From Nitrospirota bacterium (GTDB lineage Bacteria; Nitrospirota; Thermodesulfovibrionia; Thermodesulfovibrionales; UBA6898), in the NCBI GenBank assembly GCA_021811105.1, contig JAJZPM010000030.1, forward strand, positions 1 to 42,935: 42,935 bases of DNA. Direction: 5' to 3'. Position numbers and translations under genes: made by a program. Every line of letters starts with the position of its first letter. The stretch's first letter is position 1. The notes beneath the pieces are model-generated. The model had not been told where the DNA came from. It was given only the letters and a program-made list of their open reading frames with translations, and searched no databases. This document shows, one piece after another, positions 1 through 42,935 of this stretch.

Positions 1-798
1 TTGCTCTGGGGCCTGGTGTCCGGTGCGGCGGTCTCGGTTTTCGTGTACCACAGGCTGGTTCGCCCCTCGTTGTTAAGAAGGCACGCCTATAATGTTATAG
101 AAGTGCGGCAGGAAACGAGAGACGTGTGGACCATTACACTTGCTCCCCCTGAAGGCATCAAGAGATATGACTATCTGCCCGGACAATTCCAGTTCCTCAC
201 GTTTTTCCGTGATAAGGGCCTGCCCGTTGAAGAACACCACTGGACCATCTCATCAGCACCGGGCGGGGGCCGGTATGTCAGCTCGACCATCAAGGAACTG
301 GGAGATTTCACTTCCACTATCGGGAAAACAAAACCCGGGGATACCGCCGCAGTCCATGCCCCCTTCGGCCGTTTTTCCTATGTTCTTCATCCGGAGGAAA
401 GGGACCTGGTGTTCATCGCCGGAGGCATCGGCATAACACCGCTCATGAGTATGCTTCGGCACATGCGCGAAACGCAGTCAGAACTCCCCGTTTTGCTACT
501 TTACGCAAACCGGTCGGAAGAAGATATTGTATTCCGAAATGAACTTCAGGAGATCGAGGCCGACGGACACCCACGGCTAAAAATAGTTCATGTCCTGTCA
601 GGGGCCGGTGAGGGATGGGCAGGTGAAGTCGGGTATATCGACAACGAAAAGATAGACAGGTACTGTGGGAGTTCAGCGGGAAAAGCATTTTATCTCTGCG
701 GCCCCGCCGGCCTGATCGATGGGGTCATAAGGATTCTCAAGGCAAGAGGGGTCCCGGACAACAATATGCACAAAGAGATCTTCTCATTTGTGGGGTAA
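1..798 (+). CDS. Ferric-reductase-like / flavodoxin-reductase-type flavoprotein, 5' end cut by the window
   Basis: The 265 visible residues form an FAD/NAD(P)H reductase module. The first ~25 residues are one hydrophobic helix followed by RPSLLRRHAY, which looks like the last membrane helix of a ferric-reductase-type transmembrane domain, so the rest of the protein lies upstream of base 1. The FAD-binding motif is HHWTISS (about residue 80), the phosphate loop is FIAGGIGITPLMSML (about 138-152), and the NAD-ribose end motif is YLCGPAG near 230. The protein ends in FSFVG, the aromatic-terminated tail seen in ferredoxin-NADP reductases. Family knowledge predicts electron transfer from NAD(P)H through FAD to a membrane haem and an external acceptor such as Fe(III) or oxygen. 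The first codon TTG is only the window edge, not a claimed start. Confidence 0.85.
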   Translation: MLWGLVSGAAVSVFVYHRLVRPSLLRRHAYNVIEVRQETRDVWTITLAPPEGIKRYDYLPGQFQFLTFFRDKGLPVEEHHWTISSAPGGGRYVSSTIKELGDFTSTIGKTKPGDTAAVHAPFGRFSYVLHPEERDLVFIAGGIGITPLMSMLRHMRETQSELPVLLLYANRSEEDIVFRNELQEIEADGHPRLKIVHVLSGAGEGWAGEVGYIDNEKIDRYCGSSAGKAFYLCGPAGLIDGVIRILKARGVPDNNMHKEIFSFVG

Positions 799-803
799 AC
801 CGT

Positions 804-917
804 ATGAGAATAACAAAACTGAAAAAAGTAACAACATGGATGGTGATCATCTTTCTTTTTTCAGCCGTACTGCTCGCGTTCATACGCTCTCTGAGAATGA
901 TAGAGAGACTCATATAG
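804..917 (+). CDS. 37-residue single-span membrane peptide (small ORF)
   Basis: An ATG lies 5 nt after the reductase stop and opens 37 codons ending in TAG. The peptide starts with a basic stretch (MRITKLKKVTTW), then a hydrophobic segment (MVIIFLFSAVLLAFI), then a basic tail. This is the layout of a small inner-membrane protein with one helix. The very short spacing suggests translational coupling to the reductase, and there is a weak purine stretch (GGGG) in the end of the upstream gene. I do not recognise a family. It could be an accessory subunit of the membrane reductase or a chance ORF. Confidence 0.4.
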   Translation: MRITKLKKVTTWMVIIFLFSAVLLAFIRSLRMIERLI

Positions 918-1005
918 GTTTCAGCGTTGGCCCCGCACTGTTCGGGTGTTTTAGCGCACATATCACTGAATTAGGACAATGAGTAACGAAATAAAGAAAA
1001 TCTGC

Positions 1006-1485
1006 TTACCCGGGGCGCTTGTGACTAAGATGCAGCAACGCACTTAAACCCAGAGCAGTAATGCCTCCCAGCATGTCGATTCCGACATCATGAAGTGATG
1101 CAGTCCTTGTGGAAACAAAGGATTGATGGAGCTCGTCACTCGCAGCATAAAGTACTAAAACAAAAAAGGAAGAAAGCGCCCATCGCGGAATCCGCAATTC
1201 TTTTGAGCCGCCACGAAAGGCGCGGAACAACAAAAAACCCAGGACGAAATAGTTGGCTACATGTCCCACCTTCCGAAGTGTATTATGAATCATGTCTGTC
1301 ACCTCCGGCCTGATAGAAGACATCAGAAAACGGAGTATGGGTTCAACAATCAACGCAGTATTTTGTTCAGAGAATGTTCTGGTCGACATCCAAAAGATAA
1401 AAATCATCCAGAGAAGTACCGGAATCCAATATTTGAGATATCGCATAAAACTCATTTTTTGTCGGGCACCCCGCCTCGGTGTCAA
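1006..1485 (-). CDS. VanZ family membrane protein
   Basis: 159 residues. The C-terminal half carries the VanZ hallmark DELHQSFVSTRTASLHDVGIDMLGG, with four hydrophobic segments: about residues 17-33, 75-90, 102-115 and 135-150. VanZ proteins are small integral membrane proteins; the founding member gives low-level teicoplanin resistance, but most chromosomal members have unknown roles in the envelope. The TTG start at 1485 is chosen because AGGAG lies 8 nt upstream (reverse complement of 1492-1498), whereas the internal ATG at 1455 has no comparable site. It is convergent with the reductase genes and has no clear operon partner. Confidence 0.85.
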   Translation of the reverse strand: MTPRRGARQKMSFMRYLKYWIPVLLWMIFIFWMSTRTFSEQNTALIVEPILRFLMSSIRPEVTDMIHNTLRKVGHVANYFVLGFLLFRAFRGGSKELRIPRWALSSFFVLVLYAASDELHQSFVSTRTASLHDVGIDMLGGITALGLSALLHLSHKRPG

Positions 1486-1578
1486 TTACCGTACTCCTAA
1501 TAATTTTACCAGGTGAGCCAAGCAATTGTTACAGGAAGAAAAATTGCGACACAATCCGGTCTTTCGCAGCAACTCCTT

Positions 1579-2346
1579 CTATCTGGCCAGGGCAGACGAC
1601 ATTCTTTCCGCCTTCTTCCATGTTTTGTCCGGGTCATATTTTGTGACCGCACTTGCGATCTCTTCAGTCCGTGGCCCAAGGTCCTTCTCATACACTATGC
1701 CCGCCTGGTTCACCAAAAAGGTCATGATCCCTGAAACACCATACCTTGCAGGGTATGCCACGAGGCCGAAGCCTCCCACCATCTTTCCGCTGTCTACATA
1801 ATCGACCTGACCACCCGGGGCGTTACTTCCCTGTCCTTTCAGGATCTTGACGTAATATCCGTGGTACGGCGTCCTCTTTCCGCCTTTCCTGGTATGATAT
1901 CCCTCTGCAGAGGCACGGGCGACCAGAGGCCCCAGGGGGCTCGCTTTCTCTCCGGGAGCGGCCTCCCAGTAAAGACCGTCTTTCATGTCCTTACTGCTCA
2001 GAAAGTGTTGGGCGAACTGAAGCACCCCGTCGCCATTGCGGTCTTTTGAGGCATACTCGCGCTGCGCAGTCACATATGTCAGACAGAACTGAATGGTATT
2101 TAACTCATTCCTGCCGATCCTCCGGTTGAGGATCTCTTCCTTTCCCTCTTTGGTCGAAAAGATCCATTCCTTCCCCGACCTTACTATCGGGGCCGGGAAA
2201 GTCCACCTGTCCTTCCCGATTACAGCCAACACCGTCTTTTTGTCCAGGTGTGAAAACCTGATCGCCTCTCCGGCCGATCCCGCGGTTGACTGAACGATCG
2301 AAGACGCTCGACCGGGTACCCACAGAGGACCTTGTTGGGTTCCCAT
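1579..2346 (-). CDS. DUF2950 family protein, N-terminus missing
   Basis: From about residue 45 the protein matches the DUF2950 pattern I know: KDRWTFPAPIV, GKEEILNRRIGRNELN, QREYASKDRNGDGVLQFAQ, DGLYWEAAPGEKASPLGPL, YHGYYVKILKGQG, GGFGLVAYPARYGVSGIMTFLVNQAGIVYEKDLGP. Normal members begin with a signal peptide and a helical region of roughly 80-100 residues; both are absent. The first ~25 residues (MGTQQGPLWVPGRA) come from the 3' part of the neighbouring gene read in another frame, and the ATG at 2346 has no convincing Shine-Dalgarno site. I infer a deletion that joined the end of the upstream gene to the middle of this one. Function of DUF2950 is unknown; members are secreted and often sit next to DUF3300-like genes. 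Expression of this remnant is doubtful. Confidence 0.7.
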   Translation of the reverse strand: MGTQQGPLWVPGRASSIVQSTAGSAGEAIRFSHLDKKTVLAVIGKDRWTFPAPIVRSGKEWIFSTKEGKEEILNRRIGRNELNTIQFCLTYVTAQREYASKDRNGDGVLQFAQHFLSSKDMKDGLYWEAAPGEKASPLGPLVARASAEGYHTRKGGKRTPYHGYYVKILKGQGSNAPGGQVDYVDSGKMVGGFGLVAYPARYGVSGIMTFLVNQAGIVYEKDLGPRTEEIASAVTKYDPDKTWKKAERMSSALAR

Positions 2347-3288
2347 AACCTCTCAATTCTCTGCCGGTTGTCGTTGTTTCGGTAGAGACCCGGCCTGACG
2401 GGGCGCGGCGCGTATTGTATATCGACTGTGCCCCGCTCTGTGCGGAAGGGCTTGACCACCTCGCACGTCCTCTATCAGGGAAGGTCCCGCCACGATATCT
2501 GTTGGTAGGGTCGATGCGCGACATCTTGCCTGTTCTCGGGTCCCTGAAGTGATTACTGACGGATTTCCCGTGCCCTCGGTCATGATCCCCTTTGCCACCG
2601 TCATGGTCCCCATGCCCGCCATCATGTCCGTGGTCGTGACCATGGTGGTCATGCCCCCTCGTGTCAAAGTCTACCAGGACAAAGAAACCAGGGAACCAAT
2701 AATTCCATCCCCAAAACGGGTATGGGACCCAGGTGTAGAGATATGCGTAATCAGGGGCGGTGCATAGTATGTAACAACCGGAGGCCCCTCTTCTGAATAA
2801 TAATTGCCCATAACCGTGGAGTCTGGATACTCAATGCCGGACGTGTCACCGGCTTCACGGCCTGAGGTGTCCGTCCTCACCTCAAGATCGTACTGGGTTA
2901 TAACGTTCTGAAATGCGTTTAAAGCATCGTCTTTCCCAATAGTCAATCTGCCCGAGTCGGCAGCCTCACTCACGGCTGTCTGCAACTCTCCGACAATATC
3001 CGGGGTGACCGGGTAATCGGCTATCCAGCCGTTGCGGGGGGCTATCCCCGCAGAGCTTAATGCGCTCTCCGCCTCGGCTTCGTTTTCTGTGGCGCCGAGC
3101 CCGAGCGACTCAGCCAGTTTCACCGCTAAATCACCCTCGCGGACAGGAGGCTGTGAAAGCGGAGGGCTTGTCGACGTTTGGTCAGTCTGCGCATTCGCTG
3201 AGGCCGACATCAAGATAAGAGCTGTTGAAATAGCCAGGGCAACGAATAAAGGAGGCAAGGCAAGAAAGGCAATCGAATATCTAGACAA
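2105..3288 (-). pseudogene. Secreted His/Gly-rich protein, frameshifted and 3'-truncated
   Basis: The gene starts at 3288 with a hydrophobic signal-like N-terminus, then VREGDLAVKLAESLGLG and APRNGWIADYPVTPDIVGELQ, a region seen in uncharacterised secreted proteins of deltaproteobacteria. The reading frame as written stops at 2671. Restoring one C in the C4 run of the coding strand (G4 at 2754-2757) continues into YAPPPDYAYLYTWVPYPFWG, then a metal-ligand-like stretch DTRGHDHHGHDHGHDGGHG, then an Arg/Ser/Gly-rich tail down to 2105. The aromatic APPPDY...WVPYPFW segment is typical of a DUF3300-like secreted family, which supports a true coding frame before the shift. The last 240 bases overlap the DUF2950 frame. 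Homopolymer position means a sequencing error is also possible. Confidence 0.65.
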
Positions 3289-3408
3289 ACCAGGGCAACG
3301 TTCCCCATGGAGGCCACCCTGGCTTCTCCCTGTGAATCTCTATTGTATTGCGTCGGAGTCGAGTCCGGCGTCTTTGTATAGCCGGGGTTACGCTATTTCA
3401 GGCCCACC

Positions 3409-3828
3409 TCAAAAACTTATTGTCCCTCTTGCCTGAGCAGCCAATACGATGAGGTTCATTGCGCCCGCAGCTCTCGCACCGTCAATCAGGTCAACTTCTG
3501 TAAGATTCTTGTTGGCCATAGTCTGCGTGCAGCAGTGGATTTCCACCCCCGCCTCCAGAGCCTCATTCAGCCTTTGCGCAAGGGACGGCACACCGGGCTG
3601 CGGTCTTTCGTTCTTCTCCACGGAGCCCCGAACCATTATGTCGACCGCATTTTGGATACAATAGAGGACCGTCCTGTAGCCGCCCGTTGCGGCGAGGGCC
3701 GCGAACATAAGAGCAGACCGCGCCCTCGCACTATTTTCGAAGCCCGACGCGCATATTACTATAAAAAGGTCTTCCGTCCCTTCAGTGCGCGTGCGGACCG
3801 CGACAGGATCTCTCAGCGTCCCCTCCAT
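3409..3828 (-). CDS. DsrE/DsrF-like (TusD-type) small sulfur-relay protein
   Basis: 139 residues with the DsrE alpha/beta fold pattern: a first strand DLFIVICASGFENSARARSALMFAALAA, then an acidic and variable middle, EAGVEIHCCTQTMANKNLT and a closing GAMNLIVLAAQARGTISF. The vicinal Cys pair in HCCTQT sits where family members carry a reactive cysteine. DsrE proteins pass persulfide sulfur between partners. The ATG directly follows the TAG of the upstream OsmC gene (no spacer), with GAGG inside the end of that gene, so translation is coupled. The pair would be made from the sigma-54 promoter at 4411-4425. A role in handling reactive sulfur or peroxide stress together with OsmC is inferred. Confidence 0.85.
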   Translation of the reverse strand: MEGTLRDPVAVRTRTEGTEDLFIVICASGFENSARARSALMFAALAATGGYRTVLYCIQNAVDIMVRGSVEKNERPQPGVPSLAQRLNEALEAGVEIHCCTQTMANKNLTEVDLIDGARAAGAMNLIVLAAQARGTISF

Positions 3829-4368
3829 CTACCAAACCTCTAGAGCGGCCTCAACCTTCACCGGCCTCGAGAGCGTCAGGCCGACCGGCGAAGTGCCCAC
3901 CACATGCTTATGGAGATCCTGAAGTGTTTTCGCATCGACGTCCGCTTTGATCTTTACCTTCGCCGTGATAGTCTTAAAGCCGGGCAGCTTATCCATATGC
4001 AGTTTTTCGGGTGGTTCAAGACCGAGAAACCCGGGCAAGTCAATTTCTCCTTCGAGATCGATCCTGATATCATCGAGCTTTATTCCCCTTACTGCGGCGT
4101 TCATAGCGTAACCTATGCTAAGACACGCGCCATATGCCTGGAGGACCATTTCAACGGGATTGGCCGCGGTGTTGGTCCCGCAAAGCATTTCGGGCTCGTC
4201 GGCCGTGAGGGTAAACTCGCGCGAGCAGGTCTCGACCTTGAATCCGCCCTTCCACGTGGTGGACGCCTTCCATACAGTCCTCCCTGTCTCCCAGTTCTGC
4301 TTGACGGTCTCAACTACCTTCATCAATTTTCCCGTGTCGAGACCGTTTACTGCCGTCATTACCGCCAT
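3829..4368 (-). CDS. OsmC family thiol peroxidase-like protein
   Basis: 179 residues; the OsmC/Ohr fold is recognisable by NPVEMVLQAYGACLSIGYAM (usual xPxExLLAALGACxS motif, Cys82), then the long GIKLDDIRIDLEGEIDL strand and a closing SPVGLTLSRPVKVEAALEV. In classical OsmC/Ohr the second motif reads CPV, giving a catalytic Cys pair; here it is GTSPVG, so the second cysteine is absent. Cys48 and Cys63 are additional cysteines that could substitute. The start is ATG 4368 with AGGAGGT 6 nt upstream. It is the first gene of a two-gene operon with DsrE. Family members reduce organic hydroperoxides with thiol reductants, or remain uncharacterised; the missing Cys makes peroxidase activity uncertain. 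Confidence 0.88.
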   Translation of the reverse strand: MAVMTAVNGLDTGKLMKVVETVKQNWETGRTVWKASTTWKGGFKVETCSREFTLTADEPEMLCGTNTAANPVEMVLQAYGACLSIGYAMNAAVRGIKLDDIRIDLEGEIDLPGFLGLEPPEKLHMDKLPGFKTITAKVKIKADVDAKTLQDLHKHVVGTSPVGLTLSRPVKVEAALEVW

Positions 4369-4410
4369 ACTGTTACCTCCTCGTTTTTCGTTATTTATGA
4401 GTTGGACAAA

Positions 4411-4425
4411 GCAATTTTCTTACCA
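4411..4425 (-). promoter_or_regulatory. Sigma-54 (-24/-12) promoter for the OsmC-DsrE operon
   Basis: On the minus strand the sequence reads TGGTAAGAAAATTGC, which has the invariant GG-N10-GC spacing of sigma-54 promoters and matches TGGcacNNNNNTTGC except at two positions of the -24 block. The predicted start is near 4399, giving a ~30-nt leader before the OsmC ATG with its strong ribosome-binding site. Two palindromes about 190 and 270 bp upstream and an adjacent sigma-54 activator gene support this reading. Confidence 0.72.
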
Positions 4426-4574
4426 TTTGCTTCCCGGAGATGGACACCAGACTCTTCAGCCCCGAATTATTTCACCGGATTTTGGTAATGCCCCGAAGCT
4501 AAAGACGTTTTGAAGACTCGGGGCCGAAGGACAAATGACACCGCATTCCGGGGACTCCCGCTCCCCTTCCGGCG

Positions 4575-4599
4575 AAAGAATTGCAAAATGCAATTCTTT
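4575..4599. promoter_or_regulatory. Enhancer-like palindrome UAS1 (TTGCA-N3-TGCAA)
   Basis: A perfect inverted repeat with 11-bp arms (4575-4585 and 4589-4599) around AAA; the core is GAATTGCAAAATGCAATTC. The same core recurs at 4660-4674. Its place between the activator gene and the sigma-54 promoter fits an upstream activating sequence bound by a Fis-type helix-turn-helix. The arms could also form a short hairpin in the activator mRNA 3' end, but no T tract follows on the minus strand. Confidence 0.65.
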
Positions 4600-4659
4600 T
4601 TCGGCAAGAGCTTCAGGGGAAAGAGGTTTAACCAACTGGAAATAAAACTTTCTAGCGAG

Positions 4660-4674
4660 ATTGCAAAATGCAAT
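4660..4674. promoter_or_regulatory. Enhancer-like palindrome UAS2 (TTGCA-N3-TGCAA)
   Basis: ATTGCA-AAA-TGCAAT, the second copy of the core found at 4575-4599; centre-to-centre distance is 80 bp. It lies 15 bp beyond the activator stop codon and about 270 bp upstream of the predicted OsmC transcription start. Confidence 0.62.
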
Positions 4675-4689
4675 TATCCCTTCAGACAA

Positions 4690-6177
4690 CTATTTTCTCA
4701 ATTTTCTCCAGAGCGTCGTGGAATCCAAACCGAGGAGTATAGCAGCCTTCTTCTTATTTCCTCCTACAAGATTGAGCACCTTCATGATATGTTCTTTTTC
4801 CACTTTTGCCAGCGTCCAATCCTCCCCTCGTGCGGAAGAAACGGATGCCACCTCTGCCGGAAGATCTTCTATTCTTATCTCATCGGTTTCAGCGATAACG
4901 ACAGCCCTTTCCAGCACATTTTGAAGCTCCCTGATGTTGCCCGGCCATGAATAATTTATCAGGGCTGCCATGGCATCGTCCGAAATCCTTCGGATATCTT
5001 TTCCCATTTTTTCCCCGAAAGTATTCATGAAATATCTGGCAAGAAGGGGCACATCGTCCGCCCTTTCTCTCAGGGGAGGAAGGTCCACCCGTATCACGTT
5101 CAGCCTGTAATAGAGGTCTTCCCTGAACTCTTTCGCCTTTATTGCCTCCTCGAGATCCTGATTGGTCGCGGCAATTATCCTTATATCAACGGTGTGCGGC
5201 TGCGAACTCCCGACTTTGAAGAAGGTCCTGTCCTGGAGCACCCTCAGAAGTTTGGCCTGAAGGTTTTTGCTCATCGCATTTACCTCATCAAGAAAAATCG
5301 TACCGCTGTTTGCGGCCTCCATGAGCCCATCCCTGTCGGTCTGTGCCCCGGTAAAAGCCCCCCTGACGTACCCGAAGAGTTCCGATTCCAGGAGATTATC
5401 GTGGATCGCAGCGCAATTGACGGCAATCAAGGGCTTGTCCTTCCGTACACTGTTAAAATGAATGGCTCTCGCAATAAGCTCCTTGCCGGTGCCGCTTTCC
5501 CCGCATATCAGGATACTTGTGGGAACGTCGGTAACCTTCCTTACCAGGTCGAGGACAGCCAGCATCTTCGGGCTTTTCGCAACGATGCCCTCAAAATTCC
5601 AGTACCGCATCGTCGCATCGGCCTTCTGTCTGGCGGTCTCGAACATACGGGCATTCTCTATCGCAAGACCGATAGGCTGCGTTGCAGCCCGGAGGATATC
5701 GAGACGTTCAGGGTCGGGCGTGTATTGCACATGGGTAATTACACACAACACACCGACCACCTTGTTTCTCGCCTTCAGAGGAAGACCTGCGTAAAATTCC
5801 ATACCTTCCCTTTTGAGCACGCCCCTTGTGAATCTCGGGTCTTGCGACGCCTTTTCATGTATGATCACTTCTTTGTCGCACTGGGCAATGTTGCCGCACA
5901 TGCATTCCCCCACCCTGACCTTGTTCGTGCAGAGATCGTTTACCACTTCGGCGGAAAGGTTCCTGAAGGACACCGGGACCATCTCCATGGTCTGCTCGTC
6001 GATGACGTATATCACACCGGCGTCCACTACCATGAAGGCAATGACCTTCTCAAGGACATCATCAAGAATTGCTTTCATGTCGAGAGATTTGCCGACGGTG
6101 AGCGCGATTTCATACAAGATGGAGAATTTCTGGGTGTGCTTTTCCAGGGCCTCGGGTATGGATGCGAAATCGTCCAT
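4690..6177 (-). CDS. Sigma-54-dependent transcriptional activator (GAF-AAA+-Fis)
   Basis: 495 residues. Residues ~20-180 form a GAF sensor domain; ~195-425 the AAA+ domain with Walker A GESGTGKE (226-233), GAFTGA (273-278, the sigma-54 contact loop), Walker B FLDE (295-298) and RIIAATNQDL; the end (GNKKKAAILLGLDSTTLWRKLRK) is a Fis-type helix-turn-helix. No receiver domain is present, so activity is probably set by ligand or redox state in the GAF domain. That domain holds a striking cysteine group: C83, C92, C94 and C100 (GECMCGNIAQC). The gene lies directly upstream of two palindromes, a sigma-54 promoter and OsmC-DsrE, so it most likely drives that operon. The ATG at 6177 has only a weak purine-rich leader. 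Confidence 0.93.
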   Translation of the reverse strand: MDDFASIPEALEKHTQKFSILYEIALTVGKSLDMKAILDDVLEKVIAFMVVDAGVIYVIDEQTMEMVPVSFRNLSAEVVNDLCTNKVRVGECMCGNIAQCDKEVIIHEKASQDPRFTRGVLKREGMEFYAGLPLKARNKVVGVLCVITHVQYTPDPERLDILRAATQPIGLAIENARMFETARQKADATMRYWNFEGIVAKSPKMLAVLDLVRKVTDVPTSILICGESGTGKELIARAIHFNSVRKDKPLIAVNCAAIHDNLLESELFGYVRGAFTGAQTDRDGLMEAANSGTIFLDEVNAMSKNLQAKLLRVLQDRTFFKVGSSQPHTVDIRIIAATNQDLEEAIKAKEFREDLYYRLNVIRVDLPPLRERADDVPLLARYFMNTFGEKMGKDIRRISDDAMAALINYSWPGNIRELQNVLERAVVIAETDEIRIEDLPAEVASVSSARGEDWTLAKVEKEHIMKVLNLVGGNKKKAAILLGLDSTTLWRKLRK

Positions 6178-6395
6178 GATTTAGTCTATCATTTTTCAAG
6201 TGGATGTAACAAAAATAGCATGGCGTTCTTCAGCTCTGAGACACGGAACAAACAATAGGACGATATAGGGTCCGGTGAGCGCCAAAGCGGCCCCTGCAGC
6301 GAAGCAGTATTTGCAGAAAAAGAAAAAAGGCGGTGTGATAAGATGAATTATCCTAACGCGAGGAAATATCCGAACAATAAAATGAGTTTTTCCGC

Positions 6396-7430
6396 ATGAA
6401 AAGCCACAATCAGGAAATTGGCGCCAGGTGTTATCTCCAGACAGGTCAGATAACATGCCACGACACAGCCGGCCGCGAGGTCCCCTGCCGGGGCAGCGGG
6501 CAGGATGCGGAATTCAGAAGGGGCGCCGTCTGGCCCTCGCCTCGATTTGAGCAGCATGGGGAAGTCGTTCTCGATAGACTCACCGGACTGACATGGACAC
6601 AAAACGCCAATCCTGCCGAATTCCCTCTGACCTGGCAGGAGGCGCTGGATTACATTTCAGGCATGAACAAAGAAAAGGCATTCGGTTACTCGGACTGGCG
6701 GCTCCCCAACCGTCGCGAACTGCGAAGTCTAGTGAGTCATCAGACGAAAAAACCGGCACTGCCCGAAGACCATCCCTTTACAAATATATTTTTAGGCTGG
6801 TACTGGACGTCCACGACTTCGATGATCAACACCGCTTATGCCTGGTATGTCCATATGGAGGGTGCCCGCATGTTTTACGGAAACAAGGAACAGTTCTCCC
6901 TGCTCTGGCCGGTCAGGGACAAAGGAAACGGCATCCTCCCCGCCACCGGACAAAGACAGTGTTATGATTCCAGGGGACGCAGTATTACTTGTGAAGGTTC
7001 GGGACAGGACGGTGAATTCATTTTAGGTCGTCCCTGGTCCGGACGCCGCTTTGAAGTCGTAAAAGATGTAGTTATCGACCGACTGACGACACTCTGCTGG
7101 GCAAAGCAGGCAGACCTGGCCGCTGGCCCCGTTGCCTGGATTGATGCCCTCGCGTCGGTGGAGCAGCTTAATCAAACGACGAAGGAGAAGGTCCGGTGGC
7201 GGCTGCCTAATATCAATGAGCTCGAATCGCTCGTGGATTGCGGCATGCACAGTCCTGCTTTGCCGTCCGGACATCCCTTCGAGTGTATTCAGGAATCATA
7301 CTGGTCATCGACAACCAGCATGTTCGAGCCGGATTGGGCATGGGCTTTGTATCTCGCGAAAGGCGCTGTAGGCGTCGGACAGAAGCGGGGACCCCATTTC
7401 TATGTATGGGCCGTATGTGATACGGCCTAA
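6396..7430 (+). CDS. Tandem DUF1566 (Lcl C-terminal-like) protein
   Basis: 344 residues made of two copies of one module (about 11-175 and 185-344). Each copy has CxxxxGxxxxCxGSGQDxEF, an RFE motif, a VxDRLTxLxW motif, WRLPN(R/I)xEL(R/E)SLV, PALPxxHPF, and a YW(T/S)STTSM segment ending in (L)WPVRD or WAVCD. These are signatures of DUF1566/Lcl_C, a C-type-lectin-like fold found in bacterial surface adhesins. No signal peptide or membrane helix is visible, unusual for an adhesin, and the ATG at 6396 has no good ribosome site, so the true start may differ. Paired cysteines in each module suggest an oxidising location. It is followed by a strong terminator at 7515-7556, implying a monocistronic message. 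Confidence 0.8.
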   Translation: MKSHNQEIGARCYLQTGQITCHDTAGREVPCRGSGQDAEFRRGAVWPSPRFEQHGEVVLDRLTGLTWTQNANPAEFPLTWQEALDYISGMNKEKAFGYSDWRLPNRRELRSLVSHQTKKPALPEDHPFTNIFLGWYWTSTTSMINTAYAWYVHMEGARMFYGNKEQFSLLWPVRDKGNGILPATGQRQCYDSRGRSITCEGSGQDGEFILGRPWSGRRFEVVKDVVIDRLTTLCWAKQADLAAGPVAWIDALASVEQLNQTTKEKVRWRLPNINELESLVDCGMHSPALPSGHPFECIQESYWSSTTSMFEPDWAWALYLAKGAVGVGQKRGPHFYVWAVCDTA

Positions 7431-7482
7431 ACAAGACTCTCCTCTCTGCCCATGCGCCCAATTCTGCCCATCGGCCCTTCCG
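7427..7482 (-). pseudogene. Fragment coding for a GPMGRIGRMGRE tail
   Basis: Minus-strand bases after the DUF1566 stop translate as EGPMGRIGRMGREESLV followed by a stop, closed on the upstream side by an in-frame TGA. The same kind of Gly-Met-Arg tail occurs in the fragment at 8284-8388. The two look like 3' ends of related small proteins left after decay; neither has an identifiable body. Confidence 0.25.
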
Positions 7483-7514
7483 GGTTTCAAGGCCTGTCTT
7501 GGCCATACAATTGG

Positions 7515-7556
7515 GAAGGAGTAAAGAGGGGTCAACCTCTTTACTCCTTCTTTTTT
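7515..7556 (+). terminator. Rho-independent terminator after the DUF1566 gene
   Basis: A perfect 15-bp stem (7515-7529 with 7536-7550; arm GAAGGAGTAAAGAGG), loop GGTCAA, followed immediately by six T residues (7551-7556). Only the plus-strand side has a T tract, so it ends transcription from the DUF1566 gene ~85 bp upstream and shields the convergent secreted-protein gene. Confidence 0.9.
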
Positions 7557-7571
7557 GTCGAAGCAGAGAAA

Positions 7572-8117
7572 TTACTGAATGGTAAAGTTGGTCATCCAAA
7601 GGTAGTATGTGGACATATTGGCACCGGCGGGTGTTGCCATAAGGCCCATATAATATGTTCCCTTAGGTAGCGCCGATGTCGGGATGTTTCCGAACAGGGG
7701 CTGGTTTACGCTCGTTACGCCCGTCATCCACGGTTCCATACCAGACGATGCAGGCTGTAATGATCCGTCCGGATGCATCATATAGATATTAAAGGGATCA
7801 ATCGAGGGGGCATAAAGGGCAAAATACATATCTGCCGGACTCGCGAACTGTCCCGTTGCCACCTGGACCGCGAGATTAGTGCCGCCCATGGCTACCGAGC
7901 CGACTCCGATAGGCATCATCGTCGTCACATCGGAACCCGTAACGGGTCCGCTCGTTGGGCCGTATGAAAACATCTGCTGGGCCATGGGCATCTGCAGCAT
8001 GACAGAGCCCATTGTTCCGCCTATCGTTCCGGTGCCAGGTCCCATCATCGCCGCGCCTGCTATGCCTGAAAATATCAGCAGACCAGCGACTATTCCTATC
8101 AAGAGAATTTTCTTCAT
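7572..8117 (-). CDS. Secreted Met/Gly-rich protein, unknown function
   Basis: 181 residues. The N-terminus MKKILLIGIVAGLLIFSGIAGA is a clear signal peptide with cleavage likely after AGA. The mature protein starts AMMGPGTGTIGGTMGSVMLQMPMAQQMF, rich in Met and Gly, then a beta-type domain with repeated hydroxyl and Pro residues ending PKGTYYMGLMATPAGANMSTYYLWMTNFTIQ. ATG 8117 is the start because AGGAGG (8127-8132) is 9 nt upstream; the TTG at 8126 abuts that site and is not usable. The GTYYMGL...YYLW end resembles bacterial extracellular beta-sandwich domains, but I cannot name a family. Its N-terminal style matches the short protein at 8709. Confidence 0.75.
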   Translation of the reverse strand: MKKILLIGIVAGLLIFSGIAGAAMMGPGTGTIGGTMGSVMLQMPMAQQMFSYGPTSGPVTGSDVTTMMPIGVGSVAMGGTNLAVQVATGQFASPADMYFALYAPSIDPFNIYMMHPDGSLQPASSGMEPWMTGVTSVNQPLFGNIPTSALPKGTYYMGLMATPAGANMSTYYLWMTNFTIQ

Positions 8118-8708
8118 TCTACCCAACCTCCTAAAATATATCGTTTTGTTATTACTAACATCAGTATTGATCTTCTTCCTGTTACAGCTTCTTCGGGAAA
8201 TAATTCAGACTGCGTTTCACCCCCTTTTGTTTGCTAGGTAACTAAGTTATCAATAAATTATGAAATTATTATGAAGGTCTTTCCTACCTGCCCATGTGTC
8301 CCATGCGGCCCATCGGCCCGTCCTCTTGTGCTTCCCGGTCGTTGTCTAGCCCCCTCCCATCTCCCCCAGTTCCTTGCCAGCTGACCATATGCTATCCGTC
8401 TGCCGCCGTGAGAGATGCCGCGATAGTCGTGCGGCAGGTCCATCAGGGCGCGGGGAACCCTTGAGAGCGCAACATAGACCCATGGCCACGAGGCTTAGGT
8501 AGCATAAAAGCGAGGCGATGGAAGCCAGGACAAAAAATATGCCGGCCCTTCACGGCATATTCACAGTCTATTGGTAAGCTATACACGAGAATATTTAAGG
8601 AGGTGGAGTTTTTTACAAAAGGCGGTTAGAGTAACACGGGCTTTAAACCAGGTGATATCAGCTGTTTCGAACAATATAGTTTTAGGGGAAAAAAGGAGGA
8701 CAAGTAAG
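8118..8708. other. 590-bp spacer with gene remnants
   Basis: No intact gene is visible. The part nearest 8130-8280 is AT-rich and probably holds the promoter of the leftward gene. 8284-8388 holds a short Gly/Met tail ORF. On the minus strand between about 8420 and 8540 a hydrophobic frame (FFVLASIASLLCYLSLVAMGLCCAL) is bounded by stops and may be the membrane segment of the same decayed gene. An 8-bp inverted repeat ATATGCCG/CGGCATAT lies near 8537-8562. Confidence 0.4.
8284..8388 (-). pseudogene. Remnant ORF with GPMGRMGHMGR tail
   Basis: 34 codons (MVSWQGTGGDGRGLDNDRE... to GPMGRMGHMGR). It starts just after an in-frame stop and has no ribosome-binding site. A hydrophobic frame upstream on the same strand and the tail shared with 7427-7482 suggest the 3' end of a small, probably membrane-anchored protein whose frame is broken. 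Confidence 0.3.
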
Positions 8709-8927
8709 ATGAAAAAGATTATTCCGATATTAACGATGGTGGTTGTGCTTGCGCTGGTTGGTATTGCAGGCGCAGTGATGGGCGGCTCGATGATGGGCGG
8801 CGGGTTTGCGATGACAAACACGGGCGGTTTCGGCATGATGAACGGCATGGCGGGTGCGCCGGTAGTCGGCGACGACGGTACGGCGTATCTGGTGAGCTAC
8901 AATCCTACGGCCAATGGCAGGCCTTAA
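8709..8927 (+). CDS. Short secreted Met/Gly-rich protein, probably 3'-truncated
   Basis: 72 residues: signal peptide MKKIIPILTMVVVLALVGIAGA, then VMGGSMMGGGFAMTNTGGFGMMNGMAG and PVVGDDGTAYLVSYNPTANGRP. AGGAGG lies 9 nt before ATG 8709, so translation start is well supported. The VVGDDGTAYLVSY motif reads like the first blade of a longer beta-repeat protein, after which the frame stops abruptly; the stop lies 14 bp from the end of the convergent exchanger gene. I infer loss of the 3' end by rearrangement. It resembles the product at 7572-8117 in its signal peptide and Met/Gly-rich mature start. Function unknown. Confidence 0.6.
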   Translation: MKKIIPILTMVVVLALVGIAGAVMGGSMMGGGFAMTNTGGFGMMNGMAGAPVVGDDGTAYLVSYNPTANGRP

Positions 8928-8940
8928 AACTTGCGTCCGG

Positions 8941-9939
8941 CTATTTCACCATATAAAGGAGCATAAGATTCATCAGATAAATAAGTAATATGGAAAAAGA
9001 ATCCCATGCCAGGAATAAAGGCTTTCTCTCGGCACGATAGGTCAGACCGATCACTGCGACGGCCGTCATGGCGATTGCGGACAAGGCGGATATCGCATGA
9101 TTCGGATTTACGAAAGAAAGAATAGGACCTTTCACGAAAAATAAGTCGTCGACGGCGAGGATGAAGATATTAAAGAGATTGCTCCCAAACAAATTCCCTA
9201 TTGCGAGGTCTACGGCATCCATCCTGACAGCCGCAATGGAAACCACCACTTCCGGAAGTGTGGTGGATAAGGCTATGAAAATATTACCCACAAAAGTCTG
9301 CCCAAGACCGGTCGTCTCAGCAATCCCTTCTCCGATCTTCGGCAGAAACAATGCCGCGGCGACGACGATCAAGGCGTTGATGCAGTAATGAAATACCGCA
9401 GTTTTTACCGGGATTTCCTTATATTTCATTTCACGCGCAATTTCTTTCATAAACTCTGCAACCTGTCTCTTCTCGTAAGCATAGACCAGCCGCATGGCAA
9501 TGAAATAAATAATCACAAACAGCAGGCTGTATGCCCCGATCCATCCCAGGGGGAAGGAGTACTTTCGAAAAAAAAGACCGCCTGCAACTATACTCAAAAG
9601 CAGGACCCCGAAGCCTGCGGAAAGTATATGCCCCTGACGCGCCTTTGCAGATATCGGGACGGGCTTGCTCAGGACATCGAGAAATGCCAGGATGCACATA
9701 TTGAATACGCAAGCCCCGAGAATGTCTCCAATAGCGATGTCAGGCACTCCGGCATAGGTGACCGAGCTGATCCCCGTCGCAAGCTCCGGAAGGGACGTGA
9801 CTGAAGCCATTAGCACAACGCCTATCCATGTCCTTCCAAGGCCGGCTTTTTCCGAGATTATATCGCCATACTTTGCAAGTTTCGTCCCCGCATAAACAAT
9901 TGCCGAGGTGCAGACGATGAATCCAATCCAGAGAATCAT
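8941..9939 (-). CDS. Sodium/calcium exchanger family (CaCA) transporter
   Basis: 332 residues with about ten membrane helices and the two inverted alpha repeats that define this family: SVTSLPELATGISSVTYAG...IAIGDILGACVFN near residues 47-82, and LSTTLPEVVVSIAAVRMDAVDLAIGNLFGSNLFN near 225-260. The Glu in each (S/T)LPE motif is the ion-binding residue. Members exchange Ca2+ or other cations for Na+, K+ or H+ across the inner membrane. The ATG at 9939 overlaps the stop of a 33-codon upstream ORF by ATGA, and the AAGGGGGCAATAG leader gives a purine-rich ribosome site. Substrate cannot be told from sequence alone. Confidence 0.92.
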   Translation of the reverse strand: MILWIGFIVCTSAIVYAGTKLAKYGDIISEKAGLGRTWIGVVLMASVTSLPELATGISSVTYAGVPDIAIGDILGACVFNMCILAFLDVLSKPVPISAKARQGHILSAGFGVLLLSIVAGGLFFRKYSFPLGWIGAYSLLFVIIYFIAMRLVYAYEKRQVAEFMKEIAREMKYKEIPVKTAVFHYCINALIVVAAALFLPKIGEGIAETTGLGQTFVGNIFIALSTTLPEVVVSIAAVRMDAVDLAIGNLFGSNLFNIFILAVDDLFFVKGPILSFVNPNHAISALSAIAMTAVAVIGLTYRAERKPLFLAWDSFSILLIYLMNLMLLYMVK

Positions 9940-10037
9940 TCTATTGCCCCCTTGACCTTTCTTCGCCTCACAAACTTCTCAATCCACACAGCGAAGAGGC
10001 GCATGTCTGACGGTTTGGGATGTCTTCTGCCTGCCAT
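9936..10037 (-). CDS. 33-residue basic peptide overlapping the exchanger start
   Basis: ATG 10037 is preceded by GGAGG with 5-nt spacing. The peptide is MAGRRHPKPSDMRLFAVW followed by IEKFVRRRKVKGAIE; it is strongly basic with an amphipathic middle. Its TGA overlaps the exchanger ATG in an ATGA arrangement, typical of translational coupling. It may be a real small subunit, or a leader peptide whose translation opens the exchanger ribosome site. No family recognised. Confidence 0.5.
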   Translation of the reverse strand: MAGRRHPKPSDMRLFAVWIEKFVRRRKVKGAIE

Positions 10038-10474
10038 AATTCCCTCCGTCTTTCGGCGAGGCTAGTGCAAGCCGTTGTCAAAACCTCCCGATAATCCCTC
10101 CAGGCCATGCTAAATTATACTGAATAACAGGCAAATAGAAAAATCAGGCGATCATGGCACATGCCTGCATTGTGGCCAACATTTCTATTGTAATGTAAGA
10201 TTATATTGTTCAGATGTAAGCATGCAAAACAGATCTTGCAGGATATAAACCCTAACGTTGCATACGGGCGAGAGCGGACATGCTGAAAAACACCATAGAA
10301 TCGGCAAGATTAGTTCCTGATTCACGCAAACGCAGAATTAACGCAGGGTGCTTTCCCGAATATGCGGTTTGGTCACTGCACTGTTCTTTAGCGGCGCCTC
10401 GACTATGGCTTTTTTTCATCATATCTGCTCTCTCTTCGTTATCGTTTTATGCAACTGCAAGGTAAATCAGGGCT
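10038..10474. other. Non-coding gap between exchanger operon and methyltransferase
   Basis: The minus strand carries TATAAT (complement of 10114-10119) about 80 bp before the small ORF, a plausible -10 element with no good -35. The leader between has small hairpins (GGCT-TGCACT-AGCC near 10058-10071, and CCG-AAAGA-CGG closer to the ORF). I cannot match it to a known riboswitch. The rest (10140-10474) shows no gene that I trust. Confidence 0.35.
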
Positions 10475-11230
10475 ATGGGAAATAGGAATCGTCCATCACT
10501 GGAGAATCTCGTCGACAGCGGCGATCTGGTACTTGAGAGCATACATCCGGGCGGATTGGAAATTACCAGGGAACTTGCTGAGCTTTGTCACGTCACGAAG
10601 GGCGCAAAAGTTCTCGATGTTGCATCTGGAACGGGGGAGAGCGCGTGTTATCTGGCGGAACGTTATGACTGTCGGATAGTCGGTATTGACCTATCCGACT
10701 TTATGGTCCAAAAAGCACGGCGGAAGGCGAGAGAGAAAAATCTGGATATCCGGTTCACCATCGGCGATGCCCATCGTTTACCATTTGAGGCGGACCTCTT
10801 TGACGCAGTCATCTCGGAATGCACGGTCTGCCTTCTGAACAAAGAAAGAGCGATAAGCGAAATGGTGAGGGTAGCCAGGCGCGGCGGATATGTAGGCATA
10901 CACGACATTTGCTGGAAGGAAGAGACGCCTGCAATTTTAAAGCAGCGACTTGCCGATATCGAGGGAGAAAGGCCGGAAACCATTAATGGCTGGAGGACTT
11001 TGTTTGAGAGTGCCGGGCTTGTCGATGTCACGACTGTGGACAAATCGCATCTGATTTCCGTGTGGACGAAAGAGATCAAGAGAGATTTAGGGTTGACGGG
11101 ATTTATCAGAATCGCACTTAAGGCCGTCACGAGATGGGGAATAGCCGGCCTGAGAGACATCCTGAAATCGGACCGCATTTTCCGAAGCGGTCATACGGGA
11201 TATGGCATCATAGTCGGGAGAAAACCATAA
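10475..11230 (+). CDS. Class I SAM-dependent methyltransferase
   Basis: 251 residues. Motif I is VLDVASGTGESACYLAERY, followed by VGIDLSDFMVQKARRKA (acidic loop binding the SAM ribose), GDAHRLPFEADLFDAVISECTVCLL and the post-motif MVRVARRGGYVGIHD. This is the Methyltransf_11 architecture of small-molecule methyltransferases such as those for quinones, sterols or arsenite. The arsenite type needs conserved cysteines in other places; Cys residues here (C32, C52, C112, C115) do not obviously match. The start at 10475 has only AGGG close upstream. The ~110-residue C-terminal part (ETINGWRTLFESAGLV...) is the variable acceptor region. It has no evident operon partner and the substrate is unknown. 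Confidence 0.85.
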   Translation: MGNRNRPSLENLVDSGDLVLESIHPGGLEITRELAELCHVTKGAKVLDVASGTGESACYLAERYDCRIVGIDLSDFMVQKARRKAREKNLDIRFTIGDAHRLPFEADLFDAVISECTVCLLNKERAISEMVRVARRGGYVGIHDICWKEETPAILKQRLADIEGERPETINGWRTLFESAGLVDVTTVDKSHLISVWTKEIKRDLGLTGFIRIALKAVTRWGIAGLRDILKSDRIFRSGHTGYGIIVGRKP

Positions 11231-11298
11231 CTTCCCGTATGCGCAATACCGTTGCTCGAATAGCCTGCGGCAACTAACCAGATGAAGGTTCACAACCT

Positions 11299-11400
11299 TG
11301 TCATTCCGGCTTGTCCGGTCATCCTCGGCGACTCGCCGGGGCGAGAATCTTTCTTGGCCTTCGGAAGGATTCCTGGCGCGCTTTGCTTGCGGGAATGACA
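11299..11400. repeat. Dispersed palindromic repeat with TGTCATTCC ends
   Basis: The unit begins TGTCATTCCGGCTTGTCCGG and ends GGAATGACA, a terminal inverted repeat, with internal complementary blocks (CGGCGACTCGCCG). A relative with the same kind of ends (GTCATGCCCGA to GCGGGAATGA) lies at 42769-42848. Such elements are common intergenic repeats in deltaproteobacterial and related genomes. It contains no ORF. Confidence 0.65.
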
Positions 11401-11451
11401 GTCTTTACGGTTTTTAGTTGCCGAAGTAATAATACGCTCTTCAAGTCCGCC

Positions 11452-13206
11452 TCAGTGGTGATGCCTCATGGCCATCGGCTGGCCAAGTATATAGGCGTTA
11501 ATGACCATAAAGAAAACGGAGAAGAGGGCCATCGGAACGAATGCCCTCAGCGCCTTCTTACCGAAATATCTGTCCGTTATCCTGTAGCCCGCGTAGAGAG
11601 AAAATATGTTCATCACGAAGATGATGGCCATCTGAAGCCAGAATATGGACTCAGGGCCCAGAAGGGGCGCAACCATCCAGTCAGGCTCTACTCCGGCGCC
11701 TGTCACCCGATAAACCAGCCTCTCTACTGCAGGGACAATCTCCGGTCCCTCCCTAAAGAGGTGATTAATGTTATGGGCGAGGTGCATCGAAAGCCCCACC
11801 GGTATGAACATGTACGCAAACTGAATGAACGTACGTTTCAGAGAGAGCGGGGACTCCGGGCCTGTATATTTCCTTACCGCCAGACTGCCAAGGAAAAGAA
11901 GCATCGGAGAGATTATAAGCGACCCAACAGTGAAGACGACCAGGAAAGCCGCCTTTTCACGTGCGGCATGCGAAACAATTCCGAACGCATCGAAGGGCAG
12001 GGCGTTTCCGATCGCATCCATCCATCCATGCCAGGGAGTGATCATGTCTCCGGTGACGATTACGGTAATGCCCACAAGCACGATTGCCAGGAGCGCCTCA
12101 TCCAGATATCCCTTTGAAGATACCCATAGGTCTTTTGCAAAGCTTCTGGTCCGCAGAACGATATTATCCTGAGAACATGACTTAATGCACTCGCTGCAGA
12201 AATTGCAGTAGTTGTTCCGGTCAAGTGTCATCGGCGTTACAAACATGGGGCAGGGACGACTCGTACCGGTCCCTTTTATGCACTCTTTGACTTTATGACT
12301 TCTGCAGACATCGAGACATTTGTTCCTGAGTTCAACAGGACTGAACATGGAATATATGCCTATGAGCCCGCCGATAGGGCAGACATATCTGCAAAACGCC
12401 CTGCCTTTAAAAACCATCGCCATGCCGCCTGCCACGACAAAGAAGCCTATGAGCAGATAAGCGGTGAGGGCGGGCCTGTTCACAATGCCGCTATAGCCGT
12501 CCCACCATGTGAGCCCGAAAAATATGAGACTGGACAAATAGATGTTCCTCAGCGGCCGCGGGAAATCCCTTTTTATACTGATCAGTCTTCCGAGCCAGTC
12601 CTGTATGGCGCCGAATGGGCACATCATGCACCATATCCTCCCGACAAAGACAAAGGTAAAGATGATTGCCGCCCACCATATGGTCCACATGAGGAGCGTA
12701 GCGATATTCCTGTCGCCTTCCTGGATATCCCAGAGGCCCGCGCCAATTATGACGAGAAATATCAGGAACACCGGAATCTGAAAGACCGGCTGGAACCAGG
12801 CCGATTTGAGAAAACTCTGGAGCCACGGTATGTCTAGGAGATTCAGCTTCTGTCCCGTGGTCAGCCCGAGAGATCTGCGCTGATAAAGGATGGCAATGCC
12901 GATCAATCCGCTTAAGAATATGGCGCCCATCGCAAAAGGCAACCTGTACGGGTGTGCATTGGACATGTCACCGGACGCGTCCATCCCTGCGTGAGCAAGA
13001 GGCTGGGCCATCCCGCTTTCTCCGTCAACCATGTCCTCGCCTCCCGAAACATTATGCCTTTTCATTTCAGAAACCACCTCATGGAGCGAACGAACACCGG
13101 CGTTCTCTTGCTGCATAGGAACGTCGTGGCCAAAGGCAAGGCCAACTCCAAATAGCAAAGAGAGGACTAAGGAGCCCGCGAGCAGAGGGAGAATGCATCT
13201 TCGCAT
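11452..13206 (-). CDS. Membrane-bound 4Fe-4S polyferredoxin (NapH/NosR-like)
   Basis: 584 residues from ATG 13206, chosen because MRRCILPLLAGSLVLSLLFGVGLAFG is a signal-like helix; longer in-frame starts to 13338 add a non-membrane stretch without a ribosome site. After a Met/His-containing periplasmic segment come membrane helices and the paired motifs CMMCPFGAIQDWLGR and CRYVCPIGGLIG of the Fer4_5/NapH family, then a Cys-rich region (CLDVC, CIKG, CPM) and CNFCSECIKSC, a 4Fe-4S ferredoxin site. Further helices include HxxHNINHLF, and the protein ends in PMAMRHHH. NapH/NosR relatives move electrons from quinol to periplasmic enzymes. The His/Met-rich ends suggest metal contact. It is divergent from the YHS fusion gene. 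Confidence 0.85.
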   Translation of the reverse strand: MRRCILPLLAGSLVLSLLFGVGLAFGHDVPMQQENAGVRSLHEVVSEMKRHNVSGGEDMVDGESGMAQPLAHAGMDASGDMSNAHPYRLPFAMGAIFLSGLIGIAILYQRRSLGLTTGQKLNLLDIPWLQSFLKSAWFQPVFQIPVFLIFLVIIGAGLWDIQEGDRNIATLLMWTIWWAAIIFTFVFVGRIWCMMCPFGAIQDWLGRLISIKRDFPRPLRNIYLSSLIFFGLTWWDGYSGIVNRPALTAYLLIGFFVVAGGMAMVFKGRAFCRYVCPIGGLIGIYSMFSPVELRNKCLDVCRSHKVKECIKGTGTSRPCPMFVTPMTLDRNNYCNFCSECIKSCSQDNIVLRTRSFAKDLWVSSKGYLDEALLAIVLVGITVIVTGDMITPWHGWMDAIGNALPFDAFGIVSHAAREKAAFLVVFTVGSLIISPMLLFLGSLAVRKYTGPESPLSLKRTFIQFAYMFIPVGLSMHLAHNINHLFREGPEIVPAVERLVYRVTGAGVEPDWMVAPLLGPESIFWLQMAIIFVMNIFSLYAGYRITDRYFGKKALRAFVPMALFSVFFMVINAYILGQPMAMRHHH

Positions 13207-13389
13207 ACTCTTATTTAACAGAATTGATTTGAATAAAATATGAATTCCATTCTCCAGCGCAGTGAAACAAAGCCTTTTCAGAAGAGATCGGGCATGACAA
13301 TTTATGCTATCCATGATATAAATAATAGAAATGGGCAATGTACTGGCTCGCTAACGCGGAAAGAATTGGCCTAGCGGGAGACAGGAATC
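13207..13389. promoter_or_regulatory. Divergent intergenic region between polyferredoxin and YHS fusion genes
   Basis: 183 bp separate the two start codons, and transcription leaves in both directions. It is AT-rich near 13207-13260 and 13305-13330. I see no clear palindrome or sigma-54 element; a shared metal- or redox-responsive control is possible but unsupported by a motif. Confidence 0.3.
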
Positions 13390-14451
13390 ATGAAGAAAGA
13401 CCCCGTATGCAATATGATGGTGGAGGAGAAGACCGCCGTAACGGCTGACTGTGATGGAGAGCGATATTATTTTTGCTCTGAAGGATGCAGGGACAAATTT
13501 CTTAAGGAACGGACCTGCAAGCTCCCCCGCACTTCGTACGACCTCATTATCATCGGCGGCGGACCTGCCGGTCTTACGGCTGCAGTATATGCGGCGACAC
13601 TGAAGATGGAGGCCTTCCTCATTGCCAGGGACCTCGGGGGCCAGGCGATCGACAGTACAAAGATTGAGAATTATATGGGGTTCGATTTCATCACCGGCCC
13701 CGAACTTGTGGAGAAGTTCCAGTATCAACTGATTCACTCCCATTATATAGACCATCTTCTCGGCGACGTGGAGAAAATCGAGCCGGTCCATGGAGGTTTC
13801 AATGTAGTAGCCTCCGATCTCAACTCCTATTTCGCAAAAACAGTCATTCTGGCAACTGGCATGACAAGAAGAAAACTGCACGTGGAAGGCGAGGAGCGGT
13901 TCCAGAGAAAAGGCGTTTTTTACGGGAACATTCAGGACCTCTCTTTTGTTCAGGGAGCTGATGCGGCGGTAATAGGGGGAGGAAATTCGGCGATGCAGAT
14001 CGTAGAGAACCTTCACACCGTTGCAAAGAGCATATACCTCATTTCCGATTCGAAACTCAGCGCAGACACGTCGATAGTCGAAAGAGTGTCGCAGTTTGAG
14101 AATCTCGTGAAGTACGAGAGATTCAAGGTTGTCGAATTTTCAGGCGAAGATTCGGTCTCGGAAATCTCCATAAGAAAATTAGCGGAAGAAGAAACAGTCA
14201 AACTGCCGGTAAAGGGAATATTTATCGCCATCGGTCTTCAGCCCAACGCCGCCCTTGTGTCCGATCTCACAGAACTGAATGAGCGCGGCGAAATCGTCAT
14301 CAATTCCGCTTGCTCGACCTCTTATCCCGGGATATTCGCCGCAGGCGATGTCACCAACGCCTTCGGCAAAAGGATCATTATCGCATCCGGAGAGGGGGCC
14401 AAGGCGGCTCTTGCCGCGAGACAGTATATTCTGAACCTGAGGAAGAAGTGA
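13390..14451 (+). CDS. YHS domain fused to a thioredoxin-reductase-like flavoprotein lacking CxxC
   Basis: 353 residues. Residues 4-40 form a YHS/TRASH metal-binding domain (DPVCNMMVEEK...YYFCSEGCRDKF; C7, C29, C33). Residues 50-350 follow the thioredoxin reductase fold: FAD-binding IIIGGGPAGLTAAVYA, ATGMTRRKL, NADPH-binding AAVIGGGNSAMQIVE and closing GIFAAGDVTNA. Where thioredoxin reductase has CATC before the NADPH domain (usually GVSYCATCDG), this protein reads GVFYGNIQDLSF, so the dithiol is absent. It cannot reduce thioredoxin by the normal route; it may act like the CxxC-less ferredoxin-NADP reductases of this fold, or move electrons to a metal bound at the YHS domain. GGGAGACAGG precedes ATG 13390. 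Confidence 0.87.
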   Translation: MKKDPVCNMMVEEKTAVTADCDGERYYFCSEGCRDKFLKERTCKLPRTSYDLIIIGGGPAGLTAAVYAATLKMEAFLIARDLGGQAIDSTKIENYMGFDFITGPELVEKFQYQLIHSHYIDHLLGDVEKIEPVHGGFNVVASDLNSYFAKTVILATGMTRRKLHVEGEERFQRKGVFYGNIQDLSFVQGADAAVIGGGNSAMQIVENLHTVAKSIYLISDSKLSADTSIVERVSQFENLVKYERFKVVEFSGEDSVSEISIRKLAEEETVKLPVKGIFIAIGLQPNAALVSDLTELNERGEIVINSACSTSYPGIFAAGDVTNAFGKRIIIASGEGAKAALAARQYILNLRKK

Positions 14452-14647
14452 ACGGATCGCCCGAACCTATCAGGTTCTACAGGGTTGCGGTAACATCTTA
14501 AGACCGCTGCCTGAAGCAATAGAAATCGATGATCCCTTCTCTTGAAGGCCATCTCGCCTTTTCCCCAATTTCAACCAGCAGGCGACCGCAGAAGTGCGGG
14601 CCGCTAATGGATACAAGAAATGCAGAGGGCGCAACGATTCCTGCCCT

Positions 14648-14845
14648 TCAGTTTTTCCCGCCTTTTTTTTCAACAAGATCCCGCAGTTTCTCAACTTCTT
14701 GATCCGTAATATCACGTTCATGGTGAGTTTTGGCATGCACACGTAACTCCCGAATCGCCTCAGTAGATGTTCCCGAGTCCGTAACATAATCGCAAAAAGG
14801 TCCCATCATGCCAGCGTCCCTGCATCTCAGTATAATCCTTGCCAT
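14648..14845 (-). CDS. DUF1059-type small protein
   Basis: 65 residues: MARIILRCRDAG...CDYVTDSGTSTEAIRELRVHAKTHHERDITDQEVEKLRDLVEKK. The order RCRD, C, a helix with HAKTxH, and EVEKLRDLVE matches DUF1059, a family of small proteins predicted to bind metal through the Cys and His residues. Start ATG 14845 is well supported by AGGAGGT 5-6 nt upstream. It lies beside the Met/His-rich secreted protein on the same strand, 129 bp apart from it. Confidence 0.8.
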   Translation of the reverse strand: MARIILRCRDAGMMGPFCDYVTDSGTSTEAIRELRVHAKTHHERDITDQEVEKLRDLVEKKGGKN

Positions 14846-14973
14846 GGCGCACCTCCTTTTTTAAGATTAGCACGAATTCTGTATAAGACAAACCTGAATC
14901 ATTCTCCAACCCTTCGGTCGCTTCAGATCACCGATATCTCAATACCTTATCCATGCAGCGCTAATGCCGTCCA

Positions 14974-15381
14974 CTACTTCGTCATTTCCATCCCGGAGAA
15001 TCTCTTTTCCATCTTCGTCATTCCGTCGTGCAATTTCTTCATCTCTTTTTCGGATGCCTTGCCTCTGTGCATCACCTTCGACATTGCCATCATCTGTCCC
15101 GACATTTCCTTCATAAGACCCGACATCTGCTTCATCTTGTCGGGTGGCATGTCCTTCATCATCCCGGACATCTTGCCCATCATGTCGGACATCTTGCTCG
15201 TCATCCCCATCATGTCGCCCATCATTTGGCCGTGCTCCATCATGCCTTTATGCTGCATCATCTGTCCGTGTTCCATCCCCGACTTCTGCCCTTCCATCAT
15301 GTCGCTGTCCATTTCGGCAAAACTATAGGTAACGAACAGGGCCAGTACCATGGCGCAACCTATTGCAAGTATCTTCTTCAT
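14974..15381 (-). CDS. Secreted Met/His-rich protein, probable metal (Cu/Ag) chelator
   Basis: 135 residues from ATG 15381, which has AAGGAG about 8 nt upstream. The signal peptide MKKILAIGCAMVLALFVTYSFA is followed by MDSDMMEGQKSGMEHGQMMQHKGMMEHGQMMGDMMGM. Roughly one residue in four of the first half is Met, with His, Asp and Glu spaced as in Cu(I)/Ag(I)-binding periplasmic proteins. The second half is a basic, helical region with repeating MSGxMK units (MSGLMKEMSGQMMAM). No catalytic motif is present. I infer periplasmic metal buffering; the neighbours (DUF1059, YHS fusion, His/Met-rich polyferredoxin) agree with a metal-handling island. Confidence 0.75.
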   Translation of the reverse strand: MKKILAIGCAMVLALFVTYSFAEMDSDMMEGQKSGMEHGQMMQHKGMMEHGQMMGDMMGMTSKMSDMMGKMSGMMKDMPPDKMKQMSGLMKEMSGQMMAMSKVMHRGKASEKEMKKLHDGMTKMEKRFSGMEMTK

Positions 15382-15395
15382 TTGCAATCTCCTTG

Positions 15396-15458
15396 TCATA
15401 TGGTTATGATTATTAAATCCCAGCAATAAAGTGTTGCCGAGTGTCTCAAGCCTCGCAT
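15396..15458 (-). CDS. 20-codon possible leader peptide
   Basis: ATG 15458 is preceded by a very strong AAGGAGG (spacing only 3 nt) and opens MRGLRHSATLYCWDLIITI-like coding, ending in TGA 15 nt before the Met-rich protein start. It may be a leader whose translation affects the downstream gene, but the short spacing makes initiation uncertain. Confidence 0.25.
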   Translation of the reverse strand: MRGLRHSATLYCWDLIIITI

Positions 15459-15632
15459 TCACCTCCTTTTTTTTGAGTTCATGCCAAGAGACATCTTTGC
15501 TGACAGTTATATAAAAATCTCTCTCTTTATAACCATGATGTCAAGCATGTCTCTCTGCAGCCTTATTGGCTTGCCGACACCCGAATGATAGGTGTCGGTA
15601 TGATGATTGGCGTTAGTGTTCACCTGGCAGGT

Positions 15633-16364
15633 TTAGGGAGCGAGCAGGACGAGCGTTGGAATCACGAATCCAGTGTAGTGCTGCTCCACATTGCCGATAC
15701 CGAGTCCGAGGATCCGGTTGCTCGAAAAAAGCTGGGGTGCGTCGATAAAATCATTGAAGCCGTACGGCGCCACCTCGTAATCAGCAAGCGCCATGAAGGG
15801 GACCTTCCTTTCGCTCATCAGACCGGGGAAGTGCGCGTGGGTCACGCACAAAAACTGGAACCCTTCCGGACCCCACCCCGTCACGCCGATAAAGGACTTC
15901 AGCGCCTGGGCCACCGACGTCGTCTGCTGCATGCCTTCCGTAAGAATCTTAGCGAAATAGAACCCTCTCGGCCTCGCCGGCGCCGAAGGCCGCAGCCGGA
16001 AGGCGTCGGGCCTGTCAAAATCCACATACGGACTCTGCCAGACCGTCCCTTTTTCCCTTGTTTTCAGGGCATAGTCCCACGCTGCCTTCCCCGACAAGAC
16101 CGGATCCGCATGACCTTCTCCATCGTCGCCAAATCCATAAAAAAGCGCGGTACCGGTGAATTCTGAAGTCCTCTCATCCCCGGGCAGAGAAGGGAAAATA
16201 CCGATGCGTCCGAATTCCTCCTCCCTGATGCCCCACCGCCTTTTCTTTACCGCCCTCCGCCATGCGTCGATCTGCTCTTCAAGGGGGAGGGTCGCGGCAT
16301 CCCGCTCCGGGATTACCGGTTTCCCCCGAGAAAAAATACCGCTAATGCGTCGAATATACGACAT
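15633..16364 (-). CDS. Conserved-looking protein of unknown function
   Basis: 243 residues, soluble, with no signal peptide and no clear membrane helix. It has an N-terminal basic region, an acidic centre (GDDGEGHADPVLSGKAAWDYALKTRE), and a well-ordered C-terminal half (RGFYFAKILTEGMQQTTSVAQALKSFIGVTGWGPEGFQFLCVTHAHFPGLM...PFMALADYEVAPYGFNDF). VTHAHFP has the look of a metal-ligand motif but does not match any hydrolase I can name. Codon use is like the neighbours, and GGGGAGGG lies upstream of the ATG. I do not recognise the family. Confidence 0.65.
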   Translation of the reverse strand: MSYIRRISGIFSRGKPVIPERDAATLPLEEQIDAWRRAVKKRRWGIREEEFGRIGIFPSLPGDERTSEFTGTALFYGFGDDGEGHADPVLSGKAAWDYALKTREKGTVWQSPYVDFDRPDAFRLRPSAPARPRGFYFAKILTEGMQQTTSVAQALKSFIGVTGWGPEGFQFLCVTHAHFPGLMSERKVPFMALADYEVAPYGFNDFIDAPQLFSSNRILGLGIGNVEQHYTGFVIPTLVLLAP

Positions 16365-16550
16365 GGCCCCTGTGACCCTCCCCTTATTTTACTGCGGACC
16401 CTGCATGGGAATCTGCTCTTACTCCGGACAGATGCGCTTGATTCGCCGACAAAGACAACCGCAGGGGTAAAGTAGAAGTGTCTGTCTGGTCTCTGCGACG
16501 ATCTGCTTCATGTAGATGCCGTCTAAAGATCGGGCCGGATGCCGTCCCTC

Positions 16551-18335
16551 TCAGTCTGACAACAGGTCCAGTGATTCGATCTTCGTCTTTCCGATCTGCT
16601 CCGGCGTGATGATACCCTTGACAGCATCTACCGAATTGTCGTCTTCCCTTTCGACGACGAGTGCAATGGAAGCTCCCTGTTTGCGTAATTTGGCCATGAT
16701 ACTTAAGAAGGTGCGGTTCTCCGACACGGTGATGTAATTCTTTTCGGAGATATCTCCAATTTGGATGGTCCTATCTTTTCCGGCGTATCTGAAAATGGCA
16801 TCCTGTCCGACAACACCCACTGTCTTGCCGTCCCTGCTCACGAGATAATGACTGGCAAAGGGCCTGCCGCTTAAATCATCCATAAAGTTGCCGACCTGCG
16901 TGTCGGCGGCGACTACGGGGACAGACCGCCCCATTATCTCCCCGGCCGTCTTGATATTCTGAAGGTCGCGCTGCAACACTTCAGTGACAAAGTGCTTTCG
17001 TCTGACGAGCTTCAAGGTATAGATGCTTTCGCTCGAAAGCATCTTTCTGACACCGTAGCTTATCGTCACTGTGATCACCATCGGCAGCATGACATTGTAA
17101 TTGAGAGTCATTTCGAATATCATTACGATCGCTGCAATTGCCGCGCCGGTGACCCCTCCGGCCACACCTGCCATTCCGGCAACTGCAAAGGCAGGCGGGC
17201 TGATATCGAGGGAGGGAAACAACATATGCAGGAAACCCCCGTAAGCGCCCCCCAACGTTGCACCTAAATAAAGTGCCGGAGAGAATATACCTCCCGATGC
17301 GCCGGAGCCGAGGGTCAGGGACGTCGCTATGAGTTTCAGAACAAAGAGAAGCAGCAGTGAGGCGACTCCCGAGAGAGCACCTGTGAGGATGTCCTGAATA
17401 GTAGCATACCCGACACCGGATATGTAGTAATGTCCCCTGGTCTCTAAAAGGATATAAAACATGCCCCCGACAATAAGCATGCCTATGAGGTGGCGCACGT
17501 AGTAATTGCGGCTTATTTTTTCATTAAAGAAATCCTCAAAGGCATAGACCGACTTAATAAAAACCGTCGAGGCGAGGCCTAGGAAAACGCCGAGACCCGC
17601 GTAGCCAAAGAGTACGATTGGGTTTTCAAGGTGGAAGAATGGTGTCTCAAAACCGGGGATGACAAAGGCCGGGTGGGTGCCGAAAAAGAGTTGCCCCACG
17701 TATGTGGCGATCACCGTCGATATGGCAAGGGGCACGAGGGTCCTTACGCTGAATTCATTCATCATAAGCTCGAATGCAAAGAGCATCCCGCCAATCGGAG
17801 TATTGAATGTCGCAGCGATGCCGCCGCCCGTGCCTGCCGCGATCAATGTGATGCGCTGCCATACCGGAAGTCGGAATATCTGCGCTATAGTAGAGCCGAA
17901 AGTGGAGCCTATCTGGACAATGGGACCTTCCCTGCCGACGGAGCCCCCCGTTCCTATCGATATAGCAGAGGCAACGGCCTTGACAACCGCGACAGCCGGT
18001 CTGATGACGCCTTTGTAATAATAGATGGCATCTATTACCTCCGGTACGCCGTGCCCCTTGGCTTCCGGAGCGAACTTCTGAACGAGGAAAACCACCAAAC
18101 CCCCACCGATTACCGGACCGAGTATTATGAAAGGCCCCCAGGGGCCGGGAGGCGTATGCTGACTCGCGTCATATATGACAGAAAGCTTCCCGAGAAAGAC
18201 GAGGTTATGAATGATTGCTATCAGCGCGCGAAATACTACAGCGCCCAAGCCTGTGAGGATGCCCAGCAGACCCGAAATAAAAGCAAATTCCAGCGGGCCA
18301 AGAGATCTGAGGTAATTGTCTTTTTCATCATCCAT
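16551..18335 (-). CDS. ClC-family chloride channel/transporter with C-terminal CBS pair
   Basis: 594 residues; the ClC core spans roughly 15-435. Filter motifs are present: GHGVPEV, GTGGSVGREGPIVQIG (with the gating Glu in GREGP), GGIAATFNTPIGGMLFAFE and GSGASGGIFSPALYLGA. The C-terminal ~140 residues form two CBS-like domains (AGEIMGRSVPVVAADTQV and IGDISEKNYITVSENRTF...GIITPEQ), a likely nucleotide-sensing module. Bacterial ClC proteins either conduct Cl- or exchange 2 Cl- for 1 H+. The gating Glu indicates gated channel or antiporter function. It lies next to a proton pump and a second ClC of the opposite orientation. Confidence 0.93.
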   Translation of the reverse strand: MDDEKDNYLRSLGPLEFAFISGLLGILTGLGAVVFRALIAIIHNLVFLGKLSVIYDASQHTPPGPWGPFIILGPVIGGGLVVFLVQKFAPEAKGHGVPEVIDAIYYYKGVIRPAVAVVKAVASAISIGTGGSVGREGPIVQIGSTFGSTIAQIFRLPVWQRITLIAAGTGGGIAATFNTPIGGMLFAFELMMNEFSVRTLVPLAISTVIATYVGQLFFGTHPAFVIPGFETPFFHLENPIVLFGYAGLGVFLGLASTVFIKSVYAFEDFFNEKISRNYYVRHLIGMLIVGGMFYILLETRGHYYISGVGYATIQDILTGALSGVASLLLLFVLKLIATSLTLGSGASGGIFSPALYLGATLGGAYGGFLHMLFPSLDISPPAFAVAGMAGVAGGVTGAAIAAIVMIFEMTLNYNVMLPMVITVTISYGVRKMLSSESIYTLKLVRRKHFVTEVLQRDLQNIKTAGEIMGRSVPVVAADTQVGNFMDDLSGRPFASHYLVSRDGKTVGVVGQDAIFRYAGKDRTIQIGDISEKNYITVSENRTFLSIMAKLRKQGASIALVVEREDDNSVDAVKGIITPEQIGKTKIESLDLLSD

Positions 18336-18649
18336 GGAGGGCGAGCCTCCCGATCAACAAGGAAAGTTGCTTTCTCGTCACTGATATTTGCCCTTATCGC
18401 GCGCAGTAAAACTCTTCTGATACGGATACGCCATTTCGCTCATATTTTCCTACGAGTTTACCATCAATGTCTCTACAATCAAAATCAGTGCACTTTTTTC
18501 TTCCGTCTCTCAGCAAACGAGCGACAAATGCCATTTCCAATACGCAATTCAAAACCGCCATGATGCCGCCCTGCGGCAGGCCCGCAGCAGGATAGCGGTA
18601 ATCTGAATAAGGAAAAGTTGCTCCTCATCTGTGCCGGCGGAAGAACTAC

Positions 18650-18799
18650 TGTAGTGTCTCTCAAGTGACTGGTTTTATAAAATCTCCCCTTGCCCCTCTT
18701 TTACAAGGAGTCCCGAAAGCTTTCGGGGATTTAGCAAAGGGAGGTTAAGAGGGATTTTTTGATGTCTGAAATAACACCATTTGTTTACGAGACACTACA
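18650..18799. mobile_element. MITE-like palindromic element
   Basis: 150 bp with perfect 11-bp terminal inverted repeats TGTAGTGTCTC (18650-18660) and GAGACACTACA (18789-18799). The interior is a long imperfect palindrome centred on CCCGAAAGCTTTCGGG, with CCCCTTGCCCCTCTTTTAC facing AAAGGGAGGTTAAGAGGG. No ORF. TA dinucleotides border the GTGTCTC/GAGACAC core, as expected for mariner/IS630-type target sites. Another copy was not seen in this window. Confidence 0.7.
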
Positions 18800-18871
18800 C
18801 TATGCATGAAGAACTTTGAAACTTAGGCAGCCGGTGATAAGCTACTACGTATGGATAGAGGCCGATGGACG

Positions 18872-21475
18872 ATGAAGCCTACTGACGATTATGCGAAGAT
18901 GACCGTTGAAGACGTAATCAACGAACTCGGGACCGACCGCATGCGCGGCCTCACGCGGGAAGAGGCGGCAAGGCGGCTCGATGAATACGGATACAACGAA
19001 ATCCCCGAGAAGGAGGAATCTGCATTCCGCCGCATGATCAGAAGGTTCTGGGGCCCGATCCCGTGGATGATCGAGATCGCGGCGATCCTGTCTGCCGCGG
19101 TCGGGCGATGGGAGGACTTCGGCATCATAATGGTCCTGCTGGTCACTAATGCGTTCATAGACTTCTGGCAGGAGTCAAAGGCCATGAGCGCGCTGAAGGT
19201 ACTGAAGGAAAAACTGGCGAAGAAGGCGCTCGTCATGCGAGACGGTGCGTTCACAACAGTCGACGCAAGAGAGCTGGTCCCCGGCGACCTCATCAAGATC
19301 AGGATCGGCGATGTCGTACCTGCCGACGTGAAGCTCACCGGGGGCGACTATATACAGGCCGACCAGTCGGCGCTCACCGGTGAGTCGCTGCCGGTCAACA
19401 AGAAAAAAGGTGAGATCGCCTATTCCAATTCCGTCGTGAAACAGGGCGAGATGCAGGCGGTAGTCGTCAACACGGCGCTGAATACCTTCTTCGGCAAGAC
19501 CGTTGCGCTCGTCGCCAGGGCTGAGCGGGAGGAGAAAAGCCACTTTCAGAAGGCGGTCGTCGGCATCGGGAATTACCTCATCCTGATAACCGTCTTTCTC
19601 GCGGCCCTGATCCTTATCGCGGCCATGTTCAGACAGGAGAATATGATCGAGATATTGAGGTTCACCCTCGTCCTGACGGTGGCGGCGATACCGGTGGCAC
19701 TTCCGGCAGTCCTTTCGGTGACCATGGCGGTCGGCGCTATGAATCTCGCGAAGAAACAGGCGATCGTCAGTCGCCTTGTCGCGGTCGAAGAACTGGCAGG
19801 CGTCGATGTGCTCTGCTCTGATAAAACCGGGACCCTTACACAGAACAGGATGACCGTCGCCGATCCTGTCGCCTTCGGCCCTTATACCGTTAATGACGTG
19901 ATGAAGTTTGCGGCCCTTTGTTCGAGGGAGGAGAACAATGACCCGATCGAGATGCCGGTCTTCGAATACTGCAGGGAAAAAGGCCTGACCGACGAGTTAG
20001 AGCAATACCGGCAGGTTTCGTTCACACCCTTCGATCCCGTCGGAAAGCGCACCGAGGCGACGGTAATATCCGGGGCGAAGACCTTTCTCGTAACAAAAGG
20101 AGCACCCCAGGTGGTACTCGACCTCTGCAGAGGACAGGAGGATTGTGAAGGGATCGAGGACGAGGTCGAGGCGCTGGCAGAGAAGGGGTACCGTACCCTC
20201 GGCGTCGGTGTCAAAAATCCCGGAGACGACCATATCTCCTTCGCCGGGCTAATCCCGCTTTTCGACCCGCCGAGGGAGGACTCGAAAGAGACGATAGAAG
20301 TGGCTAAGGGACTCGGCCTCGACGTCAAAATGGTGACCGGAGACAACGTGGCTATCGCACGGCATATAGGCGATATCCTCGGGATCGGCGGCGATATCCT
20401 TAACGCAGGCGATCTGAAGGGTGCCGGCACAGAGGAATTCGTGGTACTCGGGGGGATCATCGCCAAGGCGCTTTACAAAAGGCTGTCGCCCGAGACGTCC
20501 GAACGTGACATCCAGAAATTCTCGAAGGAAATCCTGAGAGAACTCGAAAAGACCTTCGAGACCGTCGAGATGCCTGTCGGCCACGTCGAAAAGCACGAGT
20601 CCGAGATCATCGAGATGATAGAAGGCGCGGTCGGCTTCGCTCAAGTCTTTCCGGAAGACAAATATCTGATCGTCGACAAACTCCAGAAGGCGGGTCATAT
20701 CGTCGGCATGACGGGAGACGGAGTGAACGACGCCCCGGCGCTGAAGAAGGCGGACGCCGGCATCGCGGTCTCCGGCGCAACAGATGCTGCAAGGGCCGCA
20801 GCCGACGTGGTCCTGCTCGCACCGGGCCTTTCGGTCATCATAGACGCGATAGAAGGCGCGCGGGTCACCTTCGAGAGGATGAAGAGCTACAGCATATACC
20901 GGATCGCAGAGACGATCCGTGTCATCCTCTTCATGACCGCCTCGATTATCATATTCAATTTCTACCCGGTCACCGCGATTATGATCATCATCCTCGCCTT
21001 CCTGAACGACCTGCCGATACTCGCCATCGCCTACGACAGGACAAAGGTAAATGAAAAGCCGGTCCGATGGAACATGAGGGAGGTCCTCGTCGTCTCGACA
21101 GTCCTCGGGGTGATGGGTGTAATTTCGAGTTTCGGTATTTTTTATATCGCGGAGCGGTACATGCGCCTTTCCGTGCAGATCGTCCAGAGTTTCATCTTTC
21201 TGAAGCTTGCCGTTGCCGGCCATCTCACCATATTCATAACCAGGACGGAGAACCATTTTTGGCAGAAACCCTATCCTTCCCCTCTCCTCTTCTGGGCCGC
21301 CCTTCTCACGAAGATCGCCGCTACGCTTTTTGCCGTCTATGGCTGGTTCGTCGCGCCGATTGGATGGGAATACGCCCTGCTGGTATGGGGATACGCGCTC
21401 GCATGGTTCGTGGTCAACGACTTCGTAAAGATCTGGACGTACAGGATACTCCGGAAAGAAGGGGTCGTCCTGTAA
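18872..21475 (+). CDS. P-type proton-exporting ATPase (P3A, plasma-membrane H+-ATPase type)
   Basis: 867 residues from ATG 18872 (an in-frame ATG seven codons earlier is also possible; AGAGG sits 10 nt before 18872). Motifs in order: N-terminal cation-ATPase helix-turn (EEAARRLDEYGYNEIP), TGES (about residue 169), DKTGTLT with phosphorylated Asp about 317, KGAPQVVLDLC, MVTGD, and TGDGVNDAPALKKADAGIAV. About ten membrane helices. The M4 sequence AAIPVALPAVLSVTMAVGAM is the H+-ATPase type, not heavy-metal (no CPC). A 60-residue insert (GTEEFVVLGG... to EIIEMIEGAVGFAQVFPEDKY) sits just before the Asp-loop hinge, where other members are shorter. It should expel H+ with ATP. Neighbouring ClC genes could supply counter-anions. 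Confidence 0.93.
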   Translation: MKPTDDYAKMTVEDVINELGTDRMRGLTREEAARRLDEYGYNEIPEKEESAFRRMIRRFWGPIPWMIEIAAILSAAVGRWEDFGIIMVLLVTNAFIDFWQESKAMSALKVLKEKLAKKALVMRDGAFTTVDARELVPGDLIKIRIGDVVPADVKLTGGDYIQADQSALTGESLPVNKKKGEIAYSNSVVKQGEMQAVVVNTALNTFFGKTVALVARAEREEKSHFQKAVVGIGNYLILITVFLAALILIAAMFRQENMIEILRFTLVLTVAAIPVALPAVLSVTMAVGAMNLAKKQAIVSRLVAVEELAGVDVLCSDKTGTLTQNRMTVADPVAFGPYTVNDVMKFAALCSREENNDPIEMPVFEYCREKGLTDELEQYRQVSFTPFDPVGKRTEATVISGAKTFLVTKGAPQVVLDLCRGQEDCEGIEDEVEALAEKGYRTLGVGVKNPGDDHISFAGLIPLFDPPREDSKETIEVAKGLGLDVKMVTGDNVAIARHIGDILGIGGDILNAGDLKGAGTEEFVVLGGIIAKALYKRLSPETSERDIQKFSKEILRELEKTFETVEMPVGHVEKHESEIIEMIEGAVGFAQVFPEDKYLIVDKLQKAGHIVGMTGDGVNDAPALKKADAGIAVSGATDAARAAADVVLLAPGLSVIIDAIEGARVTFERMKSYSIYRIAETIRVILFMTASIIIFNFYPVTAIMIIILAFLNDLPILAIAYDRTKVNEKPVRWNMREVLVVSTVLGVMGVISSFGIFYIAERYMRLSVQIVQSFIFLKLAVAGHLTIFITRTENHFWQKPYPSPLLFWAALLTKIAATLFAVYGWFVAPIGWEYALLVWGYALAWFVVNDFVKIWTYRILRKEGVVL

Positions 21476-21615
21476 CGCGATGAGATTGCGAATCTATGCA
21501 GCATAAAGGCACGGCAAAGGCCGTTGCTGATGTCACAAGAACGGTGGATGAGGTAAGATAGAAAGATCATGCCTTATTTGCGTACTTGTATCGGATTTGC
21601 GGAGGGAGTCAAGCG

Positions 21616-23385
21616 TTGAAGATAATCTGGCGCGGGATAACGTTCAGGACCCTGAAAGACTGCGCAAAGGCCTTCCGGCTAGGAGAGCAGCCGACGATCA
21701 TCATCATGGCCTTTATCGTCGGGATACTCGCAGGCGCAGCGAATGTCATGTTCCGGACTGCGATGAACATATCGCACGACCTTATCTTCATAGGCGGGTC
21801 CCGCCTTCTCCATATCACAGACGACGGCGCGTACCGGGCGCTCATTCCTCTTCTGCCGATAACAGGCGCAGTCCTCATCATCCCCTTATCGCTTCTCTTT
21901 CCGGGGGAAGTAAACGGGTACGGGTTTTCGAAATTCCTCGAAACCGTAAACATACGGGGAGGCGTAATCAAGGTGCGGAATATATTCCTGAAGACTCTGG
22001 CGCCTGCGCTGACGATAGGAACGGGCGGATCGGCAGGCGTAGAAGGCCCGATCGCCTTCATAGGCGGTACCGTAGGCTCGGCGATCGGACAACTCTTCAG
22101 GGCCTCCGAAAACCGAATGAAGCTGCTGATCGCTGCAGGGACCGCGGGAGGTATCGCGGCGACCTTCAATGCCCCGATCGCCGGGATCATGTTCGCCGTC
22201 GAGATCGTGCTCCTCGGCAATTATGAGATCTCCTCCTTTTCGGCGATCGTCATCTCTTCCGGGATCGCAACGGTGGTATCGAGGGGCTTTTATGGGGAGA
22301 ACCCTGCCTTCCAGGTCCCCCAGTACGACCTCAGGAGCCCGCTCGAAATACCCTTCTACATTGTCTTCGGCGTGCTCATAGGCGTCCTTGCAGTCTTCTA
22401 CATCAGGATATTCCACAAGACGAAGGACGAGTTCGATGCATTCCGTCTGCACCCACAGCTCAAACCGATTCTCGGGGCCTTCATCGTCGGCGCGATCGGG
22501 ATATTCCTGCCCCAGATAATGGGGAACGGTTACGAATTCATCGAAGCGGCCCTCAGCGGGAAGATCCTCTTCCCGGTGATCGCCGCCCTCGTGTTGTTCA
22601 AGATCATAGCAACTTCCGTGACACTCGGCTCCGGCGGGGCGGGCGGCGTCTTTGCGCCGGCGCTCTTCGTAGGCGCCATGGCGGGCGGGAGCTTCGGTCA
22701 TCTGGTGCATTATCTCTTCCCGTCTTCGACCGCATCTCCCGAGGCCTACGCAACGGTCGGCATCGGGGCGTTCCTTGCCGCCTCGACACACGCGCCCCTC
22801 ACCGGTATCTTCCTCCTTTTCGAGATGACCGGAAACTACAAAATCATCATCCCCCTCATGTTCACGTCCATCATCGGCACCCTTGTGGCGAAACGGCTCT
22901 ATCCGGACTCGATCGATACCGTGGAGCTGACGAAGAGAGGAATAAAGATACATGCCGGCCGCGAGGTATCGGTCATGAGCAGGATACGGGTCAGGGAAGT
23001 GATGGACCCCGACTTTATCACGGTCCCGCAGGAGACGCTCCTCAAAGACCTCATCGATATCATGATCAGAAAAGACAAGTTTTACGTGCCTGTCCTCGAC
23101 GACGCTGGAGACATGACAGGGATCGTATCCGGCCAGGACATACGTCCTGTGCTCTTCGAGGAGAAAGTGAAAAACGTGGTCACGGCAGGAGAGGTCGCAA
23201 CCGAGAGTGTCATCGTGCTGAAGCCCGGGGACGATCTCAATATTGCGATGAACGCCTTTTCCAGGAAGGACATCGAAGAGATCCCGGTCGTGGCCGAATA
23301 CAACCCCAAAAGAGTCGTAGCGATGATCAGGCGGAAAGACCTGATCGACGCATATAATCGCGAAGTCTTAAAAGGGCACGAGTAG
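21616..23385 (+). CDS. Second ClC-family transporter with CBS pair
   Basis: 589 residues from TTG 21616; GGAGGG at 21601-21606 gives a good ribosome site, and the upstream in-frame start at 21586 has none. The core carries GTGGSAGVEGPIAFIGG (gating Glu kept, but V replaces the usual R/K of GREGP), GGIAATFNAPIAGIMFAVE and GSGGAGGVFAPALFVGA. The C-terminus has two CBS domains (VREVMDPDFITVPQETLLKDL; AGEVATESVIVLKPGDDLN...VVAMIRRKDLID). It lies 140 bp after the H+-ATPase on the same strand, so co-transcription is likely. It is a paralogue of 16551-18335 but clearly diverged. Confidence 0.93.
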   Translation: MKIIWRGITFRTLKDCAKAFRLGEQPTIIIMAFIVGILAGAANVMFRTAMNISHDLIFIGGSRLLHITDDGAYRALIPLLPITGAVLIIPLSLLFPGEVNGYGFSKFLETVNIRGGVIKVRNIFLKTLAPALTIGTGGSAGVEGPIAFIGGTVGSAIGQLFRASENRMKLLIAAGTAGGIAATFNAPIAGIMFAVEIVLLGNYEISSFSAIVISSGIATVVSRGFYGENPAFQVPQYDLRSPLEIPFYIVFGVLIGVLAVFYIRIFHKTKDEFDAFRLHPQLKPILGAFIVGAIGIFLPQIMGNGYEFIEAALSGKILFPVIAALVLFKIIATSVTLGSGGAGGVFAPALFVGAMAGGSFGHLVHYLFPSSTASPEAYATVGIGAFLAASTHAPLTGIFLLFEMTGNYKIIIPLMFTSIIGTLVAKRLYPDSIDTVELTKRGIKIHAGREVSVMSRIRVREVMDPDFITVPQETLLKDLIDIMIRKDKFYVPVLDDAGDMTGIVSGQDIRPVLFEEKVKNVVTAGEVATESVIVLKPGDDLNIAMNAFSRKDIEEIPVVAEYNPKRVVAMIRRKDLIDAYNREVLKGHE

Positions 23386-23399
23386 GCCGTCACTTCAGC

Positions 23400-24083
23400 G
23401 TGAATTCTTACCTGCTGTCCCATCCACATGCCGAGATGAACATGATTGAACAGAAAAAAGTTCGAAAGGCTAAAGTTGTAATTTTAGTTCAAAGCGATAT
23501 GATAGAAATAGAGGGGACTGTAATACGTCCCCGAAAGGCGCAGAGGCACAATATGAACGCCGCAATTACTGCCAAACTGAAGGATGCCTGGGATGCAGTT
23601 GGGAAGGCATTCGTTGAAGAACCCCTCATCCTTATAGACGACAAAGGCAATTATTGGCTGAATAGAAATGCTAAAGACTTTATTGCTAAAAGGGAAGTGG
23701 CAGTCGAAGATTTGATGGAATGGCTTAGAATTGGTTCGTCTCACCTGCAACACCTATCATACAAAGACATCGGCTTTCTAATGATGAATCTTCCCGGAGA
23801 TAATGTGGTAGCAATTCTCAGGGAAACTTCTCCAAAAGGCGACAACATTAAGCCTGACCTTACCCCTAAAGAATGTGAAATTATACGCTGCCTTATCAAA
23901 GGAAAGTCAAACAAGGAAATTGCATCCTCCATGAAGATAAGACCCAGCACGGTCAACGCTCACCTTGACAATATCTATATGAAGCTCGGCTGCAGGAACA
24001 GGGTAACTGCCTCTCTTTTAGCCCTTAAGAATGGTCTATGCTTGTCCTCAAGTAACCCGTCGACAAAAAAGTCTGAGCACTGA
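23400..24083 (+). CDS. LuxR-type helix-turn-helix transcriptional regulator
   Basis: 227 residues if the GTG at 23400 is used. The C-terminal ~65 residues are a LuxR/GerE DNA-binding domain: LTPKECEIIRCLIKGKSNKEIASSMKIRPSTVNAHLDNIYMKLGCRNRVTASLLAL. The centre has LILIDDKGNYWLNRNAKDFI, a short PAS-like sensor. The first ~50 residues are basic and have no recognised fold; an internal ATG at 23550 has AGAGG 7 nt upstream and may be the true start, giving 177 residues. No receiver Asp is seen, so it is not a classical response regulator. It follows the second ClC by 15 bp and may be in the same transcript, suggesting control of the ion block. Confidence 0.8.
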   Translation: MNSYLLSHPHAEMNMIEQKKVRKAKVVILVQSDMIEIEGTVIRPRKAQRHNMNAAITAKLKDAWDAVGKAFVEEPLILIDDKGNYWLNRNAKDFIAKREVAVEDLMEWLRIGSSHLQHLSYKDIGFLMMNLPGDNVVAILRETSPKGDNIKPDLTPKECEIIRCLIKGKSNKEIASSMKIRPSTVNAHLDNIYMKLGCRNRVTASLLALKNGLCLSSSNPSTKKSEH

Positions 24084-24260
24084 GGACTCGGTCTTCAGCT
24101 ATTTATCGGTGCCTCAACCATCACTCAGGAGTGCAATCTACCACGTGTTGTAGGCAGCTTCCCCATCTGGGGAATAGTTCTCGCTTGCACGAATTCGTTA
24201 TATTATTTGTAAAAAAAATCAGCCTTGCAATAAACTCATGGGCTGAAGGTAACGGTAGGC

Positions 24261-24602
24261 GTGAAGAAAAATTGTTGGGAAGTAAAAGGATGCGGTCAAC
24301 AACGCAGGGGACATAAGAACAGTCTCGTAAAATGTCCAGTCCCCGAAATGACAAGTGCCGACGGTATTAACGATGGAAAAAACGCCGGCAGAATATGTTG
24401 GCTAATTGCCAACACCATGTGTAAGGGTGCCACCGAAAGTACCTTTGAGGCGATGATAACAACCTGTGGGGAATGTGATTTTTATAACCTCGTCAAGGCA
24501 GAAGGAGGGGAAAAAGTCATGCTTTCCATTGATATGTTGCGGGAAGTATACGAAAAAAATAGACTTGACAATTCTAATCGGAAGGCAAAAAAATCAAAAT
24601 GA
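24261..24602 (+). CDS. Two-CW domain protein
   Basis: 113 residues from GTG 24261 with GGTAGG just upstream. It has two CW-type motifs: KNCWEVKGCGQQ and GRICWLIANTMCKG, followed by TTCGECDFYNLVKAEGG, and a charged C-terminal helix ending in KAKKSK. This is the two-CW domain family, short cysteine-rich proteins found alone or attached to signalling domains in deltaproteobacteria and related groups; their metal content and role are not known to me. A small hairpin CAGCC/GGCTG lies just upstream. It follows the LuxR-type gene by 177 bp. Confidence 0.8.
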   Translation: MKKNCWEVKGCGQQRRGHKNSLVKCPVPEMTSADGINDGKNAGRICWLIANTMCKGATESTFEAMITTCGECDFYNLVKAEGGEKVMLSIDMLREVYEKNRLDNSNRKAKKSK

Positions 24603-24885
24603 CCCTACTCTTGGAAAAGCTGAAGAACGAGTAACCTGTCTCAAAGTTACCCATCCTTCTCGGATCTCCACTTCAATGAAGCTTTCGGGATAAGATTTAC
24701 CGTCCAGGCCGATCCGCCCTGTGAGGATTTTTAGAAGTTGCGCGGCAATCAAGCAGGGCGAGAAATTCCGTAAATACTCTGCAGGCGGTTGCGACGGCGC
24801 GAAACTGCGGCTTTCAGTACATCTTCGTGAGTAGTTCGGTGCAAAAGAGACTCTCCAAGTGGCCGGGCTGATCCGGAATAGGCCG

Positions 24886-26706
24886 TCACCCTTCCCTGCG
24901 AGGGATGTCTCCTCCCGGCATCATGGCGCATTCGCTGAAGATGCGCACGGTGCAGCGGCGGCAACGCTCGGGATCGAGCCGCGGGACGATCTTCCGCAGC
25001 GCCTCGACCTTAGAGCCGAAGACGTTTTCGTGACCGATGCTCCTGTTGCAGCCGCCGCGCCTCATCACCTCGACCACCTCTCCCTTGATCGAGCAGAGAT
25101 AGAGCTGCCTCCCGTTGACGCGAAGCCGGTGGGCCTCCTGGCTGAGCATCTGGCACCCCGCAACGTCGATGAAGTTGATCCCGCCTCCCACGATCAGTAT
25201 GTGGGCCTGCTCGGGATATTGCTTGACTATACGGTCGAGCTCCTCGGCGATATGATTTACCGCGCCGAAGAAGATCGATCCGTCTATCCGGAGGATCTTC
25301 AGCTGGGGGCATTCAGGCAGCGGCTTCTTCTCGATATTGATCAGGCTCCTCTTTCTGCTGTCAGGATCAGGCGCCAGCGTGACCACATTCGGATGGGAGG
25401 TGCGGTTCAGATAGAGAAGAAGCGAAAGAAGCACGCCCACGTATATTGCAAACTCCAGTTCGACAAGCAATGTCGCGAGGAAGGTCGCCGTGAGGATCCC
25501 CGCCTCCGGCTTGCTCGTCCTGACAATGGAAGTGATGTGATGGGTGTCGATAAGACTGTATGCCACGAGGAGGAGGATGCCGGCCATAGAGGCGATCGGA
25601 AGATACGCGGTCAGAGGGGCGATCAGAAGGAGAATCACCGTGAGCGAAACCGCCGCACAAACCGCCGCAAGCGGCGTCTTCGCACCCGCGCTGTAGTTCA
25701 CCCCGGTGCGGGTAAACGACCCGGAAGCGGCATAGCTCGAAAAAAAGCTGCCGATTATGTTCGACAAGCCCTGCCCGATGAACTCCTGGTTGCTGTCGAT
25801 GCGCTGCTCCGATTTCGTGGCGATCGAGCGCGCGATCGAGACCGCCTCCGCAAGCCCGAGCATCGCGACCGCAAGGGCAGGCGGCGCGAGTTCCCGCAGC
25901 GATGTCGTTGTGATATCAGGGTATGAAAGCGGGGGGAGATGGGCGGGAAGCGACCCCACGAGGCGGACTCCGTGTTCATTCGCGTTCATGAGCAGCCCCA
26001 TCACACTGCCGCCTACCATAGCGATCAGCATTCCGGGCCACTTCGGTTTCACTATCTTAAAGACGACCGCGATCGCAAGCGTGGCAAGACCGATCAGGAG
26101 CGCATAATAGTTCGTCTCAGAGAGACGCGCGGCGATGTTCGGCCATATATGGATAAATGAATGCTTCTTGGGAGCGGAGATGCCGAGCAGGTTGCTCATC
26201 TGGCTCGTGGCGATCAGGATGGCGGCTCCGGCGGTAAAACCGACGACCACGGAGTGTGATACAAAATTGACCAGTGCGCCGAGGCGCGCCACCCCAAGCC
26301 CGAACTGAAAAAAGCCGGCAAGGAATGTAAGGGTAAGCGCCATGCCGATATATTCAGGACTCAACGGCTGCACCAGGGGACTCAGCGTTGTGAAAATAAC
26401 GATCGATATCGCCGTCGTAGGGCCGGAGATAAGGTGGCGTGACGAGCCGAACAACGCGGCGATTATGGCAGGGACAATCGCTGAATACAGACCGTATTCA
26501 GGAGGGAGACCGGCGATGATCGCGAAGGCGACCCCCTGGGGCAGCACGATAATCGCGCCGGTAATCCCCGCGATAAGATCGGCACGCAGCGTTCGGCGGG
26601 TGACCGCCGGCCACCATTGGAGGAAAGGAAAGAACTTCTTGAGAGACCGCTCTTTCTTTGGGTCCGGACTTATGCCGCTGCCGTCAGCCATAGTTCCCAC
26701 TTTCAT
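24886..26706 (-). CDS. SulP family anion transporter with STAS domain
   Basis: 606 residues. The membrane core (about 40-430) has the SulP signature ISGPTTAISIVIF, GVARLGALVNFVSHSVVVGFTAGAA, and the repeated transport unit ending LVELEFAIYVGVLLSLLLYL. Residues ~455-575 form a STAS domain (LKILRIDGSIFFGAVNHIAEEL...ILIVGGGINFIDVAGCQML). In many STAS domains the phosphorylated Ser/Thr follows Asp; here IDVAG has Val, so that switch is absent. The C-terminus has extra cysteines (CRRCTVRIFSEC). Substrates in the family include sulfate, bicarbonate and chloride; none can be chosen from sequence. Together with two ClC genes and the H+-ATPase it forms an anion/proton block. Confidence 0.92.
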   Translation of the reverse strand: MKVGTMADGSGISPDPKKERSLKKFFPFLQWWPAVTRRTLRADLIAGITGAIIVLPQGVAFAIIAGLPPEYGLYSAIVPAIIAALFGSSRHLISGPTTAISIVIFTTLSPLVQPLSPEYIGMALTLTFLAGFFQFGLGVARLGALVNFVSHSVVVGFTAGAAILIATSQMSNLLGISAPKKHSFIHIWPNIAARLSETNYYALLIGLATLAIAVVFKIVKPKWPGMLIAMVGGSVMGLLMNANEHGVRLVGSLPAHLPPLSYPDITTTSLRELAPPALAVAMLGLAEAVSIARSIATKSEQRIDSNQEFIGQGLSNIIGSFFSSYAASGSFTRTGVNYSAGAKTPLAAVCAAVSLTVILLLIAPLTAYLPIASMAGILLLVAYSLIDTHHITSIVRTSKPEAGILTATFLATLLVELEFAIYVGVLLSLLLYLNRTSHPNVVTLAPDPDSRKRSLINIEKKPLPECPQLKILRIDGSIFFGAVNHIAEELDRIVKQYPEQAHILIVGGGINFIDVAGCQMLSQEAHRLRVNGRQLYLCSIKGEVVEVMRRGGCNRSIGHENVFGSKVEALRKIVPRLDPERCRRCTVRIFSECAMMPGGDIPRREG

Positions 26707-26934
26707 TATCTCTCAAAACAGGCCTCGTCTTATAATATTTTTTTCTGAGAAAGCGCCCCGGGCCGGGGAAGTGCAACCGCAAGCGTTCCTGTAATAGACT
26801 TAATTGTACGGGCCCCGGCATTCTGGTTAACTTTCCTGACAGAGTGCGGAGTTCAGTTAAGAAAACGAAAACTCTATGCATGCGGAAGACATGAGCCTCG
26901 CCCCCACACGCCTCACGCGGCCGTCGTTGGCCCC

Positions 26935-28621
26935 TTGTCGGAATGGAAACTGGTCCTCGAGGAGCCGACCGCTCCTTTCCAGGAAAAACTTTACAGGAAA
27001 TATGCCGCGAATTTTGCGCGGGTCTTCGCCCTGCTTCTGTCTGCTCTTATGCTGGCGCATGTTTTCAGCAAATCCATGACCAGCTCCCTGGCAAGGATCG
27101 CGGACCTATCCTCCAATCTGCCTGAAAAATTGTCCTCGGGCAGCAGCATTACCTGGCCGTCAAGCAGGCTCACGGAATCGGGCCGCCTGATCGTAAACTT
27201 TCAGGACATGTCGCAGGCCCTGGCTTTGGAGTTCGAGAAGATGAAGAACCCCGGCTTCACTGCGGGATGTACAGGGTTGGATCGAAGAGGCACTGCGTGA
27301 GTTAGCCGCAGGCAGGACGGACCCGCATATGGGGGTGAAGAGGTGGAGTAGCCCCGCAGGGACGGGACCACGGTCTTGACTGAGGTCTCCACAACCTACG
27401 TCCTGGATGCGGACAACCGGCCGGTCAGTATCATTGGTATCTCGCGCGACATCACGGACCGCATAAAGGCCGAAGAAACACTCCGCAGAAGCGAGGAGTT
27501 CATCCGGAGCATCCTCGACAACGTGGACGAAGGGTTCATTGTGGTAGACCGGGACTACCGGATCATCTCTGCAAACAAGGCCTACTGCCGGCAGGCGGAC
27601 ATTCCCCGGGAGAGCATTATCGGAAAGCGCTGTTTCGAGGTCTCCCACAAGGCGCTCTATCCCTGCCGCGACGAATGTGATAGCTGCGCGGTGAGAGGCG
27701 TGTTTCAGACAGGGGTGCCCCACATGTCTGTACACAAACATCAGGACAAGTCGGGTAATGTCCTGTATATGGAGACGAAGGCATTTCCCCTCCGGGACGC
27801 ATCCGGAGCCATCACCTCTGTGATTGAAACAGTCCGCAACATTACGGGGCGGAAGCTTTTGGAGGAAGAACAGATGAAGACCCATAAGCTCGCGGCGATC
27901 GGAACGCTGGCGGGCGGCCTGGCACACGACTTCAACAACCTCTTGCAGGGCGTTTTCGGATACATTTCTGCAGCAAAACTGAAGCTTGACAACAAGGCAA
28001 AGGCGCTCGCCATGCTCGAACAGGCGGAGAGGGCGCTCACCATGTCGGTCAACCTCACGACCCAGCTTCTGACCTTTTCAAAGGGCGGCAAACCCGTGAA
28101 ACGGCGGCTCAACCTGGATCCGGTGATCGCGAACTCCGTCCGATTCGCCCTGAGCGGGTCAAGGGCAGCACCTTCTCGGTCTATCTGCCTTCCTGTGAGG
28201 CGTCCGGGCCTGAAGCTGAGCAGCCCCGGACGATGCCCGGGGGCCGCAGAGGAAGGTCCTCGTGATGGACGATGAGACGATGATCCTTCAGGTCGCAAAG
28301 GAGATGATAGAGGTGTTGGGGCACCAGGTGGAAAGCACAGAGAACGGGGCGGACGCCGTAGAGAAGTTCAGACAGGCAAAGGCCGCGGGAAGACCCTTTG
28401 ATGTCGTCATCCTCGACCTGACCGTCAAGGCGGGGATGGGGGGAGAAAAGGCCATCCGGATTCTGCGTGAAATCGACCCGGAGGTGAAGGCAATTGTATC
28501 GAGCGGCTACTCCGACAATGCTGTAGTGTCGGATCACAAGGCATACGGTTTTGCGGCGTTCCTGAACAAACCTTACACCATCGAGGCCCTGCGGGACTGC
28601 ATCGACAGCCTGCTGGCATGA
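26935..28621 (+). pseudogene. Decayed hybrid histidine kinase (Cache-HAMP-PAS-HisKA-receiver)
   Basis: The parts are recognisable but do not form one frame. 26935-27240: end of a Cache-type sensor (EWKLVLEEPTAPFQ), one membrane helix, and a HAMP-like region (ITWPSSRLTESGRLIVNFQDM). This frame shifts near 27250, and an in-frame stop (TAG) precedes the next part. 27376-28150: two PAS domains (ITDRIKAEETL linker, GFIVVDRDYRIISANKAYCRQ) and HisKA (GGLAHDFNNLLQ with the phospho-His). The HATPase domain is missing: the frame runs from NSVRFALSGS straight into what would be the last strand of the kinase (VKGSTFSVYLPSCEA) in another frame. The receiver domain follows at 28262. I infer several deletions in a once-complete hybrid kinase. 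Confidence 0.75.
28262..28621 (+). CDS. Receiver-domain protein left from a broken hybrid kinase
   Basis: 119 residues from GTG 28262 (or ATG 28265), preceded by GGAAGG. It keeps the full receiver pattern: VMDDE (acidic pair), VVILDLTVKAGMGG (phospho-Asp), VSSGYS and NKPYT (conserved Lys). Family knowledge says such a domain can accept a phosphate and signal alone as a CheY-like protein. In this locus it is the last part of the degraded kinase, so selection for function is uncertain. The sequence between the phospho-Asp and the conserved Thr/Ser has no frame error. Confidence 0.6.
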   Translation: MMDDETMILQVAKEMIEVLGHQVESTENGADAVEKFRQAKAAGRPFDVVILDLTVKAGMGGEKAIRILREIDPEVKAIVSSGYSDNAVVSDHKAYGFAAFLNKPYTIEALRDCIDSLLA

Positions 28622-28774
28622 CTTTGCCGGATTTGGGGTCGCACCGCGAAAAATTTTACCTGACCGGAAAAATGTTCCCTCTGTCAAACTCTGCCGGGCC
28701 GGATGCTGATTGGGCAGGGCCGCGCATTCCGGGAGATGGCGGCCCTTACAGCGTACACGCCGACCAGCCAGACC

Positions 28775-28790
28775 TGGCGCGGAGATTGCT
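28775..28790 (+). promoter_or_regulatory. Sigma-54 promoter upstream of motA
   Basis: TGGCGCGGAGATTGCT differs from the consensus TGGCACGNNNNTTGCW at one position and has the invariant GG-N10-GC. Predicted start about 28801, 34 bases before the motA ATG, which has AGGAGG. Sigma-54 control of flagellar genes is common in Gram-negative bacteria. No matched enhancer palindrome was seen nearby. Confidence 0.72.
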
Positions 28791-28834
28791 AGTCCTCTGA
28801 ACGGAGTTCAGGAGCTGAAGAATAGGAGGACGAT

Positions 28835-29641
28835 ATGAATGCATTCCTTGGCATCGCGTTTCTTGTCTCACTGGCGTTGTTTGCCGCAACCGTATTACGG
28901 GACATCGGCCCTGCAATGATACTCAATCCTGAGGCGCTGATGATCGTCTGCGGAGGAACCATCGTCGCGGTGTTTCTCGCCTTCCCCTACGCAAGGATAC
29001 GTGACGCCATGCGTGATGTCATTGATGCGTTTCGGCTGCGGAGGGACAGGGAAGAGGTGGTGGGGGAGATCGTCGAGGTGGCAAGGGCCTGCCGGAACAC
29101 GGATATCCGGGGCCTCGAAGACCGGATGAAGACGATGAAGGACGACTTCCTCAGACTCGGCGTTGGTCTCCTGATAAGCCATCAAAGCAACGAAAAGATC
29201 CGGGATGTGATGGAACGGGAGATGGCTATCAAGGTCCTGCATCGGCATTTAAGCATGAATGTCCTGAAGACAGTTGCCCGGCTCGCTCCCTCCTTCGGGC
29301 TGGCAGGAACGGTGATAAGTCTGATAAAAATGTTCAGGGACATGCAGTCAGTCGAATCACTCGCCCCGCTCATGGGCCTCGCGATGATGTCCACCTTTTA
29401 CGGGGTCATCATCGCGAATCTGTTCATGCTGCCGCTCTGCGCGAAATTGAAGGAACGCGCGCTTCTGTCAGAGGCGCTTATGCATATAACGATCGAAGGC
29501 ATAGAGGCAATAAACAATATGGAGCATCCTCTCAGGATCGAGGAAAGACTGAGCGGATATACCGACATCGGGAAACGGGATTCTGCGGACGCGGTCCGGC
29601 TGCTCACTGCGGTCAAGAGTGAAGCCCGGACGCAACTCTAA
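28835..29641 (+). CDS. motA: MotA-type flagellar stator protein
   Basis: 268 residues; ATG 28835 has AGGAGG a few bases upstream. The protein has four membrane spans: ~4-22, ~33-51 with ALMIVCGGTIVAVFLAF, and a C-terminal pair around 155-200 with GLAGTVISLIKMFRDMQ and MSTFYGVIIANLFMLPLCAKLK. The cytoplasmic loop contains DRMKTMKDDFLRLGVGLLISH and charged residues as in MotA, which contact the rotor protein FliG. MotA pairs with MotB to use ion flow for torque. It is followed 28 bp later by motB and preceded by a sigma-54 promoter. Confidence 0.92.
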   Translation: MNAFLGIAFLVSLALFAATVLRDIGPAMILNPEALMIVCGGTIVAVFLAFPYARIRDAMRDVIDAFRLRRDREEVVGEIVEVARACRNTDIRGLEDRMKTMKDDFLRLGVGLLISHQSNEKIRDVMEREMAIKVLHRHLSMNVLKTVARLAPSFGLAGTVISLIKMFRDMQSVESLAPLMGLAMMSTFYGVIIANLFMLPLCAKLKERALLSEALMHITIEGIEAINNMEHPLRIEERLSGYTDIGKRDSADAVRLLTAVKSEARTQL

Positions 29642-29669
29642 TGTTGGGTAAAGTAAAGGTGGAGATGCG

Positions 29670-30392
29670 ATGGAACGAACCCCTCATCCGGCGGCCCTGA
29701 AGAGCGGCAACTCAAGGCCTTTCCCGGGCCGGGCGCTCGTGGAAAGAGCAGCCGCGGACAGCGACTTCGACAGCAACTGGCTCATCACGCTGAGCGATCT
29801 GCTCTCCCTGCTGCTCATATTCTTCGTGATGTTCTCCGTGACAACCGGGAATGCGGGCAAGGCTGGGGGAGTAAAGACAGGCGCAACCGTCGGCCCCCCG
29901 GCCCCTGTCGCCGTCCTGCCCGCGACAGCCGTCAGTCCCGGCAGGCATATCGCGGAGGAGATGAACTCGATAATAAGAAAACTGGACCTCGGTGATGACG
30001 TTTCCGTCCGTGCCGCAGACAGGGAGATCGTCATCACCATGAATGAAAAAATCACCTTCAGACCGGGCGAAGCAGAGATACTGAAAGGCTCTGAACCGAT
30101 ACTGGACAACATTGCCGGCTTAATCCTTCGTTATCCTTCTTACCTCGTCGACATCGAGGGGCATACCGACAACGTCCCCATCCACACCCGTCTCTACCCT
30201 TCGAACTGGGAACTTTCGGTCGCCAGGGCCATGAGCGTCCTGAAGTACTTCATCGGCACCCGGCGGATCGATCCTTCGCGCCTTTCGATCAAGGGCGACG
30301 CAGACCACAAACCGATCGTCCCGAACGGCACGCCGCAAGAGCGGGCGCAAAACAGGCGGGTCGAAATACGGATGAAAGAAAAAGAGCCGTGA
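29670..30392 (+). CDS. motB: MotB-type stator protein with OmpA-like peptidoglycan-binding domain
   Basis: 240 residues. The single membrane helix is NWLITLSDLLSLLLIFFVMFSV, with the Asp of LSD as the ion-conducting residue expected in MotB. A Pro/Ala/Val-rich linker (GPPAPVAVLPATAVSPG) leads to an OmpA-type domain (KITFRPGEAEILKG...YLVDIEGHTDNVPIHTRLYPSNWELSVARAMSVLKYFIG) that binds peptidoglycan. The TGGAG stretch 6-8 nt before ATG 29670 is an adequate ribosome site. It completes the stator with motA. No flagellin, hook or switch gene is seen nearby, so the rest of the machinery is elsewhere, or this pair drives a non-flagellar motor. Confidence 0.92.
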   Translation: MERTPHPAALKSGNSRPFPGRALVERAAADSDFDSNWLITLSDLLSLLLIFFVMFSVTTGNAGKAGGVKTGATVGPPAPVAVLPATAVSPGRHIAEEMNSIIRKLDLGDDVSVRAADREIVITMNEKITFRPGEAEILKGSEPILDNIAGLILRYPSYLVDIEGHTDNVPIHTRLYPSNWELSVARAMSVLKYFIGTRRIDPSRLSIKGDADHKPIVPNGTPQERAQNRRVEIRMKEKEP

Positions 30393-30415
30393 GCCTGCCT
30401 TTGCCGCACTCAACA

Positions 30416-31864
30416 TCAAGGATGTCTTTGCTCACCTAATAACAGAGTGGCGGTATCGTCGGCGCAGATTTTTGTCCATGCAATATGATCCGTCATGGGA
30501 AGTGCGCCGAGAAAGGGCGTCGGGGCCAGGAGGAATATCTTCTCCCTCCCGTTACTCACATAATCGCTCAGCTGTGCATCGCCCCATACGCGTCTCGATT
30601 CGGGAAGATAAAAATAATTGGTGTACACGTAATCCTTGGGTTCCCCGTGATGCCTCCACTCAACGAGTGGAACCGCGTCACGCTCGGGACTGTCCCCCTT
30701 GAGAAAGCCGAGCGTGTCCGCAAAAGAAGGCGCTTTTACCTGCAGTGCCGCGGTCAGATGGACCGTATGGTATACGCGAGGATTAATCTTCACGGGAACT
30801 ACCCAGAAAAAAACAAGGAGTAACGGGCCGAGAAAATAGACAATCTGCTTAATGTACCGGTGCAGCCTTATGTGATGGACAACACCCCAGGCCGCAATCA
30901 TCGAAATGAAGGGGGTGAGCGGGACAAGGTAACGCGACATCTTCCCGGCAGACACCTGCAGGGCCAGTGCAAGTGGGAAAAAGGCCATCAAGGTGAGCCA
31001 GACGGGATCCTCCTTCTTTTTCTGCCACATTACGCCCATGCCGATGAAAAAGAATATCAGCCAGGGATGGTAATAGAACAGGACCTCTTTAAGATACAGC
31101 AACGGGCTGTTATGCACGTCCAGCCCGCCGGTCATTCTTTCGATTGTCTGCGCGTAAAGCATGTGGTAAAAATATCCTGGATGCCGCCCCTCGTAATAGA
31201 TTATCCAGGCGGCGGGAAGCGCCGTGCCGAGAAGCAGCCCGGCCCAAAAATGCGGCCATCGGAGCCACTCCCCGAGTTTCCACCTGCTCACGGCAAAGAT
31301 AAATGTCGGGGCAAGGAGAAAAAAAGCCATGGCAAATTTCGTCATCATCATGAGGGCAAAAGCAAGCCCGAAGAGATAGGGCCCCGACTTCCGGCCTTCA
31401 AGCATGAGGCTCACGGCAAAAAGCCCGAGAAGAAGGCCGAAGACAAGGAGACTTTCCGGTCGGACGGAAGCAAAATCCCTGACGACCCACCTTGTGCTCA
31501 TAAAAGAGAAAGCGGTGAAGAACGCGACATCACTGTTTTTGAACCATCTGAGGCTCAAGATATACAACATGCATACATCAAGCGTAGAAAAGATAAGAGA
31601 GGGCAGTTTTGCCACATAGTAACTCGCCCCCAGGACCTTGAAGAAAAAGGCGGTTATCCAAAAAAAGAGAGGGGGCTTGTTCAGATAGGGTTCGTCCATC
31701 AGCATCGGGTTGAACCACTGGTTCTCAAGCGCCGTCTTTTTTGCTATCACCGCGTAGGTAAGCGGATCCCCCCGTAAATCTCCCGCCTTCACCCCCACCC
31801 AGAAGAAGATAAGGACCCACATCCCCAGGACTACCATGTGTTCGGTCTGTTTTTGATTATTCAT
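30416..31864 (-). CDS. GT39/ArnT-like lipid-linked sugar glycosyltransferase
   Basis: 482 residues with about eleven membrane helices. The first periplasmic loop holds GDPLTYAVIAKKTALENQWFNPMLMDEPYLNKPPLFFW, the acidic/aromatic loop of the PMT/ArnT (GT-C) superfamily; the E/D residues act in catalysis. Later helices include MTKFAMAFFLLAPTFIF and SAGKMSRYLVPLTPFISMIAAW; the C-terminal third is soluble and less conserved. These enzymes move a sugar from a polyprenyl phosphate donor to lipid A, protein or polysaccharide. Acceptor and sugar are not predictable here. It converges on motB, 24 bp apart, and AGGGG lies 7 nt before its ATG. Confidence 0.85.
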   Translation of the reverse strand: MNNQKQTEHMVVLGMWVLIFFWVGVKAGDLRGDPLTYAVIAKKTALENQWFNPMLMDEPYLNKPPLFFWITAFFFKVLGASYYVAKLPSLIFSTLDVCMLYILSLRWFKNSDVAFFTAFSFMSTRWVVRDFASVRPESLLVFGLLLGLFAVSLMLEGRKSGPYLFGLAFALMMMTKFAMAFFLLAPTFIFAVSRWKLGEWLRWPHFWAGLLLGTALPAAWIIYYEGRHPGYFYHMLYAQTIERMTGGLDVHNSPLLYLKEVLFYYHPWLIFFFIGMGVMWQKKKEDPVWLTLMAFFPLALALQVSAGKMSRYLVPLTPFISMIAAWGVVHHIRLHRYIKQIVYFLGPLLLVFFWVVPVKINPRVYHTVHLTAALQVKAPSFADTLGFLKGDSPERDAVPLVEWRHHGEPKDYVYTNYFYLPESRRVWGDAQLSDYVSNGREKIFLLAPTPFLGALPMTDHIAWTKICADDTATLLLGEQRHP

Positions 31865-32063
31865 CCAATTCCCCTGTCCGGACGCTGAAACGACGATATG
31901 CGGGGCACTACTGAAATCATGCCCTCCACCGCTGCCGACAAAATTTCTTCACTTAATTATACACACTTTCCCGTCCGCCAAATAGCTCCTTCCCTTTTTC
32001 CGTGATACAATTTGTTTGTTGAAAGGGATCGCCTTTCTCAAGATTATTCGAGGAGGTTTCCAC

Positions 32064-32291
32064 ATGCAAATGAAGAAAATTAAGGAAATTGCGAAAAAGA
32101 ATGGCATCACTCCCGGAAACATGAGCAGGACAGAGTTGATTCGGGCCATCCAACGGGCAGAAGGTAACTCTGATTGTTTTGCTACGATGCATGTGAATAA
32201 TTGTAACCAGGTGAATTGCCTGTGGCTTGTCGATTGTAAGGCAGAAGTAATTGCGAAAGCCGATGTGCCCGTTGTCAGCTCATGCATCTAG
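32064..32291 (+). CDS. Small SAP/Rho-N-like protein with C-terminal cysteine motif
   Basis: 75 residues. ATG 32064 has GAGGAGG about 8 nt upstream. The N-terminal half KKIKEIAKKNGITPGNMSRTELIRAIQRAEGN is a SAP/Rho-N-like helix-turn-helix that in other proteins binds nucleic acid. The C-terminal half CFATMHVNNCNQVNCLWLVDCK has four cysteines in a CX8CX4CX5C order, plausible for a zinc or Fe-S site. The same layout is common as a short protein in Geobacter-like genomes, with no assigned function. It has its own region, between the convergent glycosyltransferase and a small ORF. Confidence 0.75.
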   Translation: MQMKKIKEIAKKNGITPGNMSRTELIRAIQRAEGNSDCFATMHVNNCNQVNCLWLVDCKAEVIAKADVPVVSSCI

Positions 32292-32396
32292 CCGAAGATA
32301 AAGTATATTGGAATTGATCTCTGAGAAGTCCCGCCGACCCGCTAAGAACCCCTCAACCTCTTGACCTTCTGCGACATACTGAAGTATCTTGAGATT

Positions 32397-32534
32397 ATGA
32401 AGTCCCACAGGAAAGAATTAGTAGTCTCTAAAGACAGGATGCTTACCGTTTACCCGACCCTCCATGAGACAAAGGAAAAGGGAATGCTCAAACGCATCCT
32501 CAAGAAGCTGATACACATCCGAAAGGGACATTGA
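32397..32534 (+). CDS. 45-residue basic ORF, doubtful
   Basis: MKSHRKELVVSKDRMLTV followed by YPTLHETKEKGMLKRILKKLIHIRKGH. The first ten residues resemble the start of the YjbQ family (MKSYRKELWF), after which similarity is lost, so it may be the joined remains of a larger gene. The ribosome site is poor (GAG at -7). I give it low weight; it fills the 290-bp gap before the flavoprotein. Confidence 0.3.
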   Translation: MKSHRKELVVSKDRMLTVYPTLHETKEKGMLKRILKKLIHIRKGH

Positions 32535-32584
32535 GGAAGGCAGGAAAAAATAACCTCTAACATCAATAAAATGGAGATATAACG

Positions 32585-33235
32585 ATGAAAGTTATGGCAT
32601 TTAATGGAAGTCCAAGGAAAAAGTGGAACACGGCAACATTGCTTGGGAAGGCTCTTGAAGGGGCTGCCTCAAAGGGAGCCAAAACAGAACTCATTCATCT
32701 GTATGATCTTGACTTTAAAGGATGCATAAGCTGTTTTGCCTGTAAGACCATAGGTGGTGGTAAAAGTTATGGCAGGTGTGCAGTCAAGGATGATCTGACA
32801 CCAATATTTAGGAAAATCGAAAAAGCAGATGCCATCATCCTGGGTTCCCCGATCTATTTTGGAAGTGTTTCTGGAGAGATGAAATCATTTATGGAGCGTT
32901 TGTTGTTTCCTTATTCAACATATACTGATCCCCCACAATCACTTTTCCCCAGGAAGATTGAGACAGGCTTTATCTATACGATGGGTCTCACGGAGAAGAT
33001 GATGCAGGAATTTGGCTACATCCAACACTTCGAACGTCATGAAATGATACTCAAGAGGATATATGGGGCTTCTGAGTATATGTGCAGCTTTGATACTTAT
33101 CAGTTTGATGATTATTCAAAGGTGCTATCAACCCGTTTTGATCCTGTGAAAAAAGCAAAGAGGCGGAAGGAAGTATTTCCAAAGGATTGTGAAAAAGCCT
33201 TTGAAATGGGGACGAGGTTTGCCGGGGGAAAGTAA
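32585..33235 (+). CDS. Flavodoxin-family NAD(P)H-dependent FMN reductase / Fe-S flavoprotein
   Basis: 216 residues. The N-terminal FMN-binding loop is MKVMAFNGSPRKKWNTATLL; the second FMN contact is AIILGSPIYFGSVSGEMKSFMERLLFP. A short cysteine cluster GCISCFACK sits between, as in the family of iron-sulfur flavoproteins that reduce quinones, disulfides or metals. Only two or three cysteines are spaced for a cluster, so a full 4Fe-4S site is uncertain. GGAG lies 8 nt before the start. It is followed by a SHOCT protein and lies in a lower-GC stretch. Confidence 0.85.
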   Translation: MKVMAFNGSPRKKWNTATLLGKALEGAASKGAKTELIHLYDLDFKGCISCFACKTIGGGKSYGRCAVKDDLTPIFRKIEKADAIILGSPIYFGSVSGEMKSFMERLLFPYSTYTDPPQSLFPRKIETGFIYTMGLTEKMMQEFGYIQHFERHEMILKRIYGASEYMCSFDTYQFDDYSKVLSTRFDPVKKAKRRKEVFPKDCEKAFEMGTRFAGGK

Positions 33236-33312
33236 CAGGTAAAGAAGCTACGGCAAGTATAACAGGGTTTATTGTTGTTTCCAACTTGCTATACAATAGG
33301 GGTAAGGTCAAA

Positions 33313-33645
33313 ATGAAAAAGTTCTTAATTATTGCAATTGTGCTCCTTTCCTGTCTTATGCTGAACTTCGGCTATGCTGAATCATGGGAGAGAAGCTTCC
33401 AATGGAGCGGGGAACCATGGCAGTCCTGTGGCGGCGCCTGTTTCTTGATTCCCGTGATCCTGGTGATGGCCTTTTGGATTGCTGTGCTTATCGGGATTGT
33501 CTATTTTATCAAATGGGTCATATCAACAGGGAAGAGGCATGAGATAAAACCTGAGGAAACGGCCCTTGATATCTTGAAAAAACGGTATGCCAAGGGAGAG
33601 ATTTCCAAGGAGGACTTTGAAAGGATGAAGCAGGATATTATGTGA
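33313..33645 (+). CDS. SHOCT-domain membrane protein with N-terminal signal
   Basis: 110 residues from ATG 33313 (AAGG upstream; an in-frame start at 33286 has none). Signal-like N-terminus MKKFLIIAIVLLSCLMLNFGYA, then a short loop (ESWERSFQWSGEPWQSCGGAC), a hydrophobic helix (VILVMAFWIAVLIGIVYFIKWV), and a C-terminal SHOCT domain (ETALDILKKRYAKGEISKEDFERMKQDIM). SHOCT segments occur at protein termini and may mediate oligomerisation. The rest is unrecognised. Confidence 0.75.
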   Translation: MKKFLIIAIVLLSCLMLNFGYAESWERSFQWSGEPWQSCGGACFLIPVILVMAFWIAVLIGIVYFIKWVISTGKRHEIKPEETALDILKKRYAKGEISKEDFERMKQDIM

Positions 33646-34041
33646 AGGGGGCATCTGGGTTAGTTGGCAGGGCTTTGGCATTATTTTAGAACTATTTGAG
33701 AACGAAAAAAGAAAAGGGATTTGAAGGCGTTATAGAGCTTATTGAAACTCACGAGCGTCTAGACATTGGTACAACAGAACTTGATTAGCCGCTTGAGGAG
33801 AAAGGTGTTCGAAATGCTGTAACGCTCAATAACGTCTCTATACATGATGAGATCGATATATTCCTGAAGGGCCTTCATTTTTGGGCAACTCACCAGGAGC
33901 CGCACAAGAGCATCTATAGGCTCTATAGGCTCTTACGCAACGAAGGCAAGTCTTTAAATGGGGATCATTTGGGAGGGTCTCGCCTTCATGGGTATGATAG
34001 CAGATTGTTCATCTGACATGTTGAAGGGCGGATAATAATTC
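33646..34041. other. Gap with an interrupted reading frame
   Basis: Non-coding except for one long plus-strand frame (33702-34016) interrupted by a single TAG. No promoter or terminator is visible here; the promoter at 34042 starts directly after. The repeated GGCTCTATAGGCTC near 33920 is a local tandem duplication. Confidence 0.4.
33702..34016 (+). pseudogene. Unrecognised gene fragment with an internal TAG
   Basis: One plus-strand frame reads TKKEKGFEGVIELIETHERLD, IGTTELD, a TAG stop, PLEEKGVRNAVTLNNVSIHDE, IDIFLKGLHFWATHQEPHKS, then IYRLYRLLRNEGKSLNG and a stop at 34014. The start is not found and no domain is recognised. 105 codons with one stop suggest a pseudogene fragment. Confidence 0.35.
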
Positions 34042-34070
34042 TTGACATCCCACCAGAATAGGACTATAAA
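34042..34070 (+). promoter_or_regulatory. Sigma-70-type promoter for the structured RNA / ferredoxin leader
   Basis: TTGACA (34042-34047), exactly 17 bases, then TATAAA (34065-34070). Five of six bases of the -10 and all of the -35 match consensus, the best promoter in the window. Predicted start near 34077. Confidence 0.75.
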
Positions 34071-34077
34071 TTAATTG

Positions 34078-34222
34078 AAGACAGGCAGACGAAAGTGGTG
34101 GTTTTGCTCTTCTTACACCAGCACAGGTTAGGACTGAAAGCCTGAGAGGAACAGAATTCAGGCAAAGTGTCATAAGATGTTCAAACCGCTGGAACAAGGA
34201 GAAGCAAACACCACTTTTTTTT
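34078..34222 (+). ncRNA. Candidate structured RNA ending in an intrinsic terminator
   Basis: The predicted transcript forms a rod. Outer helix: 34092-34114 pairs with 34196-34217 (base AAAGTGGTG with CACCACTTT, then TTTGCT with one bulge, one wobble pair). A 3x3 loop follows, then CCAGC (34118-34122) with GCTGG (34188-34192), an internal bubble of about 15 and 24 nt, and an apical stem GCCTGA (34140-34145) with TCAGGC (34158-34163). Eight T residues follow the helix base (34215-34222), so the outer helix acts as a terminator. It is either a free ~145-nt small RNA (6S-like in general outline only) or a terminating leader regulating the ferredoxin, which begins 51 bp later. Confidence 0.55.
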
Positions 34223-34273
34223 CCCCTGTCCTCCTGGATCAAATGGAAATATTATTTGGGAAGGTGAAAGCAG

Positions 34274-34468
34274 ATGTTTATAGCCTTAGTGGATTGGGAC
34301 AAATGCACTGGGTGTGGGGACTGCATAAACGCCTGTCCAGTCAAGTGTTTTGAAATGTCAGACGGTAAGAGCTTGCCTTCCCGCTCTTCCTATTGCATCA
34401 ACTGTGGCACTTGCAAAGAGGTCTGTCCAGCCGATGCCATAATTATTAGCATCGGGTGGGGTGGCTAA
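34274..34468 (+). CDS. 2[4Fe-4S] ferredoxin
   Basis: 64 residues with two CxxCxxCxxxCP motifs: CTGCGDCINACP (about residues 11-22) and CINCGTCKEVCP (about 41-52), followed by ADAIIISIGWGG. Between them lies a basic turn (KCFEMSDGKSLPSRSSY). Such small ferredoxins carry two low-potential clusters and donate electrons to anaerobic oxidoreductases. AAGGTGA is ~6 nt before the ATG. The immediate upstream structured RNA and terminator suggest it may be regulated by transcription read-through. Confidence 0.93.
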   Translation: MFIALVDWDKCTGCGDCINACPVKCFEMSDGKSLPSRSSYCINCGTCKEVCPADAIIISIGWGG

Positions 34469-34590
34469 GCGAATGCACTATCTTTCCATAGCCCAAGCAA
34501 GAAACCATCCCCGATAGCTTCCGGCCTTCGCGCTTGTCATCAGAAGTCAGTAGACTTACCTGTGAAGTCAAAAATTGGATTGACATTTAA

Positions 34591-34618
34591 GTCGTCATTT
34601 GTCATGATATATGACGAC
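34591..34618. promoter_or_regulatory. Palindrome over the AAA/DUF4143 start
   Basis: GTCGTCAT (34591-34598) and ATGACGAC (34611-34618) are a perfect 8-bp inverted repeat, and the second arm contains the start codon. A TTGACA box lies at 34579-34584 with a weak CATGAT 17 bp later, overlapped by the palindrome. It could be an autoregulatory operator, or an mRNA hairpin hiding the start codon. No ribosome-binding site is seen. Confidence 0.45.
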
Positions 34619-35780
34619 TATGGCGGCAAAACATACTTCTGAGCCTCGCTGGATTTCTCGATCTGTTGACCTTCCCAGTCTACTTGAGAAGCGGGCACAT
34701 TTTTTGCTAGGGCCGCGGCAGACGGGTAAGACGTCTCTAATCAGGCATACATTAAAGGAAGCTCGCACTTATGATCTTCTTGACACATCCGTCTATCTTG
34801 CCCTCAGTCAAAATCCCGGTCGCATTGCACAGGAACTAGGGCCTCGGGACCGTATTGTAGTCATTGACGAGGTTCAGCGGATCCCGGAACTTCTGAACGA
34901 GGTCCACCGGCTCATCGAAACCAAGGGCGTAAGGTTTCTCCTGACGGGGTCCAGCGCCAGGAAACTAAGGCGCGGTGGTGTCAACCTGCTCGGCGGGCGT
35001 GCCCGTACCAAATACCTGCATCCCCTCACATACAAAGAGCTCGGCGGCGTATTCAATCTCAGCTCCGCGATCGAACGCGGTTTGTTGCCTTCCATCTATT
35101 TCTCGGACGATCCGCAGGAGGACCTGAAGGCTTACGCAGGCCTCTATCTGCAACAGGAGATCGTAGCTGAGGGGGCGACACGCAACGTGCCCGCCTTCAG
35201 CCGCTTTCTCAAGGTCGCGGCGCTTTGTAACGGAACCATTGTAAACTTTACAAACGTCTCGAATGACGCGCAGGTTGCGCGGACGACCGTGTATGAGTAT
35301 TTCGACATCCTAAAAGACACCCTGGTGCTCTATGAACTGCCGCCATGGAGAAAAACGACCAGGCGCAAACCCCTCGCTTCGTCAAAATACTACTTCTTTG
35401 ACGTGGGCGTTGTCTCTGTGCTCCAGGGAAGGAGGTTCCGTGCCGGCACCCCCGAGTTTGGAGAAGCCTTTGAGACCTACATCATGCATGAACTCAAAAG
35501 CTACAGCGATTACGTATCAGGCGAACCACTGAGCTTCTGGCGGTCGACATCGGGATTTGAGGTTGATTTTATCATCGGGGATCACACGGCAGTGGAAATC
35601 AAGGCAAAAGACAACGTATCCATACAGGATCTCAAGTCCCTGCGCGCCCTGGCGGAGGAAAAGAAACTGAAACACTACCTGTGCGTGAGCCTTGAGATTC
35701 GCCCCAGAAAAGTCGAGGGCATATTGATTCTGCCCTGGCGGGAGTTCCTCGAGAGGCTCTGGAGCGGTGAGTTCCGCTAA
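34611..35780 (+). CDS. AAA-type ATPase with DUF4143 C-terminal domain
   Basis: 389 residues. Walker A GPRQTGKTSL (residues 34-43) and Walker B IVVIDEVQR (about 82-90) belong to the AAA_14 ATPase; LLTGSSARKL is sensor 1. The C-terminal ~180 residues (FETYIMHELKSYSDYVSGEPLSFWRSTSGFEVDFIIGDHTAVEIKAK) are DUF4143, a nuclease-like fold with D/E...E-x-K residues. Such proteins are common orphan genes in genomic islands and are suspected of toxin or defence roles, not proven. ATG 34611 overlaps a palindrome; ATG 34620 is an alternative. Located immediately before the tRNA cluster. Confidence 0.88.
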   Translation: MTTMAAKHTSEPRWISRSVDLPSLLEKRAHFLLGPRQTGKTSLIRHTLKEARTYDLLDTSVYLALSQNPGRIAQELGPRDRIVVIDEVQRIPELLNEVHRLIETKGVRFLLTGSSARKLRRGGVNLLGGRARTKYLHPLTYKELGGVFNLSSAIERGLLPSIYFSDDPQEDLKAYAGLYLQQEIVAEGATRNVPAFSRFLKVAALCNGTIVNFTNVSNDAQVARTTVYEYFDILKDTLVLYELPPWRKTTRRKPLASSKYYFFDVGVVSVLQGRRFRAGTPEFGEAFETYIMHELKSYSDYVSGEPLSFWRSTSGFEVDFIIGDHTAVEIKAKDNVSIQDLKSLRALAEEKKLKHYLCVSLEIRPRKVEGILILPWREFLERLWSGEFR

Positions 35781-35936
35781 AATAAATTACCGGCACGTGC
35801 CGCCCCGCCAATGATCTTCCCGTCTTGATGGCCGCCGAAAAAGCGGAAGCTCTCGCCTTGTGTAGAAAAAAAGTAGTCTTGTAGGGGGAATAAGAATACG
35901 CCTCGAGCTGGATCCTCGAAGCAGCAGATATTAGGA

Positions 35937-35980
35937 AAGGAAAGAGGAGTCATTGAGCAAATCCAATAACTCCTTTCCTT
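35937..35980 (-). terminator. Possible terminator of the tRNA cluster
   Basis: Imperfect stem: AAGGAAAG...GGAGT (35937-35950) with ACTCCTTTCCTT (35969-35980), loop about 18 nt. It lies just 3' of the minus-strand tRNA-Lys gene, but the T tract is poor, so it may instead be a processing hairpin. Confidence 0.35.
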
Positions 35981-35996
35981 ATAAACAAGAAAATTC

Positions 35997-36072
<76 letters not shown>

Positions 36073-36203
36073 ATGAAAGACAGAAATCAGTGAAAAGTGA
36101 ACAGTGAATAGTTAAACAAAATTCACTGCATTAAATCAACCGTTTTTAGCGGTCCACCTGAACAAAACGACAATCGTCGCTGCTTTCCCGCCGCAAATAA
36201 GGG

Positions 36204-36279
36204 TGGCGCGCCAGAGAGGAGTCGAACCTCCGACACCCAGCTCCGGAGGCTGGTGCTCTATCCACTGAGCTACTGGCGC
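36204..36279 (-). tRNA. tRNA-Arg (anticodon CCG)
   Basis: Minus strand: acceptor GCGCCAG, D-arm GCTCAGTGGATAGAGC, anticodon stem CCAGC/GCTGG with loop CTCCGGA (anticodon CCG), T-loop TTCGACT, 3' CTGGCGC-G-CCA. CCA encoded. Confidence 0.95.
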
Positions 36280-36414
36280 ACAAAAAGAGTTCTAAGTTCA
36301 AAGTTATCAGGTTAAAACCTAAAAACAAGACCGGTAAACCTGACTTGCTTCCGACCCAAGTCCCGCTCTTGACTCTCCGACTCACAACTCAACATTTACC
36401 AAGCAAATTTTTGT

Positions 36415-36491
36415 TGGGGTGGGCGAGGGGATTCGAACCCCCAACACCTGGAGCCACAGTCCAGTGCTCTAACCGTTGAACTACGCCCACC
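36415..36491 (-). tRNA. tRNA-His (anticodon GTG)
   Basis: Minus strand: acceptor GTGGGCG with encoded G-1 opposite C73, anticodon stem CTGGA/TCCAG, loop CTGTGGC (anticodon GTG), T-loop TTCGAAT, encoded CCA. The extra G at -1 is the His identity element. Confidence 0.95.
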
Positions 36492-36628
36492 ATTGACTAC
36501 GGTTATCAGTAAAAAGCGAATAGTGAATAGTAAAACAAAAAACCCGCCCGAATCAACAATTCGTCTTCAACACCTGATCATCAGTCACTCATCACTCTTC
36601 ACTGATTACTCCGATCCGGAGGATCGGT

Positions 36629-36674
36629 TGGCGCGCCTGAAGGGATTCGAACCTACGGCCTACTGCTTAGAAGT
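36629..36674 (-). other. 3' fragment of tRNA-Arg (TCT-like): likely integration-site remnant
   Basis: The minus strand reads ACTTCTAAGCAGTAGGCCGT followed by AGGTTCGAATCCCTTCAGG and CGCGCCA: the anticodon loop (TCT), variable loop, T-loop and 3' CCA of a tRNA-Arg, with no 5' half. T-stem bases no longer pair (GTAGG against CCCTT). Tyrosine-recombinase elements recombine in the 3' half of tRNA genes and leave such partial copies at one edge. The element would extend rightward from here and contain the recombinase at 41806-42660; the opposite edge is not in the window. Confidence 0.6.
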
Positions 36675-36815
36675 TAAAGGGGCAAATACGTTTTCCTTTA
36701 ATTTCAGCGAGTTGTTCAGTGGCTAGAGGGTATCCAACAGGCTAAATTGGATGTATTTTACACAAATCCACCATCAAAAGTCACCACCAGACTCAGTAGA
36801 AGACGTAAGCTTCTT

Positions 36816-36843
36816 AAGCCCTCTTATTCAGGAGGGCTTTTTT
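36816..36843 (+). terminator. Rho-independent terminator
   Basis: AAGCCCTC (36816-36823), loop TTATTCAG, GAGGGCTT (36832-36839), with a run of six Ts (36838-36843). It terminates something on the plus strand upstream, but no gene is recognised between the tRNA fragment and here. Confidence 0.8.
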
Positions 36844-36983
36844 CTTGGCTTCTTCCTTGTTAACCGCACTAGGGCATTTTTCCACAATCACAAGGTTGCC
36901 ACCGGGAAGAAGCATCGTCGGGGATGCCAACCGAGTGAGATGTACCCCTCCTACTTAACACTTTCGGAAGTGAGAGCCGATGT

Positions 36984-37199
36984 TCATCTCCCTACAAGCC
37001 GCAACGAGACCTTAACTAATAAAGTGGCCTCTTTCTTTTGAAAACCGGCAAGCAGGCTGCCTTTTATCGATGAGTGACGCGTTTTAAGCTCGATGGAACT
37101 TGCAGTTATTCGCTCAGCCACATCGCTCTGTCTAAGACCCCTTAGCCTCCTCTGTCTTCTAAGGCAGTTATTTAGATTTTCGCTTCGATTGGGTTTCAT
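36984..37199 (-). pseudogene. XRE-type helix-turn-helix regulator, truncated
   Basis: 71 codons. The first half (ENLNNCLRRQRRLRGLRQSDVAERI) has the pattern of the first helices of XRE regulators (xLRKxRxxxGLxQxDVAExI). The rest (TASSIELKTRHSS...) does not continue the fold, so the second part of the domain is lost by frameshift or deletion. No useful ribosome site. Confidence 0.35.
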
Positions 37200-37612
37200 T
37201 AACTTGGAAAGTATTTCTGACTTCAGAATAGAACAATGAAGGGTTTAATAAAGAGGCGTAAATTTGCCTGTGGATGGATTCGAGATAGTAGAGATAATTC
37301 CAGAGTATATGGAAGATCCGGAAAGCCTGAATTATGGGGTGCTTATAAAATGGTCTAATCCACTCTATAAGGTTACCATGGCACTTCCATTTTTAAAGCC
37401 CTTTATAATATCCGCGGGAAAGGTGTTATTTTTCCGGATACCTCAGCACATCTGAAGCTTCCATAGCGCTCCCCTTGCGTCACATACCTGCCCAATTTTT
37501 CCCCAAAGCGCCCTAACCCGTAAATACACATACTTGTCGATTTGGCTGTAATCTTTCGTAGCAGTTGAAATAGCCCTCACTTGTGCCATAATTAGAGCCA
37601 TGGGGATAAATA

Positions 37613-40054
37613 ATGAAAAATAAGCCGGTTTCGGGTCACATGACAGTAGCTCTAAAACTCCTTGCCGCCATAGCCTGCTCGGAGTTACTCATCATGATAA
37701 CATTCACGCTGATGCGGATCGATAGACGGCTATCCCCGTTCATTGTCGACTTCGCAGATACCTTCATATTGAGCATTCTGGCATCGGTGATGATTTTTTA
37801 CTGGGTTATCAGACCTATGAAGACAGTGGAAGAGTTCAAGAAGGTCGAGAATGAGCTGAGAGAATCGGAGTTAAAGTTTAAGAGGTTTTTTGAGACATCG
37901 AAGGACGGCATTGCACTCTTAGACTCCGCCACAGGCAGGGTCCTGGATGTGAACCCTTCCTTAATAGGCCTGCTGGGCTACGGCGAAAACGAATATTTGG
38001 GGAAGCCGCTTTGGGAAGCAGGCCCTTTCAAGGGCGTTGCAGCCGGTAAAACGGCCTTTACAGAATTGCAAACAAAGAACTACCTTCGATACGAAGATCT
38101 GCCGCTTGAAACTCTTGACGGAAGAGAGATCTTTGTCGATTTTATCAGCAATTCCTATCAGGTTGACCATACAAAAGTAATCCAATACAATCTCCGCGAC
38201 ACTACGGATCGCAAAAAGGCACTGGACGAAGTCTCGGATCGAACTCATCAAACGGCTCTAGGTGCAGAGATCGGAACAGTGCTTGTCCAGAGCAAGGACC
38301 TGCGAAACATGCTGCAGCTCTGTACGGAGGCCATCGTCAAACATCTCGACGCGGCATTTGCGAGGATCTGGACCTTCAACGAAAAAGAGAACATATTGGA
38401 GTTGCAGGCCAGCGCCGGAATGTACACGCGTATCGACGGGACACACAGTCGCATGGAGGTCGGAAAGTACAAGATTGGTATCATCGCCCAAGAGAAAAAG
38501 TCTCACTTGACCAATTCCGTAATCGACGATCCCCAGGTCGGAGATCCGGAATGGGCCAAACGGGAAGGAATGGTCGCGTTTGCCGGATATCCTCTTGTCG
38601 TAGCCGACAAACTGGTTGGCGTAATGGCTATGTTTTCGAAGAAGCCGCTGAAGGAAACCGGTTTGACCTCACTGGCATCTGTTTCAGATGAGATCGCATT
38701 GGGAATAGAGCACAAACAAAAAGAATCCCGAGTGTATTTTCTGGCCTACTACGATAGCCTTACAGATCTACCCAACCGTAATTTCTTTAAAGAGCTTTTA
38801 AAGAGAACTATTGAACATGCCAGCCGCTACAAAAAAATCTTCTGGATCGCCTTGCTTGACCTGGATAATTTCAAGCGAATCAATGATACGCTCGGACACG
38901 AAGCAGGCGATCAGCTTTTACGCTCCGTCTCATCAAGGTTATTGAAATCCATAAGGAGCAGCGACTACGCAGCGCGCATGTCTGAAGAACTAGTGGAGGA
39001 CGTCGCCCGTCTTGGCGGCGATGAGTTTATGATATTACTACATGAACTTATGGATATCAAGGACGCAGGGCGGATAATTCGTCGCATTCAGAAAGACTTG
39101 TCAGAACCCTACGATTTGGCGGGACGCGAAGTATTCATAACTGTCAGCACAGGCATTTCAGCATATCCGGACGACGGCAAGAATGTTGACGATCTCTTCA
39201 AGAACGTCGATACGGCACTGTATCACGCTAAAAACCAGGGCAAAAATAACTATCAGTTCTATTCAAAAGCCATGAATATAGCAGCCCTCGAGGCCCTGAC
39301 AATGGAAAACAATCTTCATAGGGCATTGGAACGGAATGAGCTTCTGCTTTACTATCAGCCGAAGATGGATCTTGTATCAAGGAAGGTCACAGGAATGGAA
39401 GCGTTGGTACGCTGGAAACACCCGGAGTCAGGGCTAATATCGCCCTCACAATTCATTCCCTTAGCTGAAGCCAGCGGTCTTATCATGCCCATCGGCAAAT
39501 TTGTGCTGCGTAGCGCCTGCGCGCAAAACAAGATGTGGCAGGAGGCCGGCTTTAGGGCGGTAAGCGTTGCGGTAAACCTGTCGACCCGCCAGTTCGATCA
39601 GAAAAATCTGGCAGAAGGACTGCGCAAAGACTTGGATGAGGTGGGACTAAGCGCCCAATACTTGGAACTGGAAATTACCGAGAGCGCGATCATGCAGAAC
39701 GCGGAAGCGGCTATCCGGACCTTACATGAATTGAAGGCAGCGGGCATTCAAATTACTCTCGACGATTTCGGTACGGGCTATTCATCCTTAAATTACCTGA
39801 GACGCCTACCGCTGGATGCCATGAAAATCGATATGTCATTTGTTAAGAATATTCCGACCAGTCCAAGCGACGCAGTGCTAGTCAAGACAATCATAGCCAT
39901 GGCGCATAATCTGGATTTGAAGGTTATTGCTGAGGGTGTCGAAAATGAACAACAGCTGGCATTCCTGCTGGATCACGGGTGTGACGAAATGCAGGGATAC
40001 CTATTTAGTCGTCCTGTGCCCGCAGAAGAGTTTCCGGCATTCTTGAAGGCCTAG
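37613..40054 (+). CDS. Membrane PAS-GAF-GGDEF-EAL cyclic-di-GMP enzyme
   Basis: 813 residues. Two N-terminal helices (about 11-32 and 44-66), PAS domain (about 87-210; DGIALLDSATGRVLDVNPS), GAF domain (about 215-372), GGDEF domain with the intact RLGGDEF (GGDEF at 468-472) and EAL domain (YYQPKMDL...EALVRWKHPESG, EITES, DDFGTGYSSL, AEGVEN). Both catalytic motifs appear complete, so synthesis and hydrolysis of c-di-GMP are both possible; many such proteins use one activity. A 12-residue insert (YAARMSEELVED) sits just before GGDEF. There is no strong ribosome site, only GGGGATAA. It stands alone within the acquired-looking region and is likely to influence motility or biofilm. Confidence 0.93.
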   Translation: MKNKPVSGHMTVALKLLAAIACSELLIMITFTLMRIDRRLSPFIVDFADTFILSILASVMIFYWVIRPMKTVEEFKKVENELRESELKFKRFFETSKDGIALLDSATGRVLDVNPSLIGLLGYGENEYLGKPLWEAGPFKGVAAGKTAFTELQTKNYLRYEDLPLETLDGREIFVDFISNSYQVDHTKVIQYNLRDTTDRKKALDEVSDRTHQTALGAEIGTVLVQSKDLRNMLQLCTEAIVKHLDAAFARIWTFNEKENILELQASAGMYTRIDGTHSRMEVGKYKIGIIAQEKKSHLTNSVIDDPQVGDPEWAKREGMVAFAGYPLVVADKLVGVMAMFSKKPLKETGLTSLASVSDEIALGIEHKQKESRVYFLAYYDSLTDLPNRNFFKELLKRTIEHASRYKKIFWIALLDLDNFKRINDTLGHEAGDQLLRSVSSRLLKSIRSSDYAARMSEELVEDVARLGGDEFMILLHELMDIKDAGRIIRRIQKDLSEPYDLAGREVFITVSTGISAYPDDGKNVDDLFKNVDTALYHAKNQGKNNYQFYSKAMNIAALEALTMENNLHRALERNELLLYYQPKMDLVSRKVTGMEALVRWKHPESGLISPSQFIPLAEASGLIMPIGKFVLRSACAQNKMWQEAGFRAVSVAVNLSTRQFDQKNLAEGLRKDLDEVGLSAQYLELEITESAIMQNAEAAIRTLHELKAAGIQITLDDFGTGYSSLNYLRRLPLDAMKIDMSFVKNIPTSPSDAVLVKTIIAMAHNLDLKVIAEGVENEQQLAFLLDHGCDEMQGYLFSRPVPAEEFPAFLKA

Positions 40055-40260
40055 TTTCATTTGGAACTTGTACTTTCTTTAAAGTCCTTTTCATATAAAC
40101 TTTTAACTGCGGCGCTACTCCCTCCCGCCAGCCGAGGTACTGCATTCTTTGTGGCCCAAGCATATGCAACTTTTTTATTTCTCTGGCTCTTGGAGAAAAA
40201 AATAATCCTCCAAACTGACGCATGAAGCTTTCAGCAGAATCTGCGTTTATCTCACCATTG

Positions 40261-40545
40261 AGAGACTACCATTTCTGCTCTTGCTTTATCACGCCTTTCA
40301 ATATTCATGCTGGTAATAATTTATACCTCGGCCCTATTTAATTCAACAATATCTTCGCCACCAATATCGCACTGCCCGATTTTATCAATAATTCTCGTCA
40401 TTATGGCTTGTACTCACGATTTGGGTTGTTCAGTTCCATCTTCGTTATTCTCTTTTCCGGCTACGCCATAGTTAAACATCATCTGCTCAACCTGAAAGTC
40501 ATTGCGACCGAATTGCTATCTCCGGGCATTTTGGTTTTTGCCTGA
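40261..40545 (+). pseudogene. Decayed membrane region of the adjacent histidine kinase
   Basis: In the same frame as the kinase at 40546 this stretch encodes FGLFSSIFVILFSGYAIVKHHL and LNLKVIATELLSPGILVFA, the typical end of a 7-TM sensor found before such kinases (usually SLIFVSFISYAILKHRLLDIRVVATEML). A TGA at 40543-40545 separates it from the kinase, where relatives have an aromatic residue, and a TAA interrupts near 40339. Further upstream no conserved helices remain clear. Confidence 0.6.
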
Positions 40546-41466
40546 TTGCAAACACTGAAGTCAGAAAACCTTACGGACTTGGTCAGCAATGGAGTAGTAT
40601 TTGTCATTCTTCTGACATTCGTGATCTTGCTGGCTCGCAGCGTAGAGCGCGAGGTAAAGCGCAAGGAAGATCTTCAGCTTTTGTCTGACCGGCTGGCAGT
40701 GACCAACGACAGACTGCGGGAACTCGACCAGGCCCGAGCCGAATTTATGTCCATGGCCTCCCATCAGCTCCAGACGCCACTTACTGCCATCAGAGGATTT
40801 GCATCGCTTCTTCTGGAAAAGTCCGGTGGAGATCTGACGCCTAACCAGGAAGATATGATTCAGAAGATCTCTGTAAGCAGCGAACGAATGGTCCAGCTCG
40901 TGGAAGAATATCTCAACCTCTCAAGGATCGAATCCGGAAAAATGGAATACAAGTTAGAGAAATGGCAAACGGAGGATATCTGTCAAGAAGTGGTGGACGC
41001 GCTAGCATTGAAAGCCAAGAAGAAAAACCTATCTCTCACTTTCCATAGACCGAGCGAGCCACTCCCCGAGGCCATGATCGATGGGCCAAAGGTGCGGGAA
41101 GTCATATCCAACCTGGTTGACAACGCGATCAAATACACTCCTGAAGGCGACGTAACATTAGACATTCTACGGAGGCGGCGAGAAGCAAGTGAAACATCGG
41201 ACTGGATAAGAGTAATTGTGAGCGACACTGGTCTGGGTATTTCCGAAACAGAGCTTCCTCATCTATTTGCCAAGTTTGGCCGCGGGACAAACAAAGAAAG
41301 GCTTAAAATCAAGGGAACCGGGCTCGGGCTTTATATCGGGAAAGTGATGATCGAGAACAATGGCGGAAAGATTTGGGCGGAATCGGACGGAGAAGACAAG
41401 GGAGCTCGTTTTATTATCGAAATACCGTCGGGGCAACGGAACCCGTCTCCACAAAAACGACAATAG
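40546..41466 (+). CDS. Histidine kinase (HisKA-HATPase), N-terminus lost
   Basis: 306 residues from TTG 40546, right after the TGA that breaks the longer gene. One hydrophobic helix (GVVFVILLTFVILLA) and a coiled linker (EREVKRKEDLQLLSDRLAVTNDRLRELDQ) lead to HisKA (MASHQLQTPLTAIRG, phospho-His 73), then HATPase with NLVDNAIKYTPEGD, DTGLGISE and GTGLGLYIGK. All catalytic motifs are intact. No ribosome site fits the TTG, so expression is doubtful; read-through of the TGA could restore a full sensor. It may still act as a cytosolic kinase. The partner regulator is not adjacent. Confidence 0.8.
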   Translation: MQTLKSENLTDLVSNGVVFVILLTFVILLARSVEREVKRKEDLQLLSDRLAVTNDRLRELDQARAEFMSMASHQLQTPLTAIRGFASLLLEKSGGDLTPNQEDMIQKISVSSERMVQLVEEYLNLSRIESGKMEYKLEKWQTEDICQEVVDALALKAKKKNLSLTFHRPSEPLPEAMIDGPKVREVISNLVDNAIKYTPEGDVTLDILRRRREASETSDWIRVIVSDTGLGISETELPHLFAKFGRGTNKERLKIKGTGLGLYIGKVMIENNGGKIWAESDGEDKGARFIIEIPSGQRNPSPQKRQ

Positions 41467-41805
41467 CGCGCAGGAAGCTCGACTGCCCGCAAAGACATTA
41501 CGTCTGTCGTGTATTACGCCAGCGCAGGCATAGCGACTTCTTTCGTTCCTTCGGAAGCCGACAAACGCTTTTCCAGACCATTTCGCTCAATGCTTCCGAT
41601 TGCCTTTTCATGCTTATTCAAGCATTGCGGCTATGACACTTTTTTACATCTGCGGGCATTCTCCCGGCGAAAGACCGCTTCCCGCCGGCTGGATATTCGC
41701 GCGGCGCCGCGCATAAGCCCCTCGAAATTGCTCTCCGGCGAAAGTTTGACCTCCTTTATTTCTTCGGTTTGTCCTTTACCATATAGATGCCTCACAAATC
41801 TGCCT
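41467..41805. other. 339-bp gap before the recombinase
   Basis: No gene recognised. The recombinase frame is open through it, but the translation is low in conserved features. No terminator or clear promoter was found. Confidence 0.4.
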
Positions 41806-42660
41806 ATGCTATTGCAGGACAATCTCACATTGGTCGAAGACTGCTTTAAAGATGCCAGGATCACCGACGATCTTTGTCCTTCGTCGATGAAGAAATACGC
41901 CAGCTCTATCAGGACATTTTTTCCAGTGATCGGCGACAAGAAATTCCAAGACCTGGGTAATGAAGACTTCGACCGGCTTATTATCCGAATGAAGGAGCGA
42001 GGCGCAAGCAGCGCCAGAATTTCCAATATTATCGCTTCCATGAAGTGGATAACAGCAAGATTGCAGGACAAAGGGATTGTTTCTGAGCGGCTGAATTTAC
42101 TAACCATCAGAAAGCCGAAGGTTATGAAAAAAGAAACAAACTATCTCACTGAAACGGAGGTTCGACAGTTTCTTGATTGTATTAAGCGCGACATCGCCCA
42201 GAGGGAGACTGTAAGAAATATACGCTTCTTTGCACTTGTCACCCTCCTGATGCAGACCGGCGCACGAATCGGCGAGGCGCTATCCATAAACAGAGACGAC
42301 ATAGATAGGCAAAATAAGGAGATAGGAATAATAGGAAAAGGTGGAAAACCACGGAAACTTTTTCTAAGAGAAGAGACCCTGCAACTGATAGACAACTACT
42401 TGTCAATACGGAGGGACAGTCAACAGGCGTTATTCGTCACGCAGGATCGGAAATCACGTTGGCAGCAGACTGACGTGGGAAGATCTTTCCGGAAGTATAA
42501 GCGGTTGTCGGGAATCAAGAAGAATTTTGTAATTCACACTTTGAGGCATACATTCGCCACTCAATATTTAATGAAAGGAGCCTGCATTAATGTAGTTCAA
42601 ACGGCATTGGGCCATTCCGACCCGGTTACCACTCTCAAATATTACCTTCCAGTTGCATAA
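41806..42660 (+). CDS. Tyrosine recombinase (XerC/D-like integrase)
   Basis: 284 residues from ATG 41806. The N-terminal ~105 residues form a SAM-like core-binding domain (MKKYASSIRTFFPVIGDKKF...ISNIIASMKWITARLQ). The catalytic residues are Arg154 (TGARIGEAL), a Lys in GKGGKPRK, His244 and Arg247 (HTLRH), His270 (LGHSD) and Tyr279 or Tyr280 (TLKYY). The protein ends four residues after the Tyr pair, shorter than XerC, so the C-terminal helix is reduced. The frame stays open upstream to 41509, but that 99-codon extension has no similarity or ribosome site. It probably catalysed integration at the tRNA-Arg at 36629. Confidence 0.9.
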   Translation: MLLQDNLTLVEDCFKDARITDDLCPSSMKKYASSIRTFFPVIGDKKFQDLGNEDFDRLIIRMKERGASSARISNIIASMKWITARLQDKGIVSERLNLLTIRKPKVMKKETNYLTETEVRQFLDCIKRDIAQRETVRNIRFFALVTLLMQTGARIGEALSINRDDIDRQNKEIGIIGKGGKPRKLFLREETLQLIDNYLSIRRDSQQALFVTQDRKSRWQQTDVGRSFRKYKRLSGIKKNFVIHTLRHTFATQYLMKGACINVVQTALGHSDPVTTLKYYLPVA

Positions 42661-42768
42661 AGATTGTAAATTAACAGCCACAAAAGCTTGATTGACGGGC
42701 TCTTGAGCCTGATGACACTCCTTATGCTGGAGTTCACCGAATGTTACCTCCAGGTCATAGTTCTTTTT
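42661..42768. other. Short spacer after the recombinase
   Basis: Holds a small stem GGGCTC-TT-GAGCCT near 42697-42710 without a T tract. No gene. Confidence 0.4.
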
Positions 42769-42848
42769 CCGTCATGCCCGAGGTTCTCAGTCGGGCATCC
42801 ATGTTTTCTTAAGAATGGATTCCCGCCTAAAGACTGCGGGAATGATAA
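42769..42848. repeat. Dispersed palindromic repeat, second copy type
   Basis: GTCATGCCCGA...TCGGGCATCC forms one hairpin and GGATTCCCGC...GCGGGAATGA a second; the ends resemble those of the repeat at 11299-11400. No ORF. Confidence 0.6.
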
Positions 42849-42857
42849 CATGAAAAA

Positions 42858-42929
42858 GTGCACCTCCGTTACAGGGTGATAGCATAAACTATCCCCTACG
42901 ATCTCAAAGGATCACATAAGGAGGTGCAC
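42858..42929 (+). promoter_or_regulatory. Inverted repeat masking the ribosome site of the gene starting at 42932
   Basis: GTGCACCTCC (42858-42867) is perfectly complementary to GGAGGTGCAC (42920-42929), which contains the AAGGAGG site of an ATG at 42932. Read-through RNA would pair the two and block translation, as in many insertion-sequence transposase genes. The gene itself is outside the window; only ATGA is visible. Confidence 0.5.
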
Positions 42930-42935
42930 ACATGA

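Follow-up and report, generated by a model that had tools for sequence, protein, structure and literature searches.

An uncatalogued, multicopy family of structured RNA genes in one order of Nitrospirota

Introduction

Multicopy small RNA families, among them Yfr2, LhrC and Qrr, are known in bacteria. To our knowledge, neither a rod built from repeat units nor linkage with 6S RNA has been described for these three families. Tandem structured RNA genes are known from the Bacillus cereus group, where co-transcription of tandem 6S genes has been shown in Bacillus thuringiensis (PMC7726162). The bacteria considered here form a group related to sulfate reducers like Ca. Sulfobium; our literature search found no small-RNA work on this group, and nothing relevant on small RNAs in Thermodesulfovibrio or Nitrospirae.

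We analyzed a candidate structured RNA in a Nitrospirota genome (assembly GCA_021811105.1), located on contig JAJZPM010000030.1, whose positions 1 to 42,935 we call the window. The gene belongs to an uncatalogued, multicopy and well-conserved RNA gene family of one Nitrospirota order, which is absent from Rfam.

Structure of the transcription unit

The unit lies on the plus strand and opens with a -35 box, TTGACA (34042..34047), and a -10 box, TATAAA (34065..34070), separated by a 17-bp spacer. This confirms the near-consensus promoter of the original prediction, and neither strand of the 42.9-kb window has another TTGACA-N17-TATAAN site. Judging from promoter spacing, the transcript would start near 34077 with an unpaired leader of about 14 nt (34077..34090), continue into a rod-shaped structured RNA (34091..34218), and end at a T8 tract (34215..34222) that would serve as an intrinsic terminator with the rod as its hairpin. 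The predicted product, from about 34077 through the T8 tract, is about 140-146 nt, in agreement with the length of ~145 nt and the T8 terminator first proposed. The proposed lack of an ORF also held: inside the RNA, the sense strand has no ORF of at least 60 aa. A hidden peptide was rejected on the same finding, and a possible small ORF starting at 34177, inspected by eye, is frame-shifted by indels in relatives. On the minus strand, a 77-aa ORF starting with TTG (34009-34242) overlaps the RNA and is without support.

The predicted fold of 34077-34222 has an energy of -48.3 kcal/mol, compared with -32.1 +/- 3.9 for shuffled sequences (z = -4.2); with the promoter included (34042-34222), z is -3.5. 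The window copy folds into a single unbranched rod interrupted by two bulges, one of 2 nt (GU) and one of 1 nt (A), and by small internal loops. Its outer stem pairs a 5' arm, GAAAGTGGTG-GT-TTTTGCTCTTCT (34091..34114), which is near-invariant in the family, with a 3' arm, AGGAGAAGCAAACACCAC (34197..34214), and both irregularities of this stem, bulged GU in the 5' arm and bulged A in the 3' arm, are kept. The proposed rod is thus confirmed, but a large interior bubble is not: in the window copy and in main-group copies, the predicted folds contain only short bulges and loops, with no large single-stranded central bubble. Fold energy alone is indecisive, with 57 of 1428 window pieces of the same length folding at least as strongly. 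Because the fold energy is not exceptional within the window, the case for an RNA rests on comparison.

Extent and conservation of the family

Searching 101 genomes at the DNA level recovered a second copy in the same genome, at 76% identity, and others in related genera. We aligned 30 copies and built a covariance model, R1, from 20 of the more alike; R1 matched 40 of the 176 genomes of the order, in 23 of its 85 genera. A second model, R2, built from 53 copies, was run on a phylum-wide sample of 396 genomes and matched 32, every one of them in the window's own order, with no copies outside it in this sample. The window copy is matched at 34091-34219, with 65.5 bits by R1 and 69.9 bits by R2. 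By R2, its genome holds six copies: the window copy (contig C15), two on C35, and one each on C41, C63 and C90. The E-values given by these models are approximate; most of the genomes were assembled from metagenomes, and contigs end at some of the copies.

When named-species genomes were scanned with a DNA pattern, 21 stretches were returned, and every source record bore the name Nitrospirae, Nitrospiraceae or Thermodesulfovibrionales. One is from strain Ngb-4, which appears to be the strain spelled Nbg-4 in the paper on Ca. Sulfobium (PMC5812927), a link between the two spellings that we infer. An Rfam scan of the RNA found no matching family. A pattern scan applied to viral contigs gave zero matches, and we rejected a phage element on this result.

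The comparative alignment suggested in the original prediction, which would have given up the RNA if relatives showed no homologous pairing, instead revealed compensatory changes. Across the 53-copy alignment (A4), 89.3% of cells are paired, 34 of 49 pairs show two-sided changes, and 154 cells carry compensatory changes, compared with 55.5 +/- 6.2 in shuffled and 29-52 in slid controls; this alignment was fitted to the structure of the model, so that the covariation figures lean towards it. Covariation in the outer stem is also visible by eye. The closing A-U pair beside GUGGUG/CACCAC becomes G-C in several copies, and in one copy (L127) GGUGGUG/CACCACC becomes GGUAGUG/CACUACC. Paired columns have a mean conservation of 1.34 bits and unpaired columns 0.96 bits, with the outer stem near 2 bits; no invariant single-stranded stretch or seed was seen across the family.

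The signals flanking the rod are also conserved. Among the 72 copies with enough upstream sequence, TTGACA is exact in 67 and the spacer is 17 bp in 65, and the predicted leader is 12-16 nt long in most; U-tracts occur family-wide. The genes around the copies differ, placing the family at dispersed, unrelated sites. The RNA shares its strand with the upstream gene in 44 of 66 cases and with the downstream gene in 33 of 74 (p = 0.42). The family displays the traits of intrinsically terminated free small RNAs, namely a promoter of its own, a stable and covarying fold, a U-tract and the absence of an ORF, and it lacks the conserved same-strand downstream gene of a cis-acting leader or attenuator.

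What the copies have in common is the promoter, the outer stem and the terminator, and within the outer stem their interiors differ strongly. Many contain 14-15-nt units, GTCNYARGAYGTAA (GUCNYARGAYGUAA), often three to six in tandem and at most six. The mean count per copy is 2.1, compared with 0.11 after shuffling, and the spacing is mostly 14-15. An array-bearing copy folds as a regular rod of short steps (z -7.9), while others (L036, L105 and L106) fold with branches. The window copy retains one clear unit, GTCATAAGATGTTC (34169..34182), and one doubtful one. Given the variable interiors, the branching of some copies and the loss of all but one or two recognizable units from the window copy, the family members may differ in function.

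Among the copies L123, L125, L105, L050, L045 and L126-L135 are two divergent subfamilies with other conserved interiors (a GAGACGCUAC-UGUCUC hairpin; GUCGUGAGAUGAUUAGUCUCA).

Interpretation and alternative explanations

We interpret the window RNA as a free, trans-acting structured small RNA that probably binds protein, and we put this reading, which draws expression, trans action, binding and read-through alike from sequence, at about an even chance. The gene would be transcribed from its own sigma70-type promoter and terminated at its own rod-plus-U tract, as one of the six members that this lineage-specific family has in its genome. The product would most likely act in trans as a protein-binding rod. 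It would comprise the near-invariant irregular outer stem, joined in many copies by the periodic 14-15-nt array folding back on itself, presenting several like sites per RNA. At seven loci, described below, the rod forms the front half of a rod-6S pair and has a seemingly weakened terminator, and one promoter would make both RNAs.

The choice between protein binding and base pairing is a narrow one. A base-pairing role is possible because Hfq is encoded in the window's genome; of 31 genomes searched for Hfq, 26 have it. In this reading, mRNAs might pair with the 5' leader or with an internal bulge with the help of Hfq, the copies being paralogues with partly different targets. Such multicopy small RNAs are known in other bacteria, and the U-rich 3' end, a conserved purine run, AAGRA, at the predicted start and an AGAAA bulge are consistent with this role. 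However, the RNA is almost wholly double-stranded, and its unpaired positions are the less conserved ones. With an outer stem near 2 bits and paired columns more conserved than unpaired ones, a recognized helix fits better than a single-stranded seed. We thus favor the protein-binding rod, though not by much, and consider Hfq-assisted base pairing possible but rather unlikely.

A second set of explanations arises from the linkage with 6S RNA. At seven loci in three genera, the rod lies just upstream of a 6S gene. In six of them the 6S RNA was detected by cmscan, always below the gathering score (29.9-38.7 vs 46.4 bits), and in the seventh, in genome G014, it was recognized from sequence. The U-tract of these seven rods consists of four or five T and then A (4-6 T in nine bases), whereas stand-alone copies mostly have 7-8 T (Mann-Whitney p = 2.8e-6, for a contrast that was noticed first and tested afterwards), which suggests read-through of the terminator. 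We could imagine a new class of repeat-rod RNAs serving as partners of 6S RNA, sharing a promoter by read-through at some loci and using their arrays of similar folded sites to titrate or modulate a protein that acts in transcription or binds RNA, but we regard this as improbable.

We identified three 6S candidates in the window's genome: a canonical one at C45:135932-136114 (L038:2433-2615; 73.5 bits), and two divergent ones below the Rfam family threshold at C90:174021-174189 (L034:2522-2690) and C42:4685-4838 (L037:2386-2539). The C90 candidate begins directly behind a copy of the rod RNA.

The seven pairs, the rod shape and the precedent of tandem co-transcribed 6S genes in the Bacillus cereus group (PMC7726162) speak for another reading, in which the RNA itself regulates RNA polymerase or is a degenerate 6S copy, retained next to a true 6S RNA as a tandem. 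The comparison with 6S RNA argues against this. There is no RF00013 match at E <= 10 in 33950-34300, R2 scores the canonical 6S region of the window's genome at 5.6 bits, which is noise level, and the large central bubble is missing. Moreover, most copies are not beside a 6S gene, and nearly every genome has a separate one. We therefore rejected membership in the 6S family, and with it the 6S-like outline initially suggested for this RNA, whose genome has three 6S candidates apart from it; a role as polymerase regulator or degenerate 6S copy seems to us, on these sequence comparisons, quite improbable.

The original prediction had left a choice between a free small RNA and a terminator-controlled leader of the adjacent 2[4Fe-4S] ferredoxin gene (34274..34468, plus strand). 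The former is borne out by the promoter and terminator kept in about 72 copies, the compensatory changes and the dispersed, unrelated neighbors. A leader could be argued from the shared strand, the gap of only 51 bases after the T8 tract, and the copy that lies upstream of the orthologous ferredoxin gene in one more species of the genus (G003), but there a 6S gene with its own T8 intervenes, giving the order rod, 6S, ferredoxin. Seven close ferredoxin orthologues were found, including the window's own, and the five in other genera (89-92%) have no rod within the 3.2-kb loci searched. Since the rod is present in G003, of the same genus, and not beside the five orthologues from other genera, the pairing is, as far as gene order indicates, genus-level synteny. 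Together with the random strand of downstream genes family-wide, this makes a leader very unlikely, and we judge the ferredoxin gene to be a neighbor and not part of the unit.

Further downstream, a 389-aa plus-strand ORF with a P-loop (34611-35780) begins 142 bases after the ferredoxin gene and, by eye, probably encodes an AAA-type ATPase of the DUF4143 group. Three tRNA genes lie in a row on the minus strand at 36000-36490.

Several dispersed copies per genome at unrelated sites could also be the mark of a dispersed repeat or mobile element that carries a promoter and terminator by chance, yet the copies are old and divergent and have nonetheless kept compensatory pairs, and viral contigs are without a match, leaving this explanation with very little probability.

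We give the least credence of all to a sponge titrating CsrA in the manner of CsrB or RsmZ, an idea that is attractive given the likeness of units such as UCAGGAUGU to CsrB repeats (many read CAGGAUG or UAGGACG, and [CT]AGGA[CT]G occurs 47 times vs 1.4 expected) but that we rejected because GGA overall is not enriched (134 vs 119, z 1.8; ANGGA is depleted, z -3.6), half of the units read AAGAYG, several copies have no GGA in their interior, and CsrA, barring a homologue that escaped recognition, is missing from the window's genome and family, which contains none of the 77 CsrA-bearing genomes and is where the RNA is most abundant. CsrA itself is absent from this whole family of genomes and present in many other families of the order.

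Comparison with known systems

For a protein-binding rod, the rod-6S pairs and the variable number of repeats provide direct, testable handles on what the RNA binds. Like CsrB/CsrC and RsmX/Y/Z, it is a free RNA with tandem short units, many of them with AGGAYG; unlike in those RNAs, half of the units are without GGA, the units fold together into a closed rod, and the host family is without CsrA. With Yfr2, LhrC and Qrr it shares the presence of several paralogous, stand-alone small RNAs per genome in a restricted lineage, but the Rfam scan indicated no relation to them.

6S RNA (SsrS, RF00013) is likewise a rod-like free RNA, and seven copies of the new rod lie directly upstream of a 6S gene. 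The new RNA matches it neither in sequence nor by covariance model and has a length of ~145 nt. It also lacks the large central bubble, occurs in as many as six copies in a genome, and has a conserved outer stem that 6S does not resemble. A parallel to the rod-6S pairs comes from the Bacillus cereus group, whose 6S-1/6S-2 operon (PMC7726162) also places two structured RNAs in tandem, probably under one promoter; in the Nitrospirota pairs, however, the first RNA is not a 6S RNA and mostly occurs without one.
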